Shown in pieces: positions 1-64,000 of a stretch of DNA of 64,000 nt (within the stretch, counting starts at the first letter, position 1; each line of letters begins with the position of its first letter). The position numbers and the translations under genes are program-made. The DNA is taken from contig NZ_CP039889.1 of assembly GCF_005221325.1 (NCBI RefSeq), positions 124,001 to 188,000 on the forward strand. Reading direction: 5' to 3'. Source of the stretch: Agrobacterium tumefaciens (lineage in GTDB: Bacteria > Pseudomonadota > Alphaproteobacteria > Rhizobiales > Rhizobiaceae). The notes beneath the pieces are model-generated. The model was not told where the DNA came from. It saw nothing but the letters and a program-made list of their open reading frames with translations, and did not search any database.

Positions 1-436
1 TGAAGGGATGTCCGTCAGACCATTTTGCGCCCTGCAACAGATGGAAGGTGAACTGCGAGGCGTCGTCGTTGACTTCCCATTTTTCAGCCAGGTTCGGCAG
101 AACCTCGGTGAAGTCCATGTTCCAGCGCACCAGCCCCTGATTGCCGACCATGCGCAGGATGCCGTTATGGTCCGACGAGCCGCGCAGACCGCGACGCAAT
201 GTGCCGCCATAGGTGCCGATCTTTTCATGCGGTGTCACCACCATCGGATTTTTCGGCAGGCGCTCTGCTAAGGGCGGCAATTTGCCGTCCTTTACCAGTG
301 CCTCAAGTGCCGGGGCCTCCTTGCCGGTGGCAGCCCTGGCCGAGGTCCCGATGACGGAAAGGGCAGCGACGCCCCCAAGCCCCGCCATGAAGGTTCGGCG
401 CGTCACGCCCTGTGAAAATGCATCGCCATCGCGCAT
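1..436 (-). CDS. ABC transporter substrate-binding protein, family 5 (partial)
   Basis: Only the first 145 residues are inside the window; the gene runs off the left edge. The start ATG at 436 follows GGGAGG at good spacing. The N-terminus carries a twin-arginine signal (TRRTF followed by a hydrophobic stretch and an ARA cleavage region), so export by Tat to the periplasm is likely. The mature part (KLPPLAERLP, later WSDGHPF) is typical of oligopeptide/dipeptide-type binding proteins (SBP_bac_5). It shares the KLPPL.ERLP signature with the alpha-galactoside binding protein at 58.7-60.8 kb, so it may bind a glycoside rather than a peptide. Permease and ATPase genes presumably lie outside the window. 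Ligand unknown. Confidence 0.85.
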   Translation of the reverse strand, partial: MRDGDAFSQGVTRRTFMAGLGGVAALSVIGTSARAATGKEAPALEALVKDGKLPPLAERLPKNPMVVTPHEKIGTYGGTLRRGLRGSSDHNGILRMVGNQGLVRWNMDFTEVLPNLAEKWEVNDDASQFTFHLLQGAKWSDGHPF

Positions 437-554
437 CGATAATCCTCCCAAAAAATCACCGGCAGCGAAACAGTTCTCACTGTACCGCGACAGCCCTCCC
501 GGCCAGCCAGCGCACCGATCCTCCATCGGCAGGGGCAGACCATATGGGCGTTTT

Positions 555-605
555 CAGATGATTACAAGTATTGACAGATTTTTACATATTTTTTATTCGT
601 AGACC
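555..605 (+). promoter_or_regulatory. AT-rich divergent promoter region, possible sigma70 promoter
   Basis: The 302-base gap 437-738 separates the divergent binding-protein and GntR genes. Its only AT-rich stretch is here. On the plus strand TTGACA at 571-576 is followed after 17 bases by TATTCG at 594-599, a plausible promoter for the GntR gene. No clear inverted repeat was seen in the rest of the gap. Confidence 0.4.
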
Positions 606-738
606 GGTTTTCAGGATCAGGACTGAAGAAAAAATCGGCACGACCGTGCTCTCGCTCACAAAAACCCCCGTATTTCTGTTGCGATTGAAATGCAGGAAAA
701 TCCATTAACTTCAGCGATTTGCAACGAAAGGGCTGCTG

Positions 739-1458
739 ATGGACAATCAAACCGCATCTGCCGCCGCTCGAGGCGAGACTCGGCTGAGCGACATCATCTA
801 CGAAAAGATCGTGGGCATGATTTCGGACGGGCGGTTTCCCGTAAACGAGCGGTTGCCATCGGAACAGAATCTGGCGTCGTTATTCGGCGCATCCCGGCCA
901 GTTGTGCGTGAAGCGCTGGAGCGGCTGCGAAACGATGGACTCATCGTATCCCAGAAGGGATCGGGCTCCTATGTGCGCCAGCAGCCGGATTCGTCCGTGT
1001 TGCAGCAGGTCCCTGTCGGCTCGCTTGCTGACGTACAGCGGTTTTTCGAATTCCGGTCCGGCCTCGAATCTGCAGCCGCCGAGCTTGCGGCGCGCAACTG
1101 GCAACCAGCCGACAAGTTGCGCATCGAGCAGGCGATTACAGCACTGGAACAGTGTCTGGAGCGCACCGAACTCGGTGCGGAGGAAGACTTTGCCCTGCAC
1201 GAAGCCATCGCGAAGGCGAGCCATAACCAGTTCCACATCACCGTGCGGATCTGGTTCAAACCTCATTTCGCCATCGGTCAATCGGTGACACGCAGCCTCA
1301 GCCTCAAACGGACGCCGCAGCATGTGCGCGAGGTGCAGAACGAACATACCGCAATCGTTGAGGCGATTTTTGCGCGGCAGGAGCAGGCCGCGCATGACGC
1401 AATGAAAGACCACATATTAAAGGCCCGCGCCCGCATGTTTCAGGGCGTCGGCAGTTAG
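739..1458 (+). CDS. GntR-family transcriptional regulator, FadR/FCD subfamily
   Basis: 239 residues. The N-terminal winged helix-turn-helix (about residues 15-80) contains the GntR pattern ERLPSEQNLASLFGASRPVVREAL; the C-terminal part is an FCD ligand domain with FEFRSGLE, DFALHEAI and a late histidine in MKDHI, matching the usual metal/ligand-binding histidines. It lies upstream of the SMP-30 and DapA-family genes on the same strand (57-base gap) and divergent to the binding protein at 1-436, so it probably controls all of these in response to a sugar acid or lactone. The inducer cannot be read from the sequence. Confidence 0.88.
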   Translation: MDNQTASAAARGETRLSDIIYEKIVGMISDGRFPVNERLPSEQNLASLFGASRPVVREALERLRNDGLIVSQKGSGSYVRQQPDSSVLQQVPVGSLADVQRFFEFRSGLESAAAELAARNWQPADKLRIEQAITALEQCLERTELGAEEDFALHEAIAKASHNQFHITVRIWFKPHFAIGQSVTRSLSLKRTPQHVREVQNEHTAIVEAIFARQEQAAHDAMKDHILKARARMFQGVGS

Positions 1459-1515
1459 GCCGCGTCCTGCAACTTCGAAGACAGCATTACAGAGGACGAT
1501 GAGGGAGAGGAACCA

Positions 1516-2397
1516 GTGAGCCAGCCGCGCATAATAGAACCGAAGCTCCGTTCCCTGATCGATATTCCCTTGAAGGTCGGCGAATCGCCGGCCTGGGATG
1601 AGCGAACCGGCGACCTGTGGTTCGTCGATATTCTCGCCCCCGCCATTTTCTGCCTCTCGCAGAGTGGAAAGCTGGACAGATACGATGTGCCCGCGCAGGT
1701 GGGTTGTCTCGGGCTTTGCGACAACGGCATGATCGTGGCTGGCCTCAAAACCGGCGTGCACCTTCTCGATCCGGCCACCGGTAAGCTCGAACTTCTGTGC
1801 GACCCGGATGAAGGACGGGCCGACAGCCGCCTCAATGACGGCAAGGTCGGTCCGGACGGCCATTTCTGGGTGGGAACCCGCGACGAGGCCGCCGTGCCGA
1901 CAGGCAATGCGCGTCTCTACCGTGTTGCTCCTGACGGGGCGGTAGAGCGCATCATCGATGGCGACATGCTGACATCCAACGGCCTTGCCTGGAGCCCGGA
2001 TGGAAAGCGGATGTATCATTCCGACAGCAGCGGCCTCATGTATCAGGCTTTCGATTTCGATGCCGCCACCGGCAAGCTTGGCCCCGCCGAACGCCTCCAT
2101 GATTTTGCCCCCGACGAAGGCAGGCCGGATGGCGCGGCGACCGATAACGAAGGCTGTTACTGGAGCGCCGGCGTTCAGGCGGGCCGCCTCAACCGCTTTT
2201 CACCGGATGGAGAGTTGTTCGAGGTCTACAGGTTGCCGTTCAAGGGGCCGACCATGCCATGTTTCGGCGGTCCGGACCTCAAAACGATCTATCTCACCAG
2301 TCTCGTGACGGAAACGAACGGAATTACCACCGCAGGAACGCTCGTGTCATTCGACGCCCCTGTCGCGGGCACACCGGTTCACAAATTCTCCATCTGA
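1516..2397 (+). CDS. SMP-30/gluconolactonase family protein
   Basis: 293 residues, six-bladed beta-propeller of the SMP-30/LRE family, expected to open sugar lactones to aldonic acids using a divalent metal. Metal-ligand segments are all recognisable: GESPAW (Glu near residue 18), SRLNDGKVGPDG, NGLAWSPDG and DGAATDNEG. The start is GTG at 1516 behind GAGGGAGAGG; no in-frame ATG sits at a better position. It is followed after 29 bases by the DapA-family gene, suggesting a lactone to aldonate to dehydrated/cleaved product sequence. No sugar dehydrogenase is present in the window, so the preceding step must be encoded elsewhere. Confidence 0.88.
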   Translation: MSQPRIIEPKLRSLIDIPLKVGESPAWDERTGDLWFVDILAPAIFCLSQSGKLDRYDVPAQVGCLGLCDNGMIVAGLKTGVHLLDPATGKLELLCDPDEGRADSRLNDGKVGPDGHFWVGTRDEAAVPTGNARLYRVAPDGAVERIIDGDMLTSNGLAWSPDGKRMYHSDSSGLMYQAFDFDAATGKLGPAERLHDFAPDEGRPDGAATDNEGCYWSAGVQAGRLNRFSPDGELFEVYRLPFKGPTMPCFGGPDLKTIYLTSLVTETNGITTAGTLVSFDAPVAGTPVHKFSI

Positions 2398-2426
2398 GAC
2401 GCCCTTCTACCTTGAGGAACAAATTG

Positions 2427-3323
2427 ATGACGACATTCGATTTTCGCCAGGCGCTGCAGGGCATTTCCGGCGTTCCCGTGACGGCTTATGATGCAGGCGG
2501 CGAAGTGGACGCTGGTGTCACCGCCGAGGTTTACGCCCGCGTTGCCAAGGCAGGCATCCACAATATCGTCGCGGCGGGCAATACCGGCGAATTCTACGCC
2601 CTGACGCCCGCAGAAATTCTGACGGTCTATGAGGCCGCGATAAAAGGTGTCAACGGGAAGGCCCCGGTCACGGCGGCAATCGGCCGCTCGCAGCGGGAGG
2701 CGCTGTCTATGGCCCGCCAGGCGAAAGAGATGGGCGCGTCCGCCGTCATGTCACATCAGCCGGTCGACCCTTTTGCAGCCCCGCAATCGCAGATCGACTA
2801 TTTTATCGGTCTGGCGGAGGGCAGCGAATTGCCGCTGGTTGCTTATGTCCGCGCGGACGGTTTTTCGGTCGATGACATGGTGAGGCTGTCCAGCCACCCG
2901 AATGTTGCGGGCATCAAGTTCGCGACGACGGACATCATGCTTCTGTCGCGCGCGATAGCCGCCTCCGATCCGAACGGCGCGCTCTATGTCTGCGGCCTGG
3001 CGGAAAGCTGGGCGCCGGCCTTTTCCGCCGCCGGCGCACGCGGTTTCACCTCGGGTCTCGTCAATGTCGCACCGCAATTTTCCCTGCAGGTTCATGACGC
3101 CCTGACATCAGGCGATTTCCCGGCCGCACGGAAGATCGTTGAAAAGATCGAATTGTTCGAACGGCTGCGGACCAGATATCGCAACGGCGCCAATGTGACC
3201 GTAGTGAAGGAAGCCATGGAAATTCTGGGGCTTGAGGTTGGCCCGGTGCGCGCGCCGGGGCTTGCGCGTCTGGACAAAGAAGATCGCGCGACACTTGAAG
3301 GGCTGCTTGCCACCTGGCGTTGA
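2427..3323 (+). CDS. DapA-family aldolase/dehydratase (KDG- or keto-deoxyglucarate type)
   Basis: 298 residues, class I aldolase (beta/alpha)8 barrel. Schiff-base Lys164 (GIKFATTD) and Tyr140 (VAYVRADG) are present; the usual TTGE loop is GNTGEF. Start ATG at 2427 follows TTGAGGA; a longer frame reaches back to 2259 but overlaps the lactonase and lacks a ribosome site. With the lactonase and FadR-type regulator next door, conversion of a 2-keto-3-deoxy sugar acid (KDG aldolase or 5-keto-4-deoxyglucarate dehydratase chemistry) is more likely than lysine synthesis. The exact substrate is not determined. The gene ends at a strong hairpin terminator. Confidence 0.85.
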   Translation: MTTFDFRQALQGISGVPVTAYDAGGEVDAGVTAEVYARVAKAGIHNIVAAGNTGEFYALTPAEILTVYEAAIKGVNGKAPVTAAIGRSQREALSMARQAKEMGASAVMSHQPVDPFAAPQSQIDYFIGLAEGSELPLVAYVRADGFSVDDMVRLSSHPNVAGIKFATTDIMLLSRAIAASDPNGALYVCGLAESWAPAFSAAGARGFTSGLVNVAPQFSLQVHDALTSGDFPAARKIVEKIELFERLRTRYRNGANVTVVKEAMEILGLEVGPVRAPGLARLDKEDRATLEGLLATWR

Positions 3324-3445
3324 TGGAAGCCTCAACGGCAAGCTTTCTGCGATTGGCTTTAAACCTGCGCCAAGACCGGAGTTGTTAGCGAATGCGGTCG
3401 ATGCAACATGGTCCAAACCGCCCCTGTCTTGCGCTCCGGTCATGT

Positions 3446-3478
3446 AATATGCCGGCCATCAGCCGGCATATTCTTTCT
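3446..3478 (+). terminator. Rho-independent terminator after the DapA-family gene
   Basis: AATATGCCGGC (3446-3456) pairs perfectly with GCCGGCATATT (3462-3472) around a 5-base loop and is followed by CTTTCT. It may also serve the convergent MFS gene that ends at 3516. Confidence 0.75.
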
Positions 3479-3515
3479 GATCGCGCATCAATGCTGCACG
3501 AGCCGTGACGGAGGC

Positions 3516-5174
3516 TCAGCCGAACAGCGCAAGGCTGCTCTTCACCGTGACCCACACGCCCCAGAGAAGCGGAATGCCAACGGCAGCCCAGGCAAGAGCC
3601 GACTTGGCATCCAGCCCGCCGCGGCCGATGCCGAAGGAACCTGTGGGGCCGGCATTGGCGGCGGCGGTCTTTGCCTGAAGCGCCGCCACTTCCGCGTCCG
3701 GCATGAACCACTTGTCCGATAGCGGCCGCACAAACGCATTGGCCACCAGACCAATCGCCAGCATGCCCGCCAGAATATACATCGTGCTGGTATAGAGCGC
3801 AGGCCCCGGAGCAACGCCCGCCGCGATCTGTGCCTCGCGGATATAGTTGACGACCACGGGTCCGGCGATGCCGGCCGTCGCCCATGCCGTCAGCAGGCGG
3901 CCGTGAATTGCCCCCACGAACTGCGTGCCGAAAATATCGGCGAGATAGGCGGGAATGGTCGCGAAACCACCGCCATACATGGAGAGGATGATGCCGAAGG
4001 CGAGCACGAAGAGCGCCTTGTTGCCCATCGTCGCCAGCGTCGGTGCCAGCGCATAAAGAATGATGCCGAGAACGAAGAAGCAGAAATAGGTGTTCTTACG
4101 ACCAATCTTGTCGGACATCGACGCCCAGAAGAAACGGCCGCCGATGTTGAACAGGGACAGGAGCCCGGTGAAACCTGCCGCGATCGCCGCAATCTGCGCC
4201 TTCTGTCCCGCATCGAGATCGGCGAAACCGACACCCGGCAGGCCGATCAGCGAACCGGCGAAGATTTCCTGCAGCATGGGCGAGGCCATTCCGATGACGC
4301 CGATGCCGGCCGAAACGTTGAGGCAGAGAACCGCCCAGATCAGCCAGAACTGCGGGGTCTTGTGCGCATCACGCAGGTGGACGTGACGGGTGGTGATCAT
4401 CGCGCTCTTGGCCGCCGGCGCCGTCCAGCCTTCCGGACGCCAGCCGGCCGGGGGAATACGGTAACCGAAGGCGCCCGCCATCATGAAGGCGAAATAGACC
4501 AGCGCCATGACGACGAAGGTCTGCCAGACACCAATAGACGCTTCGGTCTTGAAGGTATTCATCAGCAAATTGGCGAGGGGCGCACCGATCATCGCACCAC
4601 CGCCGAAGCCCATGATAGCCATGCCTGTCGCCATGCCGCGACGGTCCGGGAACCACTTGATCAGGGTGGAAACCGGCGAGATGTAACCGAGGCCGAGGCC
4701 GATGCCGCCGATGACGCCAGCACCAAGCCACATCAGCCAGAGCTGATGGGTGGCGACGCCGATTGCGGCCACCAGAATGCCGCCGCACCAGCAGCAGGCG
4801 GAGACGAAGCCCGCCTTGCGGGGTCCCACCCGTTCCAGCCAGCCGCCCCAGATGGCTGCCGAGCAGCCGAGTAGCACGAAGAACAGCGTATAAATCCAGC
4901 CGAGATCAGCCACGCGCCAGTTGCACTGCGTGGTGAATAGCGCGCCCATCAGGGTCAGGCCGGAGCAGCTCGGATCGGTCGCCGGCAGTGCTTTCGTCAG
5001 CGGTAGCCAGAACACGCTGAAACCATAGGCCATGCCGATGCATAGATGGATGGCCAGAGCTGCCGGCGGCACCAGCCAACGATTGAAACCCGGTCTTGCG
5101 ATTATTCGTTCGCGGTCCAGAAACCCGGCTTGCGCCACCTCTCCCGCCGTTGCGTCTGCTACTGCCATCGACAT
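3516..5174 (-). CDS. MFS transporter, oxalate/formate antiporter (OFA) type
   Basis: 552 residues with about 12 hydrophobic segments; long for MFS because of a loop with CSGLT...FTTQCNW between helices 1 and 2, which is typical of OFA-family members. The signature GLGLGYISPVSTLIKWFPDRRG and the SDKIGRK loop are clear. ATG at 5174 and ATG at 5168 are both close behind GGGAGGA; the second has the more usual spacing. The gene lies directly downstream of the formate dehydrogenase operon on the same strand, which suggests transport of formate, oxalate or a related carboxylate. No oxalyl-CoA decarboxylase or formyl-CoA transferase is in the window. Confidence 0.85.
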   Translation of the reverse strand: MSMAVADATAGEVAQAGFLDRERIIARPGFNRWLVPPAALAIHLCIGMAYGFSVFWLPLTKALPATDPSCSGLTLMGALFTTQCNWRVADLGWIYTLFFVLLGCSAAIWGGWLERVGPRKAGFVSACCWCGGILVAAIGVATHQLWLMWLGAGVIGGIGLGLGYISPVSTLIKWFPDRRGMATGMAIMGFGGGAMIGAPLANLLMNTFKTEASIGVWQTFVVMALVYFAFMMAGAFGYRIPPAGWRPEGWTAPAAKSAMITTRHVHLRDAHKTPQFWLIWAVLCLNVSAGIGVIGMASPMLQEIFAGSLIGLPGVGFADLDAGQKAQIAAIAAGFTGLLSLFNIGGRFFWASMSDKIGRKNTYFCFFVLGIILYALAPTLATMGNKALFVLAFGIILSMYGGGFATIPAYLADIFGTQFVGAIHGRLLTAWATAGIAGPVVVNYIREAQIAAGVAPGPALYTSTMYILAGMLAIGLVANAFVRPLSDKWFMPDAEVAALQAKTAAANAGPTGSFGIGRGGLDAKSALAWAAVGIPLLWGVWVTVKSSLALFG

Positions 5175-5282
5175 TTCCTCCCTCGTGGATGTCAGGACAT
5201 TTTCCATTCGCCCCGCCAGGCGAATATCAATACCGCCGAACGTCCTCCGTGCGGCGACAAGCTTTATCGGCTTTCGCCCGGA

Positions 5283-5627
5283 TCACGCGCGCGTCGTTTC
5301 CGGCACGCTCGGCTCCGAAAGGGATTCGCCCGCAATTGGTCCCTTCCCGCCCGGCGCGCCCTTGGCATCGTCGCCGAGCCCCACGGCATCGGTTGCCGGC
5401 GCATCGGGTCTTCTAATCTCTCTGGACGCCGCAAGCACGAGCGGCAAGAAATCGCCCGCGCCGGCATCCACCATCTCGAAGAAGCGGCGACGCATGCGCG
5501 GTTCCCAGAACTTGTTGATATGCGTGGCAACGCCGTCCACACGAATATCTTCCGCCTGCGACAGGAAAAACGTCGCGATCTGGTTCGCCATCCTCACCAG
5601 CTTTTCATCCGTGTGATTGAGCAACAT
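5283..5627 (-). CDS. fdsD: Formate dehydrogenase subunit delta
   Basis: 114 residues. The N-terminal KLVRMANQIATFF and HINKFWEPRMR are characteristic of FdsD, the small protein required for activity/assembly of the NAD-dependent Mo formate dehydrogenase. The start ATG at 5627 follows GGGGAG. The C-terminal third is a variable Pro/Gly-rich tail. It is last in the fds operon, 74 bases after fdsA. In many bacteria a sulfurtransferase gene (fdhD/fdsC) lies between fdsA and fdsD; here it is missing. Confidence 0.88.
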   Translation of the reverse strand: MLLNHTDEKLVRMANQIATFFLSQAEDIRVDGVATHINKFWEPRMRRRFFEMVDAGAGDFLPLVLAASREIRRPDAPATDAVGLGDDAKGAPGGKGPIAGESLSEPSVPETTRA

Positions 5628-5676
5628 GGCCTACTCCCCGCGCCAGCTCCTCGGCCAACGCCTCCGTGAATGAGAA

Positions 5677-5696
5677 GGCCGGGACCAGGCCCGGCC
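5677..5696 (-). other. Intercistronic hairpin between fdsA and fdsD
   Basis: GGCCGGG (5677-5683) pairs with CCCGGCC (5690-5696), loop of six. There is no T-tract, so it is more likely an mRNA-stability or partial-termination element than a full terminator. Confidence 0.45.
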
Positions 5697-5701
5697 AGCG
5701 A

Positions 5702-8584
5702 TTATTCCGCAGCTTCGAGCTTGCCGGCGATCCGGCGGGACTGACGCGCGAGCGCATCATATTCTTCCTGCCATTCCGTCGGCCCATTGGAGGGCGAGAC
5801 CTGAACCGCCGTCACCTTGTATTCCGGGCAGTTTGTCGCCCAGTCGGAGAAGTCGGTGGTGATGACGTTCGCCTGCGTGCCGGGATGATGGAAGGTGGTA
5901 TAGACCACGCCCGGCGCGACACGATCGGTGATCAGCGCTCGGAGCGTCGTGTCTCCCGACCGGCTGACGAGCTTGATCCAGTCGCCGTCCTTCACGCCGC
6001 GCTGTTCGGCATCGTGCGGATGGATTTCCAGACGATCCTCCTCATGCCAGACCACGTTCTCGGTGCGGCGTGTCTGCGCGCCGACATTATATTGCGACAG
6101 GATGCGGCCGGTGGTGAGCAGCAGCGGGAAACGCGGACCGGTGCGTTCATCCGTCGCCACATATTCGGTGCGGATGAACTTGCCCTTGCCACGCACGAAA
6201 CCATCCACATGCATGATCGGCGAACCCTCTGGGAATTTTTCGTTGCAGGGCCACTGCACCGAACCCTTCTCTTCCAGATAGGCGTAGGAAACGCTGGCGA
6301 AGCTTGGGGTCGTTGCCGCGATTTCGTCCATGATCTCGGAGGGATGTGTGTAGTTCCAGGCAAGGCCCATGGCCTGCGCCAGCTTCTGGGTCACTTCCCA
6401 GTCGGCATAACCGTTCTTCGGCGACATGACCTTGCGCACGCGGTTGATGCGGCGCTCAGCATTGGTGAAGGTGCCATCCTTTTCGAGGAAGGTGGAACCC
6501 GGCAGGAACACATGCGCATAATTCGCCGTCTCGTTCAGGAAGAGGTCATGCACCACAACACATTCCATGGCGGCAAGGCCGGCGGACACATGTTTGGTGT
6601 CCGGATCGGACTGGAGAATGTCCTCGCCCTGAATGTAGATGCCCTTGAAGCTGCCATCGACGGCGGCGTCCAGCATGTTGGGGATACGCAACCCCGGTTC
6701 GTTGTTGAGCTTCACGCCCCAGAGTTTCTCGAACACATCGCGTGTCGCATCGTCGGAGATATGGCGATAGCCCGGCAGCTCGTGCGGGAAAGACCCCATG
6801 TCGCAGGACCCCTGCACATTGTTCTGACCGCGCAGCGGATTGACGCCAACACCGGGGCGGCCGATGTTTCCCGTGACCATGGCGAGATTGGCGATCGCCA
6901 TGACCGTGGTCGAACCCTGGCTGTGTTCGGTGACACCAAGACCGTAATAGATCGCGCCATTGCCACCCTTGGCATAAAGCCGGGCCGCGCCGCGCAATTC
7001 TTCCGCTGGAACGCCGGTGTAGCTTTCGGTTTCTTCCGGGCTGTGCTGTGGCTCGGCCACGAAGGCTGCCCAGTCTTCGAATTCCGACCAGTCGCAGCGC
7101 TCGCGAATGAAGGCCTCGTTGAACAGCCCTTCGGTGACGATCACATGCGCCAGCGCCGTCAGCACCGCAACGTTGGTTCCGGGCTTCAGCGGCAGGTGGA
7201 AAGCCGCCTCCACATGCGGCGTGCGCACGAGATCGATACGGCGCGGATCGATGACGATCAGTTTAGCACCCTGGCGCAACCGCTTCTTCAACCGCGAGCC
7301 GAACACCGGATGGCCATCGGTCGGATTGGCGCCGATGACCAGCACCACGTCGGATTCCTCGACGCTGTCGAAATTCTGCGTACCGGCGGAGGTGCCGAAA
7401 GCCTGACCAAGTCCATAACCCGTCGGCGAATGGCAAACACGGGCGCAGGTATCGACATTGTTATTGCCGAAGCCGGCACGGATGAGTTTCTGGACGAGGA
7501 AGGTTTCTTCGTTCGTGCAGCGGGACGAGGTGATGCCACCGATGGATTCCCGGCCATACTTGCCCTGAATGCGCCGAAACTCCGAAGCGACATAGGCAAA
7601 GGCCGCATCCCAGCTCACTTCCCGCCAAGGATCGCCGATGTTCTCGCGGATCATCGGGTTGAGAATACGATCCCTGTGGGTCGCGTAACCATATGCAAAA
7701 CGGCCTTTGACGCAGGAATGGCCACGGTTCGCCTGCCCGTCCTTCCACGGCACCATGCGCACCAGCTCTTCGCCACGCATTTCCGCCTTGAAGGAGCAAC
7801 CGACGCCGCAATAGGCGCAGGTGGTCACCATCGAATGTTCCGGCTGGCCGATCTCGATCACCGATTTTTCGGTGAGCGTCGCGGTCGGACAGGCCTGCAC
7901 GCAGGCGCCGCAGGAAACGCAGTCGGAATCGAGAAACGCCTCGTGCGCGCCGGGCGACACGCGGCTCTCGAAACCACGGCCTTCGATCGTCAGCGCAAAG
8001 GTGCCCTGCACTTCCTCGCAGGCGCGGACGCAGCGGGAACAGACGATGCATTTGGACGGATCATAGGTGAAATACGGATTGCTTTCGTCCTTCGGCATCC
8101 AGCGGGCATTGAGATCGCCCTCCCCGGTGCGGGACTTGACGTGATTGTCGCCCTCATAGCCATAACGCACATCGCGAAGGCCGACCGCGCCCGCCATGTC
8201 CTGCAATTCGCAATCGCCATTGGCGGCGCAGGTCAGACAGTCTAGCGGGTGGTCGGAGATATAAAGCTCCATCACGCCCTTGCGGATCTGCTTCAGCCGC
8301 TCGGTCTGTGTATGCACGACAAGACCGGCAGCAACCGGCGTAGTGCAGGAGGCGGGGGTGCCATTGCGGCCCTCCACCTCGATAAGACAGAGGCGACAGG
8401 AGCCGAAAGCATCCACCATGTCGGTGGCGCAGAGTTTCGGCACATCGATGCCAGCTTCGCGCGAGGCGCGCATGATCGAGGTTCCCGCCGCAACGGTCAC
8501 CTGCCGACCATCGATAGTGAGCGTCACCATATCCGTCGCGTTGGATTTCGGGGTGCCGTAGTCGAATTCGGTTACAAGGGCCAT
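5702..8584 (-). CDS. fdsA: NAD-dependent formate dehydrogenase, alpha (Mo-bisMGD catalytic) subunit
   Basis: 960 residues, cytosolic. It oxidises formate to CO2 at a molybdenum-bisMGD centre and passes electrons along Fe-S clusters to FdsB. Seen in order: [2Fe-2S] ferredoxin-like domain (Cys 52, 63, 66, 80), a His-Cys3 cluster (HPLDCLTC..NGDC, about 112-125), two 4Fe-4S motifs (Cys 179-189 and 222-232), the Mo-proximal 4Fe-4S (Cys 256, 259, 263, 291) and catalytic Cys384-His385 (ARVCHSP). The active site is Cys, not selenocysteine. Start ATG at 8584 lies 4 bases after the fdsB stop; the open frame extends to 8629 but only inside fdsB. Confidence 0.96.
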   Translation of the reverse strand: MALVTEFDYGTPKSNATDMVTLTIDGRQVTVAAGTSIMRASREAGIDVPKLCATDMVDAFGSCRLCLIEVEGRNGTPASCTTPVAAGLVVHTQTERLKQIRKGVMELYISDHPLDCLTCAANGDCELQDMAGAVGLRDVRYGYEGDNHVKSRTGEGDLNARWMPKDESNPYFTYDPSKCIVCSRCVRACEEVQGTFALTIEGRGFESRVSPGAHEAFLDSDCVSCGACVQACPTATLTEKSVIEIGQPEHSMVTTCAYCGVGCSFKAEMRGEELVRMVPWKDGQANRGHSCVKGRFAYGYATHRDRILNPMIRENIGDPWREVSWDAAFAYVASEFRRIQGKYGRESIGGITSSRCTNEETFLVQKLIRAGFGNNNVDTCARVCHSPTGYGLGQAFGTSAGTQNFDSVEESDVVLVIGANPTDGHPVFGSRLKKRLRQGAKLIVIDPRRIDLVRTPHVEAAFHLPLKPGTNVAVLTALAHVIVTEGLFNEAFIRERCDWSEFEDWAAFVAEPQHSPEETESYTGVPAEELRGAARLYAKGGNGAIYYGLGVTEHSQGSTTVMAIANLAMVTGNIGRPGVGVNPLRGQNNVQGSCDMGSFPHELPGYRHISDDATRDVFEKLWGVKLNNEPGLRIPNMLDAAVDGSFKGIYIQGEDILQSDPDTKHVSAGLAAMECVVVHDLFLNETANYAHVFLPGSTFLEKDGTFTNAERRINRVRKVMSPKNGYADWEVTQKLAQAMGLAWNYTHPSEIMDEIAATTPSFASVSYAYLEEKGSVQWPCNEKFPEGSPIMHVDGFVRGKGKFIRTEYVATDERTGPRFPLLLTTGRILSQYNVGAQTRRTENVVWHEEDRLEIHPHDAEQRGVKDGDWIKLVSRSGDTTLRALITDRVAPGVVYTTFHHPGTQANVITTDFSDWATNCPEYKVTAVQVSPSNGPTEWQEEYDALARQSRRIAGKLEAAE

Positions 8585-8588
8585 GGTC

Positions 8589-10141
<1,553 letters not shown>

Positions 10142-10145
<4 letters not shown>

Positions 10146-10621
10146 CGGCGCGCCTCCGTCAGAATGTCGCCAAGACAGTCTTCGTCCAGTCTCGCATGGA
10201 CCTCACCATCAAGCATCAGGGCCGGCGCCTGCGCGCAGAGCCCGAGACAGAAAACCGGTTCCAGCGTGACGGAACCGTCAGGCGCGGTTTCATGCCAATC
10301 GAGACCGAGGCGACTTTTGATGGTTTCCGCAAGAGGCTCGCCACCCATCGACTGGCAAGCCTCGGCGCGACAGAGCTTTAAGACGTGTCGGCCGTGGGGA
10401 TGATCGCGAAAATCGGGATAGAAGGTGACAACGCCATGAACTTCCGCGCGCGATATGTTCAGCGCAGACGCGATGATCTGCTTGGCGCTTTCCGGGATGT
10501 AGCCGAATTCTTCCTGCACGGCGTGCAGGATGGGCAGCAAAGGCCCCTCCAGATGGAGAAAATCGTCGATGACAGCGGAAACACGGGTCGCCTCATCTGC
10601 GGCAACCGCTCTGATATTCAT
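10142..10621 (-). CDS. fdsG: Formate dehydrogenase gamma subunit ([2Fe-2S], NuoE-like)
   Basis: 159 residues, thioredoxin-like [2Fe-2S] protein of the NuoE family. The four expected Cys are in LCRAEAC and FCLGLC. It is the electron-transfer partner of FdsB and the first gene of the operon. ATG at 10621 follows GGGAGG; the frame is open further upstream but without a ribosome site. The promoter should lie in the 116-base gap to the LysR gene or inside that gene's end, where a 27-bp palindrome is found. Confidence 0.94.
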
Positions 10622-10737
10622 AAGCCAGTCCTCCCAAACCGACAGGGGCAAGGAATGACGAGCGGGATATGGTGAAATCCCGTCGCAGCCCCGCATTGGC
10701 TGAAAGAATGGCGAGATCGGCAGGATCAGGTCAATAA

Positions 10738-11661
10738 TCAGTTTCCGTCGTTTGATAGGAAATTCCTATCAAACGCTTTTTCAGCTGCGCGCAGGCGGGC
10801 CTCATGAAGCAGCGCCGAGACGAGCGGCGTGTGCGGTTCCCGGTGCGTGGCAATCAGGCCCACCAGATGTTCGGCGTCCGGCTCGGTGATCGGAATTATC
10901 TTTATCTGCTTTGGAAAACCGAATGATTCCGCAAGGTTGCGCGGCATTATTGAAGCCCATTGTCCGGTTCTGATATGGGAAAAGAGCACGATCATGGAGT
11001 TGGATTCCAGTGTCGGCTTTGCCTCCACACCCGCCTCTGCCATGTGTTTATTGATGATGCGGCGGTTCTGCATATCCGGCGTCAATAGGCATAACCTAAG
11101 ACCCGAAACCTGCTTCCAGGTAACGCTTTCCTGATCGGCGAGCGGCGTTCCACCTGCCGTGATGAGGTGATAGCGCTCGGAATAGAGCGGCACGGTGGTC
11201 ACTCGCCCCAGGGGTTCGTTGTCGAGATAACTGATTCCCGCGTCGATCTCGAGATTTTCGATCTGCCCCAGCACCTGAAGCGAGGTGCGTGAGGTTACGG
11301 AAAAGGTGACATCGGGATGGCGCGCCTGAAAGGATTCCGTCAATCGCGGCACCATTGCAAGCGCGGTCGGAATGACGGCAAGGCGAATATGTCCGGCAAG
11401 CCCCTTGCGGGCTGCCCGCATTTCCTCACGCATGGTGCGGGTATCGCCAACGATACGGCGCGCCCATTCCAGCACACGCTGGCCCTCCGGTGTCAGCCCC
11501 TGATAACGGGCCGCACGCACCACGAGAACGACACCCAGCTGATCTTCCAATTGCCGGATTGCGGCCGACAGGCTGGGCTGGGAGACACCACACTCCTCCG
11601 CCGCCCGGCCGAAATGTTCCGCCCGCGCCAATGCAATGAAAAATTCCAGCTTGTCGATCAT
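10738..11661 (-). CDS. LysR-family regulator, probable regulator of fds
   Basis: 307 residues. N-terminal LysR winged helix (LEFFIALARAEHFGRAAEECGVSQPSLSAAIRQLE) followed by a two-lobe effector domain. It is transcribed toward fdsGBAD, 116 bases upstream, which suggests it is the formate/oxyanion-responsive activator or repressor of that operon. LysR genes beside fds operons are known in other proteobacteria. Its last codons coincide with a perfect 27-bp palindrome. Ribosome site GGGGGAGAG precedes ATG 11661. Confidence 0.88.
   Translation of the reverse strand: MIDKLEFFIALARAEHFGRAAEECGVSQPSLSAAIRQLEDQLGVVLVVRAARYQGLTPEGQRVLEWARRIVGDTRTMREEMRAARKGLAGHIRLAVIPTALAMVPRLTESFQARHPDVTFSVTSRTSLQVLGQIENLEIDAGISYLDNEPLGRVTTVPLYSERYHLITAGGTPLADQESVTWKQVSGLRLCLLTPDMQNRRIINKHMAEAGVEAKPTLESNSMIVLFSHIRTGQWASIMPRNLAESFGFPKQIKIIPITEPDAEHLVGLIATHREPHTPLVSALLHEARLRAAEKAFDRNFLSNDGN
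10749..10775. promoter_or_regulatory. 27-bp perfect palindrome, candidate LysR operator for fds
   Basis: CGTTTGATAGGAA (10749-10761) is followed by one A and then by its exact reverse complement (10763-10775). It contains ATAG-N7-CTAT, the T-N11-A type layout of LysR boxes. It overlaps the last codons of the lysR gene, about 130-150 bases upstream of the fdsG start, and has no T-tract, so an operator is more likely than a terminator. Confidence 0.6.
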
Positions 11662-11761
11662 ACGCTCTCCCCCGCGGCGCGATCACTTGACGGGTGCGCG
11701 CGGGAGAACACTAGAACGTGGCGGCAGCGCCCGCAAATGGCTGCCGGCATTTTCCTGCAAG

Positions 11762-12484
11762 CTAGGCGCAGGCGACGAGGGCCGGCCCCTTCACGCGTGG
11801 ATAGTCGTAAGCATTGACCTTGGAGGTACTGTAACCGGCACCAACAAGAGCTTCGGCAAGCTTGATCGCAGCCGTGACGCCATCGATGACGGGCACGCCG
11901 GTGGCGTCCCGCAGGCGGTCGCAGAGCGATGACATGCCGGCGCAGCCTAGAATGATCGCCTCCGCCGCATCCTCACGCTTGGCGGCCTCGATTTCGCGGC
12001 GAAGCAGTGCCTCCGCAACCTCCGGATCCTCTTCAAGCCCGAGAACCGGCAGGTCGATCGCGCGGACCTTTCTGCAATGGCGCTGGGCGCCATAATCTTC
12101 CACCAGATCTTCGATGATCGGTATGGACCTTGGCAGCGTCGTGATGATCGAGAAACGCCGGCTGATCGTCATCGCCACCTGCACAGCCGCCTGGCAGATG
12201 CCGATGACCGGCCCCTGCGCCACTTCGCGCGCGGCATGAAGTCCCGGATCGTCAAAACAGGCGATCACATAGGCATCCACGCCCTGCCCCTCACCCTTGC
12301 GGATTTCCGCCAGAAGCCCGGGAACGGCCATCGCCTCATCCGCCTGCCCTTCGATGCTGACGGGGGTATCGACAGGATTTGCCGCAGAGACGTGGGTCTC
12401 CTTCTGCTTGACCCGCAAGGCGCTATCGAGGGCCTGCGCGGTCATGGAGGCGGTGGAATTGGGATTGATCAAACGAATATGCAT
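11762..12484 (-). CDS. Hydantoin/Asp-Glu racemase family protein
   Basis: 240 residues. RLINPNS at the N-terminus and two catalytic-type cysteines (IACFDDPG near residue 76, ILGCAGM near 180) identify the Asp/Glu/hydantoin racemase superfamily. Such enzymes interconvert 5-substituted hydantoin enantiomers or related imides ahead of ring opening. ATG at 12484 has AGG nine bases upstream and is preferred over ATG 12493. It follows the flavin reductase gene by 21 bases on the same strand, so the two are probably co-transcribed from the promoter region at 13145-13264. Confidence 0.85.
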   Translation of the reverse strand: MHIRLINPNSTASMTAQALDSALRVKQKETHVSAANPVDTPVSIEGQADEAMAVPGLLAEIRKGEGQGVDAYVIACFDDPGLHAAREVAQGPVIGICQAAVQVAMTISRRFSIITTLPRSIPIIEDLVEDYGAQRHCRKVRAIDLPVLGLEEDPEVAEALLRREIEAAKREDAAEAIILGCAGMSSLCDRLRDATGVPVIDGVTAAIKLAEALVGAGYSTSKVNAYDYPRVKGPALVACA

Positions 12485-12505
12485 CGCACGCATCCTGAAA
12501 AGCCT

Positions 12506-13144
12506 TCACTTGCCGTCAGGCGCGGTGAAATCGGTGATTGGTGGCGCCTTCAGAACGAACTGGCGGTCCGAGGTGATGTAGTTGTCGGCGTGAAGCCGGG
12601 CGATCGGCTGGTAGCGATCGGCATCGACATACCGCCCCTCTTCATCAAGGCACTCATTGTGCACATGCATATGCACCACTTCGCCTAGGACCAGCGTGCG
12701 GCGGGGGTAATCGATCAGCCGCTCCACTCGGCACTCGAAGGCGCACGGTGATTGCGCCGCATAACTCGCGTCGATCTTGTTGCAGGGCATGGCCGTAAGT
12801 TTGGCCATCGACATTTCGTCAACTTCATTGTCAAAGCCGAGACCGCAGATGAGCATCTGCTCCGACAGCGCCATATCCACCATATTGACGACGAACTCGC
12901 CAGTGCGTCGGATATTCACCATCGTATCCTTTTCCTCGCCGCTCAGCTTCGGCTGAATGCCGAGAACGACGATGGGCGGATCATGCGAAAAGACGTTGAA
13001 GAAGCTCATCGGTGCTGCATTGTTATGGCCCGCTTCCGAACGGGTCGTCACAAGCGCGATCGGTCGCGGACCGATAAAATTCGTCAGAAGGCGGTAGCGG
13101 CTCTGGGGCTCAAGCGCGCTGAAATCGAATTCCATGATCGGCAT
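12506..13144 (-). CDS. Flavin reductase-like (DIM6/NTAB) family protein
   Basis: 212 residues, split-barrel FMN-binding fold. Recognisable blocks are NFIGPRPIALVTT, NAAPMSFFNVFSHDPP and GEFVVNMVD. Members supply reduced flavin to a monooxygenase or act as flavoproteins in aromatic and heterocycle degradation (DIM6/NTAB family). No partner oxygenase is in the window. It is divergent from the GntR gene at 13265, and its promoter carries two candidate operators (AGTATACAA at 13153-13161 and ATTGTTGACAAT at 13173-13184). Confidence 0.85.
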   Translation of the reverse strand: MPIMEFDFSALEPQSRYRLLTNFIGPRPIALVTTRSEAGHNNAAPMSFFNVFSHDPPIVVLGIQPKLSGEEKDTMVNIRRTGEFVVNMVDMALSEQMLICGLGFDNEVDEMSMAKLTAMPCNKIDASYAAQSPCAFECRVERLIDYPRRTLVLGEVVHMHVHNECLDEEGRYVDADRYQPIARLHADNYITSDRQFVLKAPPITDFTAPDGK

Positions 13145-13172
13145 CCTAATTTAGTATACAATTATCTTTCAT

Positions 13173-13184
13173 ATTGTTGACAAT
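13173..13184. promoter_or_regulatory. Palindromic operator ATTGT-TG-ACAAT (copy 1)
   Basis: Perfect 5-2-5 palindrome in the divergent promoter between the flavin reductase and GntR genes. The 14-base string starting at 13171 recurs exactly in the other promoter of this island (22433-22446). It sits just upstream of a -10-like GATAAT (minus strand, 13161-13166). Confidence 0.6.
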
Positions 13185-13264
13185 GTTGCAACCAAAATCC
13201 CGTTGATACGGTTGACTTTTTCATTCACATCACGCTTCTCTAAGGCGATTGGGGAGTATGTCGA

Positions 13265-13942
13265 ATGAGCGAGCAGGCCGGCCCGTCCACGCAGCAGATT
13301 GTCGAGAAAGTATGGCTTTCGATTGCCGAGCGCCGGTTGCGTCCGGGCGTGCAGCTGAAAGAAGAGCAACTGGCGACAATTTTTGGCGTCAGCCGCGCAC
13401 GAATCCGCCAGGCCTTGTCCGTTCTCGAGCGTGACGGGCTCGTCACCATCGTTCCCAATCGCGGCGCTTTCGTCTCCAAACCTTCGGTCGAGGAAGCCCG
13501 CGATGTCTTCTTCGTGCGTCGTACGGTCGAGCAATGCGTCGTCGAAAGACTGTGCAAGTCCGCCACCAAAACCGATCTGAAAAAGCTGCGCGACCATGTG
13601 GCCAAGGAGCGCGTTGCCAATACCAGGAACGTCACGACCGATATCATCAAGCTTTCCGGCGGGTTCCACCTTCTGCTGGCGGAAACGCTCGGTTCTGATT
13701 TCCTCTTTACCACCATGCGCGACCTCATTTCCCGCTCGTCGCTGATTACCGCCGTTTACCGTAACACGGATCGCTTCAATTGCGGCCCGGACGAACATGC
13801 CGAAATCGTCGATGCGATTGCCAACAACGATCCGTCGCGGGCCATCCACCTGATGACCCACCACCTCGAGCATGTGGAAGCGGAACTCGATCTCAGCGAA
13901 ATCCGCGACCTTTCCCACGACCTTCGCGCCGCGCTCGGCTGA
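13265..13942 (+). CDS. GntR-family transcriptional regulator of the heterocycle island
   Basis: 225 residues. GntR winged helix (about 15-75: LKEEQLATIFGVSRARIRQ...VPNRGAFVS) with a helical FCD domain containing HLLLAET and a His-rich end (HLMTHHLEHVE). ATG 13265 follows GGGGAG. It stands alone on the plus strand between the racemase/reductase pair and the Dpp-type operon. Identical palindromes upstream of both flanking transcription units suggest that it controls both, with a hydantoin or pyrimidine-like compound as likely inducer (inference). Confidence 0.88.
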   Translation: MSEQAGPSTQQIVEKVWLSIAERRLRPGVQLKEEQLATIFGVSRARIRQALSVLERDGLVTIVPNRGAFVSKPSVEEARDVFFVRRTVEQCVVERLCKSATKTDLKKLRDHVAKERVANTRNVTTDIIKLSGGFHLLLAETLGSDFLFTTMRDLISRSSLITAVYRNTDRFNCGPDEHAEIVDAIANNDPSRAIHLMTHHLEHVEAELDLSEIRDLSHDLRAALG

Positions 13943-13950
13943 TCCCCCTC

Positions 13951-14958
13951 TCAGGCGCGCTGTCGTTCGCCCGCCCATTGCGTATCATCTTCAACCAGAT
14001 GACAGGCGACACGCGTGCCGTTGGCGAGGCTTTTCACCTTCGGCACCTCTGTCGAACATTGCGCCGTCGCCAGCGGGCAGCGGGGATGAAACGCGCATCC
14101 CGAAGGGGGCTTCAAGGGGCTCGGCACTTCACCCGCAACAATCTCCCGGTCCCGCTGCGGCGTCTTGATATTGGGGATCGTCTGGAGAAGCAGCCGGGTA
14201 TAGGGATGACGCGGATTGGCGAAAAGCTCTTCGGTATCGCCCTCCTCCACGATCCGCCCGAGATACATGACCGCAATGCGGTCCGACATGTGGCGGACAA
14301 CACTCATGTCGTGGCTGATGAAGAGATAGGTAAGGCCGAGCTCGTCCTGCAACCGGCGCATCAAGTTCAGCACCTGCGCCTGCACCGACACATCGAGTGC
14401 CGATGTCGGCTCGTCGCAGACGAGGAATTCCGGCTCGCTCGCCAATGCGCGGGCAATGGAGATGCGCTGGCGTTGGCCGCCGGAAAATTCATGCGGAAAT
14501 TTTTCGCCATCCGAGGCTGAAAGGCCCACGGTCTTGAGAAGCTCCTCCACGCGCTCCATCGTCTCCGCCTTCGTCGCGCGCAGCTTCAGTTCGCGGATCG
14601 GTTCGGCGATGATGTTCTTCACCCGCCAGCGCGGATTGAGCGAGGCATAGGGATCCTGAAAGATCATCTGAGCTGACAGCGGTTTGCCCTTGCCACCTGC
14701 CGCGAAACGAAACTCGCCGGCGCTTGGTCGGAAAAGTCCTGTCACGAGTCGGGCGACGGTCGATTTGCCGCAGCCGCTTTCACCGACGATGCTGAGACAG
14801 CCGCCGGCCGGAACGGCGAAATCGATATCGTTGACAGCCTGCACGAACTGCCGGGGTTTGCGCTCGATGATACGATTGAGCAGCGGGGCCGAAACGTCGA
14901 AGGTTTTCGTCAGGCCTTTCACCGTCAAGGCCGGCTTATGGGATGTTGATTGTGTCAT
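13951..14958 (-). CDS. Dipeptide/oligopeptide-type ABC transporter ATP-binding protein (DppF-like)
   Basis: 335 residues. Walker A GESGCGKS, signature [15 protein letters not shown], Walker [15 protein letters not shown], and the OppF/DppF C-terminal oligopeptide extension with the Cys-rich GCAFHPRCPLA motif. Last gene of the seven-gene operon that starts with the binding protein at 22341. Its ATG overlaps the stop of the DppD-like gene (ATGA). The C-terminus converges with the GntR gene, only 8 bases away. Confidence 0.93.
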   Translation of the reverse strand: MTQSTSHKPALTVKGLTKTFDVSAPLLNRIIERKPRQFVQAVNDIDFAVPAGGCLSIVGESGCGKSTVARLVTGLFRPSAGEFRFAAGGKGKPLSAQMIFQDPYASLNPRWRVKNIIAEPIRELKLRATKAETMERVEELLKTVGLSASDGEKFPHEFSGGQRQRISIARALASEPEFLVCDEPTSALDVSVQAQVLNLMRRLQDELGLTYLFISHDMSVVRHMSDRIAVMYLGRIVEEGDTEELFANPRHPYTRLLLQTIPNIKTPQRDREIVAGEVPSPLKPPSGCAFHPRCPLATAQCSTEVPKVKSLANGTRVACHLVEDDTQWAGERQRA

Positions 14959-15938
14959 GCTGTGCCTCCTGCGTTCAGCCAGCATGCACTGGCGCCGTTG
15001 CCGACGGTTTCGAGTTCAGGTCTGTCCCGCAGACAGCGAGGCCCCGCAAAACCACAGCGGGGATTAAACGCGCATCCGGGCGGGATCGCATCGAGACGCG
15101 GCATCGCCCCGTCAATCTGGTTAAGCCGCTCCACCCGCGCGCCAAGCGACGGGATGGAAGCCATCAGGCCCTGCGTATAGGGGTGGCGCGGTTCGTGCAG
15201 CACCTGCTCGACCGGCCCCACCTCGATCAGCCGGCCGGCATAAAGCACGGCGACACGGTCGGCGGCCTCGGCGATGACACCCATATCGTGGGTGACGAGC
15301 ATGACCGCCGTCTGCTTTTCCTTGCACAGCCGCCGCAGCAGGGAAATGATCTGCGCCTGTATCGAGACGTCGAGTGCGGTCGTCGGCTCATCGGCGATGA
15401 TGAGCTTCGGCGAGGCAGAAAGGGCCAGCGCAATCACGACACGCTGGCGCATGCCGCCGGAAAACTGGTGCGGATAATGATCGATACGATCCGCAGGCGA
15501 CGGAATGCCGACATCCCTAAGCAACTGAATGGCGCGTGCACGCGCATCCGCCTTCGACAGCGGCAGGTGCTGGCGGATTGTCTCGACAAGCTGGGCACCG
15601 ACCGTGAAGAGCGGATTGAGCGAGGTCAGCGGGTCCTGAAAGATCGCCCCGATCTCACGACCGCGAATGCTTTCCATCGCCCGGTCATCGAGTTGATCGA
15701 TACGGCGCGACCCGAGCCAGATTTCGCCCTCGGCAATGCGGCCGGGCTTTTCGAGCAGGCCCTGTATGGCAAGGCCCGTCATGGACTTACCGGCACCGGA
15801 TTCACCGACGACACCCAGAATTTCACCGGGCCGGATCGAAAGACTGATATCGGACAGCGCAGTAACGGTGCCGCGACGACCGGGAAACTCGACCTTGAGA
15901 TTGCGGACATCGATAACCGATTGGTTCATTTCAACCAT
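14955..15938 (-). CDS. Dipeptide/oligopeptide-type ABC transporter ATP-binding protein (DppD-like)
   Basis: 327 residues with Walker A GESGAGKS, signature FSGGMRQRVVIALAL, Walker [15 protein letters not shown] and the C-terminal GCAFNPRCGFA motif. ATG 15938 is preceded by GGAGG at 9 bases and overlaps the amidohydrolase end by 8 bases; ATG 15929 is an alternative. Forms a heterodimeric ATPase with the DppF-like protein. Confidence 0.93.
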   Translation of the reverse strand: MVEMNQSVIDVRNLKVEFPGRRGTVTALSDISLSIRPGEILGVVGESGAGKSMTGLAIQGLLEKPGRIAEGEIWLGSRRIDQLDDRAMESIRGREIGAIFQDPLTSLNPLFTVGAQLVETIRQHLPLSKADARARAIQLLRDVGIPSPADRIDHYPHQFSGGMRQRVVIALALSASPKLIIADEPTTALDVSIQAQIISLLRRLCKEKQTAVMLVTHDMGVIAEAADRVAVLYAGRLIEVGPVEQVLHEPRHPYTQGLMASIPSLGARVERLNQIDGAMPRLDAIPPGCAFNPRCGFAGPRCLRDRPELETVGNGASACWLNAGGTA

Positions 15939-17427
15939 GTGGGGCGACCTCCACCGGATAGCTCGGAGGGAAGATTTCGGAGACGGGCGGATTGGCCCAG
16001 CTCCGTTCGGGATATTTGGCAATCAGGCGGTCGAACTGCGCCTGCGCCTGTTCACGGGCACGCTGCATGTCGATATGCGCGACCTGTCTTTCGCGCATGG
16101 AAAGACGGCCATCGACAAAAACGGCCCTTGTGACCTTGCCTGAGCCACCGGTCACAAGCGTCGTGATCGGATCGACGCTCGGTGCCATGACGGCATCGTC
16201 GAGATCGAAGACAGCGATGTCAGCCCTTGCGCCGCTTGAAAGATGACCGAGATCGGGCCGCCCTAGTGCACGCGCACCGCCGAGCGTCGCCGCATCGAAG
16301 AGATCGGCGCAGCGGATCTGGTCCGGAGCACCGTCATTGATGCGACAGGTGATCAGACCGACGAGCAGGTTCATCAACATGTCCGCCGGCGCCGTATCCG
16401 TTCCCATCGCGATGTTGATGCCGCGTTTGCGGCAGGAGGAGAAGGATGAGAGCGTGCTGCCGCCACGGCTCGAAACCAGCGGACAGTGGACGATCGACAC
16501 GCCGTTCTCCGCATAAAGCGCCAGATCTTCCTCCGTGGCATTGGTGGCGTGCGGCGCGATCAGCCTTTCGCTGAGGAGCCCGGCTTTGGCGAGCCAGACC
16601 GGCGCGGTCGAACCGTGAAGCTTGCGAACCGTATCGACCTCCATGACGCCCTGCGCCATATGAAGACGGAACTTGCAGCCCAGTTCGCGGGCGGCCGCGT
16701 CGGTACGCTCTAAGAGTGCCAGGGTAGAGGTTTCCACCCGATCCGGTGCAAGCATGCCCCGCACCAGATCGCCGTGTCTTCCACTCTGTTTTTCGATGAA
16801 GGCGACCGCATCATTCAGGCCCTGAAAACCGCGCTCTTCATCAAAGACCGGCACCATGCGGCCCGGCTCTTCCAGCACCATGCCGCCGGAGCGGAAGGCG
16901 GGGCTGAGATAAACACGAAGGCCAAGTTCACCGGCTGCATCGGCGGCCGCCTCGAATTCCGCCACGGTCTCCCCCCACGCGCGATAAAACAGCGATGCGA
17001 TTGGCGCCGCGGTGGTGATGCCGTTGAGGAGCAACTGGCCGAAGGCGAAGCGCTTCTGGAAGGCAAGCTCTTCCGGAGAATACATTTCGTAAGGACCGGC
17101 TTCGACATAGGAGCGCGGCCAGACACGGCCCTTGGCCCAGCCCGGATGATGATCGATGCCGAGGATCGTCGTATCGAGATCGGAGAGTGCATCGAGATCG
17201 ATCAGACCGGGACTGACGAGAGCATTGCCGAAATCGATACGCCGGGCGACCTCGCCCGGAAATCCGTGTCCGACAAAGAGAATTTCGCCATTCTCGAAGA
17301 CAACCTCACCGTTTTTGAGCAGCCGGTGCGATCCGTCTTTATGCCCGACAACCCAGCTGGCTGTCAGCAAGGTGCGGCCTTCCGGCATTTCGCCGAGTCG
17401 CAGGGAGTTGAGAACATCGCTCATCAC
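15931..17427 (-). CDS. Amidohydrolase-family protein with altered metal-binding motif
   Basis: 498 residues, chlorohydrolase/cytosine-deaminase-like amidohydrolase fold. The C-terminal half keeps typical ligands: RLHMAQ (His), IAPHATNA (His) and GTDTAPADM (Asp). However, the N-terminal HxH motif expected after GLID is replaced by DLDALSDLD, so two metal-ligand histidines are missing. It may use a different ligand set, or act on a substrate handled by a divergent subgroup. It lies inside the transporter operon, overlapping both neighbours by a few bases, so it probably acts on the imported compound. Substrate unknown. Confidence 0.8.
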   Translation of the reverse strand: MMSDVLNSLRLGEMPEGRTLLTASWVVGHKDGSHRLLKNGEVVFENGEILFVGHGFPGEVARRIDFGNALVSPGLIDLDALSDLDTTILGIDHHPGWAKGRVWPRSYVEAGPYEMYSPEELAFQKRFAFGQLLLNGITTAAPIASLFYRAWGETVAEFEAAADAAGELGLRVYLSPAFRSGGMVLEEPGRMVPVFDEERGFQGLNDAVAFIEKQSGRHGDLVRGMLAPDRVETSTLALLERTDAAARELGCKFRLHMAQGVMEVDTVRKLHGSTAPVWLAKAGLLSERLIAPHATNATEEDLALYAENGVSIVHCPLVSSRGGSTLSSFSSCRKRGINIAMGTDTAPADMLMNLLVGLITCRINDGAPDQIRCADLFDAATLGGARALGRPDLGHLSSGARADIAVFDLDDAVMAPSVDPITTLVTGGSGKVTRAVFVDGRLSMRERQVAHIDMQRAREQAQAQFDRLIAKYPERSWANPPVSEIFPPSYPVEVAPHG

Positions 17428-18617
17428 GGCGCCTCCACGATCGCTTTGCCGTTTCTGGCGGTCACACGGCCGCCTTTGACCACCAGCGGCCGCGGCGCGA
17501 TATCGACAACGGCATGCGCCAGCGTTTCGCCAGTCAACAGGGTAAAGTCGGCAGCACAGCCGATCTCCATGCCATAATCTTCGAGGCCCATGACATCGGC
17601 GCCACCCTTGGAAACGACGTGCAGCACATGCGCAAGTTCAACATCCGAGCGCAGGCCGTTTTTCATGCCGATGATCTTGGCCCGATCCAGCATGTCCGGC
17701 TGTCCCCAAGGACCCCATGTATCGCGGATACCATCGCAGCCGCCGCCAACGCTCACGCCCGCTTCCTTGAGGCGCATGATCGACGGCACGCTTGCCGATG
17801 GCGCACCCGTGGTCAGGATGGCAACATCGAGCCGCGCGATCTCGTCGATCAGCCTGCCGACGCGCAGATAGTCATTCATGCCGAGTGCAAAGGCATGGCT
17901 GATGGCGACATTGCCCTGCATGCCGTTTGCCCGAATACGCTCGAAGATCAGCTCCATGGTGAAGGCGCCGAGGTCGGCGGCTTCGTGCAGATGGATATCG
18001 ATCGGGACGCCGTGTTTAGTTGCCAGTTGAAAAAGAATGTCCAGCTGGCCCTTCGGATCGCGGTCGATGCCGCAGGGATCGATGCCGCCAAGTACCTCGC
18101 AACCCTGCTTGAGGGCTTCATCCAGAAGTTCCACCGTGCCGGGCATGACCATGACGCCGGATTGAGGGAAGGCGACGACCTCGATGTCGATGATGCCTTT
18201 GAGCTTCTCGCGTGTTTCCCAGATGCCTTCGACCAGTTTCAACCCGTGGGTCGGGTCGATATCGACGTGGCTGCGAATATGGGTGCCGCCATTGGCCGCG
18301 AGCCCGATGGCATGGCGCATGGACTGGCGATGCGGATCGATGCCGATCTGAACGCGGTTTTCCCGCTCGAAATCGATCCGCTCGCGCAGGATGGCGGCAC
18401 GGTTGTTGACGTGCCAGGGCATGCCCCAGGTGGTCTTGTCCAGATGCGTGTGCGCATCAATGAGACCGGGAACGGCGATTGAACCCTTTCCATCCTCGAC
18501 CGGGAGGCCGGGTTCGGCGTCGAACTTTCCGAAACCGGTTATCTTGCCGTTCCTGATCATGATGTCGCAGGCTTCGCCCGCCATGGGCCGTACGTTGCGC
18601 AGAAGAAGATCGTGCAT
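17424..18617 (-). CDS. Cytosine deaminase-like amidohydrolase
   Basis: 397 residues, amidohydrolase superfamily, closest in motif layout to cytosine/isoguanine deaminase (CodA). All metal and catalytic elements are visible: GLIDAHTHLDK (HxH), DIHLHEAADLG (His), ISHAFALG (His) and GCDGIRDTWGPWG (Asp). The ATG at 18617 has GAGGTG six bases upstream; a GTG at 18626 is less likely. It overlaps the next gene by ATGA. It likely deaminates or opens a pyrimidine, hydantoin or triazine ring imported by the adjoining ABC system (inference from context). Confidence 0.86.
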   Translation of the reverse strand: MHDLLLRNVRPMAGEACDIMIRNGKITGFGKFDAEPGLPVEDGKGSIAVPGLIDAHTHLDKTTWGMPWHVNNRAAILRERIDFERENRVQIGIDPHRQSMRHAIGLAANGGTHIRSHVDIDPTHGLKLVEGIWETREKLKGIIDIEVVAFPQSGVMVMPGTVELLDEALKQGCEVLGGIDPCGIDRDPKGQLDILFQLATKHGVPIDIHLHEAADLGAFTMELIFERIRANGMQGNVAISHAFALGMNDYLRVGRLIDEIARLDVAILTTGAPSASVPSIMRLKEAGVSVGGGCDGIRDTWGPWGQPDMLDRAKIIGMKNGLRSDVELAHVLHVVSKGGADVMGLEDYGMEIGCAADFTLLTGETLAHAVVDIAPRPLVVKGGRVTARNGKAIVEAP

Positions 18618-18622
18618 GGAAC

Positions 18623-19570
18623 TCACCTCAGTTTCGGATTGAGCGCATCGCGCAGCCAGTCACCCAGAAGGTTGACGGTGACGACGAGCAGGCAGAGTTG
18701 GAAAACCGGGAACAGCACGATCCACCAGGAGCCGGAGAACAGGAACTGGTTGCCGATGCGGATCAATGTCCCGAGCGACGGCTGGCTGGGCGGCATACCG
18801 ATGCCGAGGAAGGACAGAGTTGCTTCCGTGAGGATCGCCATGCCGAAATTGAGTGTGGCGGCGACCATGATCGGCGTCAGCGTATTGGGCAGGATATGCG
18901 CCGCCATGATGCGGCGGGCGGGCACGCCGATCAGCTTTGCCGCCTGCACATAGTCCTTGCCGGTTTCCACGATCGCCTGGGCGCGCACCGTGCGCGCATA
19001 TTGCACCCAGGCGGAAAGCGCGATGGCGAGAATGAGGACGGCGGATGCCCCCACCTCCCGCAGGCTGTCGGGCAGCATCTGCCGCACGACGGTGGAAACG
19101 AGGATCGCGACGAGAATGGTCGGAATAGACAGCGTGATATCGCCGATGCGCATCAGCAGGCCATCGGCAAAACCGCCGAAATAACCGGCAATCAGACCTG
19201 CCGTCATGCCGATGACCAGCGAGAGCGCCACGGAGGCGACACCGATGACGATGGAGATACGTGTGCCATAGAGAATGGCGGACAGCATGTCGCGTCCCTG
19301 CGTATCCGTTCCCAGCAGAAACGGCCACTCGCCGCCCTCCTGCCAGATCGGCGGCAGCTCGGCCTTCCACATGTCGAGCGATGCGCCATCATAAGGGTTC
19401 TGGGGCGCGATCCAAGGCGCGAATATGGCCGCGAGGATCAATATTGCGAGGACGAGCGCGCTGATCTTGGCCGATTTGCTACGGCTGAACGACCAATAAA
19501 GATCGCTGTCACGCATGCGGCTGAAAAGCGACCGGCGGGCGGGTTTTTCCGTTTGTGAGAGGTCTGTCAT
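18623..19570 (-). CDS. Dpp-type ABC transporter permease (DppC-like)
   Basis: 315 residues, about six membrane segments, with a DppC-type N-terminal extension (RSKSAKISALVLAILILAA). The inner-membrane EAA loop is present around YVQAAKLIGVPARRIMAAHILPN. Five bases separate it from the cytosine-deaminase-like gene; 18 bases from the DppB-like gene. Confidence 0.92.
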   Translation of the reverse strand: MTDLSQTEKPARRSLFSRMRDSDLYWSFSRSKSAKISALVLAILILAAIFAPWIAPQNPYDGASLDMWKAELPPIWQEGGEWPFLLGTDTQGRDMLSAILYGTRISIVIGVASVALSLVIGMTAGLIAGYFGGFADGLLMRIGDITLSIPTILVAILVSTVVRQMLPDSLREVGASAVLILAIALSAWVQYARTVRAQAIVETGKDYVQAAKLIGVPARRIMAAHILPNTLTPIMVAATLNFGMAILTEATLSFLGIGMPPSQPSLGTLIRIGNQFLFSGSWWIVLFPVFQLCLLVVTVNLLGDWLRDALNPKLR

Positions 19571-19588
19571 GAAACCGGCTCCCTTCGG

Positions 19589-20557
19589 TTAGCGCGCGGT
19601 GCGCAGACGCGGATCGATCACCGCATAGGCGATATCGACGAACGTGTTGAGGACAACGAAGATGAACGAGATAATGCAGAGATAGGCCGCCATGACGGGA
19701 ATATCGAGGAAGGTGACTGCCTGAATGAACAGCATGCCCATGCCCGGCCACTGAAACACCGTTTCCGTGATAAGCGCGAAGGCGATGAGCGAGCCGACAT
19801 TCATCGTCGTCAGGGTCACCACCGGCATCAGACAGTTGCGCAGCGCATGACGGAAATAGATCCGCCAGCGCGGTATGCCGCGGGCCCGCGCAAATTTCAC
19901 GAAATCAGACCGCAGAACTTCAAGCATCTCCGCCCGCACCAGACGCATGACCAGCGTGATCTGGTACAGCGAAAGAGCAATGGCCGGAAGAATGAGGGCC
20001 GCGCGTCCGGATGACGTCAAGAGCCCCGTCGACCACCAGCCGAGCTGGACGACATCGCCGCGGCCAAAGGCGGGCGCCCAGCCGAGGGAAACAGAAAAGA
20101 CCAGAATGAGAAGAATGCCGACAACGAAGCTTGGCAGGGAAACGCCGACGATCGACAGGAATTGCAGACCTTCCGTATACCATTTCCCGCGCCGGATCGC
20201 CGTCAAAACCCCAAGAGGCAGGCCGACGACCAGCGATATGACAGTGGCAACCAGCACCAGCTCAAGCGTTGCGGGAAACCTTTCCGCGATCAGCGGCAGC
20301 ACCTGCTGGCCATTGCGGTAGGAAACACCGAAATTGCCCTGTGCCGCATCTTTGACAAATCGCAGATATTGCGTCGGCAGGCTGTCATTGAGACCGAGCC
20401 GCTCACGCAGTGCAGCGCGGTCCTCCTGCGAGGTCTGTTCGCCGACCATCAGCTCGACGGGATCACCCGCCAGCCGAAAAATGAGAAAGGCGATAAGCGC
20501 GACGGAAAGCATGACCAGCACGGCATTTCCCAGACGCTTGATGATGAAAACCAGCAT
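19589..20557 (-). CDS. Dpp-type ABC transporter permease (DppB-like)
   Basis: 322 residues, six predicted membrane segments beginning at FIIKRLGNAVLVMLSV; the DppB motif AGDPVELMVGE and EAA loop (FVKFARARGIPRWRIYFRHALRN) are clear. The ATG at 20557 with GAGAGG upstream is chosen over the longer frame to 20587. It is separated from the binding-protein gene by 218 bases that hold a strong hairpin. Confidence 0.92.
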   Translation of the reverse strand: MLVFIIKRLGNAVLVMLSVALIAFLIFRLAGDPVELMVGEQTSQEDRAALRERLGLNDSLPTQYLRFVKDAAQGNFGVSYRNGQQVLPLIAERFPATLELVLVATVISLVVGLPLGVLTAIRRGKWYTEGLQFLSIVGVSLPSFVVGILLILVFSVSLGWAPAFGRGDVVQLGWWSTGLLTSSGRAALILPAIALSLYQITLVMRLVRAEMLEVLRSDFVKFARARGIPRWRIYFRHALRNCLMPVVTLTTMNVGSLIAFALITETVFQWPGMGMLFIQAVTFLDIPVMAAYLCIISFIFVVLNTFVDIAYAVIDPRLRTAR

Positions 20558-20732
20558 TGTTACCTCTCGGACGCGAGCCTGAGCCATGCAGGCTTTCAGG
20601 TTCGATCATTCTCTTCCAGAGACGGGCCATGGGTTAAGCGGCATGCAAGAACCGCGAAACCATTGCGACTTTGTCGACAATTTCTGACGCAGACCATCGC
20701 GCTGTCAGACGGGATGCCTGCTGAAAACAACC

Positions 20733-20761
20733 GAGGCGCTCGGTCGGTTGACCGGCGCCTC
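20733..20761 (-). other. Strong intercistronic hairpin after the binding-protein gene
   Basis: GAGGCGC (20733-20739) and CGGTC (20741-20745) pair with GACCG (20750-20754) and GCGCCTC (20755-20761) with one bulged T; loop GGTT. Minus-strand transcription meets GGTTGTTTTC just after it, so partial termination is expected, leaving more message for the binding protein than for the permeases. Confidence 0.6.
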
Positions 20762-20775
20762 ACCTGCAATCCTTC

Positions 20776-22341
20776 TTATTTGTCGAGCTGGGTCAGCCAA
20801 TGACGCGGCTTGTTATCGGCACGGAAGTCGACGCTCTTGACCTTGGCCAGCATCGCCCAGGCAATGGGTTGCTGATGCAACGGCACGAGCATGGTCTCGT
20901 CCTTGGCGATCTTCAGCGCGGCTTCTTCAAGCGCCAGACGCTTCGTATTGTCCTGCTCCTGCGCTGCCTGCGCGACAAGCTTGTCAATTTCCGGGTTGGA
21001 CCAGCCGCCATAATTGGAGACGCCCATCGCACCCTTGCGGGTAGAGAGGATCTGCGACAGCATCGAGAAAGCGTCCAGCGTTGGCTCGTTCGCCCAGCTA
21101 AGGTTGAAAACGTCAGCCTTGCCACCATTGCGCTTGGGAGACTGTACCGAACGCGGTGCGATGTCGATGGTCGGCTGGAAACCGCCGCGCTTCAGCATGT
21201 TGGCAACGCCCGAGCAGATATCCTCTTCGTTGACGCTCTCATCATTCATGCAGGTATAGGTGAAGGCGAGGTTCTTCATGCCGGCATCGGCAAGCAGCTT
21301 CTGCGCCTTGGCCGGATCGGCGGGTTCAAAGGTATCGAGCGACTTGGCATAACCCGCGATTTCCGGGGCAATCAGCGAGCCAGACGGTCTTGCGAGACCA
21401 CGCATGACTTTCTTGTTGATCAGGTCACGATCCACGGATGCTTCAAAGGCCTGGCGGACACGCAGATCGTTGAAGGGGTTCGGCTTGCCGTCTTCCAGCT
21501 TTTCGCGGCGGTTGAAGCCGATGAAAAGCGTGCGAAGCTCGGTGCGCTTCTTGACCGAGATATTGGGCGAAGATTCAAGGCGCGGCAAATCCTGGATCGG
21601 GGCGGAATCGATGAGGTCGATTTCACCTGATAGCAGTGCCGCGACGCGTGTTGCCGCGGATGCGATCGGCACGAATTCGATGCGGTCGAGATTGTGTTTT
21701 TTCTGGTCCCACCAGCCTTCATTGGCCACGAGAACTGTCTTGCTGTCGGGAACGCGGCTTTCCAGCTTGAAGGGGCCGGTGCCGTTGGTGTGCATGGTGG
21801 TGTAGCCATCAACCTTCGACGCGAAGTCGGTAGGCTTCTCGCTGTTGTTATCTTTCAGCCACTTGGCATTAAAGATGAAGATGTTGGTGATGTCGTTGAG
21901 GAAAAGCGACGTCGGAGCACTGACCTCCAGATCGACGGTGTAATCATCCACCTTTTTGACGCCAGCAAAAACAGGAATATTGCCGCGCAGTGGCGATGTC
22001 GCGTCCGAAGCTCGTGTAAAGGACGCCACGACATCGTCGGCGGTGAAATCTGAACCATCATGGAATTTCACACCCTTGCGCAGGGTGAAGCGCCACGCTT
22101 TTCCGTCGATAAGTTTCCACTCGGTGGCAAGTGCCGGCTCAATCTGGAAGTCCGGTCCGTAGCGAACGAGGCCCTCGTAAATATGGTTCAGAAAAGCGAG
22201 GTTGGACGTGGATGGCACCGAATACGGGTCCAGCGAATAGAGATCGGCGCGGCCGCCCCAGCGGAGAGTCTCCGCATGGGCAGGAACGGCAATGGCGGCG
22301 GCGGCCATGGCCGCCAGGACAAAACTTCTGATACGGGACAT
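20776..22341 (-). CDS. ABC transporter substrate-binding protein, family 5 (Dpp-type)
   Basis: 521 residues. Sec signal peptide (SRIRSFVLAAMAAAAIAVPAHA, cut after AHA) and SBP_bac_5 blocks (RKGVKFHDGSDFTADDVV, NGTGPFKLES, RVRQAFEASVDR). ATG 22341 is preceded by GGGGGGATC; the open frame continues to 22458 through the operator region, which cannot be coding. It delivers the substrate of the island to the DppBCDF-like complex. The three amidohydrolases encoded around it make a cyclic amide or N-heterocycle more likely than a peptide (inference). Confidence 0.92.
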   Translation of the reverse strand: MSRIRSFVLAAMAAAAIAVPAHAETLRWGGRADLYSLDPYSVPSTSNLAFLNHIYEGLVRYGPDFQIEPALATEWKLIDGKAWRFTLRKGVKFHDGSDFTADDVVASFTRASDATSPLRGNIPVFAGVKKVDDYTVDLEVSAPTSLFLNDITNIFIFNAKWLKDNNSEKPTDFASKVDGYTTMHTNGTGPFKLESRVPDSKTVLVANEGWWDQKKHNLDRIEFVPIASAATRVAALLSGEIDLIDSAPIQDLPRLESSPNISVKKRTELRTLFIGFNRREKLEDGKPNPFNDLRVRQAFEASVDRDLINKKVMRGLARPSGSLIAPEIAGYAKSLDTFEPADPAKAQKLLADAGMKNLAFTYTCMNDESVNEEDICSGVANMLKRGGFQPTIDIAPRSVQSPKRNGGKADVFNLSWANEPTLDAFSMLSQILSTRKGAMGVSNYGGWSNPEIDKLVAQAAQEQDNTKRLALEEAALKIAKDETMLVPLHQQPIAWAMLAKVKSVDFRADNKPRHWLTQLDK

Positions 22342-22401
22342 TTGATCCCCCCTTTTTATAAATCGTTGGAAGACCGGCAGGCGGTCCGGTCGGGCAAAGG
22401 G

Positions 22402-22446
22402 AGTATTGTTTCGCTCAAGCTTATTGTCAATAATATTGTTGACAAT
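22402..22446. promoter_or_regulatory. Divergent promoter with two palindromic operators (copy 2)
   Basis: ATTGTCAAT (22423-22431, palindromic) is followed by ATTGTTGACAAT (22435-22446, perfect 5-2-5 palindrome, identical to 13173-13184). On the minus strand TTGACA lies in the first palindrome (plus 22425-22430) with AATACT 17 bases downstream (plus 22402-22407). On the plus strand TTGACA lies in the second palindrome (22439-22444). Both -35 boxes are thus covered by the operators, which points to repression. Confidence 0.65.
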
Positions 22447-22503
22447 TATCGTACTCAAAATTGTAAGTTTTTGGATACGAGTTCAAAAGAGGGAGGACGG
22501 AAT

Positions 22504-24021
22504 ATGACAGGCTTTCTGCTGCTGCACGGGACGATCGTCACCGTGGACAAGGAGCGGCGCATTATTGAAGACGGCGCACTGGCTATCAAGGGCGACAGGA
22601 TTGTCGACATCGGCACCGTGGATGAACTGGAACCCCGCCATCGTGACAAGGAGGTCATCGACTGCAGGGGAAAGCTGATCATCCCCGGCCTGATCGATGC
22701 CCATGGCCACGCAGGCCACGCGCTTCTTCGCAGCATCGCGGCGGACACCAATGCGATGTGGATGAAAATCATCACCCCGACCTATTATCACTACGTGACC
22801 CGCGACTACTGGTATGCCGACGGACTGATTTCCGGCATTGAACGATTGCGCGCCGGGGTGACGACCGGGGCGAGCATCATCACCTCAATGCCGCGCGCAG
22901 ATGATCCCGTCTTCGCCATCAATCATGCCCGCGCCTATAATGAACTCGGGCTGCGCGAAATCATCTGCGTCGGACCGTCGGGCCTGCCCTGGCCCCATCC
23001 GGTCACGCGATGGGAAAGCGGCCTGCCCGAACGTCGCGACGTGAGCTTCGACGAGATGATGGACGGCAGTGAAGCGGTGATCGAGGCATTGCATGGAAGC
23101 GCCGATGGCCGCATCAGCGTTTTCCTGACGCCTTTCACCATCGTACCGTCCGTCGAGCCGTCCAATGCATCGACGCCTGATCAGGCGGTGAAACTGACCA
23201 AGGGCGACAGGATGCAGGCCCGCCGGATACGCGAGATGGCGCGCAAGACCGGGGTCAGGCTTCATTCCGACGCCTTTGCCGGACAGATCCGCATGGCGTT
23301 TCAGGACAAGGAAAATGCTCTGCTCGGCCCTGACATTCACCTTCAGCATTGCTGGGGCATCTCCCATGACGAGATCGACATACTGGCCGAGACCGGCACC
23401 CGCGTGACCCACGCACCACCGGGCCGCGCAACGCCCATCATGGAAATGATGTCGAAAGGCATTCGCGTCGCCATCACCACCGACGGTGCTGCCCCGAGCC
23501 GCCATTTTGACATGCTACAGACAGCGCGTCTGGCACAATTCACGCAGCATCTCCTGCACAATCACGACCGCTACCTGCTACCACCCGGCAAAATATTTGA
23601 AATGATTACGATCGACGCGGCCTACGCCATCGGCATGGAAAACGAGATCGGTTCGCTCGAAATCGGCAAGAAGGCTGACGTCGTCATCATAGATATGCGC
23701 AAGCCACATCTGATGCCGATGTGGATGCCGGTGCATCGTCTGGTGCATCAGGTTCTCGGCAGCGATGTCGATACCGTCTTTGTGGACGGTAAGTTGCTGA
23801 TGGAAAATGGACGCGTGCTGACATCAGATGTTGATGCCGCCATCACCTTTGGCCAGGAGGAAGCTGTGGCGCTGGCCGAACGGGCCGGCCTGAAAGCACA
23901 TATGCACGATCCCGGCTGGGGCCGCCTGCTGCGCACATTCGACGAACCGGTGCACCTTCCCCGTCCCCCGGCGGATGCGAGCTACCGCACGACCGACCAT
24001 GAGCCCGGTCAAGATCACTAA
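22504..24021 (+). CDS. Amidohydrolase (TRZ/ATZ/chlorohydrolase-type)
   Basis: 505 residues, metal-dependent amidohydrolase with a complete ligand set: GLIDAHGHAGH (HxH), VRLHSDAF (His), LQHCWGIS (His) and ITTDGAAPS (Asp). Pattern fits the triazine hydrolase/SAH-deaminase branch, deaminating or dehalogenating a heterocycle. Start ATG 22504 follows GAGGGAGGAC; the long upstream frame overlaps the divergent gene and is discarded. Transcribed divergently from the ABC operon from a shared operator region, so it belongs to the same regulon. Confidence 0.87.
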   Translation: MTGFLLLHGTIVTVDKERRIIEDGALAIKGDRIVDIGTVDELEPRHRDKEVIDCRGKLIIPGLIDAHGHAGHALLRSIAADTNAMWMKIITPTYYHYVTRDYWYADGLISGIERLRAGVTTGASIITSMPRADDPVFAINHARAYNELGLREIICVGPSGLPWPHPVTRWESGLPERRDVSFDEMMDGSEAVIEALHGSADGRISVFLTPFTIVPSVEPSNASTPDQAVKLTKGDRMQARRIREMARKTGVRLHSDAFAGQIRMAFQDKENALLGPDIHLQHCWGISHDEIDILAETGTRVTHAPPGRATPIMEMMSKGIRVAITTDGAAPSRHFDMLQTARLAQFTQHLLHNHDRYLLPPGKIFEMITIDAAYAIGMENEIGSLEIGKKADVVIIDMRKPHLMPMWMPVHRLVHQVLGSDVDTVFVDGKLLMENGRVLTSDVDAAITFGQEEAVALAERAGLKAHMHDPGWGRLLRTFDEPVHLPRPPADASYRTTDHEPGQDH

Positions 24022-24070
24022 ATTAAGAGGCGGCGGCGAGCCCCTTCCCAAATTCTTGTCACGACAAAAA

Positions 24071-24097
24071 CTCCCCGGCCTGGAGTGGTCCGGGGAG
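24071..24097 (-). terminator. Rho-independent terminator of the porin gene
   Basis: CTCCCCGG (24071-24078) pairs with CCGGGGAG (24090-24097). On the minus strand it is followed by TTTTTGTCG, so it terminates the porin message; it lies about 110 bases beyond the porin stop. Two further inverted repeats lie between: 24102-24118 and 24142-24162. Confidence 0.75.
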
Positions 24098-24101
24098 CAA
24101 A

Positions 24102-24118
24102 CCTGACATCATGTCAGG
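24102..24118. repeat. Perfect 8-1-8 palindrome downstream of porin
   Basis: CCTGACAT-C-ATGTCAGG lies directly beside the porin terminator. It could add stability to the porin mRNA 3' end or be a protein site; nothing else supports either. Confidence 0.4.
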
Positions 24119-24205
24119 AACTTTGACTGGAGCTAGTCACTCACCCGTTGGAAAACGGGGTGGATCTGAGTTGTCTAACCCGGTTTATGCTTTTTATGCG
24201 GATAA

Positions 24206-25324
24206 TTAGAACGAACGCTGCAGACGAACGAAACCGGTCCAGCTGTCGCCACCGCCGTTAACACCCTTCGTGCCGTCTACGTCCTGATAGTAAACGGATG
24301 CGAGGGTAGAAAGACCTGACGTGATCTTGTAGCCAGCAGCTACGCCAGCGCGCCATGCATCACGGTCGCCCGTGAACTTGCCGTCCGTACCGATATCCAG
24401 CGTACCGAAGTACTGGAAGCCGGGGGTGATGGTCAGCTTCTCGGTTGCCTTGATGGAGTATTCCGCGGCAACCGTCCACTCGGATTCTTCATAGTAGGCG
24501 TTTGCACCCGAAGCCCATGCGCCGGCGAGACCGAACGTGCCCGGACCGAGGTCAGCGGTCAGGATGGCGCGGATGGCGCCGTTCTCGGCGTTGGTGTCGT
24601 AACCGCCGAGAATGTTTGCCTTAACGCCACCGACCTTAGCGCCAATGATCGCGCTGATGCCGACGTTATTATCCGTGGCAATCTTTCCGTTTGCAGTCGT
24701 CCAGTTTGCCTGGGCTACACCGAGGTTGTTCGTCTTGTTGGTGGCTGTGTAGCCGGTGCCATCGACGTCATTGCCGGCGATAATGCCTTCCAGCTCCTCA
24801 ACAGCAACACCAACATAGAACGAGCCAGCATCGTAGGTGTAACGGATGGCGTTCAGACGGGTCTTGTTGGAGCTGAGCTGGTCATACTCGCCAGCGAGAC
24901 CATCATCCCACCAGTTGTAGTAAAAACCGACCTTGAGGCCGCTAAGTTCGATAAAGGCCTGATCGACGACAACGCCGCGGCTGCTGTCCTGGTCGGCATC
25001 GCCACGGAAGCCGATGTAACCGCGCAGAGCGCCAAGATCGGTGTCAGTGCGAGTGTCGATGTTGAACTGGGCGCGCGTGAAGCTGTCCCAATCGGAGTCG
25101 CCAGCTTTGCGGCGGCTAAAATCGGTCTGGAAACGGACGTAACCGTCGAACTTGAGGCAGGTTTCGGTGCCGGGAATGTAGAAGAAGCCGGTGCCGAAAG
25201 CGTCGCAAACGCGAACGTATTCCAGGGGCTCAGGCTCAGCAGCGACGATGGCGTCAGCGGCCTGTGCGCCGGATACTGCTGCGAGAGCAGCAGCGGAGCC
25301 GATCAGAAGGCTCTTGATGTTCAT
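24206..25324 (-). CDS. Outer-membrane porin, Rhizobiales Omp2/Rop family
   Basis: 372 residues. Sec signal peptide (MNIKSLLIGSAAALAAVSGAQA, then ADAIVAAEPEP) and a mature beta-barrel with the family hallmarks: YVRVCDAFGTGFFYIPGTETCLKFDGYVR near the N-terminus, including two cysteines, and a terminal WTGFVRLQRSF ending in Phe. It forms a trimeric general-diffusion pore in the outer membrane (family knowledge). ATG 25324 follows GGAG. It is monocistronic, with its own terminator and a long AT-rich upstream region, as for a highly expressed gene. Confidence 0.93.
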   Translation of the reverse strand: MNIKSLLIGSAAALAAVSGAQAADAIVAAEPEPLEYVRVCDAFGTGFFYIPGTETCLKFDGYVRFQTDFSRRKAGDSDWDSFTRAQFNIDTRTDTDLGALRGYIGFRGDADQDSSRGVVVDQAFIELSGLKVGFYYNWWDDGLAGEYDQLSSNKTRLNAIRYTYDAGSFYVGVAVEELEGIIAGNDVDGTGYTATNKTNNLGVAQANWTTANGKIATDNNVGISAIIGAKVGGVKANILGGYDTNAENGAIRAILTADLGPGTFGLAGAWASGANAYYEESEWTVAAEYSIKATEKLTITPGFQYFGTLDIGTDGKFTGDRDAWRAGVAAGYKITSGLSTLASVYYQDVDGTKGVNGGGDSWTGFVRLQRSF

Positions 25325-25795
25325 TTGTAATCTCCAGTCAAAAATTTTTCAACAAATGCGCAAATTTGAGGGCTGGTCTTTCCCTGCCGCCCGCTTCCCT
25401 GCGCTGATTGAGCAAATGACAGAAACCACTGCGGAGTCGCAATTCAAATCGAGCAAATTGAAATACAATATAAGTACACTTTCGGATTAAGTAGTAAAAT
25501 TACAACAAATTCACAGTTTAAAATATAGTAATTTTGTGTTTTATTTCGAAATAAATTTATTTATTACTAAGGTTTAATTTTATAAATGAATATATTATTA
25601 CATTAAGAAACATGGGTGCGCGCCTCACGCAATCCTGAATGGGGCCGAGAATACACATACATGCGAGATGAGGCGGCGAAGACTTTCGTTGCGAAGCCCG
25701 GAGCGAGAAAGGAAAGCGCGCGGCAATAAGACAGCGCGTTGCAGCGGACATGGCGGCATGCCCGCCTCTCCGGCAAGTCTGCTAAAGGTGGGGGC
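25325..25795. other. Gene-free region between porin and GGDEF/EAL gene
   Basis: No gene is recognised. The segment about 25480-25615 is strikingly AT-rich for this genome and probably holds the porin promoter and upstream elements. I could not fix -35/-10 boxes. 25620-25795 is ordinary GC-rich spacer beyond the GGDEF/EAL stop. Confidence 0.6.
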
Positions 25796-27970
25796 TTATG
25801 GCCCGTCGCTGGAGAGGCCGGTGGGGAATGTCGTCGTGTTCCCCAGCATCGCCTCGATCGCATCCGCAGGAAGAGGACGGCTGAAATAATAGCCTTGACC
25901 GTAAGGACAGCCGGCCGTGCGCAGGAACGCCGCCTGCTCGGCGGTTTCCACACCTTCGGCAATGACATCGATGCCAAGCGATCCGGCAAGCTGGATCATG
26001 ATCGTGACGATGGCGCTGTCCTTGGTTTTTTCCGGCAGGTGGGTCAGGAACGACCGGTCTATCTTCATGCAGGACAGTGGGAATGTCTTGAGCATGCCGA
26101 GACAGGAATAACCGATTCCGAAATCATCCAGCGCCAGGCTGACGCCCATCTGTTTTATGGCGCGCATGATCCGCACCGATGTCTCGACATCCTGAATGAT
26201 CAGCGTCTCGGTGATCTCGATTTCCAGCAGGGAGGGCGCAAGGCCGGTTTCCTTCAGCACCGACCTGATCTGCTGCACCAACCCGCCCTGAAACTGGCGT
26301 GGCGAGATATTGACCGCCATCTTGACGGGCGAGAGGCCGGCGGCAACCCATGCCTGCGCCTGGCGACAGGCCTTTTTGAGGATGTTTGCCCCCAGTTCCA
26401 CGATCAGGCCGGTTTCTTCCGCAAGTCCGATGAATTCCGCAGGGCCGAGCAGACCCTCCGCAGGATGCTGCCAGCGCACCAGCGCCTCCACGCCGCTGAT
26501 CCGGCCGCTTGCAAGATCGACCTGCGGCTGGAAATGCAGGACGAATTCGTCCCTTTCGACGGCTTTGCGCAACTCCTCGATCCGGGTGAATTTCTTCCTC
26601 AGATCATCCGCCATGTTCGGCGTGAAGGTGGCGATGCTGTCGCGTCCGTTATGCTTGGCCTCATACATGGCGAGATCGGCCGCCGCGACGATTTCCGCCG
26701 TGGTTTCCCCGTGTTCCGGGAAAAAGGCCATGCCGATGCTGCAGGTAACCTTGATATCGTAGTTGCCGATGCGCAATGGCTGCGAGACTGCAGCCCGGAT
26801 GCGCTGCAGACGGTTTTCGACATCATCCTTGCGCTCTTCGAGAATAATGACGAACTCGTCGCCACCGACCCTCAGAACAAGATCGTTTTGCCTGAGGCTC
26901 GCCGCAATGCGCTCGGCGGTTTTCGACAGCAGCGCATCGCCGATGCTGTGGCCGAGCGTATCGTTGATCTGCTTGAAATTGTCGAGATCGAGGAAACCGA
27001 TACCGACCCTTCTGTTCACCTTTACCGCCGCCGCCAATATCTCCGGCAGCCGGGTATCGAGGAAACGGCGGTTGGGCAGCCGGGTCAGCATGTCATGATC
27101 CGCCAGAAAGGCGATGTGTTCCGCTGCCCTTTTGCGGTCTATCGCCAGACCCGCCATGCGCGCCGCAGCGCCGATAAATTCCACCAGCGCTTCATCCGGC
27201 TTGCGGCCGGCAAGCTTGCACCAGACGAAACCATGCGCCTGGCCCTCACTGGCGGGAATATCGAAACTGAAGGCCGTATCCTCCGCCGCATGGGCGAGAC
27301 TTGCGGGATCGCTGACATTGGAAATCAGCGCGATCAACCCTGCCTGCTGCGCAAGGGCGGGTGACACATAAACGGATGGCTCCCCCACCGCCGCCTCGAA
27401 CACCCGCACGGCGCAGGCAAGGCCGGTGGCCAGATTTTCGATCGCCTTGACGAATTCCTCGAGGAAATCCTCGATACGAGCCGCCGCCACAATCATTTCC
27501 AAAATATGCGCCTGCGCCTGAAGCAATCGCTCAGAGGCCTTTTTCTGGGTGATGTCGCGCGAGGCACCCACGACGCCGATGATCTTGCCGGACTTGTCCT
27601 TCAACGGCACACGCGACATCATCAGCCAGCGGTCGATATCGCCCCGCATGGCGCGTTCCTCGTAACCGAGATCCGGTTCACCGGTACGCATCACCCGCGC
27701 TTCGGTATCGGGAATGCCGGCGCGCCGCGCCGCTTCGCCATGAATATCGTAATCGGTGAGACCGATCAGCTCCTCGACGCTTTCAAAGCCGTTTTCGGTG
27801 ACGATGGCGCGGTTGGCAAAAAGAAAGCGCCCTTCCAGATCCTTGGCATAGATGAAATCCGGCACATGGTCGATCATCGCTTCCAGAAGCGTGTGCCGGC
27901 CGGAGGGATTGGCATTTTCGCCCATTGCTGGAGAGGCAGATGACGTTATGTCGCGCTTTTTTCGCGACAT
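25796..27970 (-). CDS. PAS-GGDEF-EAL cyclic-di-GMP signalling protein
   Basis: 724 residues, no membrane segment, cytosolic. Order: PAS domain (about 20-145, VPDFIYAKDLEGRFLFAN and a PAC end VVGASRDITQKK), a GAF-like region (about 155-300), GGDEF domain (about 310-460, with intact RVGGDEF and DLDNFKQIND) and EAL domain (about 475-715, with VEALVRWQHP, EITETLI, LDDFGIGYS, KIDRSFL and EGVET). Both catalytic motifs look intact, so it could make and degrade c-di-GMP. ATG 27970 is chosen from domain start; the ribosome site (AAGAGAA) is modest. Monocistronic; the sensed signal is unknown. Confidence 0.92.
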   Translation of the reverse strand: MSRKKRDITSSASPAMGENANPSGRHTLLEAMIDHVPDFIYAKDLEGRFLFANRAIVTENGFESVEELIGLTDYDIHGEAARRAGIPDTEARVMRTGEPDLGYEERAMRGDIDRWLMMSRVPLKDKSGKIIGVVGASRDITQKKASERLLQAQAHILEMIVAAARIEDFLEEFVKAIENLATGLACAVRVFEAAVGEPSVYVSPALAQQAGLIALISNVSDPASLAHAAEDTAFSFDIPASEGQAHGFVWCKLAGRKPDEALVEFIGAAARMAGLAIDRKRAAEHIAFLADHDMLTRLPNRRFLDTRLPEILAAAVKVNRRVGIGFLDLDNFKQINDTLGHSIGDALLSKTAERIAASLRQNDLVLRVGGDEFVIILEERKDDVENRLQRIRAAVSQPLRIGNYDIKVTCSIGMAFFPEHGETTAEIVAAADLAMYEAKHNGRDSIATFTPNMADDLRKKFTRIEELRKAVERDEFVLHFQPQVDLASGRISGVEALVRWQHPAEGLLGPAEFIGLAEETGLIVELGANILKKACRQAQAWVAAGLSPVKMAVNISPRQFQGGLVQQIRSVLKETGLAPSLLEIEITETLIIQDVETSVRIMRAIKQMGVSLALDDFGIGYSCLGMLKTFPLSCMKIDRSFLTHLPEKTKDSAIVTIMIQLAGSLGIDVIAEGVETAEQAAFLRTAGCPYGQGYYFSRPLPADAIEAMLGNTTTFPTGLSSDGP

Positions 27971-28139
27971 CCGGTTCTCTTCGGGTGTCTTCGGGCCTTT
28001 GGAACGCACCTCTCCGCCTCATCACTTTATAAGGAAGCGGAATAGTAGAATTATACATATTATATAATGATGAACGGCGAATAGAGATTGCGGGGAATAC
28101 TGCTTTTACCATCGATGAGCAGCGACAGGATGAAACGAC

Positions 28140-28163
28140 ACGGCGCGACAAAAGCCGCGCCGT
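28140..28163 (-). terminator. Hairpin terminator after the 2-hydroxyacid dehydrogenase operon
   Basis: ACGGCGCG (28140-28147) pairs with CGCGCCGT (28156-28163), eight-base loop, 26 bases beyond the dehydrogenase stop. The T-run on the minus strand is short, so efficiency is uncertain. Confidence 0.55.
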
Positions 28164-28188
28164 TTGATGGTCGATAGGGAAAGAGGGC

Positions 28189-29124
28189 TTACACCACCGG
28201 GGTCGGCAGCTCCTTGCCCGCGAAATGCGCGTCGAGATTCGCAAGAACCAGATCGGCCATAGCGCGCCGCGTCTGGTGCGTGCCGCTGCCGACGTGTGGG
28301 GCGAGCGTGACGGTATCGAAAGCAAATAGCGCTTCCGGCACTCGAGGCTCGTCCTCGAAGACATCCAGCGCCGCGCCACCGATCGTGCCCTTCGAAAGCG
28401 CCTCAACCAGCGCCTTTTCATCCACCAGTGAACCGCGCGCCACGTTGACGAGCACACCCTGCGGTCCCAGCGCCTTCAGCACATCCGCATTGACGATATG
28501 GCGCGTTTCTGCGGTGGCGGCGGCAGCGATGATCAACACATCACAATTGGCGGCCAGCATCTCGATGCTGTCATAATAATCATAAGCGACATCGCGGCGG
28601 TTTCTGGCGGTGTAGGAAATGCGCGCGTCAAAACCTTCGAGCCGCTTTGCAATTGCCTGACCGATGCGGCCAAGGCCGAAAATGCCGTAGCGGCGGCCGG
28701 CCACACGGGTTGAAAGCCCCATATCGCCCTTCAGCCATCGCCCGGTGCGCACATGCTGGTCCGCCTGCGGCAGCTTGCGCGCCTGCGCCAGAACCAGACC
28801 AAGCGCGAGATCGGCAACATCGGCCGTCAATACGTCAGGCGTATTGGAGACGCGGAAACCGCGCCGCTTGGCTTCCGCCAAGTCGACCTTGTCGAAACCG
28901 ACGCCGTTGATGGCGACGATTTCAAGATTGGGGAGTGCCGCGCCAACATCCGCCGGCAGACCGATATGGCCGCCGGTGACGACGCCGCGGATTGCAGCAC
29001 CCTTTTCAGCAAGGAATGCTGCCTTGTCTGCGGCCTCGAACAGGCGATGCACGGTAAAGCGCTGCGCAAGTTCTTCTTCCAGCGCCGGGATAAGCGGGCA
29101 CAGTTGCACGATTTCAGTGGTCAT
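28189..29124 (-). CDS. D-isomer-specific 2-hydroxyacid dehydrogenase (glyoxylate/hydroxypyruvate reductase type)
   Basis: 311 residues. Rossmann motif GLGRIGQAIAKRL (about 148-160) and the catalytic Arg (VARGSLVDE), Glu and His (LAPHVGSGTHQ) of the D-2-hydroxyacid dehydrogenase family are all present. It reduces a 2-keto acid or glyoxylate with NAD(P)H. It is the last gene of an amino-acid-type ABC operon (23 bases after the ATPase gene), so the imported substrate may yield a keto- or hydroxyacid. Ribosome site AAGGA before ATG 29124. Confidence 0.9.
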   Translation of the reverse strand: MTTEIVQLCPLIPALEEELAQRFTVHRLFEAADKAAFLAEKGAAIRGVVTGGHIGLPADVGAALPNLEIVAINGVGFDKVDLAEAKRRGFRVSNTPDVLTADVADLALGLVLAQARKLPQADQHVRTGRWLKGDMGLSTRVAGRRYGIFGLGRIGQAIAKRLEGFDARISYTARNRRDVAYDYYDSIEMLAANCDVLIIAAAATAETRHIVNADVLKALGPQGVLVNVARGSLVDEKALVEALSKGTIGGAALDVFEDEPRVPEALFAFDTVTLAPHVGSGTHQTRRAMADLVLANLDAHFAGKELPTPVV

Positions 29125-29147
29125 GGATCTTCCTTTATGCCGGTGAG

Positions 29148-29879
29148 CTACTTCACATCGGCCTTGACGAATTGCCGGAGTTCCGGCGTTTGCGGATTGG
29201 CGAAGAGTTCGGACGAGCGGCCCTGCTCCCAGATCTTGCCCTTGTGCATAAAGATGGTTTCGGTCGCCACGCGGCGCGCAAAGGCCATTTCGTGGGTCAC
29301 GAGGATCATGGTCATGCCGCCCTTGGCGAGGTTTTCCATGACGGTCAACACTTCCTCGGTCAGTTCCGGGTCAAGCGCCGAGGTCACCTCGTCGAACAGC
29401 ATCACCTTCGGCCGCATGGCGAGCGAGCGGGCAATCGCCACGCGCTGCTGCTGGCCGCCGGACAGCTGGTCAGGATAGGAATCGAATTTCTCCGACAGGC
29501 CGACGAGTTGCAGAACCTCGCGGGCGATATCCCTGGTTTCCGATTTCGCCACGTCCTTGACGATGCGCGGCGCGAGCATGATGTTCTCACCGACCGTCAG
29601 ATGCGGGAAAAGATTGTAGCTCTGAAAGACGATGCCGACGTCGGTGCGCAGCTTGCGCAGCGCCTTGGCATCTTCGCCGATCGCATGACCGGCGATTTCG
29701 ATGCGGCCCGAATTGATCTTCTCCAACCCGTTCATGCAGCGCAGCAGCGTGCTCTTGCCCGAACCCGAGCGGCCGATGAGGGCAAAGACTTCACCGCGAC
29801 CGACCGTCAGCGACACGCCTTTGAGGACTTCCAGAGCGCCAAAGCTCTTGTGAACGTTTTCAACGATTACTTCCGGCAT
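29148..29879 (-). CDS. Polar amino-acid-type ABC transporter ATP-binding protein
   Basis: 243 residues with Walker A GRSGSGKST, signature LSGGQQQRVAIARSL and Walker B VMLFDEVTSALDPE (GlnQ/HisP-like). ATG 29879 follows GGAGG and overlaps the upstream permease by 20 bases. The open frame extends to 30200 but this is only the permease gene in another frame. Confidence 0.94.
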   Translation of the reverse strand: MPEVIVENVHKSFGALEVLKGVSLTVGRGEVFALIGRSGSGKSTLLRCMNGLEKINSGRIEIAGHAIGEDAKALRKLRTDVGIVFQSYNLFPHLTVGENIMLAPRIVKDVAKSETRDIAREVLQLVGLSEKFDSYPDQLSGGQQQRVAIARSLAMRPKVMLFDEVTSALDPELTEEVLTVMENLAKGGMTMILVTHEMAFARRVATETIFMHKGKIWEQGRSSELFANPQTPELRQFVKADVK

Positions 29880-30519
29880 GAAGCCTCCTTTCCAGCCAAC
29901 GCGACAGCTGGGACAACGGGTAGCAGACGATGAAATAAAGCACGGCCACCGCGACAAAGACGCGGAACGGCTGGAACGTGGCATTGTTGATGAGCTGCCC
30001 CGCTCTTGCCAGTTCGACGAAACCGATGATCGATGCGATGGACGTATTCTTGACGACCTGAACGGCAAAACCGACGGTCGGCGGCAGGGAAATGCGGATC
30101 GCCTGCGGCAGGATGACGTAACGATATTGCTGGGCGCGGGTGAGCGCCAGCGATTCCGACGCTTCCCATTGCTGCTTCGGCACCGCCTGGATGCAGCCAC
30201 GCCAGATTTCGGCGAGATAACCTGACGTATAGATCGTCATTGACGCGCCGGCGGCGATCAGCGGCGGCAGTTCCAGTCCGGCAAGGCTGAGGCCGTAATA
30301 GGACAGGAAGAGGATCATCAGCACCGGAATGCCCTGGATCACCTGGATATAGGTACCGGCGGCAATGCGCAGCAGCTTGCTATCCGACGTGCGGGCCAGC
30401 GCGATGAAGAAGCCGACGATGCCGCCGCCGATAAGCGCAATGATCGTCAGAAGCACGGTCCATTGCAGGGCGGTGAGCAGGAAGCCGAATTCGTTCCAGC
30501 CGAAAGTTCTAAGGGTCAT
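29860..30519 (-). CDS. Polar amino-acid-type ABC transporter permease
   Basis: 219 residues, HisM/GlnP-type with about five membrane segments; the EAA-type loop is EASESLALTRAQQYRYVILPQA. ATG 30519 overlaps the preceding permease stop (ATGA) and has GGAGG upstream. Confidence 0.92.
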   Translation of the reverse strand: MTLRTFGWNEFGFLLTALQWTVLLTIIALIGGGIVGFFIALARTSDSKLLRIAAGTYIQVIQGIPVLMILFLSYYGLSLAGLELPPLIAAGASMTIYTSGYLAEIWRGCIQAVPKQQWEASESLALTRAQQYRYVILPQAIRISLPPTVGFAVQVVKNTSIASIIGFVELARAGQLINNATFQPFRVFVAVAVLYFIVCYPLSQLSRWLERRLHAGSNR

Positions 30520-31220
30520 GACTGCACCTCCGGCAAAGCGGTCATCGTCTTGCGGGCCACACGGCGGCCAAACAGCCACATGCCGACAAGGGCAAGGATG
30601 AGCCGCAGGCTGAGCGCCAGTGCAAGATAGATTAGCGTGACGACGATATAGACCTCGAAGGAGCGATAGGTCTGCGATTCCACGAAGGCAGCGGCGGCCG
30701 CAAGCTCATGGGTGGAAATGGCCGAACATATGCTCGATGCCAGCATCATCAGCACGAACTGGCTGCACAGCGACGGATAGACCTTGGCAATGGCAGGCAC
30801 GATGATGACGTGGCGATAGATCTGATATCTGGTGAACCCAAGAGCCTCGCCCGCCTCGATCTGCGACTTGTGCACCGCCTCGATGCCGGCGCGGATGATT
30901 TCCGTCGAATAGGCGGCAAGGTTGATCGTCATGCCGATCAGCGCCGCCGTATCCGCACCGACGCGAAAGCCGAGGCCCGGAAGGCCGAAATAGACGATGA
31001 AAAGCTGCACCAGAAACGGCGTGTTGCGGATCACTTCGACATAAGCATCCACGATGATGCGAACGACGCCTCCATTAATGGAGCGTAGCGAAGCGAGAAG
31101 AATGCCGAAAGCGCAGCCGAGCACGATGGAGAGGACCGACAGCTTGATCGTCAGCCATATGCCGTTCAGAATTTCATTCTGATATTGGGCGAGCGCGCCG
31201 AATTGAAAAGTATAGGACAT
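30516..31220 (-). CDS. Polar amino-acid-type ABC transporter permease
   Basis: 234 residues, HisQ/GlnP-type, five membrane segments, EAA loop EAGEALGFTRYQIYRHVIIVPA. First membrane gene after the binding-protein gene, from which it is separated by a perfect 10-bp hairpin. Confidence 0.92.
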   Translation of the reverse strand: MSYTFQFGALAQYQNEILNGIWLTIKLSVLSIVLGCAFGILLASLRSINGGVVRIIVDAYVEVIRNTPFLVQLFIVYFGLPGLGFRVGADTAALIGMTINLAAYSTEIIRAGIEAVHKSQIEAGEALGFTRYQIYRHVIIVPAIAKVYPSLCSQFVLMMLASSICSAISTHELAAAAAFVESQTYRSFEVYIVVTLIYLALALSLRLILALVGMWLFGRRVARKTMTALPEVQS

Positions 31221-31244
31221 GCGTCACTCCGTTGACATTTCCCG

Positions 31245-31272
31245 GCCCGCCGGAAATTTTCCTCCGGCGGGC
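31245..31272 (-). other. Intercistronic hairpin after the binding-protein gene
   Basis: GCCCGCCGGA (31245-31254) pairs perfectly with TCCGGCGGGC (31263-31272), eight-base loop, 17 bases after the binding-protein stop. Without a T-tract it probably protects the upstream message and lowers read-through into the permeases. Confidence 0.6.
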
Positions 31273-31288
31273 GCGTTGAAAGGCTCAA

Positions 31289-32092
31289 TCAGAAGCTTGG
31301 CAATTGCGGCAGCGGACGACCGGTCCACTTCACCGAGATGCGGTCAAGATCGCCCGACATCTTCATGAGGTAGATGGAGGTGTTGAGCCACTGGCGCAGC
31401 TCGAAATCCTCAATCTTCGTCGCCATGGAATTGCCCTGCTGGAAGAAAGTGAAACCAACCTGCAGACCGGCTTCCGGACGCTGCTTGATGATCGCTTCGC
31501 CAACCGTGGACGGCAGCGCCACGGCATCCACCTGACCGGCAAGCAATGCCTGGGCGCTGGTGGAATCGTCTTCGTAAACGACGATTTCGAGACCTTCGAC
31601 ATTGGCCTTGCGTAGCGCGGTTTCCTGCGAGGAGCCGCGATTGACCGAAACGCGCTTGCCCTTGAGGCTGTCGAGATTTTCGAACTTCTGGTCCTTGCCG
31701 GAGATGATGTCCATGTTGAAGGCGCTGTAAGGCTGCGTGAACATGACGGTCTTGGCGCGCTCGCCGGTTGGCGCAAGCGTTGCAACGAGGAAATCGACCT
31801 TGCCTGTCTGAAGTGCGGGGATGCGCGCAGGCGGCGTCAGCGGCACCAGCTCAACCGGCAGCGACAGGTAAGAACCGATGAGGTTGGCAACATCCACGTC
31901 ATAACCGGAAGGATTGCCCTTCTCGTCCACCATGCCCATCGGCGGAGCGCCGGTCAGAACACCGATCTTAACCTTGCCGCGCGCCGTGATCTCGCTGAGC
32001 GACACGGCATGGGCGGACGTGGTCGCGGCAAGCGAAGCTGCGGCAACACCGACGGCAACGGTCATGTTTTTCAGAAATCTTGAAATGCTCAT
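31289..32092 (-). CDS. ABC transporter substrate-binding protein, family 3
   Basis: 267 residues. Sec signal peptide (MSISRFLKNMTVAVGVAAASLAATTSAHA) and the SBP_bac_3 pattern GVLTGAPPMGMVDEKGNPSGYDVD, FLVATLAPTGERA and the VSVNRGSSQE hinge. ATG 32092 follows GGAGGAG; the frame upstream to 32173 is spacer. Ligand is probably an amino acid or small carboxylate. First gene of the operon ending with the 2-hydroxyacid dehydrogenase. Confidence 0.92.
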   Translation of the reverse strand: MSISRFLKNMTVAVGVAAASLAATTSAHAVSLSEITARGKVKIGVLTGAPPMGMVDEKGNPSGYDVDVANLIGSYLSLPVELVPLTPPARIPALQTGKVDFLVATLAPTGERAKTVMFTQPYSAFNMDIISGKDQKFENLDSLKGKRVSVNRGSSQETALRKANVEGLEIVVYEDDSTSAQALLAGQVDAVALPSTVGEAIIKQRPEAGLQVGFTFFQQGNSMATKIEDFELRQWLNTSIYLMKMSGDLDRISVKWTGRPLPQLPSF

Positions 32093-32278
32093 GGTTTCTC
32101 CTCCAACCCAAATAATGGCTGCCCGAAGCGGAACAGCGGCCTTGCGCAAAGCGAAAAATGTTCTCGATAACATTTCACCGCGATTGACTAAAAACTCCTC
32201 CCAAGAAACCGCGAAAGCTCAAAACCACGTGAATTTTCCTTAAAATTCAACAATTTCGGCTGGTTATCGATTTTCCTC

Positions 32279-32297
32279 TTGTCGACACCGTTTCACG
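32279..32297. promoter_or_regulatory. Candidate operator region upstream of the family-3 binding protein
   Basis: The 296-base divergent gap 32093-32388 holds TTGTCGACA (32279-32287) overlapping ACCGTTTCA (32287-32295). The latter is the reverse complement of TGAAACGGT found in the lacI promoter (32783-32791), which suggests a LacI-type site. Promoter boxes could not be fixed. Confidence 0.4.
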
Positions 32298-32388
32298 TTC
32301 TTGGCAGGATCAATAATGCATGTTATCGGTATCATTGCAAGTCTGATCTACAGAACTGTTGCATCGGGCATTCATTCGGGAGGAAACC

Positions 32389-32709
32389 ATGTACACACGC
32401 TCGGCAATTTTCGAAGGCAGGATACACCCCGGCCGGGAGGAGGAGTTTTTCCGTATCGTCGAGGAGAAATTGCTGCCGGTCTGGAAACGTATGCCGAATG
32501 CGCAGGCCGTGCGGGTGATGCGAACCGAGCGCACCGACCCGGATGCCGCCTCGATCATCATGGTGCAGGAAATCGACTATCCTTCGATGGAAGCGGTGGA
32601 GGAAGCACTGGCCTCGCCAGTCCGGCTGGAAGGCCGGGTGCTGACGGACGAGATGATGAGCATGTGCGACGGACGTTTTTACCATCTGGTCTATAGCCGC
32701 GTCGCATGA
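32389..32709 (+). CDS. Small dimeric alpha/beta-barrel-like protein
   Basis: 106 residues. RSAIFEGRIHPGREEEFFRIVEE at the N-terminus and a repeated beta-alpha-beta layout resemble the ferredoxin-like dimeric alpha/beta barrel superfamily (EthD/ABM type). No function can be assigned; such proteins often act as small isomerases, oxygenases or ligand binders next to catabolic genes. ATG 32389 has GGGAGGAAACC upstream. It is divergent from the binding-protein operon and upstream of the LacI gene, with its own hairpin terminator. Confidence 0.75.
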   Translation: MYTRSAIFEGRIHPGREEEFFRIVEEKLLPVWKRMPNAQAVRVMRTERTDPDAASIIMVQEIDYPSMEAVEEALASPVRLEGRVLTDEMMSMCDGRFYHLVYSRVA

Positions 32710-32716
32710 ATCCGGT

Positions 32717-32753
32717 GCACGCCGCACTGATCTCAAATCATACGGCGTGCTTT
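32717..32753 (+). terminator. Hairpin terminator after the small barrel protein
   Basis: GCACGCCG (32717-32724) pairs with CGGCGTGC (32743-32750) and is followed by TTTCCCC. It separates the small gene from the LacI-family gene. Confidence 0.6.
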
Positions 32754-32782
32754 CCCCTGATATCTTCGTGTATGTCTTGTCC

Positions 32783-32795
32783 TGAAACGGTTCGA
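32783..32795. promoter_or_regulatory. Candidate LacI-type operator in the lacI-family promoter
   Basis: TGAAACGGTTCGA is a near-palindrome with a central CG, the general style of LacI-family sites. The nonamer TGAAACGGT recurs in opposite orientation at 32287-32295 in the binding-protein promoter. Confidence 0.4.
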
Positions 32796-32812
32796 ATTTA
32801 GGGAGACATGCT

Positions 32813-33889
32813 TTGGTGGAGCGCACGCCCTTGGCCGCAGCGTTAGTCACGTCAAAAAAAGCAACCATGAGCGACGTCTCGAAACTCGCGGGCGTCTCCA
32901 AGATGACTGTCTCGCGGGTGCTGGCCGATCCTGCGCTGGTGTCGGAAGAGACACGCCAGAAGGTGATGAAGGCCATCGAGAAGCTCGGATACGTGCCTGA
33001 TCGAATCGCCGGTTCGCTGTCTTCCCGGCGCACCAATTTCATCACCGCCATCCTGCCGACACTCACCAACTCCAACTTCGCCGACAGCGCCCAGGGGTTG
33101 GCCAAAGCGCTGCGCGCCGCCGATTATCAATTGCTGATCGGCTACACGATGTACGATCTTCAGGAAGAAGAGCGCGTCATTCGCACCATGATGGAGCGGC
33201 GTCCCGACGCGATTGTCGTTGCCGGCACGGTGCATACCAAGATGGCGAGCGAGGTTTTGATGCGTGCCGGTATTCCCATCGTGGAAATCTGGGATGTTCC
33301 GGAACACCCGATCGACCACGCGGTTGGCTTTTCCAACTACGAAGTAGGAAGAAACGCCGCCAAATACCTGATATCACTTGGCTTAAAGCGTATAGGCGCG
33401 CTCGGCTCCAGAGCCGATGGCGCTGTGAACGACTGGCGCGGCGAAAGCCGTCTTGTCGGGTTTGCCGCCGCGTTGCGCGAAGCCGGCATTTCCGATGATC
33501 TCATCATCCGCGAGGGCAGTGCGCCGGTCTCCTACGATCACGGGGCAAAAACGCTCGGCTCGCTGCTTGCTAAGGCACCCGATGTCGAGGGTATTTTCGC
33601 CGTCTCCGATATTTCCGCCGTCGGCGCGCTGATGGAATGTCATCGCCGCGGCATTCCCGTGCCCGATCAAATTTCCATCCTCGGATTCGGCGATTTCGAT
33701 ATCAGCCGCCAATGTTACCCGGCGATTTCAACGATCCGGGTCGATGCCCAGATGATCGGCCGCAAGGCGGGCGAATTGCTGCTTTCTATATTGGAGCCGG
33801 AGAAGGGTGCTGTCGTGCCGGAAGGCGCGCGGGTGGATGTCGGGTTCGAACTGATCGTACGCGAGACGACGAAGAGAGTGGCTGGTTGA
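32813..33889 (+). CDS. LacI-family transcriptional regulator
   Basis: 358 residues. LacI helix-turn-helix near residues 18-45 (MSDVSKLAGVSKMTVSRVL) and the hinge-helix LGYVPDRIAGSL, followed by a periplasmic-binding-protein-like domain. The frame begins with TTG at 32813 or GTG at 32816, both behind AGGGAG; no ATG is suitable before the HTH except an internal one at residue 18. It sits between the ABC/2-hydroxyacid dehydrogenase operon and the hydroxyproline island; operator-like repeats favour control of the former. Convergent with the racemase-family gene. Confidence 0.9.
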   Translation: MVERTPLAAALVTSKKATMSDVSKLAGVSKMTVSRVLADPALVSEETRQKVMKAIEKLGYVPDRIAGSLSSRRTNFITAILPTLTNSNFADSAQGLAKALRAADYQLLIGYTMYDLQEEERVIRTMMERRPDAIVVAGTVHTKMASEVLMRAGIPIVEIWDVPEHPIDHAVGFSNYEVGRNAAKYLISLGLKRIGALGSRADGAVNDWRGESRLVGFAAALREAGISDDLIIREGSAPVSYDHGAKTLGSLLAKAPDVEGIFAVSDISAVGALMECHRRGIPVPDQISILGFGDFDISRQCYPAISTIRVDAQMIGRKAGELLLSILEPEKGAVVPEGARVDVGFELIVRETTKRVAG

Positions 33890-33902
33890 TCCCCTCTCGT
33901 CA

Positions 33903-33931
33903 TTCATCCCTATGCTTATCACAGGGATGAA
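33903..33931. terminator. Bidirectional hairpin between lacI-family gene and racemase-family gene
   Basis: TTCATCCCT (33903-33911) pairs with AGGGATGAA (33923-33931), 11-base loop, lying between two convergent stop codons. T-tracts are poor. Confidence 0.5.
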
Positions 33932-33950
33932 GGAGTGGTGACCTATCGCC

Positions 33951-34979
33951 TTACCTCGCACCCCACGTATCCGTCAGGCGGTAGCCCTCCGGCCACGGAT
34001 CGGACGGATCGAGCATGTGTTGGTGAATACCCGTGATCCAGCCACGACCGGAGATTTCCGGCAGGATGGCCGGACGCTCGCCGACTGTTGTGGTTCCGAG
34101 GATACGGCCGGTGAAGGTCGAGCCGATCAGGGATACCGCCGTCAGCGTTTCACCTTCTTTCATCTCGCCGCGTGCATGCAGCACCGCCATGCGGGCTGAA
34201 AGTGCCGTGCCGGTCGGCGAGCGATCCACCTTGCCCGGCTGGATGGCGACGGCCGCCCCTGCCCTGAGGCCTTCCGCCGTGCGCTCCACCTTGCCGGCGA
34301 AGAGGCAGAAGGAAAAATGTTTCCAGTCGGGGTTTTCGGGATGGTCGAAACCCAAAACCCTGTTGGCGGCATTGGTGATGCGCACGCCGAGGCGGGCGAT
34401 CTCATGCGCCTCTTCCGGCTTCAGGCTGAAACCCATTGCCTCGGCATCGACGATGACGAAGCTATCGCCGCCATAGGCAGTGTCCACTTTCAGCTTACCA
34501 AGACCTTCGACCTCGAGTTCAGCATCGAGCCTCGCGGCAAAGCTCGGCAGGTTCTGCACGAAAATGCGCTCGGCCTTGCCGTTGCGGCATTCGGCGCGCA
34601 CCTTCACCAGCCCGCCGGGTGCTTCCAAAAGCATATGGGTTTCCGGCTCCTGCATCGGCACGATGCCGCCATCCAGAAGTACCGTGGAAACGCAGATGGA
34701 GTTCGAGCCGGACATGGGCGGGGTGTCTTCCGGCTCCATGATGATGAAGGCGGCATCCGCGTCAGGATGTTTCGGCGGCACGAGAAGGTTCACATGGCGG
34801 AACACGCCGCCGCGCGGTTCGTTGAGCACGAAATTGCGCAGGGTCTCATCCCGGGCGATGAAACGGCTCTGTTCCCAGATCGTTTCACCCGGCGGCGGCC
34901 TGACGCCACCGACGATCACATCCCCCACCTCACCTTCCGCATGGGCGGAAATGACATGAACGGTCTTTATGCTGCGCAT
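33951..34979 (-). CDS. Proline racemase/hydroxyproline epimerase superfamily protein (Ser/Thr variant)
   Basis: 342 residues, two-lobed PrpR fold. Family enzymes racemise proline or 4-hydroxyproline, or dehydrate trans-3-hydroxy-L-proline, using two residues on opposite sides of the substrate. Here the first catalytic motif, normally MCGH, reads MSGSNSIC and the second, normally SPCGT, reads SPTGT. Thus both catalytic positions are changed (Ser and Thr). It lies 10 bases downstream of the aconitase X gene, so the substrate is very likely a hydroxyproline isomer or a derivative. Whether it epimerises, dehydrates or is inactive cannot be read from the sequence. Confidence 0.83.
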
Positions 34980-34989
34980 TCGAAACTCC

Positions 34990-36699
34990 TCAGGAAAGCC
35001 AGGATGGAAGGCGGGAACTCGCCCGGCCGGTCAGCGCGCTTTCGACGCAATCGGCAAGGCTGCCGAAGCGCACGGCGCGGCCGCTGAGGCCCGGACCGTA
35101 ATGGGCGTATTTGCCGGAATTGGTCATCAGCGCGCGGGTCTTCGTTGGAAAGACGGGCTCGGAAATCGAACACCAGCAGAGATCCGGCAGCACCTGCACG
35201 CCGCTGTCCTTCAGGCTCTGCAGCGTGCCATCCTTGCCGGCCGCGTCGATGACCTGCTGACCGGCGGTGACGATGACGGCGACATCCGTATGGCGCTTGC
35301 GGCCGGCGAACACGGCCGCCAGCGCCCGACATTCCTCCAGCGAGGCATGCGGACTGCCGATGGCGACGAGCTGGACCTCTTCCGGCCCCTCGTTTAGAAG
35401 CGACCAGCCGGTGGCCATATCGGCAAGCGAAATGGCCACGGTCCCGGCGGTTTCGAGCGGCGCAAGTCCCGCTTCCGGCGTCACGCCCTCGATATGCAGC
35501 ATGGGTGAAGCGGAGGTGGTACCGAAGGCGGCGCAGAGTGCTTTCAGTTCATCCCGGGAGGGTTTTGCGGCCCCGAGACCACGCAGCAGCGGAATACAAT
35601 CCGGTGCGGCCTTGCCGGCGAGATAACCGACGAGCGGCCAGAAGGCGTCATCAATGCCGGCTGGCAGAGCCACATCGACGATGCGCTGCGGCCGGCGGTT
35701 TTCTTCCAGATAAACGCCAGAAAGCGGCGCCCTGCCCGTCATCGCAATACAGAGGTCGAGAAAGTCAGGATGTTTGGCGGTGCGGGCGCCGAGCACCGTA
35801 TTGGCGAAGATCACCGCATTCGATTCGGCCCAGGCGATCGATTCGCCGGCATTCGGCGCGCTGTCGAGCAGGTAAGGCGAACAGGTGAAGGTGGGACGAC
35901 AGCCCATGCGCACATAGGCGTCGGCCAGTCTTGCGGCGGGATCGCCGAAATCCTCCGGCACGCCCTGTGCGCGCCAATTGGCCTTGTCCACCGAGATGGC
36001 GTTCATGGTGGTCGGCACCCGCACATTGCCGCCCATGTCGGCCATTTTTTCCGCGAAGGTGAGGTTGGCGGGGCTGGCATAGATGCAGCCGTCGATATGG
36101 CCCTGGGTGACATCGACAAGCGCCGACGCGCCCTGCTGGGCCGCCATGGCGACGATGATGCGCATCGCCTGACGCACGGCGATGCCGTCACGCCCTTCAA
36201 GCATAGCCCTATCGTCGTCCTCAAGGTCGAGATGCGCCGTCGCCGGCGGAGCGATGGCAAGTGAAACACCGTCGGCCTTGATGGTATTCGCATCGATGCT
36301 AACATGGGCAGCTTGGGAAAAGCGGGCGAAAGTTTCTGCATCGAGGCGGAGGACCGGCAGAGCCTTGTCGAACATTTCCGCTGCAACGAGGGCACCAAGC
36401 GTCAGAACATCTTCAGCCTCGCAGAAAACCAGCGCCGAAGGCGCACGGCCGGTGAGGATGAGATCGAGCAGAACGCCCGAGCCGGTGCAGGAGCCGCGAC
36501 TGGTCGGCATGAACAGCACGCCGCCGGTGAGACAGACGCCATGCAGCGGGTGATGCACATCGATCACTTTGCCGGTGGCGGGATCGACCCCGCCCCAGAA
36601 GCTCAGCGCCTCAGTCGTGGCGATGACCTTGCCTTCGGCGGCACCGGCCAGAATGCTGCGTGCCTCGGGAGCGGTGACTGGCGAAACGGCAGAAGACAT
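34990..36699 (-). CDS. Aconitase X (AcnX), probable cis-3-hydroxy-L-proline dehydratase
   Basis: 569 residues. A small swivel domain (DUF126, about 20-130, with [20 protein letters not shown]) is fused to the N-terminus of the large AcnX domain (DUF521), giving the one-chain layout. Characterised fused AcnX proteins dehydrate cis-3-hydroxy-L-proline to delta1-pyrroline-2-carboxylate (established for this family). ATG 36699 is behind AGGGAG; the open frame to 37011 runs through repeat sequence and is rejected. The Ldh2-type reductase at 41.3 kb could reduce the product to L-proline, giving a complete short pathway in this island. Confidence 0.87.
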
Positions 36700-36715
36700 C
36701 GAAAATCTCCCTAAA

Positions 36716-36760
36716 GCATTTCCAGTAAAACTGCGTAGCGGTTTTACGCCCGGAAAATGC
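36716..36760. repeat. Palindromic intergenic repeat element
   Basis: GCATTTCC...GGAAAATGC form outer arms and GTAAAAC (36725-36731)/GTTTTAC (36741-36747) inner arms of an imperfect 45-base palindrome between acnX and the DadA-like gene. Its form resembles the short palindromic interspersed elements common in Rhizobiaceae genomes; copy number outside this window cannot be seen. Confidence 0.5.
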
Positions 36761-36770
36761 GTGAAAAAAG

Positions 36771-36813
36771 CTAGAGAATTTTTGCGTTTCGAAGAAAAGC
36801 CAAAATTCTCTAG
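36771..36813 (-). terminator. Long inverted repeat overlapping the end of the DadA-like gene
   Basis: CTAGAGAATTTT (36771-36782) pairs perfectly with AAAATTCTCTAG (36802-36813), loop of 19. The right arm contains the stop codon of the oxidoreductase. It may act as a terminator or be part of the adjoining repeat element. Confidence 0.5.
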
Positions 36814-38051
36814 AAACGTTGTGGCGAAAATGCCCTTGTATCGATGGCGGGTTTTTGCCCCGTCAGAAGATCGGCAACGATGCGGGCCGTGCCCGCCGAT
36901 TGCGTCAGCCCCAGATGCCCGTGGCCGAAAGCATAAACCACCCTTGCCGTGTGCCGCGCTTGCCCGATGGCCGGCAGGCTGTCCGGCAGCGACGGACGAA
37001 AGCCCATCCACTGCTTGCCGCCCTCGGTTTTCAGGCCGGGCAGGAAGGCTTTCGCCTTGGCCAGAAGCGCCTCGGAACGGGCGAAATTGGCTGGAAGCTC
37101 CAGCCCGCCCAATTCCACCGCGCCACCGACGCGGATACCAGAGGAAAGCCGGGTGACAACGAAACCATGGCCACCGAAGGTGACCTGCGTGCGCAGATCG
37201 AAAGCGCCTGAAGGCAGGGTGGTATTATACCCCCGTTCGGTTTCCAGCGGAATTTTTTCCCCAAGCGAACGGGCAATGCGATGCGAGAACGCACCGGCCG
37301 CCAGCACTACCCTGCCAGCCTTGCGGGTGCGGCCATCGTGGCTCACCACCTCGACGCCATCTTCCCGTGGTCTGAGAGAAGCGACATCAAGGCATTCGAT
37401 ACGGCCGCCAATGGTGCGGAAATGGTCGGCCAGCGCCTGCGTATAGAACTTGGGATCAGCGATGGAATACCAGCCGGGCGTGAACGTGCCGCAGGTGAAA
37501 CGCGAAGCAATGCCGGGCTGTATCTCGGCCATCTGCTCGGCGTTTAGATGCCCGAACTCGATGCCATGGCGTTCGCGCGCCTTCCAGCCGGGAAGCGAGC
37601 TCTCGAATTCGGCCTCGCTTTCATAGACTTGAAGGTTGCCCTCTTTGCGAAGCATGGCAATGGTGTCGGTCCTTTTAAGAAACGGCTCAAGCTCTGCTTT
37701 GGAAAGGTCCATCAGCGCCGTCTGCGCGGCGGTGGAATTCTCTACGTTGGACGCAGCGCAGGCCCGCCAGAAGCGGAACATCCATGGCGCGATCTTCAGC
37801 GCATAGGCCGGTGGCACGCTGAGTGGCCCCAGCGGATCGATGAGCCATTTCGGCGCTTTCCAGAGAATGCCCGGCGAAGCGAGCGGCAGGATATCGGTGA
37901 AGGCGAAAGCGCCGGCATTGCCTGCCGAAGCGCCCGCAGCCGGTCCCTCGCGATCGATGACCGTGACCGAGAGGCCGCGGCCCTGCGCGGCGATCGCTGC
38001 CGAGAGGCCGACGACGCCGGCCCCTATGACGATGACATCATGTGCAGGCAT
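36810..38051 (-). CDS. FAD-dependent D-amino acid/D-hydroxyproline dehydrogenase (DadA-like)
   Basis: 413 residues. N-terminal dinucleotide-binding motif [19 protein letters not shown] and the DAO-family end [21 protein letters not shown]. Members oxidise D-amino acids and pass electrons to the respiratory chain; in hydroxyproline clusters the homologue oxidises cis-4-hydroxy-D-proline to delta1-pyrroline-4-hydroxy-2-carboxylate. The DapA-family deaminase of this island would take that product further. Start ATG 38051 overlaps the ATPase stop by one base (TAATG), so the gene belongs to the ABC operon. Confidence 0.9.
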
Positions 38052-38773
38052 TACCGGACGCTCGCCAGGAACTTCTGGGTTTCTGGATGCTGCGGCGCGC
38101 CGAACAGCTGGTCCGGCGTGCCGATTTCCGCCATCACGCCCTGATGGAAGAAGGCGACGCGGTTCGAGACATCGCGAGCGAAGGCCATTTCGTGGGTGAC
38201 ACAGATCATCGTCATGCCTTCATCCGCCAGCATCTTCAGCGTATCGAGCACTTCGCCAACCAGCATCGGATCGAGCGCCGAAGTCACTTCGTCGAACAGC
38301 ATATATTCCGGCGACATGGCAAGTGCGCGGGCAATCGCCATACGCTGCTGCTGGCCGCCCGACATGCGGTTCGGATAGACCTTCAGCTTTTCGGCAAGGC
38401 CGACATGGGTGAGTTGCTTCACCGCGATCTCCTCAGCTTTCTCCTTGGAGATGCCGAGTACCTTGCGCGGCGCCAGCATGACGTTTTCCAGCACCGTCAG
38501 ATGCGGAAAGGCGTTCCATTGCTGGAAGACGATGCCGACCTTGCGGCGCAGCTTGTTAAGGTCAGTCGACTTGGCATGCACTTCCGTGCCGTCGATGACG
38601 ATCTTGCCGCTATCGATCGGCTCTAGGCCGTTGATGCAGGTGAGCAGCGTCGATTTGCCGGAGCCGGAACCGCCGATGATGGTGACGACCTCGCCCTTGT
38701 TGACGGTGAGGTTGATCCCTTTCAGAACCTCCAGCGGGCCGAAGGATTTGCGGACGTTTTCGATCTCAATCAT
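38051..38773 (-). CDS. Amino-acid-type ABC transporter ATP-binding protein (hydroxyproline island)
   Basis: 240 residues, GlnQ-like: Walker A GGSGSGKST, signature MSGGQQQRMAIARAL, Walker B YMLFDEVTSALDPM. Overlaps the preceding permease by 8 bases and the following oxidase by one. Confidence 0.94.
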   Translation of the reverse strand: MIEIENVRKSFGPLEVLKGINLTVNKGEVVTIIGGSGSGKSTLLTCINGLEPIDSGKIVIDGTEVHAKSTDLNKLRRKVGIVFQQWNAFPHLTVLENVMLAPRKVLGISKEKAEEIAVKQLTHVGLAEKLKVYPNRMSGGQQQRMAIARALAMSPEYMLFDEVTSALDPMLVGEVLDTLKMLADEGMTMICVTHEMAFARDVSNRVAFFHQGVMAEIGTPDQLFGAPQHPETQKFLASVR

Positions 38774-39419
38774 TGGGGGACCACCGTCTTTCGAGATACC
38801 CGCCGAAACGGGCGATGGGGAAGCTGATAAGGAAATAGATGGCGCCGCAGATCATCAGGATGGTCAGCGGTTCCTGCAGGCGGGTCACGAGGATCTGCGA
38901 GGCGCGCAGAAGCTCGATGAGGCCGAGCCACAGGACGAGGGCCGAATCTTTCATGACACCGAGCGTCAGCCCGATCCACGAGGGCAGCGACACGCGGGTG
39001 GCGAGCGGCAGCACGATGTAACGCATGTCCTGCGACCAAGTCATGCCGAGCGACCGGCAGGCGCGGCGCGTATTGGACGGCACGGCGCCGATGCCGCCGC
39101 GCACGATCTCGGTGCAATAGGCCGCCGTATAAAGCGACAGCACCACGCAGGAGGTGGTGAAAGGCGGCCAGCCGAGCTTGGCGATCGACTGGAAGGCATT
39201 GCCGAGCACCAACTGGATGAGCAGCGGCACGGAGCGGAAAATATCCAGAACGAAGGTCAGCGGCAGCGACCAGTAAGGGCCGAACTGGAAACGGATGATG
39301 CCGAAGATGATCCCCATGATGGTGCCTGCCGTCACGGCAACGGCGGTGACGGCAAGCGTCATGCCGGCACCCTTGGCCAGGAAGGCGAGATCACTCCAGG
39401 TGAGAGCGGTTTCAAACAT
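38766..39419 (-). CDS. Amino-acid-type ABC transporter permease
   Basis: 217 residues, about five membrane segments, EAA-type loop RACRSLGMTWSQDMRYIVLPLA. Second of two permeases; ends inside the ATPase start. Confidence 0.92.
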   Translation of the reverse strand: MFETALTWSDLAFLAKGAGMTLAVTAVAVTAGTIMGIIFGIIRFQFGPYWSLPLTFVLDIFRSVPLLIQLVLGNAFQSIAKLGWPPFTTSCVVLSLYTAAYCTEIVRGGIGAVPSNTRRACRSLGMTWSQDMRYIVLPLATRVSLPSWIGLTLGVMKDSALVLWLGLIELLRASQILVTRLQEPLTILMICGAIYFLISFPIARFGGYLERRWSPND

Positions 39420-39431
39420 GGCTCACCTCTC

Positions 39432-40097
39432 TCAGTAACGGAACAGACGCGCGGCCAGCAATCTGGCGGCGAGCGTGACGATCTTGGCGATCACGTAATA
39501 GATGACCGCGGCGAGCGCGAAGAATTCGAAGGTGCGGAACGAGCGCGCATTGAGCGCCTGCGTCACACCGGCGAGATCCGTATTCATGCCAACCGTGACA
39601 CCGAGCGAGGTCATCAGGATCGCCCAGACCATCTGGTTGGTGGCCGGCAGGAACGCAACGCGCAGCATCTGCGGCAGAATGATGAGCCGGAAGGTCTGCA
39701 TCGAGGTCATGCCGAGCGAACGACCCGACCGCGTCTGCGTGTCCGGTATCGCTTTCAGGGCGCCGCGGAAATTTTCCGCGAGATAACCGGCATTGTTGAA
39801 GGCGATGCCGACCAGAAGTGCTGTATAGGGGCTGAGGTGAATGCCGAAATTGCCGAGCCCGAAATGGGCCATGTAAATCTGGAACAGCGCCGGCGTGTTG
39901 CGGGCGATTTCTACCCAGACGGAGGCGAGAGCCCCGAGAATGCGGTTGCCGGAGAGCCGGAACAGCGTCAGCACGATGGCGAAGGTCAGGCCGATCACCA
40001 TCGACAGAATGGCGATCTGCAGCGTTACCACCGCACCGTCCAGAAGCTGCGGCAAAGCCTTCAGCGCCTGATTCCAGTGGAATGTATAATTGAACAT
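39432..40097 (-). CDS. Amino-acid-type ABC transporter permease
   Basis: 221 residues, five membrane segments, EAA-type loop TRSGRSLGMTSMQTFRLIILPQ. ATG 40097 begins MFNYTFHWNQAL, the usual start for this family; the frame upstream (to 40139) overlaps the hairpin after the binding-protein gene. Confidence 0.91.
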   Translation of the reverse strand: MFNYTFHWNQALKALPQLLDGAVVTLQIAILSMVIGLTFAIVLTLFRLSGNRILGALASVWVEIARNTPALFQIYMAHFGLGNFGIHLSPYTALLVGIAFNNAGYLAENFRGALKAIPDTQTRSGRSLGMTSMQTFRLIILPQMLRVAFLPATNQMVWAILMTSLGVTVGMNTDLAGVTQALNARSFRTFEFFALAAVIYYVIAKIVTLAARLLAARLFRY

Positions 40098-40125
40098 GAA
40101 GCGTCCCGCCTTTTCAGAAACGATC

Positions 40126-40154
40126 AACGGCGCGATCATTTTGACCGCGCCGTT
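40126..40154 (-). other. Intercistronic hairpin after the binding-protein gene
   Basis: AACGGCGCG (40126-40134) pairs perfectly with CGCGCCGTT (40146-40154), 11-base loop, 15 bases after the binding-protein stop. Probable mRNA-stabilising or attenuating element. Confidence 0.6.
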
Positions 40155-40169
40155 TACGAAAAGTCCTGA

Positions 40170-40976
40170 TCAGCGATAAACGCCGTTGACGGTGAGCGAG
40201 GGAACCTCGCCGCCAACCCATTTCTTGTAGAGTTCGGCGTAACGGCCGGTGCGAACCTGCTGGTTGATGAAGAGGTTCAGGTAGTTGATGAAGCCGTATT
40301 CGTCACGGTTGGTGAAGAGCGCGACATAATCGATGTCGTAAGGCGCCTTGCCGACGACCGAGATGCCGGTGAACTTGCCGCCCTTAACGTTGGACTGCGC
40401 AACCGTCGAGGTGGAAACCGTGGCGTCGATCTGGCCCTGGCTGAGAGCGAGGAACACATCTGCCTGCGTCTGGTACGGACGGAATTCGCCTACGCCCCAT
40501 TCCTTGACCGACTTTTCAAGCGCTATGGCTTCGAAGGTGCCGGCGGTTGCGCCAACCGTCTTGCCCTTCATGTCCTCAAAGGACTTGATACCCGACTTGT
40601 CGTTGGCGGTAACGGCCATTTCGAAGGCGAAGTAAGGCACGGTCATGCCGACGGTCTTGGCGCGCTCCAGCGTATCGGAGGTCGAGGCAACACCGACATC
40701 CACGCGGCCGGACATCAGCGCCGGAATACGCTCCGGGAACGGCGTTTCGACGATTTCAGCCGTGACGCCCAGCGCCTTGGCGAGGTCGTTGCAATAATCG
40801 ACGTCGAATCCGATCGGATTGTTCGCGTCATCACGCGCACCCATCGGCGGGAAGTCGAGCACGACGGCGCAACGCAGGGTGCCGGACGAAATAATGTCGT
40901 CAAGCTTGTCGGCCTTGGCCGGGGTGATAGCGGAAGTAGCGGCCAAGAGGCCGGCGAAAATGACCGATTTTTTCAT
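40170..40976 (-). CDS. ABC transporter substrate-binding protein, family 3 (hydroxyproline island)
   Basis: 268 residues. Sec signal MKKSVIFAGLLAATSAITPAKA and SBP_bac_3 blocks (AVVLDFPPMGARDDANNPIGFDVDYCNDLAKAL, VGATAGTFEA). First gene of the operon binding protein-permease-permease-ATPase-DadA-like. The position among hydroxyproline enzymes suggests a hydroxyproline isomer as ligand (inference). Confidence 0.92.
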   Translation of the reverse strand: MKKSVIFAGLLAATSAITPAKADKLDDIISSGTLRCAVVLDFPPMGARDDANNPIGFDVDYCNDLAKALGVTAEIVETPFPERIPALMSGRVDVGVASTSDTLERAKTVGMTVPYFAFEMAVTANDKSGIKSFEDMKGKTVGATAGTFEAIALEKSVKEWGVGEFRPYQTQADVFLALSQGQIDATVSTSTVAQSNVKGGKFTGISVVGKAPYDIDYVALFTNRDEYGFINYLNLFINQQVRTGRYAELYKKWVGGEVPSLTVNGVYR

Positions 40977-41064
40977 TCTTTATTTGCTCCCAGAATTGGT
41001 CTGCCCTTGAAGGCGAGGCCACTATTTCCCCATGACAGCGATAAATCAATATAAAAATACAATG

Positions 41065-41073
41065 AGTATACAA
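41065..41073. promoter_or_regulatory. Candidate operator AGTATACAA upstream of the binding-protein gene
   Basis: AGTATACAA is the exact reverse complement of TTGTATACT found 170 bases away before the Ldh2-type gene, and identical to 13153-13161. GTATAC-centred palindromes are common sites of GntR regulators. Located in the AT-rich 314-base divergent gap 40977-41290. Confidence 0.45.
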
Positions 41074-41240
41074 AAAGAATTTTTTTGCATGTGCGAACGA
41101 ATGAGGTTTGTTAAGCGAGCTGGAAGAAAAACTGTGCGTGGGACAACGTCGGGCTATGTCGCATTCGCCCTTTCCGGCTGAGCGTCGATTTGCACTTGCT
41201 TGTGCGGCTTACCAAAAGACACGTTGCATTACTCCCGCCT

Positions 41241-41249
41241 TTGTATACT
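41241..41249. promoter_or_regulatory. Candidate operator TTGTATACT upstream of the Ldh2-type gene
   Basis: Near-palindrome centred on GTATAC, 42 bases before the start codon, in the same divergent gap as the matching site at 41065-41073. Confidence 0.45.
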
Positions 41250-41290
41250 TTATGTATTCAAAATGTGCGAGCCCGTATCGGAGGACTATG

Positions 41291-42328
41291 ATGAACGACA
41301 CGACCACCTTGACCATTGAGGCGCTTTTCCAGCGGGTCGAGTCGATTTTCCGCCGGGCTGGACTGAATGCCGTGCAGTCGGGAGCGCTGGCACGCGTCAT
41401 CACCGCCGGCGAGCGGGACGCCTGCAAATCGCATGGCATTTACCGCATCGAAGGCGCGCTTCGCACGGTCAAGGCCGGCAAGGTGAAGCCCGATGCGATA
41501 CCGGAGGTGGCGGAGGACGACGGCACGGCCATTGTGAAGGTCAATGCCATGGGCGGTTTCGCCAACCCCGCCTTCGAGCTTGGCCTGCCGGTTCTGGCGG
41601 AGCGCGCGAAACGCCTGGGCGTCGCCGCACTCGTCATCAATGACTGCACGCATTTTTCGGCACTTTGGCCCGAGGTCGAGGGACTGACCTCGAACGGACT
41701 GGCAGGGCTTGTGATGTGCCCGAGCTATTCCACCGTCGCACCGACAGGTGGAACCAAGCCGCTGCTCGGCACCAACCCCTTTGCCTTCGGCTGGCCGCGC
41801 AAGGACACGTCGCCTTACGTCTTTGATTTCGCGACATCCGTTGCCGCCCGTGGCGAGATAGAACTGCACCGGCGCGCGGGAAAACCCTTGCCGGAAGGAT
41901 GGGCGGTGGATGCCGAGGGCAACCCGACCACCGAACCCGAGGCGGCGCTTGCCGGCGCCATGCTTCCCTTTGGCGGCCATAAGGGTTCGGCCATCGGCAC
42001 CATGATCGAGCTTCTCGCCGGAATCATGATCGGCGATCTCACCAGCCCCGAAGTGCTCGATTATCTCGGCACCACCACGCTTGCGCCTTTCCATGGCGAA
42101 TTGATCGTTGCCTTCTCCCCGGAAGCCTTCGCCAAGGGGCGTCCGGGCGACCCCTTCCAGCGCGCCGAAATGCTGTTCGACGCCATTATCGGCCAGGGCG
42201 CCCGCCTGCCCTCCGGCCGCCGCTTTGCCGCCCGCGCGAAATCCGAGAGCGAAGGCGTTACGCTTTCCGCTGCGGAAATGGCCGGCCTCGACCGGCTGCT
42301 GGAAAAGGGGCTGGATGCGGTCTCCTGA
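41291..42328 (+). CDS. Ldh2/MdhB-family NAD(P)H oxidoreductase, probable delta1-pyrroline-2-carboxylate reductase
   Basis: 345 residues of the malate/L-lactate (Ldh2) dehydrogenase family, which includes ketimine reductases such as DpkA. Seen: CKSHGIYRI, GTNPFAFGWP, FDFATSVAARGEI and GGHKGSAIGTMIELLAGIM. In this island it could reduce delta1-pyrroline-2-carboxylate, the AcnX product, to L-proline. GGAGG precedes two adjacent ATGs; the second (41291) has the better spacing. The upstream frame to 41108 is spacer. Confidence 0.85.
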   Translation: MNDTTTLTIEALFQRVESIFRRAGLNAVQSGALARVITAGERDACKSHGIYRIEGALRTVKAGKVKPDAIPEVAEDDGTAIVKVNAMGGFANPAFELGLPVLAERAKRLGVAALVINDCTHFSALWPEVEGLTSNGLAGLVMCPSYSTVAPTGGTKPLLGTNPFAFGWPRKDTSPYVFDFATSVAARGEIELHRRAGKPLPEGWAVDAEGNPTTEPEAALAGAMLPFGGHKGSAIGTMIELLAGIMIGDLTSPEVLDYLGTTTLAPFHGELIVAFSPEAFAKGRPGDPFQRAEMLFDAIIGQGARLPSGRRFAARAKSESEGVTLSAAEMAGLDRLLEKGLDAVS

Positions 42329-42396
42329 CCGCGTTGAGGATCGGAAATGAAATAGGCCCGCAGATGAAGGCCTTAAGGAATGTCAGCGTCGGAAAA

Positions 42397-42520
42397 CCTC
42401 TCCTCCGTCGTGCCGGACTAGATCCGACATCCAGCCACGGCGCGTCTGCGCCGTGAAAGGACTCTCTTGCGATCAAGGACTTGATCGCGCTTGACCCCGG
42501 AACAGGTCCGGGGTGACGGA
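42397..42520. repeat. Mosaic palindromic repeat, copy A
   Basis: About 120 bases made of four short inverted repeats in a row: around CGGACTAGATCCG, CACGGCGCGTCTGCGCCGTG, GCGATCAAGGACTTGATCGC and ACCCCGGAACAGGTCCGGGGT. The reverse complement of the segment 53191-53312 matches it with only scattered differences (roughly 85 percent identity by eye). It lies between convergent genes. Confidence 0.75.
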
Positions 42521-42564
42521 GTGCGGATGCTAAGACTTCGCGGAAAAAAGCGGCGTCAGCAACA

Positions 42565-42590
42565 TTTAGGCCCGCAAATGCGGGCCTAAA
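42565..42590. terminator. Bidirectional terminator-like hairpin
   Basis: TTTAGGCCCGC (42565-42575) and GCGGGCCTAAA (42580-42590) form a perfect 11-bp stem with a 4-base loop, between the convergent Ldh2-type and DapA-family genes. Confidence 0.65.
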
Positions 42591-42607
42591 CGCATAGCAG
42601 CGATTCC

Positions 42608-43573
42608 TCAGGCAGCCTTGCAGGCCTGCACCGCGCCCGGAAGCTTGCTCCAGTCGGCATACCAGCTGTTGAACAGCTTGAACTGCGCTTCGACATAACC
42701 ACGCTGGCTGTCCGTCAGAGCATCGGTTTCGTTGAAGTGCAGCGTGTATTCCTTGTCGCCCTTCAGCACCATCATGTGCTTGAAATAGAGAACCAGATCC
42801 GGGCCTTCATCGAAGGAGGAGAGCACGGCGAGCGCCTGCTCCAGCTCCAGTGCGCGAGCGCGGGCATCCGCGTCACCCTTGGCGGCGGCCTGCGACAACT
42901 TGCAGAGATGAATGACTTCCTTCGGCAGCACATTGCCGATGCCGGTGATGGCGCCAGTTGCGCCGCAATTGACGAATCCGTGCACAACGGCGGTATCGAC
43001 ACCGATCATCAGGGTCACTTCGTCATCACGGCTGGTGATGTTTTCAGCGGCATAACGCATATCGGCAGGGCCGCCGAATTCCTTGAAGCCGACGAGATTC
43101 TTGTGCTCGGCGCGCAGCGCGAAGAAGAGATCGGCGCGGGTGGCGAAACCGTAATAGGGGCTGTTGTAGATGACGGCCGGAATTTCAGGGGCAGCGGAAA
43201 GAATGGCCTTGAAGTGGGCCTTCTGGGCGGCGATGACCGAACCGCGCGACAGAACGCGCGGAATGACCATCAGGCCCTTGGCGCCAACCTTCTGGGCATG
43301 GGCAGCGTGCGCCACGGCAGATGCCGTGTTGACCGCGCCGGTGCCGACGATAACAGGGATGCCGGCCTTCACCAGACGCTCCACGCCTTCCATGCGCTGC
43401 TCGTCGGTGAGCAGCGGCCAGTCGCCCATCGAGCCGCAATAAACGACGGCGGACATGCCATCGGCGATCAGCTCTTTGCCCTTGCGGACAAGTGCATCGA
43501 AATCAGGGGTGCGGTCTTGCCTGCACGGGGTCATCAAGGCGGGGATCACGCCGGAAAAAATGCTGGCCGTCAT
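42608..43573 (-). CDS. DapA-family delta1-pyrroline-4-hydroxy-2-carboxylate deaminase
   Basis: 321 residues, class I aldolase barrel. Schiff-base Lys in LVGFKEFGG and Tyr in VIYNSPYYG are present; the TTGE loop of DapA is replaced by GSMGDW, which argues against lysine biosynthesis. The sequence fits the deaminase that converts delta1-pyrroline-4-hydroxy-2-carboxylate to alpha-ketoglutarate semialdehyde in hydroxyproline degradation, matching the DadA-like oxidase of the island. The next enzyme (ketoglutarate semialdehyde dehydrogenase) is not in the window. The GntR gene is directly upstream on the same strand. Confidence 0.88.
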   Translation of the reverse strand: MTASIFSGVIPALMTPCRQDRTPDFDALVRKGKELIADGMSAVVYCGSMGDWPLLTDEQRMEGVERLVKAGIPVIVGTGAVNTASAVAHAAHAQKVGAKGLMVIPRVLSRGSVIAAQKAHFKAILSAAPEIPAVIYNSPYYGFATRADLFFALRAEHKNLVGFKEFGGPADMRYAAENITSRDDEVTLMIGVDTAVVHGFVNCGATGAITGIGNVLPKEVIHLCKLSQAAAKGDADARARALELEQALAVLSSFDEGPDLVLYFKHMMVLKGDKEYTLHFNETDALTDSQRGYVEAQFKLFNSWYADWSKLPGAVQACKAA

Positions 43574-43660
43574 TATTAGCTCCTAAGGCACATGGTTCTC
43601 AGGAATGGACGCAGCAATGCGCCACCCTTTCAACAAGGACATTACTATCTTGTATTTTAT

Positions 43661-43670
43661 TTGTCGACAA
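43661..43670. promoter_or_regulatory. Palindromic operator TTGTCGACAA before the deaminase gene
   Basis: Perfect 10-bp palindrome in the 109-base gap between the GntR stop and the deaminase start; ATCGACA follows at 43674. A nine-of-ten copy lies in the GntR gene's own promoter (44395-44404). Confidence 0.5.
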
Positions 43671-43682
43671 GAAATCGACAAG

Positions 43683-44381
43683 CTACAGACTTATTTCCAG
43701 CCGCTCATTTCGCACCAGCAGTTTCTGCACCTGACGCACGATCTGTTCGGCATGTTCGCGTGCCAGTTTTTCGGAAAGAGCGATATCGCGCGCGGCAATG
43801 GCCGAAATCATTTCTTCGTGGTCATCGACAAAACGTTTAGGCAGACGATCCTCGTAGGACTGGTAATAAAGCCGCAGAATGCGACGCCCTTCGTCCAGCA
43901 GGCGTTTGAAAAGGCTGGTGAAATAGGGGTTGCGGCCGGCCTCGGCGATGGCAAGGTGAAGGGCGGCGTTGGTGGAAATCATCGCCAGCGCATTCTGCTC
44001 TTCCACCGCAACGGCAAATTCCGCATTATGCGCCCGGATGCCGGCCAGATCTTCCGGACGGTGATATTGCGCGGCAAGCTGCGTGGTGACCCGGTACATC
44101 AGCACCAGCGCATCGAAATAGGTGTGCATGTTGAGGAAATCGATATTCGACACCATGGTCGAGCGGTTCGGCAGCGTATCGATCAGCCCCTCGCCCGAAA
44201 GCCTGACCAGGGCCTCACGGATCGGCGTGCGCGACATCTTGAATCGTTCGGCAAGTTGGACCTCATCGATGGGGCTGCCTGGCGGCAGCACCAGATCGAG
44301 AATCTCGTCGCGCAGCAGATCATAGACCATCTTCACGCCGGAGCCGCGCTTGCGCTCGGCAGAAGCAATTATATCCGTCAT
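43683..44381 (-). CDS. GntR-family transcriptional regulator of the hydroxyproline island
   Basis: 232 residues. GntR winged helix (about 18-85: SPIDEVQLAERFKMSRTPIREALVRL) and FCD domain (ALHLAIAEAGRNPYF, VDDHEEMISAIAARD, REHAEQI). ATG 44381 follows GAGGG; the frame upstream to 44492 is promoter. The TTGTCGACA sites before it and before the deaminase suggest autoregulation and control of the downstream gene. Confidence 0.9.
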   Translation of the reverse strand: MTDIIASAERKRGSGVKMVYDLLRDEILDLVLPPGSPIDEVQLAERFKMSRTPIREALVRLSGEGLIDTLPNRSTMVSNIDFLNMHTYFDALVLMYRVTTQLAAQYHRPEDLAGIRAHNAEFAVAVEEQNALAMISTNAALHLAIAEAGRNPYFTSLFKRLLDEGRRILRLYYQSYEDRLPKRFVDDHEEMISAIAARDIALSEKLAREHAEQIVRQVQKLLVRNERLEISL

Positions 44382-44394
44382 CACCAAATCCCTC

Positions 44395-44404
44395 TTGTCG
44401 ACAT
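44395..44404. promoter_or_regulatory. Candidate operator TTGTCGACAT before the GntR gene
   Basis: Differs by one base from the palindrome at 43661-43670 and lies 14 bases upstream of the GntR start codon, in the AT-rich leader. Confidence 0.4.
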
Positions 44405-44490
44405 AAAGAGTACTATTATATTTTTTCGTTATCAACGCCGCGCGGTCGCTCTGCCTCCTCGAATGGCGGAATAATTGTTCAAAAACAACC

Positions 44491-44525
44491 AAAAGCCGTC
44501 GCGGAAATTACCCGCGGCGGCTTTT
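44491..44525 (-). terminator. Rho-independent terminator of the ftsZ1-like gene
   Basis: AAAAGCCGTCGCGG (44491-44504) pairs with CCGCGGCGGCTTTT (44512-44525), 14 pairs with one G-T. On the minus strand it is followed by GGTTGTTTTTG. It lies 120 bases past the ftsZ1-like stop. Confidence 0.75.
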
Positions 44526-44644
44526 AATCATTCTGTTTGTGGCGTGGATGCCTCTTATGCGGCATTCGCTGCGGAAGCGCGACCTATAAGAGCGCTAGGA
44601 GCCTGCACCTTGTTGCCTTCCCCGGTGCGAGAAGGAACACGGCA

Positions 44645-45607
<963 letters not shown>

Positions 45608-45985
45608 CGTCTTATTCTCTTTCTAAACTCATAGGGTCCGGCGCCGTTTTTGATTGCGGCACGCGAATGATCGGCAAAGCCCCAGCGCCTCTGCCCCGAC
45701 AGGAGAAGAAGGCTGTAACACTTTGAATTTTCATGCCAGCCTATTGCGCCAGAATGGCGAAAGACTGGCGTTCCAGGGGGCGAAAGATGCTCCACGGTGA
45801 GGTTCTCCGACCCCTTACCCGGATGAAAACCGAACCGAATCAACTGCTTCGCTATAGAGTGGTGATAGCCGAAAAGGCACGCCGTTTACACTCCATTCAC
45901 TATGTTTATCTCACTTTGGAACGAGTTGCGCTAAGAAGTGTTTGCTTGCCGACCGCGCTGAGGCGCACGGAATGGAGGCAGGCAT
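45608..45985. other. Gene-free region with a possible EcfG-type promoter
   Basis: No convincing gene in 378 bases. It should contain the ftsZ1-like promoter (minus strand). GGAAC at 45918-45922, 16 bases, then TGTT at 45939-45942 resembles the general-stress sigma factor EcfG/RpoE2 promoter (GGAAC-N16/17-CGTT) in the direction of the receiver gene. Confidence 0.4.
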
Positions 45986-46429
45986 ATGTCGGCAGACGTC
46001 TTGCAAAACGAACCGGGTTTCCGCACGGAGCAGCCGCGCGTGCTGATCGTGGAAGACGAGTTTCTCATTGCCATGGATATCGAGGATTCGATTTTGCAGG
46101 CGGAAGAAGAGGCCAATGTCATCGGTATCGCCAACCGGCTGGATCAAGCCGTGGCGCTCGGTAGCCGTGCCGATATCGCCTTCGTCGACGTCAACCTTGC
46201 CGATGGACAGACCGGCCCGGAGATCGGGCGGCGTCTCTCGGAAGATCACGGCGTCGTGGTGATCTTCATGACGGCAAACCCTGAAGTTGTCGTCAATCTC
46301 GGCATTGGCGCCGGTGTGATCGCCAAGCCCGTGCCGCAGGACGCGGTCGAACAATGCCTCTCCTACGCGCTTGCCAAACGCGCTGGCACCCATGCCGTAA
46401 CGCCCATCGGCATGATGGCTTTCGACTGA
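45986..46429 (+). CDS. Single-domain response regulator receiver protein
   Basis: 147 residues, essentially one receiver domain: acidic pair VEDEFLIAMD (about 20-30), phospho-acceptor Asp in IAFVDVNLADG, Thr in IFMTANP and Lys in VIAKPV. There is no output domain, so it acts as a phosphate sink or protein-binding regulator, like other CheY/SdrG-type proteins of alphaproteobacteria. ATG 45986 follows GGAGG. No histidine kinase gene is adjacent. A possible EcfG promoter upstream suggests a link to general stress. Confidence 0.88.
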   Translation: MSADVLQNEPGFRTEQPRVLIVEDEFLIAMDIEDSILQAEEEANVIGIANRLDQAVALGSRADIAFVDVNLADGQTGPEIGRRLSEDHGVVVIFMTANPEVVVNLGIGAGVIAKPVPQDAVEQCLSYALAKRAGTHAVTPIGMMAFD

Positions 46430-46456
46430 GAGATTGCCTGAAAACGAAAGAAAAGC

Positions 46457-46640
46457 CCGAAAACAAAAAAGCCTGCCGCGGGAGGAGGTGCGGCAGGCTT
46501 TCTGAAAAGATGAACAGCGATATGGGAGGAGGAAAACCGCTGTCCCCGGGGCAATCCTTTGGGAGGAGGAGTAGGATCACCCGCATTACCGAAAGGATGT
46601 GGGAGGAGGTACATCCGTTTCGATGATTGGAAGATAGCAT
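46457..46640 (-). ncRNA. Four-hairpin CCUCCUCCC small RNA locus (CcsR/cuckoo-like)
   Basis: On the minus strand four hairpins follow each other, each with CCTCCTCCC in the loop: plus coordinates 46595-46616 (stem GGATGT/ACATCC), 46550-46581 (9-bp stem), 46512-46545 (7-8 bp stem) and 46469-46500 (11-bp stem AAGCCTGCCGC), the last followed by TTTTTTGTTTT. In stems 2 and 3 some pairs are G-U on the minus transcript but A-C mismatches on the plus transcript, so minus is the coding strand. A -10-like CTATCT (plus 46632-46637) would start transcription near 46625. The loops match the anti-Shine-Dalgarno motif of the CcsR/cuckoo RNAs, which in Rhodobacter also follow a DUF1127 gene. Confidence 0.8.
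46469..46500 (-). terminator. Terminator hairpin of the small RNA locus, anti-SD motif in its loop
   Basis: AAGCCTGCCGC and GCGGCAGGCTT form an 11-bp stem, loop ACCTCCTCCC on the minus strand, followed by a T-run. On the plus strand it may also stop transcription of the receiver gene that ends at 46429 (short GGCTTTCTG tail). Confidence 0.8.
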
Positions 46641-46858
46641 TTTTCTGCGCGTTTCACAGGCACAAGGTTGCAGCACAGATATGCGCCCCGCGCATGGCGA
46701 TTTTTCCGATGGAAAATCCCGTCGAATATTCGCAGAAGGCTGCATGATCCTGACGGCGGAACGTAGAAAGCCATTTGCCTGCAGCACGAGAAAACTCCGC
46801 GCGTAATCACCGGCATCGCCAAGCTGGAGAACCAGACAACGAAGGGTCCAAAAACAAA

Positions 46859-46879
46859 AACGCCCGCGAGGCGGGCGTT
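46859..46879 (-). terminator. Rho-independent terminator of the DUF1127 gene
   Basis: AACGCCCGC and GCGGGCGTT form a 9-bp stem with a 3-base loop; on the minus strand GTTTTTGTTTTTGG follows. It lies 31 bases past the DUF1127 stop and about 230 bases before the small RNA hairpins. Confidence 0.85.
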
Positions 46880-46910
46880 GAAGCATTCATAAGTGACGAT
46901 ATCGCCTGTA

Positions 46911-47057
46911 TTACTTGCCGACGGCGGCGCGTGCAACGCTGGTGATCTGGCTGCGATCGATACCGAGATCGTGCAGTTCACGGGTGCTCATACGGCCCAG
47001 TTCGTTGATGGTCTGACGATATTTGCGCCAATTATTAAAGCTGCGTGCTACGTTCAT
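46911..47057 (-). CDS. DUF1127 mini-protein
   Basis: 48 residues, MNVARSFNNWRKYRQTINEL at the N-terminus and ELHDLGIDRSQITSVARA, the DUF1127 (YjiS-like) pattern: basic, Arg-rich, no membrane segment. Such proteins in Rhodobacter (CcaF1) and Agrobacterium are linked to RNA metabolism, stress and phosphate or motility phenotypes. Too short for most gene finders. ATG 47057 lies behind AGAAAGGGTC. In Rhodobacter the CcsR small RNAs lie directly downstream of such a gene, as here. Confidence 0.88.
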   Translation of the reverse strand: MNVARSFNNWRKYRQTINELGRMSTRELHDLGIDRSQITSVARAAVGK

Positions 47058-47274
47058 GACATGACCCTTTCTGAGGTTTAGGTGACGTCAGTAACGTTTT
47101 CGTTCCGGCGTCCTTTGATGCCCTCTATATGCGCCTTTCGATAACGAATTAACAGGCAGAATAAGGCAATCCACCCATGCGCTGCGTGCAAGGGTTCCCG
47201 TTCACCTCTTTCCCGAAAATGAAGGGCGGCTGAAAATTCAGCCACATGGAGGGGACGTCTACACGCCCCGCGCC

Positions 47275-47877
47275 TTAGAACTTGTGGCGCACGCCGAAGA
47301 CGTTGGCGTTTGTCGCACCCTTCATATTGCCCAATGTCTTGCCACCGCCTGAGCGGTGGTGAAGGCGCCAGAAGAATTCCGTCGAGGAATCCTCGCTGAA
47401 GGAGACGTTGATTTCAGGCCCGAGGTAAAACAGGACGTTGGCGTTACCATCATCCTTGATTTCCTGCTCACGCTCGCGGCCCGGCTGTGCGTCCGTGACG
47501 AGACTGAGGCCGGCGGTAAAGCTCGGCGTGATAAACAGCCGCTCACCGAGCCTGATCTGCTCGTAACGCGCGACCGGGCCAGTCCACACCTCGCCGGTGA
47601 AGCCTTTACCGAATCTTGCAGCAATGCCGATTTCGCCACCCAGTTTCACATTGCCGAGACTATAGGGATAAAACTGGTAACCGCCGCCCAGAATGGCATT
47701 CTTTTCGTATTTCACGGGAACAAGGGCAGCGCTTTTCAGCATGTCTTCTTTCGTCAGCACACCACCGAAACCGAATATCGCCTCGCTCGTCTCCGAAGCC
47801 ATATCTTCCGATGCCAAAGATGGTGTCGCGGCCAGTGCGATCATGGCCGCCAGCGACAGACGTGCTGCGATATTCAT
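47275..47877 (-). CDS. PagL-like outer-membrane beta-barrel protein
   Basis: 200 residues with a Sec signal (MNIAARLSLAAMIALAATPSLA). Alternating hydrophobic strands and a terminal ..FGVRHKF ending in Phe indicate an eight-stranded outer-membrane barrel. The FFWRLHHRSGGG segment resembles the His-x-Ser motif of lipid A 3-O-deacylase (PagL/acyloxyacyl hydrolase fold), but the following Asn is Gly and the catalytic Glu is not obvious. Enzymatic activity is therefore uncertain. ATG 47877 follows AGGAG; monocistronic, with a small palindrome GGCTGAA-AA-TTCAGCC at 47228-47243 downstream. Confidence 0.65.
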   Translation of the reverse strand: MNIAARLSLAAMIALAATPSLASEDMASETSEAIFGFGGVLTKEDMLKSAALVPVKYEKNAILGGGYQFYPYSLGNVKLGGEIGIAARFGKGFTGEVWTGPVARYEQIRLGERLFITPSFTAGLSLVTDAQPGREREQEIKDDGNANVLFYLGPEINVSFSEDSSTEFFWRLHHRSGGGKTLGNMKGATNANVFGVRHKF

Positions 47878-48010
47878 TGTGCTACTCCTGAACAAAGCCC
47901 TCTTTTACCCAGCCGTCTCATAGGCATATTCCCGCAAGGCGAACATACCGTTACCGAACACAATTAATTCAACTCGTTCGGAAATGACGGGAAACGGGCT
48001 TTTTCGCGGT

Positions 48011-49129
48011 TCAGCGCAGGAACCGCCGGAAGCGGCGAAGCGCAAAAATGAAGAGCGCCGAGCCGATGGCGAGCAGAGCCAGCAATTGCGGCCAGACCAC
48101 ATCCAGCCCTGCCCCTCTGAAAAGCACCGCTTGCGCCAGAATGACGAAATGGGTGTTGGGTGCCAGCAGCATGATGTACTGGATGATATCAGGCATGCTT
48201 TCGCGCGGCGTCATGGCGCCGGACAGCACCTGCAACGGCAGCAGAAACAGGATCAGCAACATGCCGAATTGCGGCATGGAACCCGCCACTGTTGCAAGGA
48301 AAATCCCCATCGACGTCATGGCAAAGAGCTGCAATGCCGTTCCGAGCAGGAAAAGCGGCAACGAGCCTTCGATGGGGATGGCGAGCAGCCCCCTGACGAC
48401 AACGAAGAGGGAAAAGGCCGAGGCTACCAGCACGACGAGGCCCATGGACCAGACCTTGCTGAGCATGATTTCCAGCGGTGTGACCGGCATGACCAGCAGA
48501 TGCTCGACCGTGCCATGTTCACGCTCGCGAATGAGCGCCGCCCCCGTCAGCACGATCGACAGCATGGTGATGGCGGTGATGATGTTGTTGATCGAGCCGA
48601 ACCAGGACTTGTCCAGTTCCGGGTTGAAACGGGAGCGCAGCGTCAGCTCCACCGGCACCGAAGTCGCGCCGCGATAGCGGTTCATATATTCCTGAATTTC
48701 GCTCGTCACAATGCTTTGCACATAACCGCCGCCACTGAAGGCCTGGCTCATGCGGGTGGCGTCGATATTGAGCTGGATCGCGGGTTGTTGGCCAGCCATC
48801 AGCCGGCGCTGGAAATCCGGCGGGATATTGAGCGCGAAGGTATCGAGCCCCGCATCCATGCGCTTGTCCATCTCCGCAATGAAAATCTGCTTCGGCGGCG
48901 CGAAATAGGGCGGATAAAACGCCGTGCTGATACGCCCGGAAAGCGGCGACTGATCCTCGTCCACGATCGCGATGGCGGCATTGTTCAGGGTTTCGGGCAA
49001 CGCGCTGGAGCCGGTGTAGATTTGCAGCGTGAAGGCGTAAATGATCAGCAGCAGCAGCATGCCATCACGCGCAAGCCCACGCAGTTCCTTGATGCCGAGC
49101 TGGAAGATGTTGGACGAAAACAACCTCAT
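48011..49129 (-). CDS. yhhJ: ABC-2 type permease (YhhJ-like)
   Basis: 372 residues: one N-terminal membrane segment, a large periplasmic domain (about 45-175) and five C-terminal membrane segments, with the ABC-2 motif [20 protein letters not shown]. Partner of the RbbA-like protein, whose stop overlaps its ATG (ATGA). Probable drug or small-molecule exporter subunit. Confidence 0.9.
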
Positions 49130-51903
49130 GACGCCTGTTTCCTCAAAAGAGCGGCACCGGCGATGAGCAGCAGCGGAACAGCGATGAGAAGCGGCAGGAA
49201 CGACCCGGAAAGCCCGCCAAAATCCAGCCCTTTGGAGAAGGTGCCGCGCGAAATCGTCATGAAATAGGTGGCGGGATAGATATCGCCGATAAAGGCCCCA
49301 GCCCCCTGCAGCGACGAAACGGGATCGATCATGCCCGAATATTGCGTCGCCGGAATGAGCGTCAGCAAGGCCGTGCCGAAGATCGCCGCGATCTGGCTCT
49401 TCATGAATGACGACATGACGAGACCGATGGAGGTGGCGATGATGACGAAGAGCAAAGCGCCCGTTGCGTAAGCGAGATAACTACCGGTAAACGGCAGCCG
49501 GAAGATAAAAATCGCAAATGCGGTCAACAGCAGAAAATTGAGCATTCCGAGGGCGACATAAGGAAGCTGCTTGCCGATCAGGAACTCCAGCCGCGTCGTC
49601 GGCGTCACGTAAAGATTGACGATCGAGCCAAGCTCTTTTTCCCGGACGACGCTGAGCGCCGCCAGCATGGCCGGAATGAGCATGAGGAGCAGCGGAATGA
49701 CGGCCGGCACCATGGCGACGAGGCTTTTGACATCGGGATTGTAACGATAGCGCGTTTCGATTCTGAAGCTGCTTTGCGTCGCGGCACTACCGTAGATTTC
49801 GCTCGCCTTGCGCGCCAGCCATGCCTGGTGCATGCCCTGCACGTAACCGCGCACGGTCTCCGCCCGCTGCGGCATGGCGCCATCGATCCAGGCGCCGACC
49901 TCCACCGTCTTGCCGCGCAGGACATCGCGGCCAAAACCGGGTGGGATTTCGATGGCAAGGCTGAGTTCCCCGTCACGCATGCGCCGATCCATATCGGCAT
50001 AGTCGCGGATTGGTTCTTTCTCAATGAAATAACGGGAACCGGCTATATCGAGCACATAATCACGGCTGATGGTGGAATCGTCGCGGTCCAGTACCGCGAA
50101 GGTCAGGTCCTCGACATCAAGATTGATGCCGTATCCGATCACGAACATCAGGATGACGCTGCCGAGCACCGCCAGCGTGCCGCGAATGGGATCGCGCTGC
50201 AGTTCCAGCGCCTCGCGGCGGGTATAGCTGAACATGCGCCTGACATCGAAAAACCGCTTGCGGGCCGGTGCAACATGCAGCGTCGGGACCACCTCCGCTG
50301 CGGAAGCGGGCGCAATTGCCGGTTCCGCCTTTTTGACACCCGAGGCATCCTCGAGATAGGCGACGAAAGCCTCTTCCAGCGTTGCGGCATTCCGGCTTTT
50401 GGTGATCGCGTCAGGCGTATCGCTGATCAACACCTTGCCGGCATGCATCAGCGAAATCCGGTCGCAGCGCTCCGCCTCATTCATGAAATGGGTGGAGATG
50501 AAGATGGTGACATTGTCGTTACGCGAGAGATCGGCGAGAATCTGCCAGAAGCCGTCCCGCGCCACCGGGTCTACACCGGAGGTCGGTTCGTCGAGGATGA
50601 GAATGTCAGGCGAATGGATCATCGCGACCGCAAGTGACAACCTTTGCCGGATGCCGAGCGGCAGGTCGTCCGGCAGCGTCTCCATGACCGTGCCGAGATC
50701 AAAGCGCTCCACCATTTCGGCGATACGCGGCTGGATTTTCTCCTCCGGCAGCTTAAACAGCCGCGTATGAAGATCGAGGTTCTGGCGCACCGTGAGTTCG
50801 GAATAGAGCGAAAATGCCTGGCTCATGTAACCGACGCGGTGACGGATCGCCATGTCGCTGGCATCCACCTTATGGCCGAAAAGCTTCGCCTCGCCTTCAC
50901 TGGCGGCCAGAAGCCCGGTCAGCATCTTCATGGTGGTGGATTTTCCGCAGCCGTTCGAGCCGAGAAAGCCGAAAATCTCGCCGCGCGGAATTTTGAAGCT
51001 GACATTGTCGACAGCGGTGAAATCACCGAAGCGCATGCTGAGATGCGAGGCCTCGATGGCATAATCACCCTCGCCGGTCACCTTGCGCGGCGCGATATGC
51101 ACCCCGTGATAACCCTTACGCTTTTCTTCCGGAAGAAGCGCGATGAAAGCTGCATCGAGATTGGCGGCGGAGGTGCGGTCCAGCAGTTCGGCGGGCGAGC
51201 CGGTGGCAAGAATCTTGCCGCCATCCATGGCGACCAGCCAGTCGAAACCGGCGGCCTCTTCCATATACGCCGTCGCGACAATCACGCTCATACCCGGACG
51301 GCCGGCACGGATGGAGCTGATCAGCTCCCAGAATTGCCGGCGCGACAGCGGATCGACGCCCGTCGTCGGCTCATCGAGAATGAGCAGGTCAGGATCGTGG
51401 ATCAGCGCGCAGCAGAGCCCTAGCTTCTGCTTCATGCCGCCGGAAAGCTTCATGGCCGGCCGGTCGGCAAAAGGTTCAAGGCCGGTACTTTTCAGCAACT
51501 CGGCAATGCGTGCCTTCCTCTCCTTGCCATCCTGCCCGAACAGTCTACCGAAAAAGTCGATATTTTCGAAGACCGAGAGGGTTGGATAAAGGTTCTTGCC
51601 GAGGCCCTGCGGCATATAGGCGATACGCGGGCAGGTATCCTCGCGGTGGCGAGGATCAGACATATCGCCGCCCAGAACCTCCACCTTGCCCTTCTGTATG
51701 GCGCGTGCGCCGGAAACCAGAGACAGCAGACTGGATTTACCGACACCGTCAGGCCCGATAAGGCCGATCATCCGTCCGGCTGGAATTTCAACCGATATGT
51801 CGGCAAGCGCAACCGTGCGGCCAAAAGCCAGCCGTACATCCGTCAACCGTGCGACCGGCGCGGCTGGATCGTTTTTAGTATTCGTCGCGGAGGGCGTGAC
51901 CAT
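49126..51903 (-). CDS. rbbA: RbbA-like double ATPase-permease fusion
   Basis: 925 residues: two ABC ATPase domains (Walker [10 protein letters not shown] near 65 and GSNGCGKST near 340; signatures [10 protein letters not shown] and the degenerate [10 protein letters not shown]; Walker [14 protein letters not shown] and [13 protein letters not shown]), followed by an ABC-2 permease (about 570-925). This two-ATPase plus membrane layout is that of RbbA/YhiH, the ribosome-associated ATPase of enterobacteria; in most bacteria it is probably an export pump. ATG 51903 is chosen at 11 bases from the HlyD stop; longer frame to 51951 overlaps it. Confidence 0.92.
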
Positions 51904-51914
51904 CGCGGCCACCC

Positions 51915-52979
51915 TCACTTCACGAGATTGCGTTCGAGGTTCTCCGGCCACGCGGCCTTCGGATCAAGCCGGACATAGGCCATGCCGGGAAGACCGGTTT
52001 TGACGTACTGAATATACTTCTGCAACAATTCCTGCGGGATTTGTGCCCGCACCCGGAAGGTGAGCTTCTGGCGTTCCTCCTCGGTTTCAACCGTCTTTGG
52101 CGTGAATTGCGCGACATCGGCGACGAAAGAAACCCTGGCGGGAATGGTATATTGCGGCGCGGCGTCGAGAATCAGACGGACATCGGAGCCCATGGACGTG
52201 CGGCCGGCCTCGGCCGTTGGCAGAAAGAACGTCATATAGACATCGCCGAGATCAACGAGGTTCAGAACCCGTCCGCCGGCGGAGAGCACCTCGCCGGGCT
52301 GAGCGATGCGATATTGCACACGGCCGTCGCGGGGCGATTTCAGCGTCGCATCGGCTATATCGGTCTCGATGCTCTCAATATCGGCCTGCGCGGCATCCAC
52401 AGCCGCTTCCGCATCGACGATCTGCGCCTTGGCGGCGTTGATTGCCGCATCCGAAGCCGCAAGCGAGGCCTGCGCCGAGGCAAGCGTGGCGCGGGCGGAC
52501 TGTTCTGCCGCCTCGCTGTCATCGACGATCTGCTGCGACACGGCATTGCCGGTCAGCAGCTGTTTTGAGCGGGCATAGGTCTTGGAAGCGGAATCAAGCT
52601 GGGCCTTGCGCTGCTCCACCACCGCAAGCGCAGAGGTCTTTTCCGCCTCCCGCTGGGCAACGAGGCTGTGGGCGGTATCGATCGCGATCTTCGCGCGGCG
52701 AAGCTGCGCTTCCGCCTGACGCTTTTTGGCCTCCAGCTGGGCGGTATCCATCTGGGCAAGCACCTGCCCCGCCTTCACGAAATCGCCTTCGCGCACCATG
52801 ATGTCCTGAAGGCGGCCGGCGGTCTTTGTGGAGATATCGATCTCGACCGCCTCGATCCGGCCGTTGCTCGCCACGAAACCGGAGGGCAGCCCCTCTGCCG
52901 TCAGCTTCGACCAGGCGAAATAGGCAGCAACGGCAAGAACCACAATCGCCACACCAATGAGCAAGCCTTTTTTAGACAT
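51915..52979 (-). CDS. HlyD-family membrane fusion protein (YhiI-like)
   Basis: 354 residues. Single N-terminal membrane anchor ([18 protein letters not shown]), lipoyl/barrel-sandwich halves ([24 protein letters not shown] and [20 protein letters not shown]) around a long Ala-rich coiled-coil hairpin (about 95-205). It connects the RbbA/YhhJ inner-membrane pump to an outer-membrane channel, not encoded here. First gene of a three-gene operon. Confidence 0.92.
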
Positions 52980-53135
52980 CCGTCTTCCCCATAACCCCTA
53001 GAGTTTCAACCGTAATACGATGAAACCGAAGAAGCCAGCCACCTTTACGTTCATAATTCGTACCTGATATTTCCCCTATTGCAGGGAGAAAGACCGGCTC
53101 TGGGGCTTTTTTAGATGAGGGAGCGCCTCAAGGCT

Positions 53136-53149
53136 TTGACACATGTCAA
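53136..53149. promoter_or_regulatory. Palindrome TTGACA-CA-TGTCAA upstream of the exporter operon
   Basis: Perfect 6-2-6 palindrome 157 bases upstream of the HlyD start in the 405-base gap 52980-53384. It contains TTGACA on both strands and could be an operator over a -35 box. No dedicated regulator gene is adjacent. Confidence 0.4.
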
Positions 53150-53190
53150 GTGAACCGTAGATGCAGACGAGACCGCGCAATCGATATTCG

Positions 53191-53312
53191 TCACCCCCGA
53201 CTTGATCCGGGGTCTAGTGCGATCAAGTCATTGATCGCGATAGACTCTTTTCACGGCGCAGACGCGCCGTGGCTGGATGCCGGACCAAGTCCGGCATGAC
53301 GGAGGAGAGACC
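53191..53312. repeat. Mosaic palindromic repeat, copy B (inverted relative to copy A)
   Basis: Contains the same string of short palindromes as 42397-42520 but in reverse orientation, including CACGGCGCAGACGCGCCGTG. It fills most of the space between the HlyD promoter and the end of the GH4 gene. Confidence 0.75.
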
Positions 53313-53384
53313 TTGCACTTTGCGCTATCGCGCTGAGACCGCAGGGTGAACCTGCGGCCTTGCTTATACCACCGCGATCAAGCC

Positions 53385-54758
53385 TTACACCGCCCGCGCC
53401 CGCTTCACCTCCGCTTGCGTCCACTCCGGCAGCCAGTCGCGATGGGCGAGCAGAAGGTCGTCCACCAGCGACCATATCTGGTCGAGGTCCAGTTCCGCCG
53501 CCGTGTGTGGGTCCATCATCGCCGCGTGGAAGATGTGCTCGCGGTTTTCGGTCATCAGCGCCCGAACCGTCAGTTCCTGCACATTGATGTTGGTGCGCAT
53601 CAGGGCGGTCAATTGCGGCGGCAATTCGCCGATGAAGGTGGGTTGCACGCCGTTATGATCGACGAGGCATGGCACTTCCGCCGCGCAATCCGATGGCAAC
53701 GAGGTGATGCAGCCATTGTTGCGCTGGTTGCCATAGATGACGGAGGGTTCGCCGGTCCAGACCGAATTGATGATGGAGGAGGCATATTCCTTGGACTGCT
53801 TGACCTCGATCTTCTCGGCCGAACGATAGGCCGCCGCCTGCCCCTTCCAGCGTTCGATCTGTTCGATGCAGCGCTTGGGATATTCGTCGAGCGGAATGCC
53901 GAATTTCTCGATCAGGTCCTCGCGGCCTTCCTTTATGAAATAGGGCGTATATTCGGCGAAATGCTCCGAGCTTTCGGTGACAAAATAACCGAGCCGCGTC
54001 AGCATTTCATAACGCACCTTGTTGGGGCAGCGCGGGTTCCAGCCGGGCTTGGGGGCACGGCCTTCGCGGTAACCGCGCACGAGATCGGGATAGAGGTTCC
54101 TGTAGCTGCCGTCGGGCTGGCGATGTTCGAATTCCAAGAAAAACGCCATGTGGTTAATGCCGGCCGAACGATAGCGGATTTCCTCGTAAGGGATATCAAG
54201 ATCGTGGGCGAGTTCCATCGCCGTGCCCTGCACGGAATGGCAAAGGCCGACCTGCCGGATCGTCGGGTATTTCTCGGCAATCGCCCAGGTATTGATTGCC
54301 ATCGGGTTCACATATTGCAGCATGATGGCGTTGGGGCAGACGGCGAGGATATCTTCGCAGATTTTCCACAGATGCGGTACGGTGCGAAGACCGCGCATGA
54401 TGCCGCCGACGCCGAGCGTATCGGCAATGGTCTGGCGCAGGCCATATTTGCGCGGCACCTCGAAATCGGTGACCGTGCACGGCTCGTAACCGCCGATCTG
54501 GAAGGCGACGACGACGAAATCGGCACCGGCAAGCGCCTTTTTCTGGTCAGTATAGGTCTCGGCTTTGGCCTTTGCGCCCAATGTCGAAATCAGCTTGTTG
54601 ACGACGATGGCGCTTTCTTCCAGCCTTTCGCGATTGATGTCCATCAGGGCGATGGTGGCGCCGGACAGGGCCGGACGCTGCAGCACGTCACCGATGATGT
54701 TCTTCATGAACACCGTGGAACCTGCGCCGATAAATGTGATCCTGGGATTTCTTGCCAT
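53385..54758 (-). CDS. agaL2: GH4 alpha-galactosidase/alpha-glucosidase (second)
   Basis: 457 residues, NAD+- and Mn2+-dependent glycosidase family 4. N-terminal NAD-binding ITFIGAGSTVFMKN, the metal ligands in GLCHSVQGT (Cys) and AGINHMAFF (His), and the YVNPMAINTW block are present. Cytosolic. It is the last gene of the alpha-galactoside operon (22 bases after the ATPase gene) and should hydrolyse imported raffinose-family sugars. Symbol by analogy with Sinorhizobium meliloti agaL2. ATG 54758 follows CGGAGG. Confidence 0.88.
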   Translation of the reverse strand: MARNPRITFIGAGSTVFMKNIIGDVLQRPALSGATIALMDINRERLEESAIVVNKLISTLGAKAKAETYTDQKKALAGADFVVVAFQIGGYEPCTVTDFEVPRKYGLRQTIADTLGVGGIMRGLRTVPHLWKICEDILAVCPNAIMLQYVNPMAINTWAIAEKYPTIRQVGLCHSVQGTAMELAHDLDIPYEEIRYRSAGINHMAFFLEFEHRQPDGSYRNLYPDLVRGYREGRAPKPGWNPRCPNKVRYEMLTRLGYFVTESSEHFAEYTPYFIKEGREDLIEKFGIPLDEYPKRCIEQIERWKGQAAAYRSAEKIEVKQSKEYASSIINSVWTGEPSVIYGNQRNNGCITSLPSDCAAEVPCLVDHNGVQPTFIGELPPQLTALMRTNINVQELTVRALMTENREHIFHAAMMDPHTAAELDLDQIWSLVDDLLLAHRDWLPEWTQAEVKRARAV

Positions 54759-54780
54759 GTCTACCTCCGGCATTGGGAAT

Positions 54781-56448
54781 TCAAGCGATTTCGAAGGCGG
54801 CCCTTACAAGCCGCTGAGTATATTCGGTTTTTGGGTGGGTAAGAACGTCCTCGACGGGCCCTTCCTCGACAATCCTGCCGCCTTGCATGACGATGACGCG
54901 GTGGCAAAGTGCGCGCACCACCTTCAGGTCGTGCGAGATGAACAGGTAGCTCAGGCCCCGCTCATCCTGCAGCTTGCGCAGGAGATCGATGATCTGCGCC
55001 TGCACGGAAAGATCGAGCGCCGAGGTCGGCTCGTCGAGCAGGATGAATTCCGGTTCCAGCGCCACGGCGCGGGCAATAGCGATACGCTGGCGCTGGCCGC
55101 CGGAAAATTCGTGCGGGAAACGCGAGAGGATATTGCCGGGCATGCCGGCCGCCTCAAGCGCGTCGCGCACCCGCTCCAGCCTTTCGGCCTTGGTTCGCCC
55201 AAGACCGTTGACGACAAGACCTTCCTCGATGATCTGGCCGATGGTCATGCGCGGATTGAGCGAGGCGAAAGGGTCCTGAAAGACGATCTGCATACGCGAA
55301 CGCAAAGGCCGCATTTCGGCGCGGGAGCGGCCATCGACCCTCTGCCCGTCAAAGACCACCTCGCCGCCCACCGGCTCGTTCAGCCGCAGCAGCGATTGCC
55401 CGAAAGTGGTCTTGCCGGAACCGGATTCACCAACCAGCCCCAGCGTCTCGTGCCGCCTGAGGGTCAGGCCGAGGCTGTCGACGGCGATCAGTTCTTTCAG
55501 TTCCGGTTTGAACAAACCGCCGTAACGCATCATGAAGGAAACGCGTACACCGCTTGCCGTCAGCAGCACGCCGGGATTTTCCGGCAGCGGTTTCGCCGTG
55601 CCATGCGGTTCGGAGCCGAGCAGCTTCTTTGTGTAGGGGTGCTGCGGCCCGGCGAACAGCTTTTCCGTGGTGTTGTGCTCGCGCATCTCGCCATGCTGCA
55701 TGACGTAGACGTAGTCGGAAAACTGCTTCACGATCGTCAGATCATGGGTGATGAGCACCACCGCCATGCCGCGCTTCTGCTGAAGATCGCGGATAAGGTT
55801 GAGGATTTGCGCCTGCACCGTCACGTCAAGCGCGGTGGTGGGCTCATCAGCAATCAGCACGTCCGGATCGTTGGAGAGCGCCATGGCGATCATCACGCGC
55901 TGCCGCTGGCCGCCGGACAGCTGATGCGGATATTGTTTCATCCGCGCTTCAGGTTCTGGGATTTGCACCTGCCGCAAGAGATCGAGCGCCCTCGCCTCGG
56001 CCTGCTTCCTGCTCAGTTTCGAATGAACGCGGATCGCCTCGACGATCTGGCTGCCGATCGTGTAGATCGGGTTGAGCGAACTCATCGGTTCCTGAAAGAT
56101 CATCGAGATGCGGTTTCCACGCAACGCCCGGCGCTGGCGGCTCGAGAACTTCAATATGTCATCGCCGTTAAACCGCACGGTCGCGGATTTCGAAACGGAA
56201 GCCCGCTTGGTCAAAAGACCCATCACCGTGCGCGCGGTCACCGATTTTCCGGAACCGGATTCGCCCACAATGGCGATCGTCTCGCCGCGATAAAGCTGGA
56301 AGGAAATGTCTTTCACGGCCTCAACAGTCCCGTGTTCCACCTTAAAGGACACAGCAATGTTGCGGGCATCGATGATGGCGTCATCCTCGCGGTCATCGAC
56401 GTCGAAACGAAGGGCCGGGGCGTAGGCGTTGTTCTGCAAAGCAACCAT
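54781..56448 (-). CDS. agpD: Opp-type ABC transporter, fused double ATP-binding protein
   Basis: 555 residues containing two full ATPase domains in one chain: Walker [10 protein letters not shown] (about 52) and GESGSGKTT (about 340), signatures [15 protein letters not shown] and [15 protein letters not shown], and two Walker B boxes ([24 protein letters not shown]). It replaces separate OppD and OppF proteins. It energises the alpha-galactoside importer with the two permeases upstream. Symbol by analogy with the S. meliloti agp operon. Confidence 0.92.
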
Positions 56449-56460
56449 GACACGCTCCTC

Positions 56461-57597
56461 TCAATAGGGATCGACGGCATCGCGCAGGCCATCGCCCAGC
56501 GCGTTGAAGGCGAAGACTGTGACAAGCACGAAACCGACCGGGGCGAGAATCCATGGATAGGAACCGATGACGGAATAGGTCGCGGTATCCTGCAGCATCA
56601 GCCCCCAGGAAATCAGCGGCGGCTTCACCGCAAAGCCGAGGAAACCGAGGAAGGATTCCAAGAGCACGACACTTGGAATATGCAGGGTGACGGCAACGAT
56701 CACATGGCTCATCACATTCGGCAGAATGTGCTGGAATATGATGCGCCTGTCGGTGGCCCCGACGGCAATGGCGGCGCGCACATAATCGATACGCGCGAGC
56801 GCCAGCGTCTTGCCGCGTACCTCGCGCGACATCTGCGCCCAGCCGAGCGCCGACATGACGCCGACCACGAAGACGAGGAATACGGTTGTCGGGGCGGTGA
56901 CCGGAATAAGCGAGGTCAGCGCGAGATAAAGCGGCAATTGCGGGAAAGCGAGCACCACTTCCACGAAACGCTGCACCCAGGCATCCAGCGGGCCGCCGAA
57001 ATAGCCAGATATCAGACCGACACTGGTGCCGATGACGGTGACGATGGCCACAACGCTGAGCGCGATGGCAAGCGAGATACGCGAACCGTAGATGGCGCGC
57101 GACAGCACGTCGCGTCCGAATTTATCGGTTCCGAGAAGATGCACCGGCTTGCCGTCCGTCGAGCCGAAGAAATGGCGGCTCATCGGAATGAGACCCAAAA
57201 GCCTGTATTCCGCGCCTTTGACGAAGAAACCGAGATAGACGGGATTGTCGTAATCCGGACCGACGATGGGTTGGAAGGTGACCGGATCAAGCTCTTCCGT
57301 TTCGGCAGTCGCGTAAACGCGGGGGAACGGACTGAACTTTCCGTCCTTGTCCGAAAACCGCACCACCTGCGGCGGCGAGAAGCTGGCATTGGTTTCAAGC
57401 GGGTTCATCGGCGCGAAGAAATCGGCGAAAATCGCAATCAGGATCAGCAGCACCACCAGCACCAGCCCGATCATGCCGGTGAATGAGCGCCTGAGACGCC
57501 GCCATACCAGCGCGGGATAGGACTCATTACCCTCCGTGCCGCGTTCAGGCTTGGGGGTGATGGCGGTTTCGTTTTTCACTTCGTCAAACGCCATCAT
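56461..57597 (-). CDS. agpC: Opp-type ABC transporter permease (OppC-like)
   Basis: 378 residues, longer than usual OppC because of a cytosolic N-terminus and a periplasmic insertion of about 70 residues after the first membrane helix (with PRVYATAETEELDP), as often seen in glycoside-type Opp systems. EAA-type loop ALARIDYVRAAIAVGATDRRII. Start ATG 57597 follows GGGAGGG and overlaps none of the next gene (1-base gap). Confidence 0.91.
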   Translation of the reverse strand: MMAFDEVKNETAITPKPERGTEGNESYPALVWRRLRRSFTGMIGLVLVVLLILIAIFADFFAPMNPLETNASFSPPQVVRFSDKDGKFSPFPRVYATAETEELDPVTFQPIVGPDYDNPVYLGFFVKGAEYRLLGLIPMSRHFFGSTDGKPVHLLGTDKFGRDVLSRAIYGSRISLAIALSVVAIVTVIGTSVGLISGYFGGPLDAWVQRFVEVVLAFPQLPLYLALTSLIPVTAPTTVFLVFVVGVMSALGWAQMSREVRGKTLALARIDYVRAAIAVGATDRRIIFQHILPNVMSHVIVAVTLHIPSVVLLESFLGFLGFAVKPPLISWGLMLQDTATYSVIGSYPWILAPVGFVLVTVFAFNALGDGLRDAVDPY

Positions 57598-57598
57598 C

Positions 57599-58606
57599 TC
57601 AGGCCCTCCCGAATTCGCGAACGCGTGGGTCAAGCATGGCAAGCAGCATGTCGGCGATGATGTTGCCGACGATCAGCGTCGCGGCCAGCACCATCATGAA
57701 GGTCGCGGTGACATAGACGTCGCCCACGGCCATGGAGCCGACGATGGCCGGACCGACGGTCGGCAGCGCAAAGATGATGGCCGTCTCGATTTCACCGCTC
57801 AACATGTAGGGCAGCACGACGCCCTGATACATGACCAGCGGGTGCACGGCATTCGGCACCGCGTGGCGCATGATGACCGCACCTTCCGAAAGACCCTTGG
57901 CGCGTGCCGTCTCGACATATTGCGCGTTCAGCGTATCGAGCAGATTGCCGCGCATCACCCGCATATTGTAAGCCAGCCCACCGAAGACGGCGATGGCGAC
58001 CACCGGCCAGACATGGCTGACGAGATCGACGAATTTGCCCCAGGACCACGGTGCACCGCCATATTGCGGCGAGAAGAAGCTGCCGATCTCCGACACGTCG
58101 AAATGAAACACCATGAGATAGACGAGGATCAGCGCCATCAGGAAGCGCGGGATCGTCATGCCGAGGAAGGCGATGGTGGAGAGCAGATTGTCGACCCAGG
58201 AATATTGTCGTGTCGCCGCCCAGATGCCGAAGGCGATGCCGAGGATCGATGCGAAGATGTGGCAGACCAGCGCCAGCGCAATGGTGCGCGGCAGACGTTC
58301 GCCAACCACATCGGCAACCGGCTTGTTGTAATAGAAGCTGTAACCGAAATCGCCGCGCGTCACGATGCCGCCGATCCAATTGAAATATTGAATGACGAGC
58401 GGCTTATCGAGACCGTGTTCGATACGATAGGCCTGTGCCTGCGCTTCCGCCTGTTCGAAGGACGCCCCGCCCTGGTTCATCAGCTGCGAGCGGATGTAAT
58501 CGGCATAGTCGCCAGGCGGCGCCTGGATGATGGCGAAAGTCACCACGCTCAGGATCAAAAGCACCGGAATGGCGGATGCAACGCGTATCGTCAGAAATCT
58601 CAGCAT
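57599..58606 (-). CDS. agpB: Opp-type ABC transporter permease (OppB-like)
   Basis: 335 residues, six membrane segments, start MLRFLTIRVASAIPVL with GAGGAAAACC upstream. EAA-type loop YVETARAKGLSEGAVIMRHAVPN. The frame is open upstream to 58918 but this lies in the binding-protein gene. Confidence 0.91.
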   Translation of the reverse strand: MLRFLTIRVASAIPVLLILSVVTFAIIQAPPGDYADYIRSQLMNQGGASFEQAEAQAQAYRIEHGLDKPLVIQYFNWIGGIVTRGDFGYSFYYNKPVADVVGERLPRTIALALVCHIFASILGIAFGIWAATRQYSWVDNLLSTIAFLGMTIPRFLMALILVYLMVFHFDVSEIGSFFSPQYGGAPWSWGKFVDLVSHVWPVVAIAVFGGLAYNMRVMRGNLLDTLNAQYVETARAKGLSEGAVIMRHAVPNAVHPLVMYQGVVLPYMLSGEIETAIIFALPTVGPAIVGSMAVGDVYVTATFMMVLAATLIVGNIIADMLLAMLDPRVREFGRA

Positions 58607-58712
58607 CGAGGGTTTTCCTCCGTTTGGGCGGCCGTGATGAATAAAGGACCGCCTTCGTGTCTCCGGCCGCGCTTCACGCGCGACCGGTACCGGGTGTTCT
58701 CCGGGAGGAGTT

Positions 58713-60800
58713 CTAGTTGATCGGTCCGCCCTCGCCCGGCTTGCCGGGAAGCTGCTGCGGGAAGAGTTCGTACTTGCCCTGCTTATCGGCCGCGACCCAC
58801 AGGCGTTCGCGGATGATGGCGTCTTCAGCCCAGTTGAACATGAAAATTGGTGTACCCTGCGGCACGTTGGAGAAGCGTTTGTTGACGATGAGCGCGCCGG
58901 GATATTCGGTGAGACCAATCGTATAGAGGTTCTGCGTATAGACCTTCTGATATTGCTTCATCAGGTCCGCCCGTTCGGCATTGTCCTGCGAGGAGATGAA
59001 TTTCCGCACGATGTCGGCCATCTCCTTCTCGAACGGCATCAGGTCGAGTTCCTTGCCCTCCGGTGCGCGGTGGTTCCAGCTGGTGCGCGGGCCGACAGGG
59101 GCAAGCTGCTCGGTATTCTGCACCACGGAGGAAAGCTCGGTGGAGTTGCGGCGCACCAGCCAGTCGAACTGCCCGCCATAATGGGCCGCGTCACGCTGGT
59201 TGGAATCGAGGCTGTTGATGACGACGCGCAGGCCGAGTTTCGCCATCTGGCCGACGAGACCTTCCGCAAGGCTCTTGTCCGTCGCGTAACCGTTATTGAC
59301 CAGAAGGGTAATCTCGACATTACGGCCACCCAGCGTTTCCTTGGGGAAATTCAGGAAACCATCGCCATCGGTGTCCTTCAGGCCGATAGACGCCAGTGCC
59401 GCCTTGGCACCCTCGAGGTTGAAGGGGTAATAGACCGTGGAGGCGCGATCATAAAAGCTGGTGCCCGACGAAATGCCGCCCGGATAGATCGCCGTGAACG
59501 GCCCCTTTACCAGCGAGTCACCGATCGCCTTGCGATCGAGAGCAGAGGTGACGGCCTGACGGAACACCTCGTTGCGGTTCAACTCACGGATCGCCTGTCC
59601 GCGCTCGTCCGGATTGCCCCAGCCATTGGCGGAGAAATTCATCTGCAGATTATAACCGATGAGGCGCGGCCCGAAGGCAAGGCGTGCCGGCGCATTGGGA
59701 TCGGCGGCGCGTTTCAGCGAGGCGACAAAATTTTCCGGCTGTTCGAGATTGGAGAAATCGCCCGATCCCGCCACGGCCTGCACATCGCGGTCCGCCCAGG
59801 TGGAAAGCTTGTAATGAACTTCGTTCAAGTAGGGCAGCTGCTGGCCCTTTTCATCCACCTTCCAGTAATAGGGATTACGACGCAAAACAATGAGATCGTC
59901 GGGCCGATATGACACCGGCACCCATGCGCCCATGACCGGCATGTTCATATATTCCGGCGGGAAAGCATTCTTGAACTGATTATAGGTGTTCTTGGAATAT
60001 TTCGGATGCTGGGGCTTCAAGATATGCGACGGCCCGGGGCAGAAGCTCGGATAGGCCATGGTGTAGAGATACTGCTTGGGAAAAGCCGCCTTGAAGGTCC
60101 ATTCGACGGTATAGTCATCGATCTTTTTGAGCGTCGTTCCCTCACCGAAAGCCTCGGGCGATGCACCGCCGCCGAGCGGGGAGACATTGGGATCGACGAC
60201 CGCATCTTCCCAATAGAACATCACGTCATCGGCGTTGAAGGCTTCGCCATCCGACCACTTCGCGCCCTTGACGAGATGCATTGTCAGCTTGTGGCCATCC
60301 TCAGACCATTCCCAGCTTTTCGCCAGATTGGGCAGCGGTTCGGTGTCCTTGGCATCCACTTGGAAGAGCGGCGCGGTGCGCGTCAGGCATTCGGAAAGGG
60401 CGATATCGATGCCGCCCCAGCCCTGGCTCTGGCCGGCAATGTAGTTCCAGCCCTCGGGCCGGCCACCAACCACATGGCGCATGGTGTCACCATAAACGCC
60501 GACGCCGTCGGGCATATTTCCGGTCTTGTAGACCAGCGGTTCTTCCGGCAGGCGCTCTTTCAAAGGCGGTAGCTTGCCGGCCTTCTCGAATTTTTCGGTG
60601 ATCCAGTCGGGTTCGCTATAGCTCGGCAGCGCCTTGAATTCGAGGATCGAATCGCGCGCGACATAATTGATCTTGCCTTCGGCCGGAAATTGCGGCGGTT
60701 CGGGCGGCGTGCTGGTCTCGAAGGCATTCGCATTGAGTGCGATCATCGAAACACCTAGACCCAGTGCCGAGATGATACGGATCCTGCGTTGAAGTAACAT
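58713..60800 (-). CDS. agpA: ABC transporter substrate-binding protein for alpha-galactosides (AgpA/MelB-like)
   Basis: 695 residues, a long family-5 binding protein. Signal peptide (about 1-26: LLQRRIRIISALGLGVSMIALNANA) and SBP_bac_5 blocks (LVKGAKWSDGEAFNADDVMFYWEDAV, RQAVTSALDRKAIGDSLV). Size and operon context (two GH4 alpha-galactosidases, AraC activator) fit AgpA of S. meliloti and the galactinol/melibiose/raffinose binder MelB of Agrobacterium. ATG 60800 has GGAGG at seven bases; ATG 60806 is too close to it. A 106-base gap follows before the permease. Confidence 0.92.
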   Translation of the reverse strand: MLLQRRIRIISALGLGVSMIALNANAFETSTPPEPPQFPAEGKINYVARDSILEFKALPSYSEPDWITEKFEKAGKLPPLKERLPEEPLVYKTGNMPDGVGVYGDTMRHVVGGRPEGWNYIAGQSQGWGGIDIALSECLTRTAPLFQVDAKDTEPLPNLAKSWEWSEDGHKLTMHLVKGAKWSDGEAFNADDVMFYWEDAVVDPNVSPLGGGASPEAFGEGTTLKKIDDYTVEWTFKAAFPKQYLYTMAYPSFCPGPSHILKPQHPKYSKNTYNQFKNAFPPEYMNMPVMGAWVPVSYRPDDLIVLRRNPYYWKVDEKGQQLPYLNEVHYKLSTWADRDVQAVAGSGDFSNLEQPENFVASLKRAADPNAPARLAFGPRLIGYNLQMNFSANGWGNPDERGQAIRELNRNEVFRQAVTSALDRKAIGDSLVKGPFTAIYPGGISSGTSFYDRASTVYYPFNLEGAKAALASIGLKDTDGDGFLNFPKETLGGRNVEITLLVNNGYATDKSLAEGLVGQMAKLGLRVVINSLDSNQRDAAHYGGQFDWLVRRNSTELSSVVQNTEQLAPVGPRTSWNHRAPEGKELDLMPFEKEMADIVRKFISSQDNAERADLMKQYQKVYTQNLYTIGLTEYPGALIVNKRFSNVPQGTPIFMFNWAEDAIIRERLWVAADKQGKYELFPQQLPGKPGEGGPIN

Positions 60801-60904
60801 CGTCATTCCTCCCAAATGGCAGCTCTTCCACCGCCCACCCTCTGTGATCGTTATGACCGGACGGCGGACTCCCTTCCGCCGCCGGCCTGTTTCCATGCTT
60901 TTCC

Positions 60905-62371
60905 TCAGACAGCCTTTTTCAGAGCTGATTTTTCGGCCCTCAACTCCTCAATGGAGCGCACATTGCGGCGAGCAGCACCGGCCCAGTCCCGCGTCTTTAC
61001 GGTGGATTTCGCCAGCCGCTCCTTCGCCGCCGGCACGGCATCGGCGTATTGCGGCAGCCAGCGTGCCTGCGCGACGACCATTTCGTCCACCATCTGCCAA
61101 ACCTCCTCCGGGGTCGCGACGGCGCCCACCAGCGGGTCATGCAGCACGGCGAGCTTCAGGAGATCGATATCGCCGCTCACCGCCGCATGGACAGACATGC
61201 GCTGAACATTGATCGAGGCCATGCAAGTTGCCGCGCAGGCTTCCGGTAGAGTTATGCCGGAGACCATGTTGATGCCGAAACGGTCGACGAAACCGGGGGA
61301 TTCGATGATGGCATCGGCCGGCAGATTGCTGATGACGCCGTTGTTCTTGACGTTGAAGTGACCGCGATAGACACGTCCCGTCTCCAGTGCTTCCAGAATG
61401 TGGCTCGCATGTTCGTTGGAGCGCTTTGCCGGATCGATCGGCTTGGCGGCCGAGGCAAGGAACTGCGGGAATTCGGTTTCGAACCAGTTGCGCGTTTCGG
61501 TGGAGTGGCGCAGATAACCGCCGGTTTCGCCGTGGATCCAGTCGGACATGTCGATCCAGCGGGCGATCTCGTCAGGCCGCTTGCGATACCACGGCAGATA
61601 TTCGGAGAGGTGGCCGTTGCTCTCGGTCGAATAGACACCGAAGCGCTTCAGCACATCGATGCGCAGCTTTTCCTGCTGCGAAAAGACCGGATGCGCTTCG
61701 AAGGCGGCAACCAGCTCGTCTTTTCCGATCTTTCGGCCGTTGAGCCTGAGGTCGATGAACCATGTCTGGTGGTTGATGCCAGAGCAGATGTAATCCAACT
61801 CGGACAGGGATTTCGCGCCGAGGATTTCAGCGATCTGTTCCGCGCCGTGCTGAACGCCATGGCAGAGACCGACCGTATCCACCTTGCCATATTCGATGGC
61901 CGCCCAGGTGTTCATGGCCATGGGGTTGGCATAGTTCAGGAATTTTGCGCCCGGTGCGGCAACTTCGCGGATATCCTTGCAGAAATCCAGAATGACGGGA
62001 ATGTTGCGCTGGCCATAGAGGATGCCGCCGGCGCAGATCGTATCGCCCACGCACTGGTCGATGCCGTATTTTAGCGGAATACGGATATCGTCCGCATAGG
62101 CTTCGAGCCCGCCGACCCGCACGCAGCTGATGATGTATTTCGCGCCCGCCAGCGCCCGGCGGCGATCGGTATCGGCCGTCACCTTGACGGGGAAACCATT
62201 GGCCTCGACGATCTTTTCAAGGATCGCCCTGATCATATCGAGATTGTGCTGGCTGATATCCGTCAGCGCGACTTCGATGTCGCGAAATTCCGGCACGCAC
62301 AGGAGATCGGTGAACAGCTTTTTCGTGAAACCGACGCTGCCTGCGCCAATAATAGCGATTTTGAAACTCAT
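60905..62371 (-). CDS. agaL1: GH4 alpha-galactosidase (first)
   Basis: 488 residues, glycoside hydrolase family 4. NAD-binding IAIIGAGSVGFTKKL, metal ligands in GLCHGVQHG (Cys) and SGINHQTWF (His), and YANPMAMNTW are visible. First gene of the agp-like operon, 104 bases upstream of the binding protein, divergent from the AraC gene. Probably cleaves alpha-1,6-galactosides in the cytosol by the NAD-dependent elimination mechanism of GH4. Start ATG 62371 follows GAGGTGG. Symbol by analogy. Confidence 0.9.
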   Translation of the reverse strand: MSFKIAIIGAGSVGFTKKLFTDLLCVPEFRDIEVALTDISQHNLDMIRAILEKIVEANGFPVKVTADTDRRRALAGAKYIISCVRVGGLEAYADDIRIPLKYGIDQCVGDTICAGGILYGQRNIPVILDFCKDIREVAAPGAKFLNYANPMAMNTWAAIEYGKVDTVGLCHGVQHGAEQIAEILGAKSLSELDYICSGINHQTWFIDLRLNGRKIGKDELVAAFEAHPVFSQQEKLRIDVLKRFGVYSTESNGHLSEYLPWYRKRPDEIARWIDMSDWIHGETGGYLRHSTETRNWFETEFPQFLASAAKPIDPAKRSNEHASHILEALETGRVYRGHFNVKNNGVISNLPADAIIESPGFVDRFGINMVSGITLPEACAATCMASINVQRMSVHAAVSGDIDLLKLAVLHDPLVGAVATPEEVWQMVDEMVVAQARWLPQYADAVPAAKERLAKSTVKTRDWAGAARRNVRSIEELRAEKSALKKAV

Positions 62372-62568
62372 AACACCACCTCTGTTGCAAATCGAACGGG
62401 TGAAACGGGCCTGGGGATCATGAAATGGCGCTGCAGAAAAATACCCGTGAGAATCCCGGAAAACCGGCCTTCCTCCCAATTTTTCAGCAACAATATCCCG
62501 CTGGCTGTCTCCTCGGATCGGGATTATGCGTATAAAGACGGATAGGACCAGAGAAGGATTATGCTTTC

Positions 62569-63456
62569 ATGGGTAATTTTGTGCTGCGTGATTTGATCGA
62601 TCAGGGGCCTGGCATGCGCACCGTCTCGCTGCCGCGTGGCCGACAGACGCTGCACACCATGCCGACCAGCAGCGGTTATGAAATTCGCCGAGGCGGCAAT
62701 TACGACTGGGACGGGCGCAAACGCGGCCAGACGCCCTTCACGGTCCTGCAATATTGTATCAGCGGACAGGGCAACCTGCGTTACGAGAACCGCCACTATG
62801 TGGTGAGGCCGGGCGAAACCCTGCTGCTGCTCATCCCCCACAATCATCGCTATTGGCTGGAAGACGGCAAGGAATGGGAATTCTTCTGGATTTCCATGAA
62901 TGGCGAGGAAGCCCTGCGCATCCACCGCAACATTCTTTCCGTCACCGGCCCGATCCTCAAACTCCAGCCCGAAACCATCGATCACCTTGCCGAATGCTGC
63001 TCGCGCCTCGTGAACGGCGCGGAAACGCCGGGGGCCGCTTCCGCCGTCGCCTATGAGGCGGCGATGACGCTTTATGACGACGTCTTCGGCTCGCACCCCT
63101 CCTTCGGCGGTGAATATCGTACCCTGCAGCAGGTGCTGAGCTACATCGACAGCCATCTCGGCGAGCGGCTTTCGGTGAGCGACCTTGCAGCCGTCGCGGG
63201 CCTCAGCCGGGCGCATTTTTCCCGTATCTTCACGGCAAGCGAAGGCCTGCCGCCGGCGGAATTCGTCTTGCAGCGGCGGCTCCGGCGTGCAGCCAAACTT
63301 CTCACCACCGCCGCGAACATTCCTATCAAGGAGGTTTCAGTGCTGTGTGGGTTCGAGGATCCGAACTATTTCTCGAAGGTCTTTCGCAGGCTCTACGGCA
63401 TCAATCCGAGCGAATTCCGCACCACCGGCATGTATGCGAGCGTTCGGCAGAGTTGA
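62569..63456 (+). CDS. agpT: AraC-family activator of the alpha-galactoside operon
   Basis: 295 residues. N-terminal cupin-like sugar-binding domain (about 20-150: VVRPGETLLLLIPHNHRYWLEDG) and C-terminal double HTH (about 185-285: LSVSDLAAVAGLSRAHFSRIF and IPIKEVSVLCGFEDPNYFSKVFRRLYG). Divergent from agaL1 across a 197-base gap, the same arrangement as AgpT in S. meliloti, an activator needed for alpha-galactoside induction. Start ATG 62569 follows AGAAGGA. Confidence 0.9.
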   Translation: MGNFVLRDLIDQGPGMRTVSLPRGRQTLHTMPTSSGYEIRRGGNYDWDGRKRGQTPFTVLQYCISGQGNLRYENRHYVVRPGETLLLLIPHNHRYWLEDGKEWEFFWISMNGEEALRIHRNILSVTGPILKLQPETIDHLAECCSRLVNGAETPGAASAVAYEAAMTLYDDVFGSHPSFGGEYRTLQQVLSYIDSHLGERLSVSDLAAVAGLSRAHFSRIFTASEGLPPAEFVLQRRLRRAAKLLTTAANIPIKEVSVLCGFEDPNYFSKVFRRLYGINPSEFRTTGMYASVRQS

Positions 63457-63531
63457 AGGAAACGCGACTTGGTTTTGACATGTTTCAGGCGATTAGGGAT
63501 GGGCGTTACGCCCTTTTTGGAGAACGTCGAG

Positions 63532-63999
63532 GTGAACAGCAAAATCAGGACGATCCTCGTCTTTCCGATCAGGGCCATCATCGTTTTCGCCCTTGTTCTC
63601 GACGGCATTTTCCGCCCGCTTTATCGGCCGATCATCCAGGCCATATCAAGCCTGACATTGATCCAGCGGCTGGAAAACCGGATCGCGCGGCTGCCGCGCC
63701 TTGCCATTCTTCTCTGTCTTGCCGTTCCTTTTGCGATTGCCGAACCGATGAAGATCGTCGGTCTCATCCTCATCGCCCACGGCGCTTTCAAGTCGGGATT
63801 GGTTCTGGCGATCCTGGCCCATCTCTCGACCTTCCTGATTGTAGAGCGCATCTATCACGCGGGCCGGGAAAAGCTGCTTACATACGGGTGGCTCGCCTGG
63901 ATCATGCGCTATGTGCGCTTTGCCCGCGCCTTCTACGATCGCGCCAAGGCTTCTGCCCTGAGCTGGATCCGGATCCGCCTCCTAGCGCAGCAGCGGTAA
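63532..63999 (+). CDS. Small inner-membrane protein of unknown function
   Basis: 155 residues with three to four hydrophobic segments (IRTILVFPIRAIIVFALVLD; LAILLCLAVPFAI; IVGLILIAHGAFKSGLVLAILAHL; STFLIVERIY) and a basic, Arg-rich C-terminus. GTG 63532 has GGAGA eight bases upstream; ATG 63499 is an alternative. I do not recognise a family. It lies 75 bases after the AraC gene and ends one base before the window edge. Confidence 0.65.
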   Translation: MNSKIRTILVFPIRAIIVFALVLDGIFRPLYRPIIQAISSLTLIQRLENRIARLPRLAILLCLAVPFAIAEPMKIVGLILIAHGAFKSGLVLAILAHLSTFLIVERIYHAGREKLLTYGWLAWIMRYVRFARAFYDRAKASALSWIRIRLLAQQR

Positions 64000-64000
64000 C

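Follow-up and report, generated by a model that had tools for sequence, protein, structure and literature searches.

The window, the whole 64-kb stretch of DNA, corresponding to contig C2:124001-188000 of its genome, contains a minus-strand small RNA locus flanked by two protein-coding genes. A gene for a small DUF1127 protein (46911-47057, minus strand, 48 aa; PF06568, 60.3 bits) lies upstream, where the earlier note had placed it, and is followed by a predicted intrinsic terminator (46855-46879, minus strand; terminator scan). On the other side, a gene for a response-regulator receiver protein (45986-46429, plus strand; PF00072, 33.1 bits) converges on the RNA and is a neighbour outside it. 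A gene for a short FtsZ-like protein (44645-45607, 320 aa; PF00091 and PF12327) was also identified near the RNA locus. The RNA itself carries four minus-strand copies of CCTCCTCCC at 46480-46488, 46524-46532, 46561-46569 and 46601-46609, with motif starts separated by 40, 37 and 44 bases in RNA order, in agreement with the places and the 37-44-base spacing originally described. The motif occurs five times in the window, against a mean of 0.52 and a maximum of 2 in 100 dinucleotide shuffles. The fifth copy, which reads GGGAGGAGG at plus-strand position 32435, falls within an ORF (32359-32709) and belongs to no cluster.

Folding of the minus-strand RNA (46455-46625) gave four hairpins (-64.3 kcal/mol, z -5.35), all motif copies being unpaired and each loop displaying CCUCCUCCC in the RNA. 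The plus strand was less distinctive (-61.8 kcal/mol, z -2.79) and folded without the four motif loops, which upholds the proposed strand and the placement of every motif in a hairpin loop. Likewise, the G-U pairs claimed for stems 2 and 3 on the minus strand were present, two in each, together with one outer G-U pair in each of stems 1 and 4. Numbered in RNA order, the hairpins occupy 46590-46622, 46549-46582, 46512-46544 and 46468-46501 on the minus strand, each containing the correspondingly placed motif copy; fold and alignment support all four. The 3'-most of them, hairpin 4, leads into TTTTTTGTTTT on the minus strand and was confirmed as the intrinsic terminator with a T-run that had been proposed. 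With ends predicted from the family match, the fold and a conserved start, CATCGAA (46619-46625), the RNA spans 46464-46626. The earlier note had given one RNA of ~170 nt as one of two possibilities; conservation suggests a start at ~46625-46627, and the RNA would then measure about 160-165 nt. Processing of the RNA into smaller units is possible by analogy with the three-loop SmelA075 of Sinorhizobium meliloti, for which shorter forms without one or two stem-loops have reportedly been inferred.

A covariance-model search, suggested in the earlier note as a check, matched Rfam family ar14 (RF02344) at 46464-46588 over the whole model (1-123) with 97.2 bits, against a gathering threshold of 58.8. 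The ar14 model comprises three hairpins, as do ar14 RNAs as published, whereas four are present here and hairpin 1 falls beyond the match. Two further ar14 loci were found in the same genome, both three-loop, and the four-loop locus scored third-best of the three. The idea that four loops go beyond known forms did not survive, as Reinkensmeier et al. in 2011 (PMC3927594) set a four-hairpin family, RFMSmelA099, apart from the three-hairpin RFMSmelA075; the same paper also mentions a two-hairpin SmelC201 and proposes one family for the varying forms. Four consecutive hairpins with CCUCCUCCC in each loop, the hallmark of RFMSmelA099, are what we observed at the locus. One RFMSmelA099 member, sRNA L5 of A. 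tumefaciens C58, is described there as verified by deep sequencing and Northern blotting (PMC3927594).

The locus is very probably an ortholog of L5, judging by family, replicon letter and the single four-loop locus of the relevant genome rather than by L5 coordinates. That genome, G007, is taken by us to be A. tumefaciens C58, which fits with the position of its three-loop locus, C1:109493-109578, whose end falls just short of C1_109596F, a C58 coordinate given in print upstream of cspA. Its single exact four-loop locus lies on C2, flanked by a DUF1127 protein and a response regulator that are 95.8 % and 94.6 % identical, respectively, to those of the window. In L001 (1521-1852), a three-loop ar14 RNA ends shortly ahead of a cold-shock gene leader, and the published C58 'cspA thermosensor' candidate C1_109596F would begin ~2 bases past the three-loop RNA end, if G007 is C58. 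Membership of the family can go together with silence, to judge by S. meliloti, where only one of six ar14-type copies is described as reliably detected.

Mapping the motif across relatives revealed that the four-loop form is widespread within the genus. Clusters of three motifs were present in 39/39 genus genomes searched (reversed control 0/39), and overlapping triples, equivalent to four motifs, in 32 of the 35 genus genomes for which all matches were listed, G013, G019 and G021 being the exceptions; the conservation of four loops that had been put forward as a check is thereby borne out. Two kinds of locus were apparent. C-type loci, that of the window among them, sit between a DUF1127 gene and a response regulator; D-type loci lie at other places, and 5/19 of them (L041, L042, L051, L062 and L065) were preceded by a similar DUF1127 gene. 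Forty loci were fetched, of which 36 contained four exact motifs and four contained three; L046, L063 and L072 each had one altered loop and L071 was without the terminator hairpin, and a further C-type locus (L077) also had one altered loop. In a family-wide sample, triples were found in 43/61 genomes, or 41/59 without the two genomes of the window's genus, and four-motif clusters outside the genus in 6/59 (G047, G052, G066, G069, G084 and G085). Thirteen named loci with a response-regulator homolog 81-98 % identical to that of the window and an adjoining motif cluster belonged to Agrobacterium and 'Rhizobium' (R. rhizogenes, R. nepotum and Rhizobium sp. RM), and none of 67 response-regulator homologs outside Agrobacterium (L087-L153) had two or more exact motifs within 3 kb flanks. 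The RNA family is modular, four loops being one of its states, and in this genus the four-loop form is a conserved branch rather than a local oddity; the Rfam ar14 model covers only three of its four hairpins.

Several genomes displayed multiple clusters. G047, from another genus, contained four separate four-motif clusters, and five Agrobacterium genomes (G023, G024, G026, G027 and G034) contained two or three four-loop loci each. In G073 and G077, three consecutive three-motif clusters at intervals of ~165-175 bases look as if entire three-loop RNA genes had been duplicated in tandem. A 316-kb plasmid record of A. pusense (CP135083.1) matched window positions 44600-48000, a stretch comprising the FtsZ-like gene, response regulator, RNA and DUF1127 gene, with 93 % coverage and 85.3 % identity; it may be a genuine copy on a plasmid or else part of a chromosome under a wrong label.

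Structural conservation was assessed in an alignment of 37 four-loop RNAs (18 C-type, 19 D-type). Loci were picked by exact motifs and the invariance of the loop motif in the alignment is therefore partly a product of selection. Alignments and box counts did not include L046, L063, L071, L072 and L077, which have fewer than four exact motifs, nor the other named loci, L074-L076 and L078-L086. Single-sequence folds placed four motifs in hairpin loops in 35/37 RNAs, with L052 and L062 as exceptions. The RNAalifold consensus of both types contained 35 pairs, eight of them changed on both sides, with hairpin 2 appearing only as a fragment because C- and D-type stems align poorly, whilst D-type sequences alone yielded all four hairpins with 42 pairs, 12 of them changed on both sides. 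Flank identities to the hairpins of the three-loop paralogs, of which only two sequences were available, were compared with a shuffled baseline (mean 0.31, 95th percentile 0.41). Hairpin 4 matched three-loop hairpin 3 (0.74 in C-type, 0.77 in D-type) and hairpin 3 matched three-loop hairpin 2 (0.44 and 0.53). Three-loop hairpin 1 was matched by hairpin 1 at 0.50 in D-type and 0.37 in C-type, by hairpin 2 at 0.40 in C-type and 0.45 in D-type, and by D-type hairpin 3 at 0.46. As the best flank matches pair off hairpins 4, 3 and D-type hairpin 1, hairpin 2 may be the extra hairpin relative to the three-loop paralogs, a weak indication. Simple addition of a hairpin at the 5' end is not favoured, the CATCGAA start being common to both three-loop paralogs.

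The region ahead of the RNA was conserved over a short distance. Across 16 C-type loci (L053 and L054 were left out of this profile), mean column identity was 0.78-0.98 within 90 bases upstream of the first motif and 0.42-0.46 beyond 120 bases. The conserved block contains a putative -10 element, TATCTT (46631-46636, minus strand); it went undetected in an E. coli-type promoter scan, which returned no sites. Further upstream lies a VtlR/LsrB-type box, GCATATCTGTGCT (46672-46684, minus strand), which follows the pattern GCAT-N3-TG-N3-T and, at ~-46 to -58 from the predicted RNA start, sits in the expected interval near -60 to -45. It forms the core of an upstream dyad at 46670-46695, its upstream arm reaching 46695, and a terminator-like plus-strand site reported by the terminator scan at 46680-46696 is read as part of this dyad. 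The RNA box was present in 18/18 C-type loci, its distance constant to within one base, and a second VtlR/LsrB-type box, GCATGGGTGGATT (47168-47180, minus strand), precedes the DUF1127 gene, also in 18/18 C-type loci. Of the D-type loci, 13/19 carried the exact box in place and 6/19 had TC instead of TG, L042 having a box at another place, whilst the two three-loop paralogs displayed GCAA instead of GCAT. The box fixes only 7 of 13 positions, and its background was 0.26 per kb per strand in oriented loci, the sites themselves included.

Elsewhere in the same genome, the box was present in the upstream region of abcR1, a gene directly preceded by a LysR gene, and at DUF1127 locus L208, and was absent from abcR2, a third ar15 locus and DUF1127 loci L209, L210 and L211. 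A pattern derived from ar14 loci alone produced five genome hits at up to one mismatch, one of which was the abcR1 upstream region, and 46 hits at up to two mismatches against 14 for the reversed control, so that many of the weak hits are noise. In print, the VtlR/LsrB box GCAT-N3-TG-N3-T is placed at -61 to -49 in the abcR1 promoter (PMC7486931, PMC8844928), and the Agrobacterium VtlR study is described as having tested abcR1, abcR2 and atu1667 (PMC7486931). Our box pattern fits those tests if L208 is the atu1667 ortholog. In Brucella, control of AbcR2 and of three DUF1127 proteins has been attributed to VtlR, and against the Brucella motif as given in the same source (PMC12595884) the D-type box agreed at 13/15 positions, the window DUF1127 box at 12/15 and the window RNA box at only 9/15. 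For NfeR1, a three-loop ar14 RNA, LsrB is reported as an indispensable activator. Searches of a literature library turned up no publication that links the four-loop RNA with VtlR.

Candidate targets were sought as Shine-Dalgarno sites of the form GGGAGGAG-N4-11-ATG, of which the genome contains 53, against nine for the reversed pattern. Start sites were extracted for 49 of these 53 matches, L239 being one of the four left out, and removal of 13 with ORFs below 100 aa and of L178 (which shares its site with L177) left 35 distinct ORFs with a length of 100 aa or more. Solute-binding proteins accounted for 13 of the 35 ORFs and other ABC transporter parts for three, and by our reading 13 of the other 19 encode metabolic enzymes. 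A control Shine-Dalgarno sequence, GAAAGGAG, gave 27 matches against 11 reversed and 14 ORFs of at least 100 aa, amongst them no solute-binding proteins and three ABC transporter parts. The difference in solute-binding proteins (13/35 vs 0/14) had a p-value of 0.0098 on these small sets, and that in all transporter parts (16/35 vs 3/14) was not significant (p 0.19). The earlier proposals of anti-Shine-Dalgarno loops, a cuckoo-type relationship and many possible mRNA targets are supported. The same GGGAGGAG sites could also be open to the two three-loop paralogs, that is, to any of the three ar14 RNAs.

We considered three other readings of the locus. The earlier note had likened its layout to that of CcsR, in which case the RNA would derive from the 3' UTR of the DUF1127 mRNA through processing by RNase E, assisted by the DUF1127 protein. 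The close position of the DUF1127 gene upstream, in the same orientation, is in keeping with this, as are the DUF1127 genes upstream of some D-type loci and the precedent of CcsR in Rhodobacter sphaeroides, where the RNAs are described as cut from the 3' UTR of ccaF1 (PMC10253847, PMC8625941). Nevertheless, in 18/18 C-type loci a strong terminator stands between the DUF1127 gene and the RNA, although some read-through is possible, and a separate conserved region with a box precedes the RNA. On this sequence evidence a single operon with a shared 3' UTR is not what we found; the CcsR-type layout is set aside, a CcsR-like origin appears quite improbable, and the RNA and the DUF1127 gene look less like an operon than like adjacent genes under a common regulator.

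Alternatively, the RNA could be driven from RpoH-type promoters under heat or oxidative stress rather than by VtlR/LsrB, the GCAT box being a leftover or the site of another factor. The loosely defined box, with its TC variants in D-type loci and GCAA in the three-loop paralogs, an unclear -35, the empty E. coli-type scan and the reported rise of three-loop SmelA075 after a heat shift all leave room for such a stress sigma factor. Set against these are the presence of the box in every C-type locus, in an upstream region otherwise poorly conserved beyond 120 bases, its distribution between abcR1 and L208 on the one hand and abcR2 and L209-L211 on the other, in line with the VtlR tests in print provided that L208 is orthologous to atu1667, and the recovery of the abcR1 promoter among the five hits of the ar14-only pattern. 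We regard stress-sigma-factor control as doubtful. A titration function, in which the four loops would serve above all as a decoy, by imitating the anti-Shine-Dalgarno end of 16S rRNA or by sequestering a protein, and would damp translation broadly, draws on the observation that loop number differs between loci whilst the motif does not. RNA loops and the 16S anti-Shine-Dalgarno core also both contain CCUCC. Direct pairing with single mRNAs has, however, been described as demonstrated for the three-loop relative NfeR1, and titration as the main role seems very unlikely.

Our best explanation, to which we assign a probability of roughly 0.8 as a whole, is that the locus encodes a trans-acting ar14/SmelA099 ('cuckoo') small RNA of ~160-165 nt on the minus strand, activated by VtlR/LsrB and blocking Shine-Dalgarno sites. 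A VtlR/LsrB-type LysR regulator would activate both the RNA and the adjoining DUF1127 gene, and each loop would pair with GGGAGGAG-like Shine-Dalgarno sites and thereby block the ribosome on many mRNAs, mainly those encoding solute-binding proteins or enzymes of catabolism. Rather than conferring four specificities, the four loops probably duplicate one another as binding sites within a single RNA, by analogy with NfeR1, which is reported to pair with the ntrB start region through redundant motifs, three in number, and to need LsrB; four loops might then provide more binding capacity per transcript. The presence of the box before both the RNA and the DUF1127 gene offers a simple, testable rule for the conditions under which these anti-Shine-Dalgarno RNAs are produced, and would add to the regulon described for Agrobacterium VtlR. 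The broader proposition, that the main anti-Shine-Dalgarno small RNAs of Agrobacterium (AbcR1, the three-loop ar14 RNAs and the four-loop RNA) and small DUF1127 genes, including the neighbour of the four-loop RNA, are all driven by a single LysR regulator, VtlR/LsrB, is one we hold to be evenly balanced. If true, a single redox/metabolic switch would set translation of nutrient-uptake mRNAs and DUF1127-dependent control together.

Amongst known systems, RFMSmelA099 and L5 correspond most directly to the locus, with four consecutive hairpins, CCUCCUCCC loops and variable stems; no difference was found, the comparison being with the family description rather than the L5 sequence. L5 lies on the C58 linear chromosome, and the genome taken as C58 has one four-loop locus, on contig C2. 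The four-hairpin kind of RNA was thus already known, and what looks new is only the hint of which regulator switches it on. NfeR1 (Smr14C2; PMC10746234, PMC7143759) resembles the locus in Rfam family, loop motif and terminator hairpin, and has a similar CATCGAA 5' start and upstream LTTR-type box as described. It differs in having three hairpins rather than four, in a box given as TGCA-N6-GCAT and in a reported NtrC site, which its source says is not evident in Agrobacterium. AbcR1 (ar15, RF02345) belongs to another Rfam family, yet is like the RNA in the anti-Shine-Dalgarno-type seed use and transport targets attributed to it in print, and in the VtlR/LsrB box that precedes abcR1 in the same genome. 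CcsR1-4 of R. sphaeroides share with the locus CCUCCUCCC-type anti-Shine-Dalgarno loops, two per RNA according to PMC3927594, and a DUF1127 neighbour; they are described as four two-loop RNAs from the ccaF1 3' UTR, in contrast to the one four-loop RNA with its own upstream region found here.
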